64,000 nt of DNA from positions 77,040,948 through 77,104,947 of the forward strand of contig OY754464.1 of assembly GCA_963575645.1 (NCBI GenBank). Direction: 5' to 3'. Source of the DNA: Xanthostigma xanthostigma. Taxonomy: Eukaryota > Arthropoda > Insecta > Raphidioptera > Raphidiidae. This document shows, piece after piece, positions 1 to 64,000 of this stretch; the first letter of the stretch is position 1, and each line of letters starts with the position of its first letter. The notes below the pieces were generated by a model, which saw only the letters and a list, made by a program, of their open reading frames with translations, did not search any database and was not told where the DNA came from. The position numbers and the translations under genes were made by a program.

Positions 1-137
1 TTTAAAAATGGTTCTGTTTTATAGATCAGAATTTCCTCTTTTCAAAAAGCTTCAATTTGAATGGATTTCGTGTGAAATTAACTTAGATATAACTTCTTAT
101 ATGAACGAAAGTCAGCTTTGACGCGCAAAGCGATAAT
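1..137 (+). mobile_element. Fragment of dispersed repeat family P
   Basis: Nearly identical to 10207-10345 and to the reverse complement of 44600-44740. It stops at GCGATAATA where the other copies continue into a hairpin end. The copy is cut by the window start. Confidence 0.75.
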
Positions 138-411
138 ACCGATAAATTAATCAGGTTACATCTATAAGTATATAAATAAAAATGTAAAAGTTCTGCACCG
201 ACTGTTTTGAAATTTTGACACAACGTTGCGCGTTTTTATATACATACTAGTCGGTACCCGCGGCTCCGCACGCGCTTGAGATGAGACACGGCAGTGACAA
301 CAGTAGTGGAGCCGTCGGCTCCATCGTATTGCAGTACTACTTTAAAACACTATGTTTATACACTTTCATTTTTTTTTGTGTAATAAAATTTATAAGCCGA
401 ATTTTTGCGAT
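138..411. other. Intergenic stretch without recognised gene
   Basis: AT-rich with one GC-richer patch near 250-330 containing GCCGTCGGCTCC-like short repeats also seen in the hAT-B MITEs. I see no coding frame or element boundary. Confidence 0.4.
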
Positions 412-556
412 TATATGACAAGTTTACAATTATTTATATTGAGATGGAGCTTATTATCATCACACCATTTGTATATGCCATCTATGGCCTGTTGAAGCAT
501 CTCACAGTCAGTAGGTATTACAAGCCATTGATTTGAATATTTTAGCATCAACAAAA
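412..556 (-). pseudogene. LINE reverse-transcriptase fragment
   Basis: The minus strand encodes a short run reading VDAKIFKSM and, after one frameshift, LVIPTDCEMLQQAIDGIYKW followed by CDDNKLHLN. This is the region just after the (Y/F)xDD-type active site of Jockey/CR1-type LINE RTs (DD-KIF ... LQ-DID-I--WC--N-L-LN). It is too short and broken to be functional. Confidence 0.6.
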
Positions 557-621
557 AAAAAAAAGAAACTATAAATAATAGACAAATCTTAGATTAACGT
601 CTGAATAGAAATCTTCAAATA

Positions 622-1207
622 AATAAGATTATCAACCAATTTTTTCAGACTGTATATTGACAAAAAAATATAAAATTATAATTCAATATTTCAATAAATG
701 ACGTCCGGATTTGGATTTTCTTCAGAAATATGTAATCTAAAAAATATAAAAATAAATTAGTACCTATCTATTATTTTCAAATAGAATTAAGACTGAATTT
801 TTTTTTTATTATCTTTGGAAATTAATGAATAATTAATAACAAACATGACTACATATTAAAAATAGTCTATTTTCAGAGCTTTGAAAAAGTCAATATTTTT
901 GACGAAACGTTAGCAATAAAAGAAAAGAGATATATACCTATGTGTCCGCATTCCCGTTATTCATAATTATTGAAAAATTAAAAATAGTTTGTTATTAATT
1001 TTTCATTAATTTTTAAAAATTATATAAAAAAATCCAGTATTAATTCTATTGTAAAATAAGTAGATACTAATTCATTTTTATATTTTTGAGATTACATATT
1101 TCTGAAGAAGATCCAAATCCGGATCGAAACGTCATTTATTGAGATATTGCATTATAATTTTTTGTTAATAAATATACAGTCTAAAAAAAATGGTTGATAA
1201 TTTTATT
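622..1207. mobile_element. Inverted-repeat element IR1, copy 1, with hammerhead-like core
   Basis: Left arm (from ACCAATTTTTTCAGACTGTA near 638) recurs inverted at about 1100-1200. The right arm carries CTGAAGA (1102-1108), a GATCC/GGATC stem (1110-1114 with 1121-1125) and GAAAC (1126-1130). Related copies are at 47228-48092 and 56860-57060. No transposase frame is visible. Confidence 0.7.
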
Positions 1208-1212
1208 TATTT

Positions 1213-2140
1213 ATAAATAATAGAGATAGAGTGCGGGAGGTGAAACTTTTTTATTGAAAAGGACCCCGCACGGAACATATGGGAATTGGCCCTCGGTTAA
1301 AATCTTCCATACTCGGGAATATTATCCAAAAATCGACGCTGATCAAAAGTCTCCATGGGCACGAAGTCCGGAAATGCGATCCCGGGGAGTTATTATTATT
1401 TTGATTGCAATAAAAGTATACTTTTATTGCAATCAAAATAGGGAAAATGAGCAAATGCACCCGTCTCCTTGTGATATTCTATTATAGACATATCTACATC
1501 ACATAGATATATCATATACAGTATATATGTCGCCGGGATATTGTCAAACCCGTGATATTATAATTTCACTTAGTGAAATTATAATATCACGAATCTTTGT
1601 CAATCGTGATATTGTAATTTCACTAGTGAAATTACAAAATCACGGATTTGACAATATCCCGGCGACATATATACTGTATATGATATATCTATGTGATGTA
1701 GATATGTCTATAATAGAATATCACAAGGAGACGGGTGCATTTGCTCATTTTCCCTATTTTGATTGCAATAAAAGTATACTTTTATTGCAATCAAAATAAT
1801 AATAACTCCCCGGGATCGCATTTCCGGACTTCGTGCCCATGGAGACTTTTGATCAGCGTCGATTTTTGGATAATATTCCCGAGTATGGAAGATTTTAACC
1901 GAGGGCCAATTCCCATATGTTCCGTGCGGGGTCCTTTTCGCCTCTTTAAAAGCCTTTTTTTCAATTTCCGCTATCGCTTATAGTTTTTGAGTAATTGCCT
2001 AAAATCTAAGGGGCTTTTTTTTCATTTCGTTTTTTGTTAATAACAAATGCAATTTTTGTCGACGAAAAAAATAAAGAAACGTCTTTTAAGGAATCGAATA
2101 AGCTATTTTTTGAAGACTTGGATCTATTTGTCTCACGAAT
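1213..2140. mobile_element. Dispersed repeat interrupted by a 682-bp foldback
   Basis: Sequence flanking the foldback (AATAATAGAGATAGAG on the left; TTTCAATTTCCGCTATCGCT... through ATAAAGAAACGTC on the right) matches the continuous copy at 13405-13690. That copy therefore shows the uninterrupted state. Confidence 0.75.
1257..1938. repeat. 682-bp near-perfect palindrome made of nested palindromes
   Basis: Positions pair symmetrically about 1597.5 over the whole length (AAAAGGACCCCG at 1257; CGGGGTCCTTTT ending 1938). Each arm holds a perfect 42-bp palindrome (1398-1439 and 1756-1797, centre AGTATACT). The middle holds two more: 1551-1591 around TTTCACTTAGTGAAA and 1605-1644 around TTTCACTAGTGAAA, separated by a 13-nt loop. 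Frames in this region are only palindrome shadows. It behaves as a foldback insertion; no target duplication is evident. Confidence 0.9.
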
Positions 2141-2593
2141 CTCATCTTGACTAGGCTAATGCCTTTTCCACCATCTGTACAGTCGCTCATTCACTGTACA
2201 GGGTTAATAACAAATTTGTTGTACAATAAATTACATTCGCAGGTGGTTATGACTTGGTAGGTACACAGCGAAGTGATGTGAAGGTCATATCGCTTGTTAG
2301 TGTTCCCTGAGGATAATAGTGTCACTGTCGTTGCCTATCCCATTTGTAAACGTCATATTTTCATATTGCATACCTTTAGTCGCAGTTGGCAATCAGATTC
2401 TTATCATTTTATATGGTAGCCTGTCTTCTATTGATAAATCACATCGCTCTAAGCCAGTGGCAGCGCGTGAACATTTTAAATGGGTGTTCTATGCAGGATC
2501 AACAGGACGTACCACCAGTGCCGGATTAAGGCTCCTAGATGCCCTAAGCATTTCTTGCTTATGGGCCCCATCTCTAATATGTTCAGTTTATAA

Positions 2594-2805
2594 AAAAATT
2601 GGTTGTCTGTAAAGTCGGTTTACGGACGATAGTTTTACGTGATAACGTACTGCGCTCTCGCTTGCACGCACAGGGTCAGGCGGAACGTGACACATTTCGG
2701 AACGTTACACTTTTTCGTGCATGCAGCCGGTGTTTCATCAATTTATAAGACGTTATCACGTAAAACTATCGTCCGTAAACCGACTTTACAGACAACCAAT
2801 TTTTA
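2594..2805. mobile_element. Short MITE with about 55-bp terminal inverted repeats, family D copy 1
   Basis: Begins AAAATTGGTTGTCTGTAAAG and ends with its complement. The internal part has a CGCACAGGGTCAGGCGGAACG block. Further copies lie at 31204-31397 and, as a fragment, 52015-52141. Confidence 0.85.
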
Positions 2806-2846
2806 CTTTTTCTCTTAAAAATCTATGTGCTTTTTAACTTTTTTCC

Positions 2847-2963
2847 ATCAAGATCAACCAGATCTATCCACAAAACAAGCTTGAAAAGTAGTCTCGTGTG
2901 AAGCGAGCACTTAACAGCAATCAAGAAAACCAGCGCTAGAAAACTAGTAGGCAAATCTAGAAA
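2847..2963. mobile_element. Dispersed repeat shared with 51516-51650
   Basis: Reverse complement of the segment at 51516-51650 (GTTTTCTTGATTGCTGTTAAG...GATAGATCTGG). It ends about 22 nt from the AKHR TM6 exon donor. The ORF spanning it is not a gene. Confidence 0.6.
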
Positions 2964-2984
2964 TAATTTATATATCAAACTTAC

Positions 2985-3108
2985 CATAAACACATGACGT
3001 AGTATGGCGTCCAACAAATGAAAAACACCAAGACTATGATGATGGTCATTTTCAGGGTGCGGATTTTGGCTCTCCCTAAGAATCCGAGGCTCGACCGTCG
3101 TATACAGT
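2985..3108 (-). CDS. AKHR: AKH/corazonin-type GPCR, exon with TM6
   Basis: Fourth recognised exon, joining the previous one in phase 1 to give D-CIRRSSLGFLGRAKIRTLKM (end of intracellular loop 3), then TM6 with the CWTP motif (...VFFICWTPYYVMCLW). It ends in phase 2 within a Trp codon, followed by GTAAGT. The RRSSLGFLGRAK segment favours AKH receptor over corazonin receptor (my inference from family knowledge). The next exon should encode TM7 with its NPxxY-type motif; I did not find it at 1-2985, so it probably lies outside the window. A dispersed repeat begins about 22 nt past the donor. Confidence 0.88.
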
Positions 3109-3162
3109 CTGTTGAATATAAAAGAATCAGCATTAAAGTATTTATCAACACTATTAATAGTT

Positions 3163-3260
3163 GGTGAGATGGTGACAGAAATGGTCAGGGAGCACTTTCT
3201 GGCAGAAACGTTCCCTTTGGTGTAGTCTGAGTCCCCCTCTACAAATCCGCTTAGTGGAGT
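3163..3260. mobile_element. Dispersed repeat fragment shared with 41143-41232
   Basis: AATGGTCAGGGAGCACTT... through ...CCCTCTACAAATC recurs in reverse complement at 41143-41232. The transposon type is not identified. Confidence 0.5.
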
Positions 3261-3459
3261 AGGGGTCTAGCGCGTTACGATACGACGCTGGGCCCTTAAA
3301 AAAACGGCAAACTTCAAAATTTCTCTAGAAAATGGTAGAAAATGACCTCCTAATTGCAGAAAAAATATTTTCTGCCAACTTACCCCCTCCAGAGACTGTT
3401 AGTATAATAAATAAATACAAAATAACTTAATAAAAAAAAAAACGAGTGTGCTTTAGACC

Positions 3460-4025
3460 ACACGACTGAAGTAAAACTTCTTCCTGCCATAATTTGTTAT
3501 TATTCACCCGAAAATTCACAAAATATGAACTTTAAAATGAATTTACAATTTTATTCACTTTAAACGTAGAATATGTGTATTGAACAAAATATTAATTTAT
3601 AAAATTGTTCAAGAACGAAATGAACAGTCTAATGTAAGAAAAAAGAAATATAAACATAAAGATAATGAAAACAAAAGTAATACATTGCAATTACTTAGCT
3701 CTCGTTGGATTTTAAGCGTAAATCTTTATGAAATATTATTTAAAGTAGGTTTACAAAACTTTTTTCTGTCACCCGATAGTGCCACTGGCAAGTAAAGTAT
3801 GTGACATTCTATCGTTAGTACTGCTTATATTTTCGGCCACCTGATGGCTCCACTAGCCAGATAGCCAGTGAAGTATTTGTCGTCCACTTTCTATTTTCAC
3901 TAACTTAGATCTCCCTCTCAACTTCCGTTCGCCTCGCCCGATCACACTTTCCGTAAATCTCTCGTCACGCATTCACCAGCTTACTCCCCAAGTCAAGCGT
4001 GCGTAAAGAAGTTTTACTTCAAAAA
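3460..4025. mobile_element. Dispersed element E, copy 1 (empty-site copy)
   Basis: Bounded by GAAGTAAAACTTCT near 3468 and AGAAGTTTTACTTC near 4010. It is colinear with 48680-49925 except that it lacks the 690-bp TTAA element: here CACTTTAAACG (TTAA at 3560-3563) is uninterrupted. The 71-codon ORF inside shows no domain. Confidence 0.7.
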
Positions 4026-4175
4026 AAGCTCGGTGAGTGAAACCGAACTCAAACAGTTTGTTTTCCCGAGGTACAGTTTTCTGCCAAAATCGACCTTGCA
4101 AAAACGCGTCATGTTCGCGGAAAGTTTAATAATAATAATAATAATACATTTATTTTAATAACATGGTATTCAGGT

Positions 4176-4823
4176 ACGGAAGCCGGGTTGGCTCATTGGT
4201 GACTAGTGGAGTAGTGGCACCGCATACGGCCACTTCCAACATGTTAACGCGTGCACGCGTTAACATATTGTGTCCGTGTGCGGGATAAATGCAGATTTCT
4301 ACCTTATCCTGGAACGGTAATCTAGCTATCTCTGTCTTTTAACTGTCAAATTCTGTGAGCAGCGTTACTTTTTGCATTGAGGTTAGGCGTAGCTGAAGTT
4401 TTGTTTATAGTGAAATAAAGTAATAAATAATTTCAAAGTAAACATTAGAAATGAGTTTCGTTAAAATTAAAAATGAAAATGTTACCGTAAAATTACCTGT
4501 GATGAACAATAGACTCATTTCTAATGTTTACTTTGAAATTCTTTATTACTTTATTTCACTATAAACAAAACTTCAGCTACGTCTAACCTCAATGCAAAAA
4601 GTAACGCTGCTCACAGAATTTGACAGTTAAAAGACAGAGATAGCTCGATTACCGTTCCAGGATAAGGTAGAAATCTGCATTTATCCCGCACACGGATAAG
4701 GCAGAAATCTGCATTTATCCCGCACACGGACACATGTTAACGCGTGCACGCGTTAACATGTTGGAAGTGGCCGTGTGCGGTGCCACTACTCCACTAGTCA
4801 CCAATGAGCCGACCCGGCTTCCG
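4176..4823. mobile_element. 648-bp foldback element with 9-bp target duplication
   Basis: The arms (ACGGAAGCCGGGTTGGCTCA... on the left, its complement at the right end) are about 300 bp each with a small spacer near 4460-4505. TATTCAGGT flanks both sides (4167-4175 and 4824-4832). A 9-bp duplication with long terminal repeats suggests a Mutator-like MITE. Each arm contains CATGTTAACGCGTGCACGCG-type palindromes. The right arm has one internally duplicated segment ending in TTTATCCCGCACACG. Confidence 0.85.
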
Positions 4824-4877
4824 TATTCAGGTCAACCGACTGCACGCATCCACACAACGAATTACAAGTTTGCTTAC

Positions 4878-5085
4878 CTGAATTATTGTCTTTGAGTCGC
4901 CTAAATATTTCCAGTAATATTGAAGCGTATGAAAATACGATAACCACTAATGGCAAGCCGTACATAAGCACCATGCCTAATAATGAGTACGTCAATTCGT
5001 GAGTCGTAGATGGAAACGAATTGTAGGTTATACATTGCTCGTACCACGAGACGTTTGGATGCCGTTCCACGTGAAATATCACCGT
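4878..5085 (-). CDS. AKHR: AKH/corazonin-type GPCR, exon with extracellular loop 2 and TM5
   Basis: Third recognised exon of the receptor. TGATTACAG precedes the exon and GTAAGC follows it. It starts in phase 0 with TVIFHVERHPNVSWYEQC (extracellular loop 2, with the Cys expected to pair with TM3) and continues through TM5 (...LLGMVLMYGLPLVVIVFSYA...), ending in the start of intracellular loop 3 (EIFRRLKDNNS) with one leftover base. NVS at the loop is a possible N-glycosylation site. A 648-bp foldback element sits 46 nt beyond the donor and a TA-flanked MITE begins about 80 nt before the acceptor. Confidence 0.88.
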
Positions 5086-5164
5086 CTGTAATCAAAGCAT
5101 TCATAACTGTTAACCGTATTTCGTATCCACTTTCTTGTTCGAGCATTGCAAAATGGCCAGTCAA

Positions 5165-6380
5165 TAGTCCAGTCAAAATAAACATTTCGGTTTACTACAA
5201 TTCGCATAGAGCTGAAAGCTGTTACAGGTCGTACACTATTACAAATGAAATATAGAAAGTTCCCAGCGATCCTACATCTGCTTCAAAATTCATTCAAGGT
5301 CAAAGATCAAAAGTATCGGTTTTTTGCAGTTTTCTCGTCATAAATTTTATCTAAAAATAGATCAGACAAAAGTTATAGATCATGCAATTACCTACAAAAA
5401 CTGTACCTCTATTTTTTTTCCTACGAATCACTATTCCTGAGATATGGGACCAAAATATCTATGTATGTACTAAACGTATTGTTGCGTGCCCCTTGATGGG
5501 ACGACGCTGGAATTAGTAGAAACTACTAGAAACAACAACAATGGAAAACAGGTAAAAAACATCCGACCTGCAGACAATCGCTTGGACAGAAGCCAATACA
5601 TGTAAAGGAAGGGATCTCGATGCGTGGAGTACATTCTAGAGCATGGATCGAAACTATAAAAGGCGAGCAGAGTGGGCAAGTCGGTCAGTCAGTTATTCGT
5701 GTTGTTCATATGTTGACACTGTGCTCTGGCATTACTACATAAATTATTCAGTTATACTGTGAAAATAAATAAACTTTAGTGAGTGGTTTTACATAAATGA
5801 TTTATAGTTAATAGACAAGTGTGCTGATAAACTTTGTATTGTGTTCCGGCGTTGTAGACATTTCGTGATAATAATTTAGTGACTCTATATTCTCTGTTAC
5901 TTAGTCTTTTATTTTTATTATTTAGAACTATTAGTTTTGTTTCTGTTAACGTTATTATTTGTGTTAAGTTAAATAAGTACGCTTTCGTTTGTGTGTTTTA
6001 CTGATTTGTTGAACATTTATTATTGTAAATAAATAATTTCACCACGGACTACAAAAGTTTTGTTACAGTATTTATCAAAAATAACGTTGAATATTAATAT
6101 GCATATTAGTATTTTAAAAAACAAATGATGATTCATAGGAAAAAAAGTATAAGAACAATTCTTGTAGACAATTGCATGATCTACAATTTTTGTCTGACCT
6201 ATTTTTAGATAACATTTACCGTTTATGAGAAAAGTGCAAAAAAACAATACTTTTAACATTTGACCTTGAATACATTTTTTAGTAGATGTAGGAACCTAAG
6301 ACCTGTACCGATTTTCAGCTCTATGCGAATTATTGTAAGCCTACCACTATTTTTTTGGCTATTTTGACCGGACTATAATT
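5165..6380. mobile_element. MITE with about 200-bp degenerate inverted arms, split by a solo LTR
   Basis: The left arm starts TAGTCCAGTCAAAATA (5165). The right arm ends with the near complement TATTTTGACCGGACTATA. Arms match through ATTCGCATAGAGCTGAAA and the AAAAATAGATCAGACAAAA region. The middle is replaced by the LTR at 5480-6067. Confidence 0.75.
5480..6067. mobile_element. Solo LTR of a Gypsy/BEL-type retrotransposon
   Basis: This 588-bp block starts TGTTGCG and ends GTTACA, flanked by a 4-bp duplication GTAT (5476-5479, 6068-6071). It includes a TATA box with an initiator-like region (TATAAAAGGCGAGCAG near 5656, then GTCAGTCAGTTATTCG), typical of insect LTRs. No gag or pol flanks it. 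Confidence 0.8.
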
Positions 6381-6523
6381 TTTATTTTAATTATCCCCAT
6401 TTTGAAAAAAAGTGTGGGTATCGTTTTGGTGACAATACTTTGAGTTCATTCACGGCCATGAATATTTTTATTCGGAACTTTACTCACCACAACGCAAAAG
6501 ATTAAAGTTTCTCGGCTTTCAAT

Positions 6524-6797
6524 CGCGCCACAAATCTAAAAGGTTCGGAAGTTAGTCACATACAGCGTCGCAGCTACCTGCACGGAACGTGCGCTAGTCG
6601 ATCATTGGCCGTGATCGATCGTTGTCTTTGTCACTTGTCGCTTTCCTGCTTTAAAGTACAGTCGAGCACGCTATTGTCAAGTTGTTATTGTTATTTTAGT
6701 TTTGTTGAGTTGCGAGTTTGTAGTTTCTCAACAGACTGTTAAAGCGCAAGCCCCCATTCGCATCTAACTTCCGAGCCTTTTAGATTCGTGGCGCGTA
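6524..6797. mobile_element. Short MITE with about 30-bp terminal inverted repeats
   Basis: GCGCCACAAATCTAAAAGG at 6525 pairs with the near complement CCTTTTAGATTCGTGGCGC ending about 6796. No duplication is clear. Confidence 0.7.
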
Positions 6798-7304
6798 TTA
6801 TACTGACAACCGAGCTACTATTTTTTGACTTTAAGATACAGCAATTTGAAAAAAAAAACTTACGATAAAATTTAATTATAATTTTTTTTGAATAAGCTTA
6901 AAATGAGAATAAAATGCCAGACAATAATAATATAACTTCAATCAAATGTAACAAAAGCTTGGGGTGCTTTCTATATTTTTATAAAAACTCAACCTTCACA
7001 ATTCAAAACAATTGATATCAATTATCCCGTGCTTTTTTACATTAAAGTTATTTTTTTTTGTCAATCACATTATTCTTATTTAAAGCTTATATTAAAAACA
7101 AAATTAATTATATAGAGTCGGGAACTTTCTACAACAAAATCTTCATATTTAAAATTTATTTTTCACTTTTTATTTCACATCGCTATAAAAGAATGATTCT
7201 TTCGTTATTTAAAACTCTAATTTTATTTTATTAACAAGCCCTTTTTTACCCGACTACGACGAAGCAAAAAGTAAGGTTATGATTTTGTTTACAATAATTA
7301 ATGT
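6798..7304. other. AT-rich AKHR intron sequence, no recognised feature
   Basis: Poly-T rich and low complexity with no coding frame. It ends at the hAT target duplication. Confidence 0.4.
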
Positions 7305-7312
7305 TTTTGGTG

Positions 7313-7897
7313 TAGTGATGTGTCGCACCTGAGCGAATCGTTCATAATGAACGACTCCTATCTCGGAGCGGAGCGAGTCGCTCTTTTTTGTGAATGACTC
7401 ACTCCGCGCGCCATTACTCTGTGCTCAGCTATTCTGTACTGTTGCATTCGCACATTTGCAAAGCGCACACAGCACAGGCCACAGAGGCACTAGTGAATTT
7501 TGTACGTACGGAGTTATCTTTGCTGAGTCGTTTAATGTTTAATGACACACTGTTTACAGTGACTTAAAACATTCACATTGACGTCGTTGACAAAGATATA
7601 ATATTGTAACAATAAATATTATTATTGTTCAGCTTTTATTATACTTTATAGTTTATCCGAAATGCGAATAATATATCAGCATCATATTAAAATGAGCTCA
7701 GAGCTGAGTGTGTGTATTGTGCTGTGCAATGCTACGTAACTCCTGAGCATGCATGATGACAGTTCACACCTCTGCAGTCTGCACTCTTGTGCAGTGCGTA
7801 CTGTCTAGTGTTGAACGACTCGCTCTGAGCGACTCTTTTTAGTGAGCGGTGCGCACTGAGCCAGCTCCCAATAAAGAGTCATGTGGACACATCACTA
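7313..7897. mobile_element. hAT MITE family A, copy 1
   Basis: Terminal repeats TAGTGATGTGTC / GACACATCACTA with the 8-bp duplication TTTTGGTG at 7305-7312 and 7898-7905. Subterminal GAACGACTC/GAGTCGCTC-type motifs occur at both ends. It lies immediately beside the AKHR TM4 exon donor. Confidence 0.93.
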
Positions 7898-7922
7898 TTT
7901 TGGTGGATAGTGTAGAACATAC

Positions 7923-8028
7923 CTGAGGCATACTGCACAGTGCAGCGAATGCCCACGCAAATGTTATCATCAATTTACCGCGACGGTCCAATCCTATCAG
8001 ATGCAATGGCTTCAATACAGCGTAATAT
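7923..8028 (-). CDS. AKHR: AKH/corazonin-type GPCR, exon with intracellular loop 2 and TM4
   Basis: Second recognised exon of the minus-strand receptor. The acceptor (TTGCAG) precedes 8028 and the donor (GTATGT) follows 7923. The first base completes the Arg of the DR motif; the remaining 35 codons read YYAVLKPLHLIGLDRRGK, then a TM4 helix ending ...AALCSMPQ, and stop in phase 0. R-YYAVLKP after TM3 is typical of the AKH/CRZ/GnRH receptor branch. The 8-bp duplication of a hAT MITE ends at 7905, only about 17 nt beyond the donor, so nearly nothing but the splice signal separates exon and transposon. Confidence 0.88.
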
Positions 8029-8166
8029 CTGCAACACACAATACAAATTTCTATTTTTTATAATGTCTAAGCACGTGGGTATACGTCTGTCACTCATCCA
8101 TGTTTTTTTATGAAGCATGCAAAATCGTTATATCTTTGGAAAAATAAAGATGATTCATAAAAATAT

Positions 8167-8437
8167 AGTTTAAAAAAAACTAAAAAACACGCTTTATATC
8201 GAACTAAAAAGTAAAAAATATTTTTTTTAAATAAGTTTAAAACAATGAATAAAAAATACTAGTATTATTGGGAAAAAAGCGTGGGGCGCTTTGTTCCACA
8301 TTTTCGTACATCGAGCGCCCCACGCTTTTTTCACAATAATACTAGTATTTTTTATTCATTATTGTTTTAAAAATATTTTTTACTTTTTAGTTCGATATAA
8401 AGCGTGTTTTTTAATTTTTTTTAAACTATATTTATTT
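8167..8437. repeat. Foldback of about 120-bp arms
   Basis: The arm from AGTTTAAAAAAAACTAAAAA through AATACTAGTATTATT is repeated inverted after a loop (near 8286-8315) bounded by GCGTGGGGCGC / GCGCCCCACGC. Confidence 0.8.
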
Positions 8438-8501
8438 TCCACTTTTTAGTTCGATTTATTGTAAAAAATTTGCCGAAAAAAAACAATTTTTTTTTTCGAC
8501 G

Positions 8502-8588
8502 TGGACGGGATTAGAACCCACGACCCGTGATTCCGAGAGTTGACGTCAGCGAAGATCCGTGCTTTAGACCGCACGGCTAAACACTGTA
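8502..8588 (-). pseudogene. tRNA-Leu/Ser-like SINE head or tRNA pseudogene
   Basis: The minus strand has an A-box-like TAGCCGTGCGGTCTAAAG and a B-box-like GGGTTCTAATCCC at tRNA spacing, with a long variable arm. There is no paired acceptor stem. Confidence 0.5.
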
Positions 8589-8829
8589 GTAACATTGCTG
8601 GCATATTATACTACTTTAATAAACCACTTGCTGTAGTCCAAACGAGTTTACAAACAAACATACATACTTACATACATACGTCATACAAACTTACAAGTGA
8701 AACTAATATAAAGCGTGTAAAAATCAAGTTCCAACCAATCTATATAAAAAGCACTGTAAAAGTTCGTTTGTTAAAAATCTTACATCTCCGCAAGTTCTTC
8801 TATTTCTAGTTATAAGTTTAGTAGTCAAA

Positions 8830-10375
8830 TATAAAAAAATTCCAGCCAATTGGGCAACGGGCCCATTCCAATTTCAAAAGTGTTGACATTTAATTATAAT
8901 AAAGAAAATAATATTTCTGATATCGTGTGAGATGACGCGGGTAATGGCTAGTATTCAATATGATATTTGCTATTCGGTGCCATGGTTACTTACATAATAT
9001 GTTCCACGTCATGTAAAAATTAATCAAAGTATGCCTAACTAGTATATTTCTGATAGATCCATAAAACAAAAGAGCGGCTGATTTTTTTTATTTTCAAAAT
9101 ATTTCCGAAACTATAAAGTTTAGAAAAAAATGTTTTTAACGAAACTGTCTTGAAAAATAAATAGAATAATAAGCCGTTATGAAAAGTATACCATTATTAT
9201 ATAAAAAAACACCGTTATAGCATATATCTTTTCTGCGCATGCGTCGATTTTCCCCAAAAACAATAGGGCTCTTCATATTTGTATACAAAATATCCTCCCA
9301 AAATTTGGTTTCAATCCGCTCATCCGTTTGATCTGTATCGTGTTCACAGACTAACAAACGCACAGAATTTTTCCAAAAATATGTTTTTTAGATTCGGGGG
9401 ACTTCAAAACGGAAAGATATTGTAAAATTTTTGAAATGTGATTTTTGACCTAAACTAGTACCATTCCCCACTTGTGGGTTGGAATGGTAAAATTTAACCT
9501 CCTTCAACAAGCCAATAAAAAAAGGAAAATAGTTGGCAAAACCAAAAGTGCACATCCCGCAAGTTTTCCACTGTAGGTATGATAAAAAAAACAAAATTGA
9601 AAAGATATTTTTAAAAAATTTAAAGAAATAAATAATTCAAAATTAAAAAAATATTTTTTTAAATTTGAAAAAAAAAAATAAGAACTATGTAGGTATACAT
9701 AATATAATATATAATTAATATCAAGTGGAATAAAATGGAATAGAAAAAAAAAAATAAAAATCCAATTATTTCGGAAGGAATCGAACCCAGGACCTTACTG
9801 TTGTGGGTCTGATGACATACCCATTACGTTACGAAACTTGCTAAGCATTCTACTGTTATTACGGTATACAAGTGTAGCACTTGTTTTATGGACATTTACA
9901 CAGTAATTATTATATTGTTTTTTCAAACTATTGACTGTCAAAAAATAATAAAATAAAACTGTTTATAAAAATTAAACTACTGAACACATTTTAGTGAATT
10001 TAAATAGGGTTCTGGTCTGATAGTAAATAAAGTGAATAAAATATAACCCAAGGCAATCTGACCAAAATTGCGATCTGTAGAGTCGTGACGTACATACGTA
10101 CGTACATACGTACGTACATACGTACGTACATACGTACAGACCAACCGACGACTGCTGTTCGTGATTTTCAATTACAATTTTAGTAGTATTTATGAACTCG
10201 AATGGATTTAAAAATGGTTCTGTTTTATAGATCAGAATCTCCTCTTTTCAAAAAGCTTCAATTTGAATGGATTTCTAGCGAAATTAACTTAGATACAACT
10301 TCTTATGTGAACGAAAGTCAGCTCTGACGCGCAAAGCGATAATAAAGCACATACCGCTAGTTTAGCGGTATGTGC
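8830..10375 (-). mobile_element. Dispersed repeat family P, longest copy
   Basis: About 1.5 kb. It runs from a perfect hairpin (10347-10375, GCACATACCGCTA/TAGCGGTATGTGC with 3-nt loop) through the ACGTACATACGT microsatellite, a tRNA-like segment (9770-9850, B box GGTTCGATTCC) and on to CAATTGGCTGGAATTTTT at 8840. Parts recur at 1-137, 13246-13345, 28141-28801, 44570-45430 and 62702-63910. No protein is encoded. A Helentron or other structured non-autonomous element is possible. Confidence 0.75.
10082..10138. repeat. Microsatellite-like array of a 12-bp ACGTACATACGT unit
   Basis: Four to five units inside the family P copy. The sister copy at about 44807-44842 has fewer units. Confidence 0.9.
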
Positions 10376-10726
10376 AATTAAATTTTGAGATTAGAGTCAA
10401 TTTAATGAAAGTAGATATGTAAAAAATATTGGACCTGAAAATTTATTATTTTCCATTTTTGAAGCAAAAGCTTCTTTACGCACGATATGAGAGTAGCTCA
10501 GATCTTTTTTCAAACGGAAGTGTTCGGACGGAAGTAACGTGTTTACGCAGTTTCCGCTATTTAAGGGCATCGACTGACAGATGGCGGCATCAAAACGCAT
10601 CTGTCACAGACGCAAACCAATAAGCATATAGTCAACGTAATTTAATTTGTGAGTGAATATTTACCAAAAATTGACAGTGGTAAAAACAAATTAAAAGAAG
10701 TTTTACTTCAACCGCGCGTATACGCT

Positions 10727-11270
10727 AGGAAAATATTTTTTGACACACCCTCTCGTGTTTTTTTTTTAATTTCTGGTTCAGCCAAAACCTTAGTGTCATA
10801 TGTTATACGTGCATTTTAATAAGGATTAATTGTTGAATAAAATGGGTAAAAAGCTATCAAATCGGAAGTGCTGTGTTGTTGATTGTAAAGATACACCAAC
10901 TAAAAATCCAGAATAACAATTCCAGCGTTTTCCTGGATTTTCTTATGAATTAGAGAGGAAAAAAAATTGACTGCAGCAGTACGTCGTCAAGGGTAATTAA
11001 ATTTTATTTTACGTCTGTAATCATTACTAAATACATGAAAAATATCATAATTGTATTTTGTTAACTAAAATAAGATTTAAAAAATTTTGAAATAAATAAT
11101 GTATATCATTTATGTAGTTTTTTTACTGAAATTGTGATAAATATTTTTTTATGGTTAAGAATAAAGCTGGTATCCACGTGTTTGTAAGTTTTGAGTGAAC
11201 CAGATTTTAAAAAATCAAACACGAGATGGCGCAAAGATCGCATGTCAAAGATACTTCCTAGCGTATAGGT
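10727..11270 (+). mobile_element. THAP/P-element-like remnant, copy 1
   Basis: The ends TATACGCTAGGAAAA and its complement (CCTAGCGTATA near 11265) match the copy at 32879-33434. It contains a decayed THAP-domain start: ATGGGTAAAAAGCTATCAAA..., then an early stop where copy 2 reads PELQFHRFPG. Confidence 0.7.
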
Positions 11271-11621
11271 TACGCACGTTCACTTTTTTTAATGGCTTTT
11301 TGAAGCAGATTGAATTTTTTTTACTATAGTTTTTCTCGTACTTCTTATTCATCCTAATTCATCGGTTATATTCATAGCTGTGCAAAAGTCGACGGCTGTT
11401 AGTCATCTTAAATAACGTCATCCCATTCTGTCAGTGCTTGTTTTTGTACATCGCTAAACATAATTTGTTTTACTGAAACCGACATGAAAACCGTTTATCA
11501 GTCGCAACAGACATGCAATTTATTTCTCAGAATATTACTCTAGTAAAATGAGGTAAAACGTGGATTCCACAGAAACATCAAGTAGGCTATGGTCGATTTT
11601 TTTTATGAGGAACTATTGTTA

Positions 11622-12064
11622 GTCAGAGTGCCCATCGGCAAAAATTTTATTGACACATACTCTCCCCAAACTTTGTATATATGGCTTCATTAGTCCTAGT
11701 CTGACACCTATTTCCTTTTTCTTGATTTTGGAACGTTTTCCCTCTAAACTGTCTGACACCTCGAATATGTTCGATATATTCGAGGTGTCAGACATTTTAA
11801 ATGGTAGGTACATGTTATTTGTCAGAGAACATTATTTTAGCGTTTTGGTTGAAGTTTTTGAGCTATCCAATTAAAAAAACAAACAGTAACTATAAATTTC
11901 TACATGTCGTCAAAACGACATCTTTCGGAAAATTTAGAGGGAAAACGCCCCAAAATCAAGAAAAGTCATAGAGGAAATAGTTGTCAGACTAGGCCTAATG
12001 AAGCCATATACAAAGTTTGGGGAGAGTATGTGTCAATAAAATTTTTGCCGATGGGCACTTTGAC
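11622..12064. mobile_element. TA-flanked MITE family C, copy 1
   Basis: Inverted arms begin GTCAGAGTGCCC with TA on both sides. The central palindrome is GACACCTCGAATATGTTCGA-type. Other copies are at 25386-25870 and, as a half element, 42168-42478. Confidence 0.85.
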
Positions 12065-12214
12065 TATATGTTTAGTTAAAACTATTTTTCTTTATACCTC
12101 GATCGAATGTGCATAAAAAAATGAATTGCCAAAAAAACATAGATGAAACTTTTTCGTATTTCTTATTTGCTGATAGTAATAGTCTACCATATTTTAATTA
12201 TTTCGATTTTGCAC

Positions 12215-12293
12215 CTCAATCAATGTCGTGCCACCAATAATAATCTGTCGCGTGCCACCTGTGGCACGCGTGCCATAGGTTCGTCATCCCTGT
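12215..12293 (-). mobile_element. hAT terminal fragment
   Basis: The minus strand reads CAGGGATGACGAACCTATGG, then CACGCGTGCCAC, a subterminal motif shared by many insect hAT transposons. The rest of the element is absent. Confidence 0.5.
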
Positions 12294-12302
12294 ACTATTA
12301 TA

Positions 12303-13060
12303 CAGTGTGTCCCCGGATTGAGTCCACAATAGGTGAGATTGACCAAAAATTTTCGAATTGGAATTTCACATTTTGGGATTCCGCCCTGCTTGGTCTGAAA
12401 CTTATTTTTAGTTTACTTTCGATTTTTTAAAATCAAGTAGGCCTTTACAGTTGAGCAAAACCTCTTTTCGTTTCAGGTAAAGTACCTTTTCCATTCATAG
12501 TACGCAAAAGTGTCACTAAGAAAAGTTGTTCACAATGAAAAATTATGGCGTTATACAAATTTTCAGAATGATCGGCCTACTTTGATAAAATCCGCTTTTG
12601 TTTTGTTTTGTTTGAAAAACAATCGCGTGGAGTAATTGGAGTTTAATTTATTTTTTTGATAAACTGTAAAAATTTGAATTTTAATTTGAACGTTTCTAAT
12701 CACTCTGTTTTCTCATCTAAGATTTATCATGTAATCGTTATAATAAACATTTTTCTCCTATTTTCTACTTCTATTATTAAAGTAGGCCGATCATTCTGAA
12801 AGTTTGCATAACGCCATAATTTTTCATTGTGAACAACTTTTCTTAGTGACACTTTTGCGTACTATGAATGGAAAAGGTACTTTACCTGAAACGAAAAGAG
12901 GTTTGGCTCAACTGTAAAGGCCTAATTGATTTAAAAAAAATCGAAAGTAAACTAAAAATAAGTTTCAGACCAAGCAGGGCGGAATCCCAAAGTATGAAAT
13001 TCCAATTCGAAAATTTTTGGTCAATCTCACCTATTGTGAACTCAATCCGGGGACACAATG
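12303..13060. mobile_element. 758-bp TA-flanked MITE with about 290-bp inverted arms
   Basis: Starts CAGTGTGTCCCCGGATTGAG and ends with the complement (CTCAATCCGGGGACACAATG), TA on both sides (12301-12302, 13061-13062). The ORFs on each arm are mirror images and not genes. Confidence 0.88.
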
Positions 13061-13245
13061 TATAAATAAGAAATCTTTTTTGCTTCGAATTCGAGGAAGA
13101 CGACTGACTGACAAATAAAAACATCTCTGCCGTTACAAAAACAAAATTAATTAAAACGTTTATGTCGTAGCATAACATGATTATCTAAGACACAAATAAA
13201 GACATAGGCAGAATGCAACTTTACAGAGAAAAAATTAACATTATA

Positions 13246-13345
13246 AAAAGAATTCCATCCAATTTGGCCACGGGATCATTCCAACAAATGACATTTACAT
13301 GTTTATAATAAAGAAAATAACAATATAACAATTATTTTATGTGTT
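13246..13345. mobile_element. Terminal fragment of family P
   Basis: Matches the GGAATTCCAT/CAATTTGG... end and AAAGAAAATAA region of the copies at 8830 and 62702. Confidence 0.5.
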
Positions 13346-13404
13346 GTACTTTGTCAACAGGCGGGCGGAACCATATTTTCAACGTTAAATTAAAACTCTA
13401 AATA

Positions 13405-13690
13405 ATAGAGATATAGAGTCCGGGAGGTGGGACATTTAATTGGAAATTTTCTCCTCTTTAAGAACCTGTTTTTCAATTTCCGCTATCGCTTATAGTTTTT
13501 GAGTATTTGCCAAAAATCTGAAGAGCTTTTTTCTCTTTTTCGTTTTTTGTTAATAACAAATGCAATTTAAAAAAAAAAAAATAAAAAAAACGTCTTTTAC
13601 GGAATATTTTTCTGAACCGAATAAACTATTGTTCATATTTTTTGGAGGCTTGGATCTACTTTTCTCAAGAATCTCAGTTCTTGACTAAAC
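13405..13690. mobile_element. Dispersed repeat, uninterrupted copy (empty site of the 682-bp foldback)
   Basis: Colinear with 1213-1256 plus 1939-2140. The sequence TTTAATTGGAAATTTTCTCC here stands where the palindrome is inserted at 1257. Confidence 0.75.
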
Positions 13691-13698
13691 TAATAATA

Positions 13699-14257
13699 TA
13701 GTGTAGTATCGCTCCTGAACGAGTCGTTCATAATGAACGACTCCCTTTTCGGAGCGGAGCGAGTCGCTCTTTTTTGTGAATGACTCACTCCGAGCGCCAT
13801 TCCTCTGTGCTGAGCTGTTCTGTACTGTTGCATTTTGCACGTACGGAGTTATCTTTGCTGAGTCATTTAATGTTGATTGACACACTGTAAATGTAATAGT
13901 ACTAAACTTACAGTGACTTAAACCATTCACATTGCCGTTGTTGACAAAGATATAATATTGTAACAATAAACGTTATTATTGTTCAGCTTTTATTATACTT
14001 TATAGTTTATCCGAAATGCGAATAATATAAGATCTGAATCATATTAAAATGAGCTCAGAGCTGAGTGTGTGTATTGTGCTGTGCAATACATGACTCCTGA
14101 GCATGCATTATGGCAGTTCACATCTCTGCAGTCTGCACTCTTGTGTAGTGCGTACTGTCTAGTGTCGCTCCTTTGAACGACTCGCTCTGAGCGTCTTTTT
14201 AGTGAGCGGAGCGCAAGGAGTGAGCTCACCATAAAGAGTTATGTGGACACATCACTA
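13699..14257. mobile_element. hAT MITE family A, copy 2
   Basis: Same termini and subterminal motifs as 7313-7897. The left end is degraded (TAGTGTAGTATCGC) and the target duplication is not clear. It ends 47 nt from the AKHR TM3 exon donor. Confidence 0.85.
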
Positions 14258-14303
14258 ATATAATGGATAGGTACATTGAGCTAGTTACTTTGCTTATACA
14301 AAC

Positions 14304-14452
14304 CTGTCAACGCTGATACACACCAGGATGAAACTGGAAAGGTAGAGACCGAAAGTTCGAAAGAAAGCCATGATGCGACACATGACGTCCCCCGCCTTCC
14401 AGGATACTGTGATCGACCATCCAATTTCCAGAGGCATCATCAAGAATGTCAC
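14304..14452 (-). CDS. AKHR: AKH/corazonin-type GPCR, exon ending TM2 to TM3 with DR motif
   Basis: Internal exon of a rhodopsin-class neuropeptide receptor in the plasma membrane; AKH receptors mobilise fat-body lipid and sugar through Gq/Gs. The minus strand has a CAG acceptor just above 14452 and a GT donor just below 14304. The 49 codons read ...FLMMPLEIGW..., then SWKAGDVMCRIMAFFRTFGL (extracellular loop 1, the TM3 disulphide Cys, TM3) and ...LVCISVD plus two bases of an Arg codon completed in the next exon, giving the DRY-type DR. The exon ends in phase 2 and joins the exon at 8028 without a break. Family membership is clear. AKHR rather than CRZR or ACPR is an inference from overall sequence. 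hAT MITEs flank both sides within about 60 nt. Confidence 0.88.
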
Positions 14453-14518
14453 CTGTAATCAAAATGTTACGCATTGTAAAAAACAAGAGTGGTGGATATT
14501 TAACTAGTTAGTTATTCT

Positions 14519-15015
14519 TAGGGATCAGATAAACAGGTCTTTTTAGTGATCTGCATCTTTGCATCTGGATCCCGTATGTGAGCCGGCTCCCTGAACCGTT
14601 CAAAAGAAGCCGAATTCTGAATATGGTATTCGAGTCAACTGACCAACTGAGTTAGTTGAGTCAATCACATCACGTAATATTAAGCCAGTGATTGACTCAC
14701 ATATTATAAGGCGGGGTTTTACAGGTTGCTACTTGCTATGTTACAGAAAGCATATTACAATATGCAATACAATACCTTAAATAGTTGTGACTTAAGTAAA
14801 ACATTGTAATAAGCTGTACCGCCTGTGCGTAGTGTGTACCATAGCCAGACATATTATGATGCGAACCATTTGAGCTGACAGTGCTTCTGTGTGTTAAGTG
14901 TTTCACTGAGTTACGCGGATCCGTTGAGCCGTCGGCTCATAAAAAAGTGAGCCGGCTCTCACGGATCTTCTGTCGGAGCCGGCTCTTTGAACCGGTTCAG
15001 ATCTAGTTAATCCTA
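14519..15015. mobile_element. hAT MITE family B, copy 1
   Basis: Flanked by the 8-bp duplication GTTATTCT (14511-14518, 15016-15023), with ends TAGGGAT.../...AATCCTA and subterminal GAGCCGGCTC motifs. Copy 2 is at 27005-27489 in the other orientation. Confidence 0.9.
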
Positions 15016-15023
15016 GTTATTCT

Positions 15024-16180
15024 GTTTCTGTTCTTAGAATTAACTAGTTGACAATTTAACTGTAACTTTCAGTAACAAAACGCAACGTATGTAACGAAAC
15101 CGAAACACGAACCACAGCACTGATGCGTTTCTTAATTAAAACCAACGAAATACAAACAGGTTTGGTTTTAACGACCGCAACTTTATCTGAGGGTGCAAAA
15201 GTCGTGACTAGGGTTGCCAACCGTAAATAAATTATATTTCGGGATTTCTCGGATGTGTTGTAACAATGCCAGCTTATATTAGGAGTACTATACATTTTTT
15301 TTCTCTCTTTCTTTAATTTGATATTTTACATAAAATACCTATAGGCATTGCATAATAAGCTGGCATTGCTACAAAAAAATTATAATTAATCTTTGCTTTT
15401 TCAAAAAATTAAAAATACACAGTTCTGCCTTCGCATGCAACGATCACGTTAAAATAAAATACATAAAAATTAATTTTCAAAAGTAAAATTGTTAAGATCC
15501 AAGACATCAATACACGAAACTTTTACGAAAATAAATAATAATTTTCATGATGAGAGAAATTCTCTGTACCTCATGTATTTTCAGATTTACTTTGTAATGT
15601 CATGGCTTGAAAATGATATCAAATATCAAAACATGTCGCCAATTTTAATTAATTAATACAACACTTATCTTGTGTGGATTATCAATTATTTCAATTATAC
15701 ATAAATAATTTTCATATTTAGAAACATATAAAACACGCGATTAAACTATTTTTTTTTCTTTTTAATTTAAATCCAATTAAATTAAAAGGCGAAGACAGAT
15801 TTAAAACTTTATAAAATGATTTTGTACTATACAATACTTTATTAAAACAGCATTGTTTAATTTTCAAAATATAATTACTACCAAAATTAAACGTACCTTA
15901 ATTTATATATGTACCTACATAATTTAAATAATATAAAAATAATGTAAAAAAAAATTTGTGGCCAAATCCTGTTTATCCGGCACGCTTTCAAAACAAACAG
16001 AATTTAGAGTTGTCACAGTGTATAAGCGGGATGTTTTTTCGCGGGATATAGTCACGTATGCAAAAATATTTATTCATAGATCTATCAATACATATCTACA
16101 CATAATTTTAACTAATGATAATAGACCGAGTACTTTTTGAAAGCTAATGTAGACATGGAAGTGACATATTTTATAACATA
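15024..16180. other. AT-rich stretch, no gene recognised
   Basis: Short frames occur on both strands (for example 15056-15295 minus, 15958-16140 plus), but none shows a domain, splice signals or compositional evidence. The missing 5' AKHR exon was looked for here without success. Confidence 0.4.
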
Positions 16181-16181
16181 C

Positions 16182-16330
16182 TGGCGGTCCCGCCCGGTTT
16201 CACCCGGGTGCAAAAGAACGAATGGGGGAAATGGGGGGCGCTCCATGATGCCCGAGGCGAGCTGAGGACATCATGACGCGCAGTGCAAGATTATCAAACT
16301 TTTGACTCTTGTGGTGTAATATACTATTAT
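16182..16330. mobile_element. Helitron 3'-end fragment joined to a fragment of the 35.6/46.6-kb repeat
   Basis: GGCGGTCCCGCCCGGTTTCA through CGAATGGGGG is the reverse complement of the non-autonomous Helitron 3' end. It abuts a CATGATGCCCGAGG...GCGCAGTGCAAGA segment shared with 35575-35695. Confidence 0.65.
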
Positions 16331-16579
16331 TTCAAATTCAAAACGTGCTAAATGCCTATAAATTTTTCAGAGGGAGGATTTGAATATTATTTAAAATTTT
16401 ATGAAAATTTGCCAACATTTATTTTTGTCCGATATCATTGTGAAAAAGACGAATATCAAATGTGGATGCACTCGTTAGCAAAAACACGACTGTTTTTAGG
16501 CACCGTGTGTGCATAAGCAAAAACACAAATGGTATTACCATAAATAATCCTCCATCACCCAGTGTTGCAGACTGCAGTG

Positions 16580-17186
16580 TAGTGAAGTGTCACTCCTGAG
16601 CGAGTCGTTCATAATGAACGACTCCTTTCTCGGAGCGGAACGAGTCGCTCTTTTTTTTGTGAATGGCTCACTCCGAGCGCCATTGCTCTCTGCTGAGCTA
16701 TTCTGTACTGTTGCATTCGCACATTTACAGAACGCACACAGCACAGGCCACAGAGGCACTAGTGAATTTTGCACGTACGGAGTTACCTTTGCTGAGTCGT
16801 TTAATGTTGAATGACACACTGTTTACAGTGACTTAAACCATTCACATTGACGTCGTTGACAAAGATATCATATTGTAACAATAAACATTATTATTGTTAA
16901 GCTTTTATTATACTTTATAGTTTATCCGAAATGCGAATTATATAAGATCATAATCATATTAAAATGAGCTCAGAGCTGAGTGTTTGTATTGTGCTGTGCA
17001 ATGCTACCTGACTCCTTAGCATGCATGATGACAGTTCACACCTCTGCAGTCTGCACTCTTGTGTAGTGCATACTGTCTAGTGTCGCTCCTTTGAACGACT
17101 CGCTCTGAGGCTCTGAGCGACTCTTTTTAGTGAGCGGAGCGCACGGAGCCAGCTCCCCAATAAAGAGTCATGTGGACACATCACTA
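16580..17186. mobile_element. hAT MITE family A, copy 3
   Basis: Ends TAGTGAAGTGTC / GACACATCACTA with the 8-bp duplication CTGCAGTG at 16572-16579 and 17187-17194. Confidence 0.92.
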
Positions 17187-17516
17187 CTGCAGTGACGTAA
17201 CTTGATAGTTGATGTCCTCGTGAAAATTTGCCTCAAGGGTAACTAAACTATGTAAACTTACACAAAGCGTTAATTAATGTTGTTACGAACTTACGCGCTG
17301 TGAAATTCAAACATCAAACGCTCCACTATAGAAATGCTTATTTACTAATAACTATAACGCATACATATTATTGAAAGCCTTTTTTTTAACATCGTGAAAT
17401 TATTGGAAACTGAACTCGGCGAATACAACAGTTTTGACATTGATGTTAGATTACAGACGTTCGACAATTGAGGGAATTAGCGTGTAAATAATAAATAAAT
17501 TAAAGCATATTAGTGC

Positions 17517-18081
17517 TAGATCCGGTATTAGAAATATTTCCCCTCATCTGTAATTTGATGATGACAAAGACTATAATATGTTAGATAATAATATTCATTG
17601 ATAAATCGTACATGGGTTGCCTAGCTAAATCGCGTACCGATGCTGTTAAATTAAATAAATTCAAATTGATTTTTTGGTATCAACTTCCCCGATTTGTTAA
17701 TCATAAAAATCGAACATAAGATGAGAGAAAATGACACAAATAAAATGTTAACAAAACAAATAAACTCAAAGTACACTATTATATTATATAGAACGACTAT
17801 TTACAAGATATGTTTATGTGGATGATCTATATTTATGTATAGAATCAATGGAATATTCCAATTCTTTGTGTCATATTCTCTCATTGTAGGCTCGATTTTT
17901 ATGATAAACAAATCGGGGAAGTTGATCCAAAAAAGTTAATTAGAATTTATTTAATTTAACAGCATCGGTACGCGATTTATCTAGGCAACCCATGTGCGTG
18001 TATATATTATCTAACATAATATAATCTTTGTCATCATCAAATGACAGATGAGGGTATATATTTTTAATACCGGATCTTAGA
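17517..18081. mobile_element. MITE with about 240-bp inverted arms
   Basis: TAGATCCGGTATTA at 17517 pairs with TAATACCGGATCTTA at 18066-18080. Internal arm matches include GTTGCCTAGCTAAATCGCGT and CAACTTCCCCGATTTG. Confidence 0.85.
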
Positions 18082-18281
18082 CTATATAAAAACTAAAAAG
18101 AAACAAACAATAAATCAACAAACAAATAATTGAAAAAAAAATTCGAAATATACAAAAAAATGGTATAAAAATGCGTAAATATAATCAAATTAAAACACAA
18201 TCAATACCAGTACAGCGTGAATCTGAACTTGCTGCACGATTTCGCGCACTATATCATAATCATAATTTTATTTATCCAGTA

Positions 18282-18660
18282 TTATATACAAGATGTGGAC
18301 AAGTCATAGAAGTTAAAATTAAACAGAGTAGTTAAAATTACATTGAAATTATAATTTTCCAAAAAATAGTTTTTCAGCTTAATGTTGAAATTCTTTTCAC
18401 CAAAATTGGCTTTGATATGGTCTGGCAACCCATTATAAATGCTCACGACAGAGCAACGCAGACTTTGTTTGTACTTTGTGAGGCGATGCACCGGGACTTC
18501 TGCAGGGACTAGCAAACCAGCACGGACCAGCAAATTTTAGTGCAGATTCCGTGTGCGATAGACATTTTGCAGTTTTCAAATAGCGAGTGTGCAACATGGA
18601 CTTGTGAAGTTCGGTGGAATAATTTTGTATTTTGACTTTATATGAAGAGAAGAACACATA
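18282..18660 (-). pseudogene. LINE 3'-end fragment (C-terminus of ORF2)
   Basis: The minus strand carries VPVHRLTKYKQSLRCSVVSI, then YNGLPDHIKANFGEKNFNIK and LKNYFLENYNF. This is the usual C-terminal tail of Jockey/CR1-type RT proteins (YN-LP--IK---F---LK-YL). A frameshift precedes it (MLHTRYLKTA... in another frame), so it is a 5'-truncated, broken copy. Confidence 0.6.
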
Positions 18661-19430
18661 CAGCTTATATCAAGCAATAGGCAATTAAAATTTTATTCTG
18701 AACATTACGCTAATAATTAATATGATTTACCCTTTCTCAATTTTACTGCAAACGCTCGTGTCTTATTTTACTTGTATAAATAGATTTCAGCCTGAATTGA
18801 GAAAAGTTTAAATAAAATAAATAAACTTTTGACGAAGAAAAGCACGAAATTTATTCTGAAAGTGGAAAGATTGATACGCTACATTGAACTCTTACAAGTT
18901 ATGGTAATGGACAGTCATAAGAAAAGTTTATATACACATGTATTATATAGGCATCACGTTCGAAAAGAAAACAGTCAATAAGACCCTTTTTGAAAACCCC
19001 ATTCACCACTTTCGCATAATGGAAAAATGTAGATATCCCCTGTCACTTATTGTATAATGTATATCGACTGTACAGATATCACAGAATTTATCTGTAAGGG
19101 AGATCTGTAAACAGTAATTTGATCATAGCGCACGGAGGGCGTCGGCCAAGTCCTCGAAATGCATTTTGCTGTATTTAAACGAAGAATTTCGAGCCCTTTT
19201 CGATCCACCTCTATCTCAGTGGCTAGTTATGTTACGGAACTGATTTTTTTCAGGCGGGTTAAGGTGTATTCCAAATTTCATACGTCTAGGTGGAATAATT
19301 TCTAAGATATAGTTGTTCAAAAATCATTATTTTGGGCACTGACTGTGACTGACTTATATCAGAAAGGCATCGGAAATCTATAAAAAAAAGACGGGTTGCA
19401 CTGCGGGAGTGCCGGCGGAAGTGAAAACCT
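18661..19430. other. AT-rich stretch, no feature recognised
   Basis: No coding frame or repeat boundary that I can support. Confidence 0.35.
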
Positions 19431-19737
19431 AGATGTACTTAAACTAAATTTCGCTAGTAGCAATATAAGTTACATGCAGTGCAAAAAATTATAAGCTATA
19501 AGCTTTGACAAAACATTAAGAGATGTCGCTATGCATCCAGGTTTCGTAAAACTACACATTTATAAAATTACATGAAGCCAATCACTAGATGTAATTTTTA
19601 AAATTTGTAGTTTTACGAAACCTGAGTACATGGCGACATCTCTTAAGGTTTTGTTAAAGCTTATAGCTTATAATTTTTTGCACTGCATGTAACTTATATT
19701 GCTACTGACATCTAGCGAATTTTAGTATATGTACTGC
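19431..19737. repeat. Foldback of about 120-bp arms
   Basis: GTACTTAAACTAAATTTCGC... pairs with GCGAATTTTAGTATATGTAC. Arms match through ATGCAGTGCAAAAAATTATA and AGAGATGTCGC. A perfect 24-bp palindrome centred on CACGTG follows at about 19770-19793. Confidence 0.85.
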
Positions 19738-20372
19738 CGAAGCAAGTACGGTAGACCGTCTCAACAACTCGTCAGGGTCACGTGACCCTGACGCGTCAGA
19801 TCTGACGCGAGTTTAACAGTTTTTACCCATTACAAAAAAAGTGTACAACGCCGCTAAGAAGTTTTCACTTCAAAAAAACTTCGAGTCGCAGTGCGAAACC
19901 ATGTCAACAGTATAGTACATTTGCTAATACAGGCAGCGTGGCTTTATTATGTGAACTTTACCCTTTCGTTTTTGGATAAAATAAAAATTTTAATCCCTTA
20001 ATACATCCCCTAAAATATTTTTTTTCTTAATTTAAATAATACTATCAATTTACCAAATTAAATTCACCCTTCCTGTAAATCCATGTCTAACTACAAACTA
20101 ACGTTTTTATAAAATTTTTAAGTTCGGTCCTGTCGGGCCGATTTTAATAAAATTTTAGCAGCACATTTTTATCTTTACTAATGGGTTAAATTTCAATTTT
20201 GAAACGATTCAGTGAGTTTTTTCGGTATTTTTGGTCTCAAAAATATTATTCAATCCCTATTCAACCCCGATTGGGCCCATTTTAAATAGGTTTCGTTCGG
20301 TGATGGATTTCAATATGTGCTCCAAATTTCGTTAAAAAAATTAACTCCTTCGAAAGTTATAGCCCGTACATA

Positions 20373-20941
20373 CAGTATGTAAACGCGTAAGGTGCACATA
20401 GGGAAATTAGCATTGGGAAAAAATACTTGGATCAGAGTTAGCCATGACTGCGTTAATTGTTATGTCTATTGAATTATCGTGGTAGTCTTGAGGATATCTA
20501 TTTTATTTTGATTTATTTTTATTTTACTTGGCTCTTTTAATAATAAAAAGCTCTTATAAATCATTATTTTAATTTTTTTGTACAAAAATAAAACAAAAAA
20601 ATAGCTCCATTTGTTTGGAAACATTTCATTCAAAAATTGACTGGTATGACGTATGTGCGTTGGTAAATCAGTGACCCAATGTCTTTAGGTTCAACACGAA
20701 TAGGCGGAGATATTTGATCTCGCACCATATTTAAGTATTTTTGGGAATTTAATGTCCCATTAATAAAAAAAGTCCGATTATGTTGTAATCATTTGAATAT
20801 TTTCATCGGTAGTATAGACATTCATTTTGCAAAAGAATATTATCTGTCAAATTGAAAAACAAGATTTCAAGGGTCACTCTGATCCAGTCATTTTTTCCCA
20901 ATGTTAATTTCCCTATGTGCACCTTACGTGTTTACATACTG
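20373..20941. mobile_element. Tc1/mariner-type MITE with transposase remnant
   Basis: CAGTATGTAAAC...GGTGCACATAGGG termini in inverted orientation and TA on both sides. On the minus strand (about 20665-20775) a decayed frame reads FFINGTLNSQKYLNMVRDQI, then SPPIR, resembling the segment before the second catalytic Asp of mariner-like transposases. Confidence 0.7.
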
Positions 20942-21130
20942 TATATATGCATATATAAACAGACATTTCTAAAAATGGAGTCAAACTTCTATGAAACGTC
21001 GAAAAATTTTTTGGTCCGACCTCTAGGTATCGCCATCCGACCGACGCCAATAGTGTAAGTGCCTTAAGGAAAATACACTAACAAAGGAGTCACTAAGTGG
21101 TTTGATACTTTCTAGTGATCCACTTCTCAA

Positions 21131-21745
21131 TCTATACTAATATATAAAGCTGAAGATTTTGTTTGTTTGTTTGAACGCGCTAATCTCAGGAACTACTGGT
21201 TCAAATTGAAAAAATTTTTTTTTGATGGATAGCTCATTTATCGAGGAAGGCTATAGGCTATATAATATCACGCTACGACCATTAGGAGCGGAGCATTAAC
21301 GAAAAATGTATTTCAAAAATAAGCTTCTATTCATGTGAAATTTGCACTAACTAAATATACTCATATTAGCGTTGTGAGTATACAGCCCCGGGTGGCTTAA
21401 TCGGTAGAGCATGCGACTGTCAATATCAGGGTCGTGGATTCGAGCCCCACGTTGGGCGTATATATTTTATTTTGATTTTTTTTTTATTTTCTACTTTGCT
21501 TTCTTCTAAGGCTTACATTTAAATTTATTTTAATTTTATTTAATTAATAAAAAAAAATTATTAGTTAAAAAAAGTATAAATACTTACTGCTTTTTATCGA
21601 CAAAAACTTTTGAACGGTAACTCCAATCATCATGAAATTTGGACACAACATTCATCTCGGTAAACTAAGATGAATGTGTGTACTCATGTTCCTCCCTTCC
21701 CCATTCGTTCTTTTACACCCGGGTGAAACCGGACGGGACCGCTAG
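21131..21745 (+). mobile_element. Non-autonomous Helitron family H1, copy 1, carrying a tRNA-like segment
   Basis: Starts TCTATACTAATATATAAAGC after A and ends CCGCTAG before T. A CCCGGGTGAAACCGGACGGG hairpin precedes the 3' end. These are Helitron hallmarks (5' TC, 3' CTRR, A/T insertion). A tRNA-like block at about 21387-21460 has A box TGGCTTAATCGG and B box GATTCGAGCCC. Confidence 0.88.
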
Positions 21746-21797
21746 TAAAGTATAATTATATCAATTACTTATTTAAGTGTGTGAGATCCTGGATGAT

Positions 21798-22076
21798 GAT
21801 ATAGTAAGTTGTTGTTTTTAGAGGAAGAAGGATCATAGAAAACTATCAAGACGAAATTTTTATTTTTCGCAACGTTTCGTGTTGTAATTAACACTTCATC
21901 AGGCGATCTACAAACATTAATACTAATGAATTTATTTGTGAGATTCATTAGTATTAATGTTTGTAGATCGCCTGATGAAGTGTTAATTACAACACGAAAC
22001 GTTGCGAAAAATAAAAATTTCGTCTTGATAGTTTTCTATGATCCTTCTTCCTCTAAAAACAACAACTTACTATATC
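21798..22076. repeat. 279-bp perfect-armed foldback with hammerhead-like core
   Basis: Arms of about 133 bp appear identical (GATATAGTAAGTTGTTG... / complement) around a short loop at about 21930-21945. Each arm carries CTGATGA (21972-21978), a GTGTT/AACAC stem (21980-21984 with 21991-21995) and GAAAC (21996-22000). Confidence 0.88.
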
Positions 22077-22493
22077 AATTACTTTTCGAAAATTTTAACT
22101 AGTGCAGAGTATGTGGGTTAGTAGGTCAAATTTTAAGTTTTCTGAGAAAATCGCCTATGACGGACGGACACGTAAGTTATTTTATAAAGGCTCCGTTTCC
22201 GTCTTTTGTGGTACGGAACCGTAAAAAGGACAGAAAACAATTTACATTGGCGAAAGAAAGATGAATGTAACAACTTAAGTTAATGTTTGTTGTCAACCCG
22301 CATAATTCAAGTGAATCGTGACACCTCCAAGAATCACGACGCAAGCCATTAAACGCCAGACTTACGTAGATAGTGGTTTACACATTTCCATTTTGCCTCT
22401 CATAATTTATTTTCAAATATTATAAAGCAGTGAGCCGAGAAACCAAAATAGTGTACAGTGGAATTCACTTAAACCGAATTCTCTTATAATGAA

Positions 22494-23046
22494 CTAGCGG
22501 TCCCGTCCGGTTTCACCCGGGTGTAAAAGAACGAATGGGGAAGAGAGGAACACGAGTACACACATTCATCTTAGTTTACCGAGATGAATGTTGTGTCCAA
22601 ATTTCATGATGATCGGAGTTACCGTTTAATTAATTAAATAAATTTAAATGTAAGCCTTAGAAGAAAGCAATGTAGAAAATAAAAAATAAAGTAAAAACGT
22701 ATTCGCCCAACGTAGGGCTCGAACCCACACCCACGACCCTGATATTGACAGTCGTGTGCTCTACCGATTGAGCTAGCCGGCGTTCTATTCTGACAACGCT
22801 AATATGAGTATATTTAGTTAGTGCATTTCACCTGAATAGAAGCTTATTTTTGAGATACATTTTGCAACATTTTTCATTAATGCTCCGCTCCTAATGGTCG
22901 TAGCCTGATTTTATATAGCCTATAGCCTTCCTCTATAAATCTATAAATCACACAAAAACATTTTTTTTCAATTTGAACCAGTAGTTCCTGAGATTAGCGC
23001 GTTCAAACAAACAAAAAAACTCTTCACCTTTATATATTAGTATAGA
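22494..23046 (-). mobile_element. Non-autonomous Helitron H1, copy 2, with tRNA-like segment
   Basis: Minus orientation: CTAG end at 22494-22497 followed by T, TCTATACTAATATATAAAGG-like start at 23046 preceded by A. The tRNA-like block is at about 22712-22785 with B box GGGTTCGAGCCC. Confidence 0.87.
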
Positions 23047-23231
23047 TTCTTGGTATTGTTAATAAACGTCCCTATCAAAGGCGGGTAGATTCAAGTGTGA
23101 GAGCCATATATATAATAGCTACTGTATGAAACATTGACTATTTACTCAATATGCGGTGAGCGACGGCAACAAAGCGTATCGAAACTATATATGTGTCTCT
23201 TTTTTGAAGTAATTCCTTGGTTATTATTATA

Positions 23232-23537
23232 TAGCGGTCTCGTCCCGGTTTCACCCGGGAGCAAAAGAACGAATGGGAGGGAGGGACATGAGTACGTACG
23301 TTCATCTTAGTTTAGAGATGAATGTTGTGTCCAAATTTCATGATGATTCGGAGTTGTCGGACGGACAAGTTTTGAGTTATATTTTGCTCCGCTCCTATTG
23401 GTCGTAGCGAGATTATTATATAGCCTATAGCCTTCCTCGATAATTAGACTATCCAACAAAAACACATTTTTTTTTAACTCGAACCAGTAGTTTCTGAGAT
23501 TAGCGCGTTCAACCAAACAAACTCTTCAATATAGATA
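23232..23537 (-). mobile_element. Non-autonomous Helitron H1, internally deleted copy
   Basis: Keeps the hairpin end (GGTTTCACCCGGGAGC) and the 5' part (AGATTAGCGCGTTCA) but lacks the tRNA-like block. Confidence 0.8.
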
Positions 23538-23539
23538 TT

Positions 23540-24115
23540 ATATTAGCATTGAGTATATCTCTCTTTATCAACAGTCTTGTGTCTTTATCTATGGCGTTAG
23601 CTGTTACGACTTAAAAAAAGACAGAAGTATCTATTTGCACCCTATAATGGCTCGAATTGTGATTTTATTCCTACAGTTTTGAAACCGAGTAAATGATCTG
23701 GCTTATTTATTTTTTACTTTATTAAATACTAATTTTGAAGGTTTAAAATTTCAAAATGCCTTAGATAAAATTTCACAAAGTTAAAAATTCACGGCTTGGC
23801 TAGGCTTCCCTACTCTTCAGCCAGGTTTTCGATTTTGTATTCAGGCATTACAAAAGAAGTACTACACAAATTTTTCAGCTGCCTCAAATGTGTACCCATA
23901 AATGTTTGATAACTCGGTACTGCAAATTTTCCATTTCAACCAGTCGCATTTCGCAAAGCACCTGGGTCTCTTTGGTAGCTTCGCATGTGCGTTTTATGTC
24001 ACGCAAAAGACTAGTAAATTACTAGGGTGTAGCGATGTTACCAAATAAATCGAAGAAGAAATGGTTTGCACACCTATATATAATGAACAGAAAACGAATA
24101 GCTATTCACACATAT
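23540..24115. other. No feature recognised
   Basis: AT-rich, with no supportable frame or repeat boundary. Confidence 0.35.
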
Positions 24116-24226
24116 AGTCTGGACTAGGGAATGCAATACCGGGATCCCGCATACATTTTGCAAGACTAATCTGGGTCGAAAATTTTGCGGGATCTCGCTG
24201 CACTGATGGCGGGATTATAGAGAAGC

Positions 24227-24763
24227 GTGGTTCATACGTGTTACTCAACATATTTAAAAAACAAATTAAATTCAGAAATACTTATTAATGTTTATTATGC
24301 TCATTTTCAGTCTATAATGAGATATGGTCTAATATTTTGGGGCAACTCTGTAAGCATTAAAAAAATTTTAATAATACAAAAATTATGTGTTCGAATCATG
24401 GCAGGCGCTGCTCCTCGAGAACATTGCCGCCCTCTTTTCAAAAAATTAAACATCCTTACGATTATTGACCTTTTTATTCTAGAATGCTCTAATTTTGTCA
24501 GATTAAATCCTGCTCTTTTCAAATCAAACAATATAATACATAGGCACAACACTAGAAATAAAACATCCACTCTGAAAAACGATCAACATCATCTGCAAGT
24601 GACGAGTCGTGGAGCACGCAATGCCATGATTCGAATACATAATAATCTGCCACAGAATGTTAAAAATATTAATATTAGCAAAAAATCCCTTTTTAAAAAG
24701 GAAATAAATAAATTTTTATTGCAAAAATACTTTTATAATTTAAATGAATTTTTTAATAAATAA
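24227..24763 (+). pseudogene. C-terminal part of a Jockey-like LINE reverse transcriptase
   Basis: A 178-residue frame with the post-RT region seen in Jockey-clade ORF2: YYAHFQSIMRYGLIFWGNS, then IQKLCVRIMAGAAPREHCRP and LFKKLNILTI, and near the end HNTRNK and IRIHNNLPQNVK. The polymerase core is missing, so this is a 5'-truncated insertion. The element continues to a (TTA)n tail at about 24829-24855 that marks its 3' end. It is the best-preserved LINE piece in the window but cannot be active. Confidence 0.8.
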
Positions 24764-25385
24764 TGTTGTAATACATTTTATTGTTGACGCCATTAATGTG
24801 TTCTAAAAAAATACTCTCTAATAAAGGGGTTATTATTATTATTATTATTATTAACACGCGGAGGCGCGTGGACTGGCATTTGGCAAGCGAGCGATATTTT
24901 ATCGTGAGCTTACAAAATTAGAAAAACTGTTTTTCAAACAAATTCAAAATATTTTCAAACTTTATATCTGATAGTTCAATTTTCTAGCATTTTATTCCGC
25001 CTCGCGCACCCCACTTCGGTGGTTTGTAGGAGGCGGCTGTAAAGAGTTGTGTAAGTATCATTTACGTCGAGCAAAAAAAATGCGTTGTTTACGTTTGAAG
25101 AAATGTATACACTCCTAAATAAAATTTAAGCTTGTTTGAATTCGCGACCCATAACTCCAATATCCGACAATCCCTCTGACTTGAACGCCTTAACTCCTGG
25201 TCATTTCCTTATGGGCGACTCACCCAGCGCCCTTTTGGAGCAAAATCTTGCAGAAGTCAAAGAAAACTGACTGGCCCGATGGCAGCGTATACACAACATT
25301 TTTTGAACAATTTTATATCAATTTGTCTTTTTCTTTATGTCCAAAAGTATTAATAAACCATTTAATATGTATCAAAAAACTTGTA

Positions 25386-25870
25386 GTCAGAGTGCACGTC
25401 GGCAAAAATTTTATTGATACATACTCTCCCCAAACTTTGTATATGGCTTCATTAGGCCTAGTCTGACACCTATTTCCTCTATGACTTTTCTTGATTTTGG
25501 GGCGTTTTCCCTCTAAAGTTTCCGAAAGATGTCGTTATGACGACATGTAAAAATTTATAGATACTGTTTGTTTTTTTTAATTGGATAGCTTAAAAACTTC
25601 AACCAAAACGCTAAAATAATGTTCTCTGACAAATAACATGAACCAATTAAAATGTCTGACACCTCGAATACGTTCGACATATTCGAGGTGTCACACATTA
25701 TAAATTTTTACATGTCGTCATAACGACATCTTTCGAAAACTTTAGAGGGAAAACGCCCCAAAATCAAGAAAAGTCATAGAGGAAATAGGTGTCAGACTAG
25801 GCCTAATGAAGCCATATACAAAGTTTGGGGAGTGTATGTATCAATAAAATTTTTGCCGACGGGCACTGAC
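25386..25870. mobile_element. TA-flanked MITE family C, copy 2
   Basis: Full inverted arms (GTCAGAGTGCACGTCGG... / complement), TA at 25384-25385 and 25871-25872, and a central GACACCTCGAATACGTTCGA palindrome. Confidence 0.87.
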
Positions 25871-26039
25871 TATTTTTTAATATAGGTTAAAATTAAAACC
25901 ATGAAAACGAGATCTATTAGGTCTTTATTACGATTGAATTGAGAAGTTTGTTCACCCTGCTGGATCCCGCAAATACCGGGATTGAAATTATCTTGCGGGT
26001 TTGCATTCCCTAGTCTAGACTGTAGACACAGCTCGTGAA

Positions 26040-26340
26040 GACACCCGATTTTCATATTGGATATATATCCAAGATTCCCTTCTTGAAAAGATTTGCACTT
26101 CGTATAATTAATAGTCGCAGACTTGTTATTATTCCGTATATACCGTACATTACCGAACGCTGTCGAGCGTAGAATGGGTTTTTGTCAGTGATTTATATAC
26201 ATACAAAATCTCCTCAAGCGTTGTTTAAAATGCGCACATAATGTTTGCGGAATGTTTCAGTGTGGTTACAGTGTGCGTAATGTTGATGCAAAGTCAGGCC
26301 CTAACTACAGTTTCATCTGCAAAAATTCATATTTTATTTC
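26040..26340. other. No feature recognised
   Basis: Short AT-rich stretch between the degraded hAT and a SINE fragment. Confidence 0.35.
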
Positions 26341-26341
26341 C

Positions 26342-26520
26342 TCGAGCGGGGTGGCGTAGTGGCAAGAGCACTAGACTCGCCTTCGGGCGTTAGCGGATTA
26401 GAATCCCGGCGGGGGAAGGTGTGACTGGAACTTTTTCTAGCTGACTGTCGCCGAGAAACGGTAATTCCTGTATTGACCATCTTGCTGAGGTTTTCCCATA
26501 GAGATATAAGTAACTAGAGT
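26342..26520 (+). mobile_element. tRNA-derived SINE-A, 5' partial copy
   Basis: tRNA-like head (TGGCGTAGTGGCAAGAGC ... GGATTAGAATCC) followed by the GAGAAACGGTAATTCC body seen at 32312. The 3' half is missing. Confidence 0.75.
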
Positions 26521-26691
26521 ACGCTAGTTCGTGTGCTTGCCATAAGTGTTCTCAGTTGAGAGAGAGAACGTTGCAAAAAACCCAGAAAACCAGATATTTG
26601 TTTACTCAAATCAGCATTGTTTTGTATCATTAGTTACCATAGAGATAAGGAACTGTTCTCTGTCTGAATTGCAGACACTTTCATAATAATT

Positions 26692-26889
26692 GAAGGAGAT
26701 TTAAATTTGGTGAGGAACAATTGAAAAAATAAGATTTACCAGAGTATCGCTTGTGGCTGACAGGTCGAAAATTATATTTTCATCCTCAGGGTCTATGAAA
26801 ATATAATTTTCGAAACGGTTGTCACAAGCAATACTCTGGTAAAGGTTATTTTTTCAATTGTTCCCCAACCAAACTAAATCTCCTTCAAT
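26692..26889. repeat. 198-bp foldback
   Basis: ATTGAAGGAGATTTAAATTT pairs with AAACTAAATCTCCTTCAAT. Arms match through TTTACCAGAGTATCGCTTGTG and AAAATTATATTTTCAT. Confidence 0.82.
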
Positions 26890-27004
26890 ACATATTTCTG
26901 GAACGAAAATAGGTATCACTAACATATAAAAATAGTGGAGTATGCGGGCATGCCAAGTTGCGTTTTATGGAAAGTTATGGAAATGTCTCCGAAATGGGCG
27001 ATGC

Positions 27005-27489
27005 TAGGCTTGGATAACTCAGATCTGAACCGGTTCAAAGAGCCGGCTCCGACAGAAGATCCGTGAGAGCCGGCTCACTTTTTTATGAGCCGACGGCTCA
27101 ACGGATCCACATAACTCAGTGAAACACTTAATACACTGAAGCACTGTCAGCTCAAATGACTCATGTCTAGCTATGGTACACACTATACGCACAGGCGGTA
27201 CAATGTTTCACTTAAGTCACAACTATTTAAGGTATTGTATTGCATATTGTAATATGCTTTCTGTAACATAGCAAGTAGCAACCTGTAAAACCTCGCCTTA
27301 TAATATTATGTGAGTCAGTCACTGGCATAATATTAGGTGATATGATTGACATGACTCAACTAACTCAGTTGGCTCGAATAACATATTCAGAACTCGGTTC
27401 TTTTTGAACCGGTTCAGGGAGCCGGCTCACATACGGGATCCAGATGCAAAGATGCAGATCACTAAAAAGACCCGTTTATCTCATCTCTA
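27005..27489. mobile_element. hAT MITE family B, copy 2
   Basis: 8-bp duplication GGCGATGC at 26997-27004 and 27490-27497. It is the reverse complement of the copy at 14519-15015, with GAGCCGGCTC motifs near both ends. Confidence 0.9.
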
Positions 27490-27499
27490 GGCGATGCTT

Positions 27500-28135
27500 T
27501 TGGAGCTAAACATGTCCGAAGCTACCCTACTTTTGTTTATAATCACAGTCCGGTACTGGCGGTGTACCAACATAACGCGCTCTAGTTGTGTTTACGTGAA
27601 GACAAACAGCGTACTCAACACTAAGACCTATTCCACACGTGCATTGTTGTATCTCTCACTGTCACCGTGTAAAAAGCCATTGTACAGTCAAAGGAACAAG
27701 GAACTGCACAAACACCATGCCCAAACGAAATTCACGCCAAGTAAATAAATAAGTTACCTTCCAAAGTTTTACCTCTAATTGCCATATTCACCGAACGTAA
27801 GTAGTTATTTATTCGGTTAATTTGTTCTTCGGGTAGCTATTCCTTCAAATAAATAACGAAACATAATTATGTTTACTGCAAGTATAAATCTATTCTGTCT
27901 TATTTCGCCTGATAAAATGGCCGCCGCATAGATCATAATACTTAACCTATATTAAACGTGGAGTATTTTACCTACAGTTGCTCCTGTGAATTTATTTATG
28001 TGTTGTCTATTGTGTCTTTTGTGAATTATATAGTTGTAAAACATTAAAGTTTTGTGTGAAATCGAGTTAGGATAAAACATTATTTCTTTGCCTGCCCCCG
28101 CCATGGTAGCATTTTACAGGAACATTGTCTATCTA
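27500..28135. other. Unassigned stretch with an 84-codon frame
   Basis: A frame at 27494-27748 (plus) contains no domain I recognise. It begins inside the hAT duplication and is probably chance. Confidence 0.3.
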
Positions 28136-28140
28136 ATCCG

Positions 28141-28801
28141 TTTGTTACCATTCCAACCCACAAGTGGGGAATAGTACTAGTTTAGGTCAAAAGTCACTTT
28201 TCAAAAATTTTACAGTTTCTTTCCGTTTTGAGGTCCTTCGAATTAAAAAACATATTTTTGAAAAAACTCTGTGCGTCTGTTAGTCTGTGAACACGATACA
28301 GGTCTAACGGATAAGCGGATTGAAACCAAATTTTGGGAGGATGTTTGGTATGCAAATACGAAGAGCCCTATTGTTTTTGGGAAAAATTGGCGCATGTGCA
28401 GAAGAGACATATGCTAAAACGGTATTTTTTTATATAATAATGGTATACTTTTCATAACGGCTTATTATTCAATTTATTTTTTCAAGAAAGTTTTGTTAAA
28501 AACAATTTATTCTTAACTTTATGGTTTCGGAAATATTTAGAAAATAAAAAAAAATCAGCCGCTCTTTTGTTTTATTAATCTGTCAGAAATAAACTAGTTA
28601 GGCATGCTTTGATTAATTTTTACATGACGTGGAGAATATTATGTAGGTAACCATGGCAATGAAAAGTTAATATCATATTGAATACTAGCAATTACCCGCG
28701 TCATCTTACGCGATATCAAAAATTTTATTTTCTTTATTATAATCAAATGTCAACATTTTTGAAGTTGGAATGGTCCCCTCGCCCAATTGGCTGGAATTTT
28801 T
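28141..28801 (+). mobile_element. Dispersed repeat family P, partial copy
   Basis: Reverse complement match to 8840-9490 from CCACAAGTGGGGAATAGTAC to CCCAATTGGCTGGAATTTTT, after which copies diverge, marking the element end. Confidence 0.75.
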
Positions 28802-29229
28802 CACGTTAAGTTACTCATACCTATGATTGAATTTGAAATTTTTCACACTTGTGAGCAATATTTGCTTTGAAAAAACACCTCGAAGAAGTTGGTTATATTA
28901 TCTGACTTGTTTTTCGAGTGCTCCCCGTAAACCTACATGTCCCTACGATTATAAATTTCATTTAAAACTATCAAGAAAGCTTGCTTATCGTCGGTAGAAA
29001 ATTCAAGAAAACTTTTTTAATAAGTGTCTCTAACATATTTTTCACAGCTGGAAAAGTATTAGTTAAAGCTCTTAAAAAAATATTTGTCTTATAGTTTTCG
29101 CGTCTAGACATTTTTCTTAGTTAGTTAGATAGGTAACATCTGCAAATCTCTCCCATCAGTGGCGGTTCCTCTATGAGCGCTGCAGAGATAACTAAAATCT
29201 TAGGCACTTTATAATAATTTTAGAATGAA

Positions 29230-29784
29230 TTATATATATTAATACGCTAAGGTTAAAGATGTTTGCCTCCCTTTTTATAAAAAACCTCACAATTTCACCA
29301 CATAAATTATATATCATTTTACAGATAATTGCTTGCTCTACTGACATCGACAACTAAAAAATTTATTATTGCTTTTGTTTTTGTAAATTAATTAAAATAC
29401 AGCAACGCTGAACAACGTCTGCCATCTGACCTTCATATTGTAATACAACAGACACAATACTGCATACTGCCATCTGACGGCTTTAATTTTGAAACAGCGA
29501 GTAACGCTGAACAACGCCACAGCAATGCTGCATGATGTCATCTGACGGCTTAGCTCAACGCTTTTGCTACTTGCGCCTCTATATGACAATTTTAGTAAAA
29601 TACTTCTTCGATCTGTCATCTGAGCTTCATATTGTAATACAACAAAAAGAAGAACGTTATAAGCAGTGTGCAAAATTAGAAACGAATTGAATACCTCAAC
29701 CTGCAATCATATTTAAAAAATAATTTTGTAAAGTGATAATTATTATACTTATTTAGTACGAATAATTCGCACAGGTCACACTAG
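29230..29784 (+). mobile_element. Non-autonomous Helitron family H2, copy 1
   Basis: Starts at TATATATATTAATACGCTAA (5' TC decayed to TT) and ends CACACTAG before T. An AATAATTCGCAC hairpin arm lies about 10 nt inside the end. Copy 2 is at 38107-38686. The 104-codon minus ORF crosses both copies but has no domain. Confidence 0.75.
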
Positions 29785-29997
29785 TTTTCCATATTTAACC
29801 AATATTTAATGTTAGGAAATACTATTATAGTTACACAATCTACGCCGAAGTTTAACAGGTACTGGCAAACCACTAAACTCGTGTGTGGCAGATTTTCTAG
29901 CGTTCAGTCGCTGTTCTGCACGCTAAAGCAGCACATGAAACGTCATCATGTACACCGTGCAATTCGTGACAAGTTACTTCGTGTTATTTATATCGGA

Positions 29998-30331
29998 CTA
30001 GCGGTCCCGCCTGGTTTCACCCGGGTGCAAAAAAACGAATGGGGGAGAGAGGCATGAGTACGCACATTCATCTTAGTTGAATGGTGTGCCCAAATTTCAT
30101 GATGATCGGAGTTACCGTTCAAAAGTTTTTGTCGGACGGACAAATTTTGAGTTATATTTTTCATTGATGCTCCACTCATATTGGTCGTAGCGTGATATTA
30201 TATAGCCTATAGCCTTCCTCGATAAATGGGCTATCCTACAAAAAAAAAATTTTCACTTCGAACCAGTAGTTCCTGAGATTAGCGCGTTCAACCAACCAAA
30301 CAAACTCTTCAGCTTTATATATTAGTATAGA
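29998..30331 (-). mobile_element. Non-autonomous Helitron H1, short copy lacking the tRNA-like block
   Basis: CTAG at 29998-30001, hairpin GGTTTCACCCGGGTGC, and 5' end TCTATACTAATATATAAAGC on the minus strand ending at 30331. Confidence 0.87.
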
Positions 30332-30956
30332 TTTGAGCTGCATTATTACAATGAGGCATCTATCACTGTCATATGCTAGAAGTGTTCATTGAATCTATCT
30401 CATTCAGTCAACACCTTTGATGGTTTCGACTCGGCAGTACGTATACATAAATGATACATAACACACGGCTTATAGCAGTAGTGACTAGTGTTACAGTGTA
30501 TGCAAAAAAAATTAATAAATAAAACATTACAATCATTGATGTGACTCGTAATTGAATTACCCCCCTCCCTCATTACTAGCTCCCGGTTGACCCCGCAGGA
30601 CATCCTTTTAAAATGTTCACGCGCCGCAACTGTGGATAGGGAACACCTGAAAATCCATTTTATATGACATTATTTATGTGGAATTAAGATTCGTGAGCTT
30701 TTCAATAGCTATAGCTTCTAAGAAGTTTCATGTTATATAGTTCTTGCAAAGCAGGAATGTTAACGAGGGTATGACAGTTATACCGTAATATTCAAATTGG
30801 AAGACCAAGCAATTGAATAAACTATATAGGAAAATTCAATTTTGTATGATCTTACGGGGCCTTTGAGTTGTAATATACTATTTATGTAGAACGATTTTCT
30901 GTAATGCATTAATGATTTACATATAGCTACGATATCAATAAAATTCATATAGGTGG

Positions 30957-31546
30957 GTGACCGGTAATTGCTCGTATTCCTTTCGGGAGAAGAAACTAAG
31001 TAATTTCTATCATTTGGGGGTGGGATATGCGTCATTTTCGAGAAAATCTACTTCAGTTTTCTTTTTACAAAAATCCGAATTTTGGGAGTTAAAAATAAAA
31101 AAAAATATTTTCACTTTTTGGCTACTAACTGGCCAACCTTCCTAAAGCTAAAAGTCACGATTTTTATTGTTAGATTTTATGTTGTGTGTTAATAAATAAA
31201 TAAAAAAAATTGGTTGTCTGTAAAGTCGGTTTACGGACGATAGCTTTGCGTGATAACGTATTCCGCTCGAATATCATATTTAATAATCACGCACAGGGTC
31301 AGGCGGAACGTTAGGAACGTTACACTTTTTCGTGCATGCAGCCGGTGTTTCATCTTTTTATATTGACGTGATTCATCAATTTATAAGACGTTATCACGTC
31401 AAAAAATAAAATAAAAATTCTTTACAGAAGTGTCATTATCATAAAAAAACGACGCATTTTCGACCCCCACGTGATAAGGTTAAATCATTCCAAATTAGTC
31501 ATACTTTCTTCTCCCGAGAGGAATACGAGCAATTACCGGTAACCTA
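30957..31546. mobile_element. MITE interrupted by a family D MITE
   Basis: Left GACCGGTAATTGCTCGTATT and the right complement AATACGAGCAATTACCGGT define the ends. The family D copy at 31204-31397 sits inside. Confidence 0.75.
31204..31397. mobile_element. Family D MITE, copy 2 (right end truncated)
   Basis: Matches 2594-2805 from AAATTGGTTGTCTGTAAAG to GACGTTATCACGT, but lacks the outer right repeat. Confidence 0.8.
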
Positions 31547-31637
31547 CAATATATTGCATCTTAAATGAAATTTACTGTATAAATTGAAAACGAAAATTTA
31601 AAATCATGTTTTCAATTTATTCAAACAATTTATTATA

Positions 31638-32120
31638 CAGATTGTATCAAATCAAAACGGTCCATAGGACATTCTGTGTGTAAGACAGAGACGATATATA
31701 AAGATCTAAAGCAGTAAGTAAGAATGAGATAAATGATCTCTAATATAGTTACTGTAGTTACGTAAATAAATAATTACGTACACTGTAAATCTTTTTACCA
31801 ATTTATCAATAATTAAAACAACTACAAATAAAATTATGTTGGCGGTTGAATTACCACCATAAAACCATTTAATTATTTGGATTTTTTCCCGAACAGTATA
31901 AATAGCCATTTTATCAATAATTTCACTAGTGAATACTGACATTTGATAAAATTTTGATTTTTACTTTAGAAAACAAAGACGATCAGATTGTATAACCACA
32001 GTAACTAGCTATTAGCGATCATTTATCTCATTCTTACTTACTGCTTTAGTGCTTTATATAATATCGTCTCTGTCTTACACACAGAAGGTTATATGGACCG
32101 TTTTGATTTGATACAATCTG
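31638..32120. mobile_element. TA-flanked MITE family M, copy 1, with HTH-coding relic
   Basis: Terminal repeats CAGATTGTATCAAATCAAAA with TA on both sides. The minus-strand relic reads MAIYTVREKIQIIKWFYGGN, then STAN. Copies are at 41369-41852 and 54834-55350. Confidence 0.88.
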
Positions 32121-32311
32121 TATAAGCAAGTGCCTACATATTAGTGATGTAACGAGTGTCAATTTTTAGAATGCAAATATCTGTTGCCGATATTCAGTTT
32201 TCAAATTTGGCATCGTTTGTCCAAGGTTAAAATTTGACAGCTAAGTCGCACGCACACATTTGTAGTTGTTCTGGGTACTAGGTTGATGAATTATATTAAT
32301 ACTAAATCTAC

Positions 32312-32716
32312 AGAGCGGTGTAGCGTAGTGGTGAGGGCACTAGACTCGCATTCGGGAGGTACCGGGTTCGAATCTCGGCGGGGGCAGATGTGGCCGGGAC
32401 TTTTTCCTGCTGCCTCTCGTCGAGAAACGATAATTACAGTACCGACCATCTTTCATGGTTTCCCTTTATAATTCCAGATAAATATCGAGATGGTTTCTTA
32501 TTCAATGGCCGATTACCTGTCAAACTCCTATGCTCAAAATTTGCCTATACCTTATCCCAATGTCCTAAAATTCCTTCATTCGCCCTTTGCTATTAATTTG
32601 TAGAAATTGAAAAATGTAGAAAATAACGGGAAGTGTAACAGACGGAAAATAGTAATGGTGCGAATGGCTGTTATGACAAAGCCGAGAAAAGGACGTTAAA
32701 CGCATTATTATTATTA
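32312..32716 (+). mobile_element. tRNA-derived SINE-A, full copy
   Basis: Head with A box TAGCGTAGTGG and B box GGTTCGAATC, body with GTCGAGAAACGATAATTACA and AACGGGAAGTG, tail ATTATTATTATTAATA. Other near-full copies are at 38084-39104 and 42523-42936. Confidence 0.85.
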
Positions 32717-32878
32717 ATACTAAATCTAAAGCTTTATTACTTAATGTTAAAGTAAACACTGATAAAAGATATAATTGCAAGATAACAAAAAACCCAAAGT
32801 TGTTTTTTATTTTAAAAAAAGAGTAAGAAAAAAATCTTTCCAATAAAATGCTAAAAAATAAATAATTTTGTCTCATTA

Positions 32879-33434
32879 TACGCTAGGAAAAGTATCTTTT
32901 GACAGGCGACTTTTGCGCCCTCTCGTAGTATTTTTCTCTAATCTGGTTCAGTCAAAACCTTAGTGTCATATTATGTTATACGTGCATTTTAATAAGGATT
33001 AATTGTCGAATAAAATGGGTAAAAAGCTATCAAATCGGAAGTGCTGTGTTGGTGATTGTAAAGATACGCCAACTAAACATCCAGAATTACAATTCCACCG
33101 TTTTCCTGGATTTTCTTATGAATTAGAGAGAAAAAAAATGGACTGCAGCAGTACGTCGTCAAGGGTAATTAAATTTTATTTTACGTCTGTAATCATTATT
33201 AAAATCATTAAAAATATCATAATTGCTATTTTGTTAACAAAAAAACATTTTAAAAATTTATAAAGTAAAAATGTATATCATTTATGTAGTTTTTTTACTG
33301 ACATTTTGCGTAAATATTTTTTTATAATTAAGAATAACGCTGGTTTCCATGTGTTTAGTAAGTTTTGGGTGTACGACTTTTGAAAAATCAAACACGAGAT
33401 GGTGCGAAGGTCTCGTGTCAAAGATACTGTCCTA
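32879..33434 (+). mobile_element. THAP/P-element-like remnant, copy 2
   Basis: Ends TACGCTAGGAAAAGTATCTT and its complement (AGATACTGTCCTAGCGTA). It holds the better-preserved THAP first exon at 33015-33164. The rest of the transposase is gone. Confidence 0.75.
33015..33164 (+). pseudogene. THAP zinc-finger exon of a P-like transposase (broken)
   Basis: ATG 33015 opens MGKKLSNRKCCVGDCKDTPT, then KHPELQFHRFPGFSYELERK. The C-x4-C pair and FHRFP are the start of a THAP (C2CH) DNA-binding domain. One extra A in a run of As near 33130 shifts the frame: dropping a base from the reading would continue with the expected W-x2-AVRRQ, and a GTAATT donor-like site follows. It is the N-terminal exon only. 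Confidence 0.7.
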
Positions 33435-33439
33435 GCGTA

Positions 33440-34280
33440 TACATCGAAGCATCGATGTATATTGTTCAATTTTTTCACACTTGATTATTTTCTGATTTAA
33501 CATTAATTTTTGCGAATGCGAATGGAAATGTCAAAAAATAGGCGTATAATAGCGAATGCAAATATTATTTACATCACTACTACACATATAATATGTCTCT
33601 GAAGAATGAAATTTCCAGCAGCCTGATCATGAAACATGAAAAGACGAGCATTATGTAGAATGTCGAATGAAAGACGACAGATTCTCTTTAAGCTACATCG
33701 TAGTTTTAAAGTTCAACCTGGTTTGACTACTTCTCATCAATCATTTTATGTATATTTATAACTCTTTCAGACGAGATGTCAAAAGCAAATTTCCCCTCTT
33801 AGGTAAATTTTCAATAATGTAAATATTTGCTTTGCGTTTCTAACCTGCAAAATTACAACTTTAATCGGTTATACACTGCAAATCAAGGCGTGTTACAAAC
33901 CGTGTTATTTAAACGCGTGTAAGTGTGTTTATTCTTTTTACCGTGTTAAAAAATATATGATTTTAGGACACGACGTGTTATATCAACACTGGTAATATAC
34001 AATATTAACACAGTTATGTGTGTTAGAATCAAAACACATTTGGTGACACAGCATGATTTATTCTCCTGTCTCACTAATATTTTTATTTAATTTTATTTAA
34101 TTTAAAACAGTGGAAACGCTAATTACCTCAGCGATTTAGCGTCTATACAACAATCTCTCTCTCTCTCTCGATACTGGTTATGCACATCTATTTAGTATAC
34201 AGTGAATTTCAGTTAAGACGCAACATATAAGCGAAGTGTTTATTTGGTAGCTATATGTATTACAGAAAATTGTTCCATTT
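33440..34280. other. AT-rich stretch with a short (CT)n run
   Basis: A TCTCTCTCTC microsatellite lies at about 34152-34171. No gene or element end is recognised. Confidence 0.4.
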
Positions 34281-34283
34281 AAA

Positions 34284-35011
34284 ATAATACTAATATATAA
34301 AGCTGAAGAGTTTGTTTGTTTGGTTGAACGCGCTAATCTCAGGAACTACTGGTTCGAATTGAAAAAACTTGTTTTTGTTGGATAGCCCATTTATCGAGGA
34401 AGGCTATAGGCAATATAATATCACGCTACGACCAATTGGAGCGGAACATCAATGAAAAATGTTGCAAGATGTATCTCAAAATTAGTCCGTCCGACAAATA
34501 TTATCAGGTGAAATGCCTTAACTAAATATTGCAATATTAGCGCGTCACGTTCACAAGCTCGGATAGCTCAGTCGGTAGAGCGTAAGACTCTTAATGCCAG
34601 GTTCTTGGGTTCAAGCCCCACGTCAGCGAATATATTTTTATTTTTTTTATTTTCTACATTGCTTTCTTCTAAGACTTACATTTCAATTTTTTTAAATTTT
34701 ATTACGACTAATTACAATTAAATAAATCTAATTAATAGCTCATTTGAAAACTGTTACAATTATATAGGTACCTATATAAAAATAATTTTCCTACAGTGTT
34801 TTTAATTAAATATTTATTATATTAAAAGAAAATTACTTAAAAAAAGTATAAATACTGCTTATTAACGACAAAACTTTTGAACGGTAACTTCGATCATTAT
34901 GAAGTTTGGACACAACATTCATCTCGGTAAACTAAGATAAATGTGCGTACTCATGTCCCTTCTTTCCCCATTCGTTCTTTTGCACCCGGGTGAAACCGGG
35001 CGGACCGCTAG
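34284..35011 (+). mobile_element. Non-autonomous Helitron H1 with the best tRNA-Lys-like segment
   Basis: The 5' end is slightly decayed (ATACTAATATATAAAGC). The 3' end is CCGCTAG before T with a CCCGGGTGAAACCGGGCGG hairpin. Confidence 0.86.
34559..34629 (+). pseudogene. tRNA-Lys(CTT)-like sequence inside a Helitron
   Basis: D arm TAGCTCAGTCGGTAGAGC, anticodon loop region GACTCTTAATG and T arm TGGGTTCAAGCCCCA are close to a tRNA-Lys. The 3' side of the acceptor stem does not pair with the 5' side, so it is probably not a functional tRNA. Confidence 0.6.
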
Positions 35012-35384
35012 TGCAATATACACCGAAAAAGGACGATTTTCTGTAATGCATGAATGATTTCCATAATTATCATGAAATTCACTGTATATATAATGATTTC
35101 AAAGTATCTTCAATTAATTATTTAACCGGCACACAAAATTATTAACACCAATAAACGACTTTTTGTATAGAGGCATTTCTGTTAACTTTTAAAATTAAAT
35201 CCTATTAAAAATTGAATAATATATAATTCCCTTGGTAAATGAAGGTACATAAATAGCTAGCGTAATATTTACAAGATTAATCCGTCAATCAATTGTTCAA
35301 GTGGGCGTATTATATATAAATCGATACCATATAAAAATGTACAAGTGATTCAAAATTTCTGTTTAACATATACAAGGAGTTCAA

Positions 35385-35700
35385 ATAAAAATAATCTATC
35401 AACTGTTGTTTAGATGTCGTTTCCATAGCAACCCTATTACATTTTAGTTAATAGTCGCGAACAGATGTCATTCGTGTTTTTACATATAATCTCAAAGCTG
35501 CTTGCTTGGAAATTATCTATGTTTAATTAATGTATTTAATAAGCGTACTTGCGACCGAGGTATGAGGAAAAATGGTATACACCACACTGGCCGAAAGTTT
35601 ATATTCTTGCACTGCGCGTCATGATGCCTTCGACTTCGCCTCAGGTATCATGGCGCGTAGTGCAAGATATAAAGCTTTCGGCCTTTTTGGTATGCAATAT
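35385..35700. mobile_element. Dispersed repeat with a GGCCGAAAG-type foldback, copy 1
   Basis: Colinear with 46370-46690. It ends in a short hairpin-like unit (CACACTGGCCGAAAGTTT... / ...AAAGCTTTCGGCC). Confidence 0.65.
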
Positions 35701-35704
35701 ACTA

Positions 35705-36304
35705 TCTATACTAATATATAAAGCTGGATAGTTTGTTTGTTTGAACGTGCTAATCTCAGGAACTACTGGTTCAAATTGAATAAAAATTTTTGTTGGATAG
35801 ACCATTTATCGAGGAAAGGTATAGGCTATATAAAATCACGCTACGACCATTAGGAGCGGAGCATTAATGAAAAATGTTGCAAAATGTATCTCAAAAATAA
35901 GCTTCTATTCAGGTGAAATATACTAACTAAATGTACTCATATTAGCGTTGTGAGTACACAACGACAGATGGCTCAATTGGTAGAGCATGCGACTGTCAAT
36001 ATCAGGGTCGTGTGTTCGAGCCCCACGTTGGGCGAATATATTTTTATTTTTTTTTCTGCATTGCTTTCTTCTAAGGCTTACATTTAAATTTATTTTAATT
36101 TTATTTAATTAATTTAAAAAAAACTAGTTAAAAAAAGTAAAAATACTGCTTTTTATCGACAAAAGCTTTTGAACGGTAACTCCGATCATCATGAAATTTG
36201 GACACAACATTCATCTCGGTAAACTAAGATGAATGTATGTACTCATGTTCCTCCCTTCCTCATTCGTTCTTTTACACCCGGGTGAAACCGGACGGGACCG
36301 CTAG
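35705..36304 (+). mobile_element. Non-autonomous Helitron H1, 600-bp copy with tRNA-like segment
   Basis: TCTATACTAATATATAAAGC after A; CCGCTAG before T at 36304. The tRNA-like block is at about 35970-36036 (GGCTCAATTGGTAGAGC ... GTTCGAGCCCC). Confidence 0.9.
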
Positions 36305-36651
36305 TTTCTTTATAGCCGGTCGAAAGTTCGTACTCCTGGCATCAATGCGTGTAATCTCGCACTAGACTTTTTGCCTTAAAATACTTTCGACCGAGGTATG
36401 AAGAAAATTGATTTATTTGTGAGTGTCATAATATGAGGAGTTAATAATTTTCGAATATTGATTTGAATAAGTAATTCAATTGCAATTGCATTAATTACTA
36501 AAAGTACTTCAATAACATTTTTTTTACAGTAGGTAAACGTATTTAAATAGTAAATTAATTACTTGACAATTAATTAACACGCAACGCTGTCACCCATTAA
36601 TTTAAAGATTTCCCGTCGCGTCATGTGTCGCGAAAAAAGTGTGATGTATCT

Positions 36652-37725
36652 CGCGTGATGTGTCCACATGACTATTGGGAGTTGGCTCCGTGCGCTCCGC
36701 TCACTAAAAAGAGTCGCTCAGAGCGAGTTGTTCAAAGGAGCGACACTACACAGTACGCACTACACAAGAGTGCAGACTGCAGAGGTGTGAACTGCCATCA
36801 TGCATGCTCAGGACTCACGTAGCATTGTACAGCACAATACACACACTCAGCTCTGAGCTCATTTTAATTTGATTTTGTTCTATTATTCGGATAAACTATA
36901 ATAAAAGCTTAACAATAATAATGTTTATTGTTACAATATTATATCTTTGTCAACGACGTCAATGTGAATGGTTTAAGTCACTGTTAAGCTTAGTACTATT
37001 ACACTTACAGTCTGTCATTCAACAATAAAGATAACTCCGTACTAGATATGAGCGCCGCGCCGGCGCGCCGTCGCCGCCGACGATTCCCTCCCGCCGCCGC
37101 CGCCGTGAAAATGTAACGGCGCGCCGAGCGAAAAGGCATATGTTTAAACGATCAGAAAATGTTGAAAACATATTTTTAAAGACTACTTTATATTTTTTTA
37201 TGACTTAAAAGAAACATCTTTGTTTTCTCTAAGATTTATTTTCTTGTTAATTGTTACTAGAACTTTATGACAACGTTGATTTTTTTCTGCCAATCGAAGT
37301 GCCAAAAATATTTTAGCTCTAGGCTAGAAACCATTTCCTTATAAAAATAATTTGTGTTAAATAAATAATAATTCTGATTGTTAAACTACATGTTTTGTTT
37401 TATATGTATCCTGCCCATCATTAAAAAATGCTTCTGTCACGCCGCCGACTACGCCGCCGCCGCCGACCACGCCGCCGCCGCCGACCTCAAAAAGTCGGCG
37501 CGCCGCCGCCGCTCCTTTACCCATCGGCGCTCATATCTACTCCGTACGTGCAAAATTCACTAGTGCCTCTGTGCCCTGTGCTGTGTGCGCTCTGTAAATG
37601 TGCGAATGCAACAGTACAGAAGATCAGCACAGAGCAATGGCGCTCGGAGTGAGTCATTCACAAAAAAAAGAGCGATTCGCTCCGCTCCGAGAAAGGAGTC
37701 GTTCATTATAAGCGACACATCACTA
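36652..37725 (-). mobile_element. hAT MITE family A, copy 4, split by another hAT element
   Basis: Minus-orientation copy of 7313-7897 from GTGATGTGTCC (36652) to GACACATCACTA (37725). It is interrupted at CTCCGTAC by the element at 37043-37539. Confidence 0.88.
37043..37539. mobile_element. GC-rich-ended hAT-type element nested in a hAT MITE
   Basis: Ends TAGATATGAGCGCCG / CGGCGCTCATATCTA, flanked by the 8-bp duplication CTCCGTAC (37035-37042, 37540-37547). Both subterminal regions are GCC-repeat-rich, with an AT-rich centre. The 61- and 74-codon ORFs here are only GCC-repeat translations. Confidence 0.9.
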
Positions 37726-37729
37726 GGTG

Positions 37730-38083
37730 ACACAAATTATAAGCGACTTGATGTTTTTTACACTCCTCGAACTTCGAAGAGATGTCTCGTCCGAGAAAAT
37801 TAAATTATGCGGGTTTCTTTGAAGCTTTCGAACATCCGTGTCGAGCTGAACAGAGAAATACGTTTTTGAAGAGCATGTAATATATTTTTCAAACCGTATA
37901 ATAAGAGAAAGGAAACAAAATTGTGTACGTGCCGCATACCCCTCATAATAAATAGCATTATTTTTATTCCGGTACGCAGAAATGTTTTCGACATCGTCTC
38001 GTCCTTTTGGTTGAAACGTGATGCTTGCGCTTTTACTGTGTGCCCAACAAAAGAACGTCTGTGTGGGAGGGCAGTGAATTTTA
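37730..38083. other. Unassigned stretch between hAT copy 4 and a SINE tail
   Basis: No recognised domain or repeat end. Confidence 0.35.
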
Positions 38084-39104
38084 CGAAATAATAATAATAA
38101 TAATAATCATATATATTAATACGCTAACCTCCCTTTTTAGAAAAAACCTCACAATTTCTCCACATAAATTATATATCATTTTACAGATAATTGCTTGCAC
38201 TACTGACATCGACAACTAAAAAATGTATTATTGCTTTTGTTTTTGTAAATTAATTAAAATACAGCAACGCTGAACAACGTCTGCCATCTGACGGCTTTAA
38301 TTTTGAAACAACGTCAACACTTCGATCTGTCATCTGACCTTCATATTGTAACACAACAGACACAATACTGCATACTGCCATCTGACGGCTTTAATTTTGA
38401 AACAGCGAGCAACGCTAAACAACGTCACAGCAATGCTGCATGATGCCATCTGACGGCTTAGCTCAACGCTTTTGCTACTTGCGCCTCTATATGACAATTT
38501 TAGTAAAATATTTCTTCGATCTGTCATCTGAGCTTCATATTGTAATACAACAAAAAGAAGTACGTTATAAGCAGTGTGCAAAATTAGAAACGAATTGAAT
38601 ACCTGCAATCATATTTAAAAAATAATTTTGTAAAGTGATAATTATTATACTTATTTAGTGCGAATAATTCGCACAGGCCACTCTAGTAATAATAATAATG
38701 CCTTTAACGTCCGTTTCTCGACTTTATGTAATAACAAACGCTATTCGAACCATTACTAGTTTCCATCTATCACACTTCCCGTTATTTTCTACATTTTTTA
38801 AACTTCCACTTAATTAATAGCAATGGACGAATGAAGAAATTTTTGAACTTTAGGATAAGGTAGGAAAATTTTGAGCATAGGAGTTTAACAGGTAAACGGC
38901 CATTGAATAGAACCATCTCGATATTTATTTGGAATTATTAAGGGAAACCATGGAAAACCTCAACAAGATGGCCGGTACAGGAATTAGCGTTTCTCGGCGA
39001 GAGGCAGTAGGAAAAAGTCCCAGCCACATCTGCCCCCGCCGGGATTCGAACCCGGTACCTTCCGAATGCGAGTCTAGTGCTTTTACCGCTACGCCACCTC
39101 GCTT
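38084..39104 (-). mobile_element. SINE-A, full copy whose (AAT)n tail is split by a Helitron
   Basis: Minus-orientation head near 39025-39104 (B box complement GGGATTCGAACCC) and body to 38697. The AAT-repeat tail appears on both sides of the Helitron H2 insert. Confidence 0.83.
38107..38686 (+). mobile_element. Non-autonomous Helitron family H2, copy 2
   Basis: TCATATATATTAATACGCTA after A; CACTCTAG before T. The palindromic hairpin GTGCGAATAATTCGCAC lies about 10 nt inside the 3' end, meeting the Helitron end rules. Confidence 0.83.
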
Positions 39105-39109
39105 GCTTT

Positions 39110-40430
39110 GCTTTACGAAATCATAGGCGGAGAAAGTATTTTCGCGTATACTGGAAGTTAGATACTTATTCCTCAAAATTATAAAATATTTGTTTAAAAA
39201 TTTTTTTTTACAAAATCAATAATTCATAGTTTTGAAGGAAAGAAAAACACCTCACTAAAAATTTTAGGGTCTTTTAAAAACAGATAGAGGTAATCTAATA
39301 AAAATTTAGCAAAAAAAAGTACCTATTTGATTTTTACAATTTTGAAAATTTCACATTTTTGTGATTTTCGAAAAAAATTTCAGATATATACTTTTTTTGC
39401 AGCCCCAAATATTCTCTTTAAAATGAACCAAGTTCGAATTTTGTAACGATAATAGTTTTCGAGATATTAAAAAAATAACTTTGAAAGATTCCAAAAAAAT
39501 TATAAATTTTTGAATTTTACAACTCTTTTGAAAACATTTTTTAATTCTTTCCCGTTGGTAAAATTTCGTTATAGGATAAAAGAAAACTTCTGACCAAATT
39601 TCATCCAAATCGGAAGGGGTCGATTTGACATGATAACAAAAAAAATTAGCCGTCGTGAGATGCCTGGCAGATGTAAAACATACATTTAAGCAAAATTCTA
39701 GTATATTACGCGATAATGGCAATAGAAGCCGATTAGCTCCTTTTAAAATAAAAAAAAAAAAAATTCTAGTAACTAAATATCGCCCGGTAAGTAAATTTCA
39801 CTCTGTAACTAAAATTAACTAAATTTTCAATGTCATATTAAAAACAAGTATACTATAATAGTCGGATATAAAGGCACACGCAGCACACAGCTCACACAGT
39901 GTATAGTATACGTGCGCGCACACACAATTTTATTTTATTTTTAACATCAATTGCAATTGACGAACTAGAACTCAAATAGCAGAATACGGCTAAATATCTC
40001 TTTCTATTATTTATCTGAAGTAAAAATAGTAATGTTTTTATGGTTACTAAGTTAATGCACATTTTATACGTCAATTTCAATACAGCTTTAATAAGAACTG
40101 ATATACAATGAATTTTATTTCAACTTACAATAAAATTCTATCTAATCGGGAATTTTCTACATTTTATCCAAGTAGGTATTATTAATAATAACATTTATAT
40201 ATTTATAATATTAGTATAATTGACTTGAATACGTCATTGTTGGTTAGAGCAGGGGTAGGGGATCGTTTAAAATATCGCTTGGAATATGAATCTGTTTCTA
40301 AAATATTTAGTTTGTGCAAAGCAGGCACCACAGTGGGACATTATATTTATGTGTTTTATTAATTTAACCATCTTGTAATTGATAATTTCGGTGAATAAGC
40401 ATTATAAAGATTTGTGTAGGTGTTGATTTA
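39110..40430. other. AT-rich stretch, no gene recognised
   Basis: The 123-codon minus ORF at 39351-39722 is Phe/Lys/Ile-rich low-complexity translation with no domain. A (CA)n-like patch sits near 39878-39925. Confidence 0.4.
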
Positions 40431-40432
40431 TT

Positions 40433-40850
40433 AATGGGCGTGTTTGGCCGAAGTAAGTACTTACTAAACTTAGTAGCCAGTTAGCATAAAAAAATTAAAA
40501 TCTTACAAGCTGACTATAGCGCTTTTCGGCCAGGACAGACTTACTGGCTTGACATAACTCAAAACACGGGTTTACGTTATATCCCGTACATATAACCTCA
40601 TAGACTGAATATAATTGACAGTACTTTTATCAATATAATTTAATTCATGTAAATAGTTGCAAATGGATAAATGATAGGTCTGTTCTTGTCTGTTTTGTTT
40701 ACATCAACAATAAGCAAAATGGCGTCTTATATTAAGCCATGCTTACTGCGTTAGCAGTTATTTTGTGTTCCGGCTGAAAATTTTGTAAGTACCTATAGTG
40801 AGTGACTTACTAAATTTAGTAAGTACTTACTTCGGCCAAACACGCCCATT
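40433..40850. mobile_element. MITE with GGCCGAAGTAAGTACTTAC termini
   Basis: AATGGGCGTGTTTGGCCGAA at the left pairs with TTCGGCCAAACACGCCCATT at the right. Arms extend through GTAAGTACTTACTAAA. The target duplication is not resolved. Confidence 0.8.
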
Positions 40851-41142
40851 GGTAGACTTTTAACAAATGAATAACGCCAGGCTTTTCTATAGTGTGAAAA
40901 AAGCTTTGTAAGGTGGTGTGTCGTGTAAGTTTTACTATAAACCACTGAAAACAACTCTCACCTGAAATTCAAAACGTCAAAATGTAACATTGTGAAAAAA
41001 GTATCAAAAATATTGTCTAAAGACACAAGTAATTCAAGAATTACAAGGCGCGAAATTTTACCCCGGCGTTATGTTTGAAAATTGGTGTATATTTTTAACG
41101 ACACTGAGCTTAATAATATAATTTAATTAACTTTAATTAACA

Positions 41143-41352
41143 CTAAGCAGATTTGTAGAGGGGCACTCAGACTACACGAAAGAGAGCGTTTCTGGCACCA
41201 AGTGCTCCTTGACCATTTCTGTCTATAAGTTCAGTAGCAAATCTGGTAGAATTTGCTCAAAGCTATTAGTTCAGACGCCGGGCCGCAAACGAAATACATT
41301 TTGCAGAATTATATCTATCGCACCCGGGTGAAACCGGGACGGACCGCCCGTA
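41143..41352. mobile_element. Repeat fragment plus Helitron H1 3'-end scrap
   Basis: 41143-41232 is the complement of 3163-3260. 41317-41352 is CGCACCCGGGTGAAACCGGG..., the H1 3' end. Confidence 0.55.
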
Positions 41353-41368
41353 TAATATAGATTATATA

Positions 41369-41852
41369 CAGATTGTATCAAATCAAAACAGTCCATAGAA
41401 CATTATGTGTGTAAGACAGAGACGATATTATATAAAGCACTAAAGCAGTAAGTAAGAATGAGATAAATGATCGCTAATAGTTACTGTGGTTATACAATCT
41501 GATAGTATCGTCTTTGTTTTCTACAGTAAAAATCACAATTTTATCAAATGTCGGTATTCACTAGTGAAACTATTGATAAAATGGCTATTTATACTGTTCG
41601 GGAAAAAATCCAGATAATTAAATGGTTTTATGGTGGTAATTCAACCGCCAACATAATAAATTTATTTGTAGTTGTTTTAATTGATAAATTGGTAAAAAGA
41701 TTTACAGTGTACGTAATTATTTATTTACGTAACCACAGTAACTATATTAGCGATCATTTATCTTATTCTTACTTACTGCTTTAGATCTTTATATATCGTC
41801 TCTGTCTTACACACAGAGTGTCCTATGGACCGTTTTGATTTGATACAATCTG
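41369..41852. mobile_element. MITE family M, copy 2, at the 5' end of the GUSB gene
   Basis: Same ends as 31638-32120, TA on both sides. It keeps a plus-strand relic (41548-41670) reading MAIYTVREKIQIIKWFYGGN, then STANIINLF, like the N-terminal helix-turn-helix (DUF4817-type) of transposases. It ends 36 nt before the GUSB start codon. Confidence 0.88.
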
Positions 41853-41887
41853 TATATCATTACTCATTACAGAACAGATATAGAGCA

Positions 41888-42148
41888 ATGGAAATACATA
41901 ATATATCATTACGAATGTTGGCTGTGGTTCTGTTATGTGCTTTATCAGCACCGGAGACAGTCAGCACGCCCGTTTGTCCTACTCGAACAATAGTAAATGA
42001 CCTTGGCAAGGGGATGCTGTATCCACGAGACAGTGAAACCCGTGAAATACGATCTCTCGACGGAGTGTGGGATTTTTTGATAGTTAACGACACAATCAAC
42101 AAAAACCAAAATACTTGGCACAATTATTACAGCAGAAGTATTGGAAAG
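41888..42148 (+). CDS. GUSB: Beta-glucuronidase exon 1: signal peptide and N-terminus
   Basis: First coding exon of a family 2 glycoside hydrolase that removes terminal glucuronate from glycosaminoglycans and glucuronides, normally in lysosomes or secreted. It has 87 codons. A hydrophobic signal peptide (about residues 1-26, MLAVVLLCALSAP core) is followed by GMLYPRDSETREIRSLDGVW, the hallmark N-terminal segment of animal GUSB. It ends in phase 0 before GTAATC. ATG 41888 is preferred over an in-frame ATG at 41825, because the latter lies inside a MITE and a good acceptor (CTCATTACAG, ending 41870) lies between them, suggesting an upstream non-coding exon. The MITE ends at 41852, 36 nt before the start codon. 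Confidence 0.88.
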
Positions 42149-42167
42149 GTAATCATTCCTTATTTAT

Positions 42168-42478
42168 TAATAGTCTGACACCTCGAATATGTTCGCATAT
42201 TCGAGGTGTCAGACATTATAAATGGTTCATGTTATTTGTCAGAGAACATTATTTTAGCGTTTTGGTTGAAGTTTTTAAGCTATCCAATTAAAAAAACAAA
42301 CAGTATCTCAAAATTTTTACATGTTCTCAAAATGACATCTTTCGGAAAATTTAGAGGGAAAACGCCCCAAAATTAAGAAAAGTCATAGAGGAAATAGGTA
42401 TCAGACTAGGCCTAATGAAGCCATATACAAAGTTTGGGGAGAGTATGTGTCAATAAAATTTTTGCCGGATGGCACTCT
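42168..42478. mobile_element. MITE family C, half element in GUSB intron 1
   Basis: Begins at the central palindrome (TCTGACACCTCGAATATG) and continues to the GGCAC right end. The left half is missing. It starts 20 nt after the exon 1 donor. Confidence 0.8.
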
Positions 42479-42522
42479 GGCTTTAATCACAACGGAACGT
42501 CATTTTTAATGGCTAATAAATA

Positions 42523-42936
42523 AATAATAATAATGCGTTTAGCGTCCGTTTCTCGACTTTATGTCATAACAGACGCCATCCGCACTATTACTATCTTCCA
42601 TCTATAACACTTCCCGTTATTTTCTACATTTTTTTAAACTTCCACTTAATAGCAACGGGCGAATAAAGAAATTTTAGAACATTAGGATAAGGTAAGCCAA
42701 TTTTGAGCATAGGAGTTTGGAAGGTAATCGGCCATGGTCTTGAATAAGGAACCATCTCGATATTTATCGGGAATTATTGAGGGAAACCATGGAAGACCTC
42801 AACAAGATGGCCGGTACAGGAATTACCGTTTCTCGGCGAGAGGCAGCAGGAAAAAGTTCGCCTTCGTCGGGATCCGAACTCGGTAGCTCCCGAATGCGAG
42901 TCTAGTGCTTTCAACATTAGGCCACCCCCGCTCGGT
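42523..42936 (-). mobile_element. SINE-A, full copy in GUSB intron 1
   Basis: Minus orientation with AAT-repeat tail at 42523-42536, body with CCGTTTCTCGGCGAGAGGCA, and a tRNA-like head near 42865-42936. Confidence 0.83.
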
Positions 42937-43562
42937 GCTAATAAAATAACAAAAAAGTTTTGAACACTACACTCTAACAGTAACTGTTGTGATAATTTAT
43001 TAATAGAAATTCAACGAATACTTTCTCAATACTGATTTATTAAAACGAAAGAATTAAAATGTTTCAACAGGTTACATAATAAAACAAAATTATATTCTAG
43101 CAAGTAACGTAACAAATTTAAAAATACATTTTTAATAATAGGGCTGCGCAAGACTTCGTTTTTTTAAACAGTAACAATGAACCGAATTGAATAGCATATC
43201 GTCGTTGGCTCTGTAATACCTCTTATGTGCAAAAAGTAAAATTTGCAGGAAAGGCCAAAAAGTGGTTATTTCAGCAATGGATGGTAAGAACTAGCAATTT
43301 CAGCGATATATTACTAATTCATACTTATCTTCACTACACGTGTTTAATTAAGACGAAGTATTTTCTTAAGAAATATTTAACGTTAAATTCGGATTTATTG
43401 GCACATGGGAGGAATTATTTGATACAACTTTTCACATAAGAGTTACTTCCCCTTGTTGGTTATTGTAAAATTAATTTGGAGGTATTACTAGTGTATAGAG
43501 CTCCGTTTCCTGAATATTTTCATCTAAAAAACGTAAAATCTGCCATATATTAATTATTACAG

Positions 43563-43745
43563 TGGCCAGAATCAATTCCAATGCCAGTTCCCTCAAGTTA
43601 CAACGATATTACTGTTGACAAAAGGATTCGAGATCACGTTGGCCTTGTCTGGTATAGTCGAAGTTTGTACGTGCCACAATCATGGAATAATCCCAACACC
43701 AGAGTCTGGTTGAGATTTGGTGGTGTCCATTACTTAGCGATGGTC
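43563..43745 (+). CDS. GUSB: Beta-glucuronidase exon 2: jelly-roll sugar-binding domain
   Basis: Sixty-one codons between a TTATTACAG acceptor and a GTAAGT donor, phase 0 at both ends. The peptide contains MPVPSSYNDITVDKRIRDHV, then GLVWYSRSLYVP and VWLRFGGVHYLAMV. This is the family's N-terminal jelly-roll (Glyco_hydro_2_N) with the MPVP-S-NDI and VGxVWY signatures. It continues directly into exon 3 at ...V|YINGE. A 687-bp TTAA-flanked transposon begins 22 nt after the donor. Confidence 0.92.
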
Positions 43746-43767
43746 GTAAGTCTACTAACAACTTTAA

Positions 43768-44454
43768 GGAAGTACCCTCGATAAATGAATTAACAAACAG
43801 AAAATTACGAAAATTTGCAAATATGTCAAAACCTTTTCAAAAATGACTCAGTTAAATTTTTGTGATTTTTGGTTGACTTTGAAAAAAGATATTGATAACT
43901 TTATTTCGCTGCACTTAACATGGAGTCTTATGGACATCTGTGATTTTGACGCACTCCATCATTTATTACGCATGGAATTGACAAACAGATTTTGATAAAA
44001 TTTTCAGGAAATATAAACGAATATTCTATGAACATATTTCTTTTTCCAAAACGTATAAAGCTTGCTTATGTTAATAGAAATAACTAAAACAAAGCTGAGC
44101 TTTTTAGCAATTCATAAACATGGCAACACCGCAATATTATAGTTTGTGGCGCGTCATTTAAAGGTACGTTACGAAACTGCAGCAGTTTTGATATCATAAA
44201 AACATACGTAAATTGAGTAAATGCTAAAAGCATAGTATTCCAAAAAATGATAGTATATTATTATTTCCGAAATGACAGGAATAAAGAAAAGCATTTTCAT
44301 AAATTAATGCAAATTTGACACCGCGTGCTGACTTATGCTGCGTACATAAGCACTTGTAACTATGGCAAGGCATGCGGTGTTACCAAATTATATACTACGT
44401 TACTCAAGTAGAAGACTGAAATTCTTTGACTTACTGCGTACCGAGGGTACTTCC
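43768..44454. mobile_element. TTAA-flanked element 1 in GUSB intron 2
   Basis: GGAAGTACCCTCG at the left and CGAGGGTACTTCC at the right, each flanked by TTAA (43764-43767, 44455-44458). TTAA duplication points to piggyBac-like mobilisation. No transposase is present. Confidence 0.82.
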
Positions 44455-44569
44455 TTAAGCCTTAAATATAGATTTAAAAATATCATTTGGTTTCAACTTA
44501 ATAGATATCTCCATTAAATTTAGATTTGAAGCTGAAAGTCGTACCAAAAACTTACTGTAACTGTATTGC

Positions 44570-45430
44570 ACATACCGCTAAACTAGCGGTATGTGCTTTA
44601 TTATCGCTTTGTGCGTCAGAGCTGACTTTCGTTCATATAAGAAGTTATATCTAAGTTAATTTCACACGAAATCCATTCAAATTGAAGCTTTTTGAAAAGA
44701 GGAGATTCTAATCTATAAAATAGAACCATTTTCAAATCAATTCGAGTTCATAAATACTATTAAAATTGTAATTGAAAATCACAAACAGCAGTTGTCGGTT
44801 GGTCTGTACGTATGTACGTACGTACGTACGTATGTACGTACGTCACGACTCTACAGATCGCAATTTTGGTCGGATTGCCTTGGGTTATATTTTATTCACT
44901 TTGTTTACTATCAGACCAGAACCCTATTTAAATTCACTAAAATGTGTTCAGTAGTTCAATTTTTATAAACAGTTTTATTTTTTATTATTTTTGACAGCTA
45001 ATAGTTTAAAAACAATATTGTGCAAATATAGTGTAATCCATAAAACAAGTGCTACACTTGTATACCGTGATAACACCACTACACGTATTAGGCAGCCGTG
45101 GTGTAATGGTTATGCCGTTGGATCCCCAAGGGCAAGGTCCTGGGTTCGATTCCTTACGATATCATTGATTTTTTTCTTTTTTTTTTCTTTTTATTTTGTT
45201 TTATTTTATTCCACTTGATATTAATTATATATTATATTATGTATAGTTCTTAATTTTTTTTATTTTTGCAAACTTAAAAAAAAATATTTTTTCAATTTTT
45301 AATTATTTATTTCTTTAAATTTTTAAATCTTTTTAAATTTATTAAAAATATTTTTTAATTGTTATTTTTTTATCATACAGTGGAAAACTTGCGGGATGTG
45401 CACTTTTGGTTTTGCCAACTATTTACTCGT
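44570..45430 (+). mobile_element. Dispersed repeat family P, copy in GUSB intron 2
   Basis: Perfect hairpin at 44570-44600, ACGTACGT microsatellite at about 44807-44842, tRNA-like block at 45093-45160 (A box TGGTGTAATGG, B box GGTTCGATTCC). Reverse-complement match to 10375-9530. Confidence 0.78.
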
Positions 45431-46310
45431 ATCATCTGACGGTTTTAAGTCTTTTTAAGATTGGACATGGTGTATTGTAACGGGAAAACTTAATTTTCTT
45501 CATAACTCGATCGAAAGTGCCTACATTCTGGGCTTTTGAATGAATTTTTTTTTGTCATAAATGGAAAGATCGTATATAAGTTTTATAACAAAACTATTTT
45601 TCTTTTTTTTATTTTCGTTATAATTCAAAAGTTATATCAAATTAAAAATAAATTTTTGTACCCAGTTCCGAGAACGCGCCGACATTTCCCGAACATAATG
45701 TGACGTCATAATGTCAATTTATATTATTATAATAATAAATAATAAATTAGTTAGTTATATTTATTGAAAAATATTTAGTTTCTCATAAATTACAGTCACA
45801 TTATTATTTTGTGAAAAAAAAACTTCCATTGATGCTTTCGAACCGCAGCTGAATTGAACCGAAAATGTATCATTTTTTAGAAAATCTGTGATAATAAATA
45901 ATATCTACAGTAAGTATATTAGCAGAATTGGCTTTTATAAAAGATTTGTCACACATTATTAAATAGAATTACTTGTCAACAAAATTTTTTTATACTAAAT
46001 TTAGGATAGTTTTAGTCAATACACATCTAGAAGCCATTGATAGTATACTGCGTATATACATTTTAACATTATGACGTCACAACTGTCAAAAACAATTTTA
46101 GTGCGTTTGCAGTCACGTGATTTTTTTAAATATTTTATCAATTTTAAATTGCTTATATTTAATTTAAAAAAAAAATTTGAAAGTTTTTCGCATCGATTAT
46201 CAATATTATTTATAATAAAGTTTTAAAATACAATAAAAAAATCGATAATTATTTTTTTTTTCAAAAGCCAAATTGTAAGGCAGAAAGTCTAACAATTGTT
46301 CCTTGATGGG
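45431..46310. other. AT-rich GUSB intron 2 sequence
   Basis: Two TGACGTCA-containing patches (near 45700 and 46074) face each other, possibly a very decayed inverted repeat. Otherwise no feature. Confidence 0.35.
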
Positions 46311-46315
46311 ATTAC

Positions 46316-46690
46316 ACGCCCAAATGCGGAAAGTTCGTACGTTCAGGCAGTCGTAAAGAAAAACAACCAATCAACTGTTGTTTAGATGACGTTTCCATAG
46401 CAACCCTATTACATTTTAGCTAATAGTCTCGAACAGCTGTCAATCGTGCTTTAACCTCAAAGCTGTTTGCTTGGAATTTGTCTGTGTTTTTATGTAACTA
46501 ATAAGTAATTAATTAATGAATGTATTTGATGAGCGTATGTACGACCGAGATATGAAGAAAAATAGTATACACCACACTGGTCGAAAGTTTGATATCCTTG
46601 CAATTGCTTCATGATGCCCTCGGCTTGCCTCGGGAATCTTGGAGCGCAGTGCAAGACTATCAAACTTTCGGCCAGTGTGGTGGAATTATG
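46316..46690. mobile_element. Dispersed repeat with a GGCCGAAAG-type foldback, copy 2
   Basis: Shares CAACTGTTGTTTAGATGACG...TTTCCATAGCAACCC with 35405-35450 and ends in the CACACTGGTCGAAAGTTT / AAACTTTCGGCCAGTGTG hairpin. Confidence 0.68.
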
Positions 46691-46698
46691 TAATATTA

Positions 46699-47196
46699 CA
46701 GTGTAACCTCTTTATAACGAAACTCAAATGACCAACCATTTTTTTCCTTATAAAGAGTTTTCGTTATATTATGGAGAGAAGAAAGAAAAATAAGAAAATT
46801 TCACCTAATTAATATATCCCAAACACTAGTCTGTTACCTTTGCCTGACGTTTTTTGTTATGCCAATATTTGTTTTGTATTTTATTAAGTATCTTATGCAA
46901 TACTTGGAATGTGGTGGAATCATCTTCATTAAACAATAAGAATTTTTCGATAAATTTGGCGGCATCAAGTGCTTGTTGAATAGTTGGTGATGGTTCAGAA
47001 TCGTCCTCTTTACGTCTTTAAATATTTGCTAACGCCTAAATATGAACATATTCCTTCGTAATAGAGAATGGCAGTTGCGCTATAATGAGGGTATTAATGT
47101 ATGGGTTTTAAGGTAAACCAACCAAATTGTAAAAATGTCTACGTTATACGGAGTTTTTCGTTATAACGAAGGACGTTATAAAGAGGTTACACTTTT
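46699..47196. mobile_element. Tigger/pogo-type element with transposase C-terminus
   Basis: Termini CAGTGTAACCTCTTTATAAC / GTTATAAAGAGGTTACACTT with adjacent TA, typical of pogo-Tigger ends. The minus-strand relic at 46826-47017 supports it. Confidence 0.75.
46826..47017 (-). pseudogene. C-terminal relic of a Tigger-like transposase
   Basis: Minus frame to a TAG at 46826 reads EDDSEPSPTIQQALDAAKFI, then EKFLLFNEDDSTTFQVLHKI. ALDAAKFIEKF...L-KI resembles the acidic C-terminal tail of Tigger/pogo (DDE) transposases. The catalytic core is absent. Confidence 0.6.
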
Positions 47197-47227
47197 ATGC
47201 GATGTTTTAATCTGATATTTATTATTA

Positions 47228-48092
47228 ATCAAATAAATAAAATTATCGACCAATTTTTTTCAGACTATATATTGACAAAAATAATAATAAAATTATAAAT
47301 CAATATTTCACTAGATGACGTTTCGATCCGGATTTGGATTTTCTTCAGAAATAATCTAAAAAATATAAAAATTAATTAGTATTATCTACTTATTTTCTAA
47401 TAGAATGGAGTTTGAATGATTGAAATATTAATGAAAAATTATATTTTTTAGATTATTTCTGAAGAAGGTCCAAATCCGGATCGAAACGTCATCTAGTGAA
47501 ATATTGATTTATAATTTTATTTCTATTTTTGTCAATATACAGGGTGAGGCACATAAAGTGTTACAGAGCAATAGCACTCAAACTATTGATCATATCCAAA
47601 AATGTTTCAGACAAAGGTTTTAGTGTTCGAGAAGGCCGTCATACTGGAACACCCTATTTTTTTATCGGTGGAGGCGCTGACGCTACTAATTAATTTTTAT
47701 ATTTTTTAGATAATTACTGAAGAAGATCCAAATCCGGATCGAAACGTCATCTAGTGAAATATTGATTTATAATTTTATTATTATTTTTGTAGGTTGCTGA
47801 ATTCGTCTTAAAATCGCCAATAATGTCATCGAAAAAAAAATACATGGTTTCGTTTAAAAAAGTGAAGTTGACCTTGACGTAGCTTCAGCGCCTCCACCGT
47901 TAAAAAAATTGGGTGGTCCAGTATGACGACCTTCTCGTACACTAAAACTTTTGTCTGAAACATTTTTGGATATGATCAATAGTTTGAGTGCTATTGCTCT
48001 GTAACACTTTATGTGCCTCACCCTGTATAGTCTGAAAAAAATTGGTCGATAACTTTATTTGAAGAGTTCTATTCAGACGTTTATCAAAGATT
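47228..48092. mobile_element. Inverted-repeat element IR1, copy 2, split by a MITE
   Basis: The left arm begins near ATCGACCAATTTTTTTCAGA. The right arm ends TCAAAGATTTGT at about 48092, 20 nt before GUSB exon 3. Hammerhead-like cores lie at about 47460-47492 and, complementary, 47315-47350. Confidence 0.75.
47540..48025. mobile_element. TA-flanked MITE with about 145-bp inverted arms, inside IR1
   Basis: CAGGGTGAGGCACATAAAGT and its complement at the ends, TA at 47538-47539 and 48026-48027. Removing it restores the GTCAATATATAGTCTG junction. Its centre (about 47686-47795) is a second copy of the adjacent IR1 arm. Confidence 0.88.
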
Positions 48093-48111
48093 TGTATTAT
48101 TAATGTTACAG

Positions 48112-48581
48112 TACATTAACGGGGAATCAGCTATGACCCATGAAATCGGCCACCTGCCTTTCGAGAAAGAAGTAACAGAGTTTCTGAAATTTGGTTCCGA
48201 CAATTTGTTGAGTGTAGCTTGCAGTAATAGTCTATGGAACTATACTGTACCACAAGGATCAGAAAACCACATTCATACTGACGATGGTGATGTCGTAACG
48301 CAAACATACACATTTGATTTCTTCAACTATGCCGGTATCCACCGTCCGGTTGTCTTATATACAACCCCTAAAGTTTATATCGACGACATAACAATAGCTA
48401 CAACTGAAATATTCGACAATGGCAGCGCCGAACTAACCTACGACATTACGGTGGGCGGTCTATACAACTTGGATGAATATATTTGTCAGTTAATTTTGAT
48501 CGACGCAGACAATGCAGATGTTGCGTCTGTGAATTCGACGGCATGCGAGGGAACGATTTTAATTGAAAACGCCAATCTTTG
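48112..48581 (+). CDS. GUSB: Beta-glucuronidase exon 3: end of jelly-roll and immunoglobulin-like beta-sandwich
   Basis: This 470-nt exon (phase 0 in, phase 2 out) follows an AATGTTACAG acceptor and precedes GTAACT. It encodes YINGESAMTHEIGHLPFEKE, a run with SVACSNSLWNYTVPQG (one NYT glycosylation sequon), then FDFFNYAGIHRPVVLYTTP and YIDDITIATTE. These are strong GUSB signatures (FDFFNYAGxxRxVxLYTTP). The second half forms the beta-sandwich (Glyco_hydro_2). The intron right up to about 20 nt before this exon is made of a repeat (47228-48092), so branch point and polypyrimidine tract are at the repeat edge. Confidence 0.93.
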
Positions 48582-48679
48582 GTAACTGAATATTTCGACA
48601 ATTCAATTAAATATGTTACGTGCCTTTTTAAATTGATCGCACAAAATAGAAAAAAAACGAGAGTGCTTTAGACCACACG

Positions 48680-49925
48680 ACTGAAGTAAAACTTCTACCC
48701 GCCATAATTCGTTATTATTCACCCGAAAACTCATAAAATATGAACTTTAAAATGATTTTACCATTTTAATCACTTTAAGGAGTTTGAGCCGTTTTACGAA
48801 GATAAAGAAAAAAAAACTGAAATAAAGTTTTTTTAATAGATTTTTTTATGACAAAATTTTCTGTAAAAAATCCAAAATCGTTAGGAGATTTATAAAGTCA
48901 AAAATTAAAACAAACTTTTACATGTAGACTTATGGAAAATATGTCAACCTAGCATGCAAACGGTACATTTTAATTTTTTGCAAATAACCAAATAATGTCA
49001 GCAGTTCCGAAAACTAACTATGTAAAGCATCGATGTCTTACGCGTATTTTAATATTTTTTCCAATTTAATTAGGAGACTTAATCAATAAAAAAAATTATT
49101 AAACATTAGCACTTTTCGATTATAGACTTTTATCCTTGACTATTTAACAATTTTAACTGAATTTTCAACTTTTTAATGATTTAATTTTAATTTTTATTAC
49201 TTCTAATTTCTTTTTTTAATTATTTACTGCAAAAAATATGTCAAATACAGATATTTACATAAATTTATTTTTTTTAACCTAACTTTGTACAAAAAATTCA
49301 AAAGTTAGAAATAATTAATTAATATTAAAAAAAAATATTTATTTATGCCTTTATGACAATAATTTATTGGTATCATCGACTTATAACCTTTTGTAAAAAT
49401 TTATTATGGAAAAGTTCCCATTTAGAATTCGACTTACTTTTGATTGGGACTGTAAAGGATCAACCTCCTTAAACGTAAAATATTTAATGTATCGAACAAA
49501 ATATTAATTTATAAAATTGTTCAAAAACGAAATGAACAATCTAATCATCTAATGTAAGAAGAAAGAAATATAAACATAAAGATAATGAAAACAAAAGTAA
49601 TACATTGCAATTACTTAGCTCTCGTTGGATTTTAAGCGTAAATCTGTATGAAATATTATTTAAAGTAGGTTTACAAAACTTTTATCCGTCACCCGATAGC
49701 GCCACTGGCAAGTAAAGTATGTGTCATTCTATTGTTAATACTGCTTATATTTTCGGCCACCTAATGGCGCCACTATCCAGTGAATTATTTGTCATCCTCT
49801 TTCTACCTTCATTAACTTATATCTTCCTCTCAACTTCCTCGCCCGATCACACTTCCGTAAATCTCTCATCAGGCATTCACCAGCTTACTCTCCAAGTCAA
49901 GCGTGCGTAAAGAAGTTTTACTTCA
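48680..49925. mobile_element. Dispersed element E, copy 2, containing a TTAA element
   Basis: Colinear with 3460-4025 on both sides of the insert at 48779-49468. It occupies most of the start of GUSB intron 3. Confidence 0.75.
48779..49468. mobile_element. TTAA-flanked element 2 (690 bp)
   Basis: GGAGTTTGAGCC at the left and GGATCAACCTCC at the right, TTAA at 48775-48778 and 49469-49472. The single TTAA at 3560-3563 in copy 1 of element E is the empty site. No transposase frame. Confidence 0.9.
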
Positions 49926-49929
49926 AAAA

Positions 49930-51235
49930 ATATATTTTCCTCGACTATATAATTTATTTCGAATTCTATTTTTTTTTTCAAATTAAACTTTTTTATTCGC
50001 GGTATGGCAGACGAAAAGCAAAACGCTTCCCTTTCTCGGACGTCAACTAGCAGTGAGAGAATCGTTTTTACTCTCTCTGTCAAAGCGTCATACGTACTCT
50101 ACACGCATGCGCAGTGCGTACTGTGTGCATTTTCTCTAGCCACGGTAACAAATGCCACGTAATCGTTTCCCAATCCTGAAATAATAAAATCGGATGATCA
50201 TTTATGGTTTTACGTAAAATTTCATACAAAACAAGAAAGATTTTTTGTAGCGCTGTCTGTGGGCAAGTAGGCGTTCACTAGCATATTATTATTGATGACG
50301 TGCCTGGCTTCAACTCTCACCGCGGGCACTCTATCAGAGTTTGCACTCACGAACTTCGTGTTTACATTGTAAATGTTTTTTTTTAAGTGAAATTTTTATT
50401 CTATCGCCTCGAATTTTTCTGGCCGTCTGTTACATGTCGCATTACAGGCGGCCGCGGAGTAGGGGTAAAGTGAAAGGCGCTCGGAGTAGGCGCTCGGTAT
50501 AGAGCAGCCAAGGCCAATATGGCGGCGCCCATGGTTAGCATCAGCTGACCGTGTAGTATGTATAACACATAGTCAGTCTGTGACTGTACAGTGTTTACAT
50601 GTTTTTATTCGTGTATTCATGTGAATATTGTTGTTTATAATTAATCGTGATGGATAAGTGTCTACAATCCAACGCCTACAATCCAATAAAAGTTTCACTT
50701 GCGTCGTAGTTTCTTAAAACCACACAACTGTTTTTGAGGATATAATAGTTATATTGGCGTAACTAGTAGTCTAAGTCATTCATGGCGTGTCATGACTTAG
50801 CCTACAAGTTGCGCCCATAATTTTATTCAACAATTGCGCGTTATTCATTTTTTAATTATAATGAGATGTTGTAAATATCTATTTATTTCTTTATAAAAAA
50901 AACTGTCAATACTAACAGCACCAAACAGCACGATTCAATGTTTTGGTTTGAGGTTAGCCGGTTATGAATAAACTCCCTGTCGAAAACATTCGGCCTCTCA
51001 ATTTTAGTCTCAATGGGTAACAACGGAGTTGTTGTTATCTACTATTTCGTTACGACTCAGAAAATAGTTACTATTATTTTCATTACTCCACAATGGCCGA
51101 GCTAGTAGGAATCTTCATTGAGTTATGACAAGTAATTGTCACCAGTCGATAAATGGCTATTTAGGGTTCGGTTTTTAGGCATGATAAAACATGAATAACG
51201 CGCATGAGTTGAATAAAGCTAATTTAAAATAAAAC
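49930..51235. other. GUSB intron 3 remainder, with a GC-richer promoter-like patch
   Basis: At about 50440-50560 composition rises and a GCCAATATGGCGGCGCCCAT motif (YY1/Pho-like ATGGCGGC core) appears, followed by a TATA-poor region. No spliced or long frame follows, so promoter activity is speculative. Confidence 0.3.
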
Positions 51236-51239
51236 CTAG

Positions 51240-51462
51240 GTGGCCATATTTAATGCATGCCAATCCGGCATATTTGTATACACTGCGTGTCTCTTTGCTG
51301 TGCAACGATAAATCGAACGCCGTCGATCGGCTCCACGACGAACTCGACGTCTATCGCCTTCCGGTCGGCTTACGCACTCTGAACTGGAAGTCCGGAGACG
51401 GCTACTTCATCAACGGCAGACCGATTTACTTCCGGGGATTCGGCCGCCACGAAGATTCTGAT
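51240..51462 (+). CDS. GUSB: Beta-glucuronidase exon 4: end of beta-sandwich, start of TIM barrel
   Basis: The exon starts after AAACCTAG at 51239. The first base completes TGG, giving ...NLW-WPYLMHANPAYLYTLRVS, which matches the conserved LWWPYLMHExPAYLY motif of the family. It ends with PVGLRTLNWKSGDGYFINGR, then PIYFRGFGRHEDSD in phase 0 before GTAAGT. FxGxxxHED is the entry to the (beta/alpha)8 catalytic barrel. The acceptor has a weak pyrimidine tract, but the frame and motif continuity support it strongly. Confidence 0.92.
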
Positions 51463-51515
51463 GTAAGTTTTTTTTTTTTACCCGATTGGGAATGATCTAA
51501 TGACATTCGATGTCT

Positions 51516-51650
51516 AAAGGCCGCTGCACACGAGATTGCTTGCTAGATTTGCGTACTAGTTTTCTAACGCTGGTTTTCTTGATTGCTGTTAAGTGCTCGC
51601 TTCACACGAAACTACTTTTCGAGCTTGTTTTGTGGATAGATCTGGTGCGC
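51516..51650. mobile_element. Dispersed repeat shared with 2847-2963
   Basis: Inverted match to the repeat beside the AKHR TM6 exon. Here it starts about 54 nt after the GUSB exon 4 donor. Confidence 0.6.
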
Positions 51651-51924
51651 GCGCAGTGACAGTTCAAATATAAACACAGACCAAAACGTGTCTGTTTTCT
51701 GACTGAGCAGAATGACACCACGCTGGTTTATGGGCGCTTGTTCAAGTCGCCCACGTGACAAGATACTGCTTCCTACCTAGCATTGGACCTAGCAAGGAAA
51801 ATAGCCACTGTTCTAATTTTAAAACCTATCTAGTGAGCTGCAAGCAATCCGTTGTTTTTTAAAAAAAAGCGTCCAAAGTTTTCAAAAAAATACCCGCTAT
51901 ATAGTAAAGATATTTTATCTATAT

Positions 51925-52384
51925 TCTATACTATTGTATAAAGCTGAAGAGTTTGTTTATTTGGTTGAACGCGCTAATCTCAGGAACTACTGGTTCGAAT
52001 TTAAATTTTTTTTTGACGTGATAACGTCTTATAAATTGATGAATCACCAATCTTATAAATTGATAAAACACCGGCTGCATGCACGAAAAAGTGTAACGTT
52101 CGTAACGCGTAACGTTCCGCCTGACCCTGTGCGTGTTTTTTTTGATAGCCCATTAATCGAGGAAGACTATAGGCTATATAATATCACGCTACGACAAATA
52201 GGAGCGGAGCATCAATGAAAAATGTTGCAAAATGTAACTCAAAATTTGTCCGTCCGACAAAAACTTTTCAACGGTAACTCCGATCATTATGAAGTTTGGA
52301 CACAACATCCATCTCGGTAAACTAAGATGAACGTGTGTATTCAAGTCCCTCCCCCATTCGTTCTTTTGCACCCGGGACCGCTAG
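51925..52384 (+). mobile_element. Non-autonomous Helitron H1 with a family D MITE fragment inside
   Basis: 5' TCTATACTATTGTATAAAGC, 3' CCGCTAG before T with a shortened hairpin. The segment 52015-52141 is the reverse complement of the family D MITE interior. Confidence 0.82.
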
Positions 52385-52486
52385 TATATTATAAAAGAGA
52401 AGATCACGAGGGGAAGAGGATTGGAAACACAACGAAATTCAGACTGTAAAATATGTATTATACACTACATTATGCAATGTTTACAG

Positions 52487-52659
52487 ATTCGCGGGAAGGG
52501 CTTAGATCTTCCAACAGTGGCGAGAGATTACAATTTACTAAAATGGGTCGGCGCTAACGCTTACCGGACATCGCACTACCCATACGCCGAAGAGATTATG
52601 GACTTTGCCGACCGCCAAGGAATCATGATTATAGACGAATGTCCGAGCGTTGATACCGA
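52487..52659 (+). CDS. GUSB: Beta-glucuronidase exon 5: TIM barrel beta-strands 2-3
   Basis: This 173-nt exon begins after a TTTACAG acceptor in phase 0 and ends in phase 2 before GTAAGC. It reads [20 protein letters not shown], then [21 protein letters not shown] and [24 protein letters not shown] and the VIDECP-like strand are diagnostic of GUSB and line the active site. The two catalytic Glu residues (acid/base in a WSVxNEP context and nucleophile about 90 residues later) lie in later exons. I searched the plus strand to 64000 and did not see them. The five exons together give about 437 codons of a protein usually near 650. Confidence 0.93.
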
Positions 52660-52718
52660 GTAAGCTTCATTTCATTTACATTCCTATATGGTATAGGTCA
52701 GCGATTCTCAAATGGGCT

Positions 52719-54031
52719 AAGAGCTGGCTACGGAGAAAATGGGTGACTCGGTGTAGAGCTGAAAATTTGCAGAATAATAGGAGATAGTACAAGTAAGTAG
52801 GGAAAAAATTGCCAGAAGGCTAGGCGGGAGATAAAGAGCCGCCAGAAGGCGCTAATGTTGCGAAAAATCAGTGCACTTCTGGCAATTTCTATACTTATTC
52901 TGTAATTCAAAACTAGATTATATATTGTATATATTATACATTATATAGTTATAAGGGCATACTGAAAATTTAAACATAATAATTAGGTACATTCGGCAAA
53001 TATTCAAAATTATTAATGACATTTTGATAGAAATAAAATTAAATAATATAATAAAATTACGTTGTTATAACAACGTAATTTTATTAATGAAAATATATGA
53101 CGATTAATTTTATTTCTATCAAAATGTCATTAATAATCTATACTAATATATAAAGCTGAAGAGTTTGTTAATTTGTTTGTTTGTTTGTTTGAACGTGCTA
53201 ATCTCAGGAACTACTGGTTCAAATTGAAAAAAAAAAATTTTTGTTGGATAGCCCATTTACCGAGAAAGGCTATAGGCTATATAATATTACGCTACGACCA
53301 TTAGGAGCGGAGCTTTAATGAAAAATGTTGCAAAATGTGTCTCAAAAATAAGCTTCTATTCATGTGAAATGCACTAACTAGATATACTCATATTAGTGAT
53401 GCACCAACACAACTTCAGGTAGATCAATCGGTAGAGTATGCGTCTGTCAATATCAGGGTCGTGGGTCCGAGCCCCACGTTGGGCAAATATATTTTTATTT
53501 TTTTTTTATTTTTTACATTTCTTTCTTCTAAGGCTTACATTTAAATTTATTTTAATTTTATTTAATTCATTTAAAAAAAATTATTAGTTAAAAAAGAACT
53601 TTTGAACGGTAACTCCGATCATCATAAAATTTGGACACAACATTCATTTCGATAAACTAAGATGAATGTGTGCACTCATGACCCTTCCTTCCCCATTCGT
53701 TCTTTTGCACCCGGTGAAACCGGGCGGGACTGCTAGTTTTGAATATTTGTCGAATGTAATTATTATATCATGTTTGAATTTTCAGAATGCCCTCATAACT
53801 ATATAATGTATAATATATATAATATATAATCTAGTTTTGAATTACAGAATAAGTATAGAAATTGCCAGAAGTGCACTGATTTTTCGCAACATTAGCGCCT
53901 TCTGGCGGCTCTTTATCTCCCGCCTAGCCTTCTGGCAATTTTTTCCCTACTTACTTGTACTATCTCCTATTATTCCGCAAATTTTCAGCTCTGCACCGAG
54001 TCACCCATTTTCTCCGTAGCCAGCTCTCCGT
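52719..54031. repeat. Long foldback (about 350-bp arms) with a Helitron inserted in the right arm
   Basis: TAAGAGCTGGCTACGGAG at the left pairs with CTCCGTAGCCAGCTCTC at the right. Arms match through GCCAGAAGGCTAGGCGGGAG and TAATGACATTTTGATAGAAA to a central AAATTACGTTGTTATAACAA palindrome near 53055-53082. The Helitron occupies 53137-53736. The two 60-codon ORFs are mirror images. Confidence 0.85.
53137..53736 (+). mobile_element. Non-autonomous Helitron H1, 600-bp copy with tRNA-like segment
   Basis: TCTATACTAATATATAAAGC after A; TGCTAG before T. The tRNA-like block is at about 53420-53485. The foldback arms on either side show the precise A|T insertion point. Confidence 0.9.
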
Positions 54032-54830
54032 CTAAAAAGGTGGTCCGCGGAACCCTGAGGTTCCGTGGAAGGGTCACAGGGGTTCCGCGATCTGTCCGAG
54101 AGTTCGACAACCGCGCCACGTTTATGAAAAATTAAAAAAGAAAAGAATCGTTTTCTTCGCACATTTTGCATTTTTCACGGACATTTTGAGATCACAGTAA
54201 AAAGTGACCCCTATGAAAGTTGTAGATCTTTTTATGCTCTACAACTGTCCTGTAGAACATTTTTTGATAGAACATTAAGTTTCGCTGGAAAACGCAATAA
54301 TATATTTTGCCCTCCTTTTTAACCCCCCCCCCCCGAATTAACTCTTTACTACCCCTGGGCGGGCATTTTTATTTTTTACGTTCATTTCCAATGGTAAAAG
54401 TTCTGTCTACAATTAATGTTGGTCTTGGCTTCTAAATATGTTAATTTGCCTGCACTATTAGAGAAAACAACAAATAAACTTCATTTAGAACATTAACAAT
54501 TTGATATCAAGGTTGACATGCATCGTATATCATGACGTCACATAAGCACGCCAACATGGCCGATTGTTTAAACTGTTTATTTTTGAATGTTAAATTTAAT
54601 ATTTTTTTTCTTATGACAATATTACATTTTTAAATTATTATCAATTTTTTCCCGACTAAGTTATCTATTAAAAATATAAAAAAATACATGCGTATGACCT
54701 ATTTTAACATTTTTAGTCCGGCTTACCCGATAAGAAATATTAAGCCGTTCCCGGACTTTTGAAACACTCTGTATAGTATGCGAAAAGAAGCTGTTAATTA
54801 AAATTAATTAATTATTTACATATAAATATT
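54032..54830. other. Unassigned stretch with a C-homopolymer
   Basis: A run of about 12 C lies near 54326-54337. GGTTCCGTGGAAGG/GGGGTTCCGCG short repeats lie near 54050-54090. No gene is recognised. Confidence 0.4.
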
Positions 54831-54833
54831 ATA

Positions 54834-55350
54834 CAGATTGTATCAAATCAAAACGGTCCATAGAACATTCTGTGTGTAAGACAAAGACGATATTATATAA
54901 ATCACTAAAGCAGTAAGTAAGAATGAGATAAATGATCGCTAATGGTTACTGTGGTTATACAATCTGATAGTATCGTCTTTGTTTTCTACAGTAAAAATCA
55001 CAATTTTATCAAATTTCAGTATTCACTAGTGAAATTATTGATAAAATGCCTATTTATACTGTTCGGGAAAAAATCCAAATAATTAAATGGTTTTATGGTG
55101 GTAATTCAACCGCCGACATAATAAATTTATTTGTAGCTGTCTTTGAAAACATTAATATTACAGTTTAGTTGTTTTAATTGATAAATTGGTAAAAAGATTT
55201 ACAGTGTACGTAATTATTTATTTACGTAATCACAGTAACTATAAGCGATCATTTATCTCATTCTTACTTACTGCTTTAGTGCTTTATATAATATCATCTC
55301 TGTCTTACACACAGAATGTTCTATGGACCGTTTTGATTTGATACAATCTG
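54834..55350. mobile_element. MITE family M, copy 3
   Basis: CAGATTGTATCAAATCAAAA ends and TA on both sides. It keeps the longest HTH relic (YTVREKIQIIKWFYGGNSTA, then DIINLFVAVFEN). Confidence 0.88.
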
Positions 55351-55609
55351 TATACAAGATTACTTGATTAAACAAAAGATGTGGTGCTCTTATTTCACAG
55401 TTTACTTAATAATAATATTAACGACGTACACAAACTTCAAATACAAAAGTTTCACGGTGTCGGTTACATAATTAATTACATTTTATGATGTCTCTGTATC
55501 TGATTTTATTTCATGTTGTTTGACCAAAAGCTTCTAAACTTTAATTTAATTAATACGAAAACTAGATGGACCTGTTCAAAACTTTTTTGAAGGTGACTTA
55601 ACACAGTCT

Positions 55610-56120
55610 TCTAAGATCAATTTATGGCATAGGCTGTCGCCAAAAATTTTTTTGCCACAGGCTGTCGCCCAAAATTTTTTTGTCAACACAAAACTTTTTA
55701 ACACGTGCTTTTGGGTTAGTTTTCAAATATTCATGTGTTTTGGTACAGGCTCGCGGCGCAACTAACCGTTATTTATTTACACAAAACATTTTTGCATTTG
55801 ATTTTGGAATAGTTTTAAAAGCTTGGTGTGTTTTGATGAACGCCTGCCAAATTACTATAACAGGTGTACGCGAAACATTTTTGAATGTGTTTTTTGAATA
55901 GTTTTCCAAAATCGATGTGTTTTAAATCTGCTGTCGTTAAGAACACTACTCGGCTCTTCGAGCCTCGTAACAATAATTCAAGTACAAAATTCAGGCCTGC
56001 GGCCTTCATAATTGTAGTTTTTCTGAAACAAAACATGTTTGCATGTATTTTTGGCGTAACTTTAAAAAGTTTGTGTGCTTTAATATACTCCTGCACAATT
56101 GCAATAACTGCTTTTTTTAA
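55610..56120. repeat. Degenerate long-period repeats
   Basis: A motif of the form CAAAACATTTTTGCATTT...TTTAAAA-GCTTGGTGTGTTTT...CCTGC recurs about four times with strong divergence (near 55686, 55780, 55875, 56026). GGCTGTCGCC-AAAATTTTTTTG is also doubled at 55633-55680. The ORFs across it are repeat translations. Confidence 0.55.
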
Positions 56121-56152
56121 GAATTTTCGCTTCCCCCCTTCTCGTTTCACTG

Positions 56153-56750
56153 CGAAAAAATTAGCATACCCCTTTATCGTTCACCCGGTAACACAATTCG
56201 CATACCCCTATATCGTTCAACCCGGAATTGTTTTTTTTAAAACTCCCCCTTTAACCCTTCCTGTTTCACTGCGAAACAATTCGCATACCCCTTTATCCTT
56301 CACCCCGGTTTTACAATTCGCATACCCCTTTATTTTTCACTCCGGTATTACAATTCGCATACCCTTTTATCTTTCACCCCGGTATTACAAATCACATACC
56401 TCTTTTCCGTTCACTCTAGTATTGCAATTCGCATACCCCTTTTTCGTTCACCCCGGAATTGTTTTTTAAAAACTTCCCCTTTAATCCTTCACGTTTCACT
56501 GCGAAGCAATTCGCATACCCCTTTATCCTACACCCTGGTATTACAACTCGCATACCCTTTTATCCCTTGCCCCGGTATTACAATTCGCATACCCCTTTAC
56601 TTTTCACCCCGTTATTACAATTTGCATACCCCTTTATCGTTCACCCCGGTATTACAATTCGCATACCCCTTTATCGTTCACCCCGAAATTGTTTTTTTTA
56701 AAAACTCCTCTTTAACACTTCCCGTTTCACTGCGAAACAATTCGATGCAT
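56153..56750. repeat. Minisatellite: 37-bp units in a higher-order array
   Basis: About twelve units of a 37-bp sequence containing AATTCGCATACCCCTTTATC and TTCACCCCGGTATTAC are punctuated by a roughly 45-bp spacer (TTTTTTTAAAAACTCC... to GTTTCACTGCGAAA) seen about four times. The last two composite periods are about 228-233 bp. The 194- and 80-codon ORFs are translations of this array. Confidence 0.92.
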
Positions 56751-56859
56751 GTCAAAGTAACATTATTCAATCATTGTTTAGATTTATAAGAAAATCAACA
56801 CACTAATTTTTATACAGTATATTTAAGCAATAACCGATCATTACATTATTTACAATTTT

Positions 56860-57060
56860 AAATCTTAGATTAACGTCTGAACTCTTCAAAGAAATAAAAT
56901 AATCGACCAATTTTTTCAGACTGTATATTGACAAAAAATTATAAAATTATATTTCAATAGATGACGTTTAGGTCCGGATTTGGATCTTCTTCAGAAATAA
57001 TCTACTTATTTTCTAATTGAATAAAGATTGATTTTTTATATATTATTGAAAAATTTTATT
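56860..57060. mobile_element. Inverted-repeat element IR1, partial copy 3
   Basis: One arm only, from CTTAGATTAACGTCTGAACT to GGTCCGGATTTGGATCTTCT and TCAGAAATAATC. The hammerhead-like core is on the minus strand. Confidence 0.75.
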
Positions 57061-57142
57061 TATTTACAGTTTCATTTATGTATATATTTACTGGCATTTA
57101 AATAATAATTCTAAAATAAATGTATGTAAGTGAATACACTTG

Positions 57143-57280
57143 TCACAATCGATTCGAGCTAGGTGTGATTTCTCTTCCGGTGGTTGTTGCATTCATGGTG
57201 ACTGAAATTTTCACTGCTATTTGCGGCTGCTCCTTAACCTTTTTCTTGATCCAGAAACCCATGTTTGGAATCAAAGAAAC
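57143..57280 (-). CDS. Putative terminal exon of an unrecognised minus-strand gene
   Basis: A strong acceptor (TTTTGTTTTATTGTTCCAG) precedes 57280. In phase 0 it opens a 45-codon frame to a TGA at 57143, containing MGFWIKKKVKEQPQIAVKIS and ending TPSSNRL. I do not recognise the protein. The acceptor closely resembles the one in front of the Helitron Met at 62460. It lies about 560 nt downstream of the Helitron stop on the same strand, so it may be part of the Helitron transcript or host sequence captured by it. The opposite strand is also open here, so this remains tentative. Confidence 0.3.
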   Translation of the reverse strand, partial: VSLIPNMGFWIKKKVKEQPQIAVKISVTMNATTTGREITPSSNRL

Positions 57281-57841
57281 CTGGAACAATAAAACAAAAG
57301 CAAGCAGACATATCCTTCTAATTTTATTAAATGTTTTTACTTTTAACTTTTTAAGCGTGCTTTAATTTGTAAAAATTTTTAAATTAAAATTCTATGACAA
57401 TTTTCCACACCACCTATTGAGGTATTGTCGGGGCGCGTTACTCCTTTTTTTTACATGGTAGAGTTCCCCAGGAGGCCTATACAACCATGAGAGTTAAAAA
57501 GCGATTTTTAACTCACCTATTACGTGCTTCCGAGAACAGCTGACGAACGTCGAGGACTCTATGCGCATGCTGTGAACCTGTAAAAAACAAAAATAAATTA
57601 TTTTTTTGGTACTATTATTTTGTATTATACTTCATCACGTTTTTTTAATGCACGTTACAATTATTGTAGTTTGCAACGTGCCATATGCATCCTGTCGCTA
57701 CTACACATTTCGATAAATCGACTATGGAGCAAACAGGGCATATGATTTTTTTTTTAATTTTTCACTATCACGTATTTTTAATGACGATACCTCACTGATC
57801 ACCGTAGCGACTGCGAGGCATAGGGGACGCATGATTCTTTA
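57281..57841. other. Helitron 3' flank
   Basis: Apart from the exon-like segment at 57517-57577, no gene. I could not place the Helitron 3' CTRR end with confidence. Confidence 0.4.
57517..57577 (-). other. Exon-like segment downstream of the Helitron ORF (putative)
   Basis: On the minus strand a good acceptor (GTTTTTTACAG) precedes 57577 and a GTGAGT donor follows 57517, leaving 61 nt. Two frames are open. One frame reads HAHRVLDVRQLFSEARN, but neither frame joins the next candidate exon (57280) in an open phase. It could be a Helitron 3' untranslated exon, a captured host exon, or chance. Confidence 0.25.
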
Positions 57842-60800
57842 TTAATTTTCTAACACTTCATTATAGACGACATTCTCGGTATAAAACGTAGTACTTCCCT
57901 CGATGAGTTTCCCTTGTTTTGTCGCTTCTAAAATTTGAACGCGTACGGCGTGCATTGCGCGCGCTCTCGAAAACGCGACGTAGAGTTGACCATGCGCGAA
58001 TACCGGCTTCGAAAGATATATGCCCACTTTTTCGAGGGTCGATCCCTGGGCTTTATTTATTGTCATCGCGTAGGCAGGACGAATGGGAAACTGACGCCTT
58101 TTCAATTTAAAAGGCAAGTCGCTATCGGCCGACGTCAGATCCAATCTCGGAATAAAAACTCTGTTGCCTTCAAACCGTCCCGTTATTATCTCTGCATCTA
58201 TGCAGTTTTCCATCAAGTTTTTAACAATCAGTCTGGTACCGTTACACAGACCTTGTTTCACTTGCAGATTCCTCAGCAGCATTATTATTGCGCCGGTTTT
58301 CAACGTCAATTTGTGAGGCGGCAGTCCGGATGGCGTAATTGAATTGAGAAATTCGACGCTGAAATTGCTCTGTTCTTCCTCATCGTCGGTCACTATCGAA
58401 TCCACGCTGTTGTAGGATTTTGCCAGACCGTCGAGCGAATCTATAATTCTGTCGTTCAGTAACGTGCAGTCGTCATTTCGCGGACACAATATGGCGCTCT
58501 TATGGATCGATCCGTCGGTCGCCAATGCATTTTCGCCGAATATCTCCGATACTACGTCGTCTACCATGCACACGTCCGGTATAGCAATGGTATCGTTCGG
58601 TAAATCGACGTGGTTTTCGAGTTTTCCTTCTCCGAGTTCCCGAAGCCAGTTCGTAAATTCCGTTTCGTCTGCGTTCGCTCGCATATTCCTCGTGAGTGAG
58701 AACGTTTTGAATTCCGTCCATAAGTGACAGTTCTTGACGCAATTTTCCACCACTTTCGTCCTGTTTGCGTTGCGGACGACAGGCAAGCACTGGCGAAAAT
58801 CACCACCGAGAAGGACGACTTTTCCGCCGAATGGTCTTTCAACGCGCGTTATGTCTCTTAGTACTCTGTCGACGGCTATCAGAGACGCGGCCGGTGCCAT
58901 GGTAATTTCGTCCCAGATGATTATTTTTGCCGCGTTGATTGCTTGTGCCTGAGCTGTGTCGGGCTTTAAACCGGAAGTCGACGTGTCCAATAACGGTACC
59001 GGCAGTTTGAACTGTGAATGGACTGTCCGGCCTCCCTTCAACAGCAGCGACGCAATTCCTGTCCACGCAACCGCGATTACGGAAATGTTCATTCCTCTCA
59101 AGGTGCTGATGAGTGCGTTATACAAAAACGTTTTTCCAGCGCCGCCTACACCGTCTAAATAAAAGTACCGCGCGCGTATTTCGGAGTTTTCGACTGTTCT
59201 CATCACTTCCGCGAAGATTTTCAGCTGATCTGCGTTCAGCATTTCCCTCATGCGATCGGCTTCCGTACGCTCGATCTCCGCATTAAAATCGTCTTCGGGA
59301 CGTTGTGCAACGTGCACCCTCGGTTGTTCAAATCCGAAATCCGTTAATCTACGTCCGTGCAAGGCGAGGTTGTTCTGAATATCGCTCAGAGCTAAATCTT
59401 CCGCGACCCGTCTTTCGTGAATTCGCGCGAAATCGTCGATTAGATCGTCCTTGAACTGCTCCCACAGTCGTTGGGGCTCGTCGAGTTCGCAAAAAATCAT
59501 GATGGTTGCGAACAGAGATCTTAACTGTCGAGGCATTGCGAACGTCGCCGCTTCTCGCATGCACCTCGTCCATTCGCTATCGTCGGCCAACAGATTTCTT
59601 TGCCTCGCAGCATCTTTAAATGTCGGACACACCTCGCCGTTTACCGTTCGCACATCCTCGAATGATGTGGCTCCTTTCACGTGTAATAATAAAAGTCGAA
59701 GATAATATCTTTCCTCGTCTCGAGGGTTGACAGTGTACATACGCGAAATCGTGTCGACGAACCGTCTTCGACTTCTCCAAGCTTTTTCGGTAAATACAAA
59801 ATGCGTCGGAATCTCAGTATAAAGATATTCTCTGGCAGCAGGATTTACTATGTTTAATTTGAACCAAGCCGTTAGCGTCGTCTCTCCCGCGGCTGCCCTT
59901 TCTACGGCGTGCTGTTCGTTTCCCTCCCGAAAGTAAACGGCTTGTTGAAACGGAAGATGTACCGCCAGTCGTTTGATAACATGGCTTCTGTCATGCATCT
60001 TAAATTCGAAGATTCTCCACAACGCTTCCGGTGCGCTGACGTAGCGCGCGTCTACAAACGTTTCTAGTTCGTCCCAATTCAAAACCGCGTCTTCGTTACC
60101 GATCTGTACGCAAGCGCAATCGTGTCCTTTGTACACATACTTGCATATGTACTTGACACTCTTTATCGATGAACAAATTTCCACATTTATGTGCGCGTTG
60201 TATTTCCTCAACAGCCATTTGTTATACGGCACGACGTACCTGTTGTCGAGTTCGTGTCCTCTGACATGAACAGTGCGACCCGTGTCGCGTCGTTTATATT
60301 TCGGGTATCCGTTTTCGTTGACCGCGGTCTCATTCCTAAATTCTTTAGGGAACTCCTTGCTACATTTACCATCACTCATACACGGAGAGTTGGGAGCAAG
60401 TGTGCCGCAGGGTCCGTGTATCATCGCGTTACTGACGATCGCGTAAAGTTCGGGTTCGGTGACCTGATCTGGAATCTCGGCGCAAACGATTCTGTCGACT
60501 TGTTCTGGTTCTCGCGGTTTGTCCTCGGCGCGTAGAATTATTAAAATATGACAATGTGGTAAGCCGCGCTTCTGAAACTCGATGACGTGTAGATACGCGA
60601 CCGGTACACCCAAAACGTGTTTGACTCGAATGTCATGTAAAAATTCCCCGAGTTTCAGGTGAAATACTCTGGCTGTCAAATCCGGTCTATGTTCAGCCTT
60701 TTGCCACGGTTCTAAATTTTCTGTAATCTCCCGCCATTTCGGATTACACGTAAACGTAATAAATAAATCTGGTCGACCGTACTTTGTCACGATTGTCATT

Positions 60801-62503
60801 GCATCTTGGAAATTCTGGTGCATATTCCTAGGGCTTCCTTCGAAAGTCGGCGGTAATATCACCATTCTTCCGACTCTTGCCTGATTTTCCACCGCGACAT
60901 CGTGCAAGTAGTCCATCAGTCCTTGATACAATTCAACGCGCAATTTTTGCTGATTTTCTCTAAAAAATTGAAGTCGTGAACCCTCGATTTTAACATACCA
61001 GTCCACCGCGAGCTGTTGCGTAAGTTTTCCGCCGTTTAATATCGCATTGAAATATCCTACTCTAATCGCGAAGTTATAACTGCAATATTGAAGCATCGAA
61101 ACGTTTTCTCTTCGCGCCGTTCTCTGCCTGTACGGCATATTCGGTTGCCATCCTGGTTCTCCTCTCGGAAATAGCAACGGATAGCTCATCGGATCGCAGT
61201 TTGGACTCAGTATCGATATTTTCCGAAACACTCCTCTTCGTGAGTATATCCTTATGTCGCGTTCCAAAGGGGGAGCTCCGTCGTCGCTTCGAAATACCAC
61301 GGCGACTTCGTTTGCCGTCGGTACGTTGTACCTACGTCGGTCGTGTCGACGATCCTCACGAATGCTCATAAATATTTCCGACGCGTCTCTTCCTTCAACT
61401 TCGGCTCGTCGATTTTCGTCGATTTCGACCTCTCTCAGGAATTTATACGCTTCGGCGAACGGGTTTATATCACGAAAGAGTCTATCTAGCGCTTCCACCA
61501 ATTCCGGAATACAGTCTTGGTTTTCTCGACGTTCCATTCTATGATTTAGTGCATCCGCTGAATCTAGAAAATATAGTTGACCGTAACTTACATTACCCAC
61601 GGGTCGTTCGATGTGGGCTATTTGGTGGTAGATCTGTCCGTGAATTCTGAAACAATAGGGTCCGCGTCCTGCAGGGGGAGCGATGTCGACACCTGTCGAT
61701 GCAAACGCCAACGCACTATTGTACTTCCTTATATTTTGTATAAAATTATTCGAGTGTTCATGACGTCCGCACAACAGATCCTCTAGTAATTGTGGGTAAT
61801 CTCTCGGCTCGAACGCTATCTTTCCTTTTCGACAACAGTGTGTAAATTTTCTGTCGACTGGCCGTTCGCCAGAAAAATGCTTCGCCCGACATTCGATACA
61901 AACGGCGTCCATGGCACCTAAATAGAACTCTTCGGCTACGTGTTCTAGCGCGGTGAGATAGGTTGCCACTTGACCTTCTCTTCGACGCTGTTCCCAGTCA
62001 TCTCGTTGTAGTTCTTCAATTACGCGAATTGCTACGTCGTTCTCTTCAACTACCATCGGTTCGACGATTGGTCGCGGTTGTGTCAACGCGGGCTCGTCTT
62101 GGACGGACACGGACTCATCGCTTGACACTTCTCGCTGTATCGGAGACGATTGCAGTACGTTCTGCATAGGTCCGTCCGGACGATGAGAGGGCCCCGCAAC
62201 TGGAGATTCGGGCCGCACGATAATATTCTCCAGTTGATCAACGACCGGTTTGTCAGCATGGCTAGAAATAGAAAGATTGTTATTTGTTCTTAATGATTGC
62301 ACGACGATCTGAGCTGGCTCTCCGGCGGCAGGAGTTGGTCTCGGCACATCCGGAACGACTGGATCTGCTTCCTGTTGTGCAGGCGGAATTTTAGGGACTT
62401 TCTGACTTCCTTTACGGGGAACATTGATGCTTCTCTTCTTTGGCGGCATTGTGTTGTTGGAATTCTGAAACAATAAAACAAACCCAAACACACGCACAGT
62501 CAA
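57842..62503 (-). CDS. Autonomous Helitron RepHel protein (HUH nickase plus PIF1-type helicase)
   Basis: A 1553-residue uninterrupted frame for rolling-circle (peel-and-paste) transposition. Residues 1-180 are Pro/Gln/Glu-rich linker. A Cys/His cluster follows (C202, C205, H222, C223, C224). The Rep domain has the HUH motif H650-C651-H652 (GLPHCHIL), the conserved HGPCG...GKCSKEFPK block at 696-720, and the paired tyrosines Y785 and Y789 in KYICKYVYKG. The helicase has Walker A GVGGAGKT (1118-1125), Walker B WDE (D1198/E1199), LLGGDFRQCLPV (1231), KAQGSTL (1484) and a final YVAFSRAR. All catalytic residues are present with no stops. The first Met at 62503 may be intronic: TTTATTGTTTCAG lies just before the second Met (residue 19, MPPKKRS), so translation could start there. 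GC content is visibly higher than in its surroundings, suggesting recent arrival. Confidence 0.95.
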   Translation of the reverse strand: MTVRVFGFVLLFQNSNNTMPPKKRSINVPRKGSQKVPKIPPAQQEADPVVPDVPRPTPAAGEPAQIVVQSLRTNNNLSISSHADKPVVDQLENIIVRPESPVAGPSHRPDGPMQNVLQSSPIQREVSSDESVSVQDEPALTQPRPIVEPMVVEENDVAIRVIEELQRDDWEQRRREGQVATYLTALEHVAEEFYLGAMDAVCIECRAKHFSGERPVDRKFTHCCRKGKIAFEPRDYPQLLEDLLCGRHEHSNNFIQNIRKYNSALAFASTGVDIAPPAGRGPYCFRIHGQIYHQIAHIERPVGNVSYGQLYFLDSADALNHRMERRENQDCIPELVEALDRLFRDINPFAEAYKFLREVEIDENRRAEVEGRDASEIFMSIREDRRHDRRRYNVPTANEVAVVFRSDDGAPPLERDIRIYSRRGVFRKISILSPNCDPMSYPLLFPRGEPGWQPNMPYRQRTARRENVSMLQYCSYNFAIRVGYFNAILNGGKLTQQLAVDWYVKIEGSRLQFFRENQQKLRVELYQGLMDYLHDVAVENQARVGRMVILPPTFEGSPRNMHQNFQDAMTIVTKYGRPDLFITFTCNPKWREITENLEPWQKAEHRPDLTARVFHLKLGEFLHDIRVKHVLGVPVAYLHVIEFQKRGLPHCHILIILRAEDKPREPEQVDRIVCAEIPDQVTEPELYAIVSNAMIHGPCGTLAPNSPCMSDGKCSKEFPKEFRNETAVNENGYPKYKRRDTGRTVHVRGHELDNRYVVPYNKWLLRKYNAHINVEICSSIKSVKYICKYVYKGHDCACVQIGNEDAVLNWDELETFVDARYVSAPEALWRIFEFKMHDRSHVIKRLAVHLPFQQAVYFREGNEQHAVERAAAGETTLTAWFKLNIVNPAAREYLYTEIPTHFVFTEKAWRSRRRFVDTISRMYTVNPRDEERYYLRLLLLHVKGATSFEDVRTVNGEVCPTFKDAARQRNLLADDSEWTRCMREAATFAMPRQLRSLFATIMIFCELDEPQRLWEQFKDDLIDDFARIHERRVAEDLALSDIQNNLALHGRRLTDFGFEQPRVHVAQRPEDDFNAEIERTEADRMREMLNADQLKIFAEVMRTVENSEIRARYFYLDGVGGAGKTFLYNALISTLRGMNISVIAVAWTGIASLLLKGGRTVHSQFKLPVPLLDTSTSGLKPDTAQAQAINAAKIIIWDEITMAPAASLIAVDRVLRDITRVERPFGGKVVLLGGDFRQCLPVVRNANRTKVVENCVKNCHLWTEFKTFSLTRNMRANADETEFTNWLRELGEGKLENHVDLPNDTIAIPDVCMVDDVVSEIFGENALATDGSIHKSAILCPRNDDCTLLNDRIIDSLDGLAKSYNSVDSIVTDDEEEQSNFSVEFLNSITPSGLPPHKLTLKTGAIIMLLRNLQVKQGLCNGTRLIVKNLMENCIDAEIITGRFEGNRVFIPRLDLTSADSDLPFKLKRRQFPIRPAYAMTINKAQGSTLEKVGIYLSKPVFAHGQLYVAFSRARAMHAVRVQILEATKQGKLIEGSTTFYTENVVYNEVLEN

Positions 62504-62701
62504 AACCTTTCACACGGATTCAAACTACCATTCACACCAAACAATCAAACGATTAGTGATTATATCTATTAATAAATCAGTAAAATTTTGTCATGTAGTA
62601 CACAGCCCGCAACTGATGTTAATTATCGTATTAAATGTTTCGATAAATGTTAGTTTTTGTAAAAAGCCAGTCAAAATTGGTTCAAGAAATTTTTCGATAC
62701 T
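62504..62701. other. Helitron 5' flank
   Basis: It lies between the ORF start and the neighbouring family P copy. It presumably contains the Helitron promoter and 5' TC end, but I cannot place them. Confidence 0.35.
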
Positions 62702-63910
62702 TTCGTTAATAAAAGATTCCAACCAATTGGGTGACGGGACCCTTTCAACACAAAAGAAAATTGATATTTGACATATAATAAAAAAAAAAATAAAACAGCT
62801 AGTGCTAAATACTTTGATATTTGCTATTCGTTTGCATGATTATCTGCATAATATGTAATAACGTCATGTAAAAATTAACCAAACATATTTGTCAGCTATC
62901 TAACTAATTTTTCTATGGCGGATAAAAAAAAAAACAAAAACACAACTGATTTTTTTCTATTTTTAAAATATTTCAGAAACTATAGAGTTTAGAAAAAAAT
63001 ATTATGTACATAACTCTCTTGTAAAAATAAAAAGAATAATGAATTGTTACGAAAAGTATACCATAATTATACAGGGTCCGGCAACGGTCCGAAATTTCTT
63101 GAAGTATAGGTTTCCGAGAAAAAAAAAGTTTCGAACAAAAGTAGCTCAACGTGGAAGGTTAAATCGTTTGCACATAAAACTACCCCCCTCACAAAATTTT
63201 AAATATCAACCCACATTTTTTTCTGCTGGATTATGCAATATCAAACTTTTGCTCAAAAATGTTTTTATCCCAAGCTCTCCTGCAGCCCCAAATGAATGCT
63301 CACGAAAATTCGGTATCCCCAAAAATCTCAAAAAAGTTTAGCTCAAAATTTTTGTGGAAAATATTTGCAAAATTTGTGTTGAAAGTAATCTCCTACAGAA
63401 TCGACTCACCGAGTACATGCTAGACCAAGATAAGCCGACTATTCACCTCAAATAACGGAATATGAATTTTCGAGAGCATTCATTTGGGGTGCAGGGAAGC
63501 TTCGGATAAAAAAATTATACGAACAAAAGTTTGACATTTCCCTTCGGGAATCATAATCCGTGAAAAAAATTAAGGTTATTTGAAATTTTAGATTCACATC
63601 TATCCTCTCACCCCCTGGCAGGGGGTGGGGGTGAGTTTTGTGTGCAAATGATTTCACCTTCTAAGTTGAGCAGTTTTTGTTCGAAACTTTTTTCACGAAA
63701 ACCTACTCTTCAGGAAATTTCGAAAAGTTGCCGAATTTTTGCCGGATCCTGTAAAACATAGTTATAGTAGGTAATATTATATCTCTTCTGCGCATAACGC
63801 CGATTTTCCCCAAAAACAATAGGGCTCTTCATATTTATATATCAAACATCCTTCCAAAAATTGATTTCTATCCGCTTGACTTGTATCGTGTTCGCAGACT
63901 ACTATATATT
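62702..63910 (-). mobile_element. Dispersed repeat family P, copy split by a nested MITE
   Basis: Matches 8830-9330 from CCAACCAATTGGGTGACGGG inward, interrupted at 63071 and resuming at 63752 with TCTGCGCATAACGCCGATTT-type sequence. Confidence 0.78.
63072..63751. mobile_element. 680-bp TA-flanked MITE nested in family P
   Basis: CAGGGTCCGGCAACGGTCC and GTTGCCGAATTTTTGCCGGA..CCTG ends, TA on both sides (63070-63071, 63752-63753). The 100-codon and 69-codon frames across it show no domain. Confidence 0.8.
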
Positions 63911-64000
63911 TCATTTTAATTTAAAAAAATGTTTGAGCTTAATTTTATTTTAACATAGTAATTAAAAAGTTGTGTTTTTTGATAGTGGAGTGCCGTAAGA

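Follow-up and report, generated by a model that had tools for sequence, protein, structure and literature searches.

A 674-bp fully palindromic element inserted between AAA and TTT without target-site duplication, probably a Spy-type MITE

Near the left end of the window (the whole stretch of Xanthostigma xanthostigma DNA analysed, 64,000 nt in length) lies a 674-bp element at 1261–1934 that is palindromic over its full length and in which no gene was seen. It has the form GGACCCC...GGGGTCC, with the terminal sequences GGACCCCGCACGG and CCGTGCGGGGTCC, and is bordered by the two halves of its target site, AAAA on the left (1257–1260) and TTTT on the right (1935–1938). When self-pairing was computed with the arms matched inward from 1256 and 1939, the dyad centre was recovered at 1597.5, where the original prediction of a palindrome at this locus had placed it. 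The 682 bp given in that prediction comprise the inserted unit of 674 bp and eight bases of target; these had been included because the target is self-complementary, so that the AAAA and TTTT runs also pair. The outer 288 bp of the left arm (1261–1548, plus strand) and of the right arm (1647–1934, minus strand) are identical, with no mismatches, and constitute terminal inverted repeats (TIRs) of the sort that both Spy elements and MITEs possess. Differences between the arms are confined towards the centre and amount to four substitutions and a one-base indel in a gapped alignment. Such perfect outer arms would be expected if the palindrome formed recently or if conversion between the arms has continued, and the data fit both.

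Smaller palindromes are nested within the larger one, and the several levels of self-complementarity originally described are real, although some of the sizes require adjustment. Each arm contains the same perfect palindrome, which measures 44 bp (1397–1440 on the left and 1755–1798 on the right) and not 42 bp as first reported. The two central palindromes, both reported as 40 bp, are present at 1551–1591, where 20-bp arms enclose a one-base loop, and at 1605–1644, where 40 bp include one mismatched pair and 26 bp are perfect (1612–1637). These two sequences are related to each other and are separated by a short spacer (1592–1604) at the dyad centre. The element itself, its target halves, the spacer and the small palindromes are given without strand.

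The element interrupts a host repeat, the left part of which is at 1213–1260 and the right part at 1935–2160 (both plus strand; the outer edge of the right part is approximate). An uninterrupted paralogue of this repeat is present in the same window at 13398–13692 (plus strand) and has an empty site, AAA/TTTT, at 13446/13447; alignment of the flanks thereby confirms the empty site that had been predicted within 13405–13690. Local matches of the host repeat to the paralogue show 78% identity for the right flank and 82% for the left. When the flanks are joined and aligned with 13398–13692 there is no gap whatsoever at the junction 13446/13447, and the gaps found elsewhere are small and away from the junction, the nearest being 13 bases to the left. 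The junction aligns as ...TTGAAAA/TTTTCGCC... with ...TTGGAAA/TTTTCTCC... in the paralogue, whose target reads GGAAA/TTTTC, and the left edge of the element is defined only to within one base, since this copy reads AAAA at a position where the paralogue reads GAAA. No host bases are duplicated at the junction and none are lost.

Target-site duplications (TSDs) were sought at both element ends. With boundaries placed symmetrically between 7 bp outside and 7 bp inside 1261 and 1934, direct repeats of every length are absent; when the two ends are moved separately, by as much as 6 bp each, none of at least 3 bp is present. A 3-bp TTT repeat occurs only 10 bp outside the element ends, and repeats of 2 bp are confined to positions deeper within the element or more distant from it. 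The element thus lies between AAA and TTT, without a TSD, at the one insertion available (n = 1). Its lack of a clear duplication in an AAAA/TTTT context had been correctly noted, the Spy signature in that combination having gone unrecognised. Of the two origins then offered, insertion as a unit agrees with the precise empty site, whereas growth at that point is unsupported, because growth on site would not explain why the ends coincide with AAA/TTT. AAATTT starts at 162 of 63,995 window positions (0.25%), and insertion at the exact centre of such a sequence is therefore unlikely without a target preference; the window is AT-rich, so a match to AAATTT by chance is possible. The locus provides a clean natural eukaryotic example of insertion without TSD, with the empty site in the same window. 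The element is a single-locus case, ordinary in kind and well preserved.

There is no second copy of the element in the 64-kb window. Scanning the window for GGACCCCGCACGG with up to three mismatches gives six matches, two of which are the element's own ends and four of which have three mismatches; shuffled sequences gave a mean of 1.92 matches, and six were reached in one of 100 shuffles. Searches with exact short patterns of the element found three loci in public viral contigs, with best local matches of 18 nt (100%) and 26 nt (88%) that we judge to be chance matches, and none in prokaryote genome contigs. Little can be concluded from the absence of the element from these collections, which do not comprise insect genomes and were searched for exact short patterns alone. 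A further scan of the window covered TIR pairs between AAA and TTT that match perfectly over 12 bases and are separated by at most 6 kb, together with 16-base pairs starting with G and having up to three mismatches; it returned many rows, which by eye are mostly offsets within larger inverted repeats. A short palindrome of about 200 bp at 2599–2799, within 2594–2804, lies between A and T runs (AAAAA/TTGG...CCAA/TTTTT) and could be a second insertion without duplication or, equally, one with a 4-bp AATT duplication.

The element appears to have no coding capacity. No stop-to-stop frame of at least 110 aa overlaps it, and the element frame submitted to the family search contains five stops, such that at 674 bp it has the short, non-coding, TIR-bounded build of a MITE. 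The window as a whole has 15 frames of at least 110 aa, of which six were set aside (three in the tandem-repeat area near 56 kb and three antisense to a Helitron frame). No transposase domain was found by Pfam in the nine of these 15 unspliced frames that were scanned.

We propose that the element at 1261–1934 is probably a Spy-type MITE, non-autonomous and palindromic throughout, within the PHIS superfamily (PIF/Harbinger-ISL2EU-Spy), and that a transposase produced elsewhere mobilised it as a unit. It is assigned to this type because long TIRs, the absence of a TSD and insertion at AAA/TTT together make up the published Spy signature, the assignment being based on one insertion and on Spy features as described. 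Spy transposons are described as having TIRs and as inserting within AAATTT without a TSD (PMC4482050; PMC11304231); their TIRs can be long, and they are present in Lepidoptera (PMC4482050; PMC11304231; PMC10257491), with reports from Lymantria, Hedya, Cydia and Helicoverpa (PMC11304231) and from lepidopteran rDNA (PMC10257491). The other PHIS groups are described as leaving TSDs, and the TIRs of the related ISL2EU group as usually starting with GG (PMC4482050). The active cgSpy of Colletes gigas is reported to have 467-bp TIRs and, in human cells, to make about 60% of its insertions at AAWTT, without TSD (PMC11304231). The element shares with Spy its TIRs, its AAATTT target and its lack of a TSD, and like cgSpy it has long TIRs; it differs in having no transposase gene and in consisting almost entirely of TIR.

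If the element is of the Spy type, its movement may be envisaged as follows. A Spy DDE transposase, supplied in trans by an autonomous element elsewhere in the genome, would recognise the element ends; the donor copy would be excised at GGACC...GGTCC, and the excised element would be joined to the cut AAA/TTT target without overhang repair. The palindrome may in essence consist of a single long TIR present twice in head-to-head arrangement, which could have arisen by internal deletion or by snap-back copying of an autonomous long-TIR element. Were this assignment correct, the Spy group would gain a long, fully palindromic, gene-less form. Among the titles and abstract openings listed for Spy, palindromic MITEs and hairpin siRNA, none describes a palindromic Spy MITE; according to its own account the PHIS survey is based on transposase homology and may have missed MITEs (PMC4482050), and the Spy survey, as described, counts elements with intact transposase (PMC11304231).

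Various kinds of inverted-repeat element abound in the window, some of which have TA or TATA at their ends, and the element at 1261–1934 could in principle be a MITE from a different cut-and-paste superfamily, with its TSD lost, or never made, at this copy. We consider this unlikely, since the junction is gapless relative to the empty paralogue and has no direct repeat, so that a lost duplication would have to have been removed exactly, and since the remaining PHIS groups are described as leaving TSDs (PMC4482050). A non-transposon origin, either as a one-off inverted duplication or as a captured hairpin inserted during double-strand-break repair, would agree with the finding of no further copy of the ends within the 64-kb window; however, the symmetry of the ends, a junction with neither loss nor filler, the placement at AAA/TTT and a build common to at least one other palindrome in the window, one that has a duplication (4175–4825), make such an event quite improbable. 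Palindromes are prone to misassembly, and arms identical over their outer 288 bp are compatible with a fold-back read or a mirrored contig end. This concern is lessened because the two flanks lack mirror symmetry and, when joined, reconstitute the host repeat, because the arms differ near the centre by the four substitutions and one-base indel, and because the empty site matches; we therefore think it very unlikely that the palindrome is an assembly artefact.

Two other kinds of known element bear comparison with the Spy-type reading. Helitrons also insert without TSD, and there is a Helitron-like open frame of 1555 codons in the window (57842–62509, minus strand), but Helitron termini are TC...CTRR without TIRs, whereas the element has GGACC...GGTCC ends and near full-length inverted repeats; a Helitron identity was rejected on these termini and has next to no probability. 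FB elements have long inverted repeats that make up much of the element, and in the descriptions that are available Galileo and Tetris (foldback or long-TIR elements) likewise have long inverted repeats forming a large share of their length. To our knowledge those FB, Galileo and Tetris types that are known leave target duplications, in contrast to the element at 1261–1934, which leaves none.

Cruciform extrusion or hairpin RNA, both raised in the original prediction, would be possible for any such sequence. The plus strand has a minimum free energy of −594.8 kcal/mol, which is no evidence of transcription because it is expected for any palindrome of such length. Rfam lists 19 matches at E values up to 1, all of them below the gathering score of their family; the best, to MIR6217 (1528–1667; E 7.2e-13), has 62.1 bits where a gathering score of 110 applies, and we read these matches as putative generic hairpin similarity. 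A comparison may be made with Made1, the source of mir-548 genes, which is described as a short, gene-less inverted-repeat element with the potential to form hairpin RNA. Made1 is also palindromic and is much shorter than the 674-bp element.

Nested palindromes are not unique to this element. Another is located at 4175–4825; its ends are TACGG...CCGTA and its duplication is TTCAGG (6 bp), or in an alternative reading its ends are ACGG...CCGT and its duplication is ATTCAGGT (8 bp). Both of its arms contain a perfect palindrome of 26–30 bp, and one arm also includes a 34-bp tandem duplication. The signature described for fungal IS3EU elements is a 6-bp TSD with TAYGG..CCRTA ends (PMC12730594), and under the 6-bp TTCAGG reading the 4175–4825 sequence fits an IS3EU-like element. 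Its best local alignments with the element at 1261–1934 have low raw scores (20 and 24), and the two are apparently unrelated.

In total, 23 inverted-repeat elements were chosen from 40 listed rows, the 17 omitted being sub-palindromes, alternative pairings and unchosen pairs, and these 23, one of which is the nested palindrome at 4175–4825, cover 17.6% of the 64,000-nt window. A third family is present in three copies (11620–12066, 25361–25891 and near 42162–42500), the last of which is truncated, with its left TIR apparently missing; all three copies contain a palindrome of about 55 bp that is imperfect and lies off centre. There is also a 281-bp palindrome at 21797–22077 whose two 135-bp arms are identical and enclose a loop of 11 bases, and a small perfect palindrome at 53049–53086 near the centre of a larger one.

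Perfect even palindromes of at least 22 bp number seven in the window, compared with a mean of 0.017 (and a largest count of one) in a null of 60 Markov-1 sequences of window length, and a chance origin of these small palindromes is therefore excluded. Six of the seven are within the 23 chosen inverted-repeat elements and one (19770–19793) is outside them. Independent cases are few, because the pairs in opposite arms are counted twice and because 53049–53086 belongs to a larger palindrome, near whose centre it lies. As a tentative and rather doubtful suggestion, small palindromes within arms may be a recurrent product of the formation or upkeep of long-TIR MITEs in this genome, whatever the superfamily, with three families sharing a hairpin-driven route. 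The families concerned would be the Spy-like element (44 bp per arm), the IS3EU-like element at 4175–4825 (26–30 bp per arm) and the three-copy family (about 55 bp, off centre and imperfect). Such a route to palindromes within palindromes could consist, for example, of snap-back copying followed by arm-to-arm conversion.

Three further features were noted in the right part of the window. The minus-strand frame at 57842–62509 has Helitron_like_N, PIF1 helicase and Pif1_2B domains and is apparently an uninterrupted Helitron protein frame. Near it, at 56112–56744, is a tandem array of 36–37 bp units organised in a 230-bp higher unit (CATACCCCTTTATCGTTCACCC...). An exon-like frame at 48031–48585 (plus strand) contains a glycosyl hydrolase family 2 sugar-binding domain.
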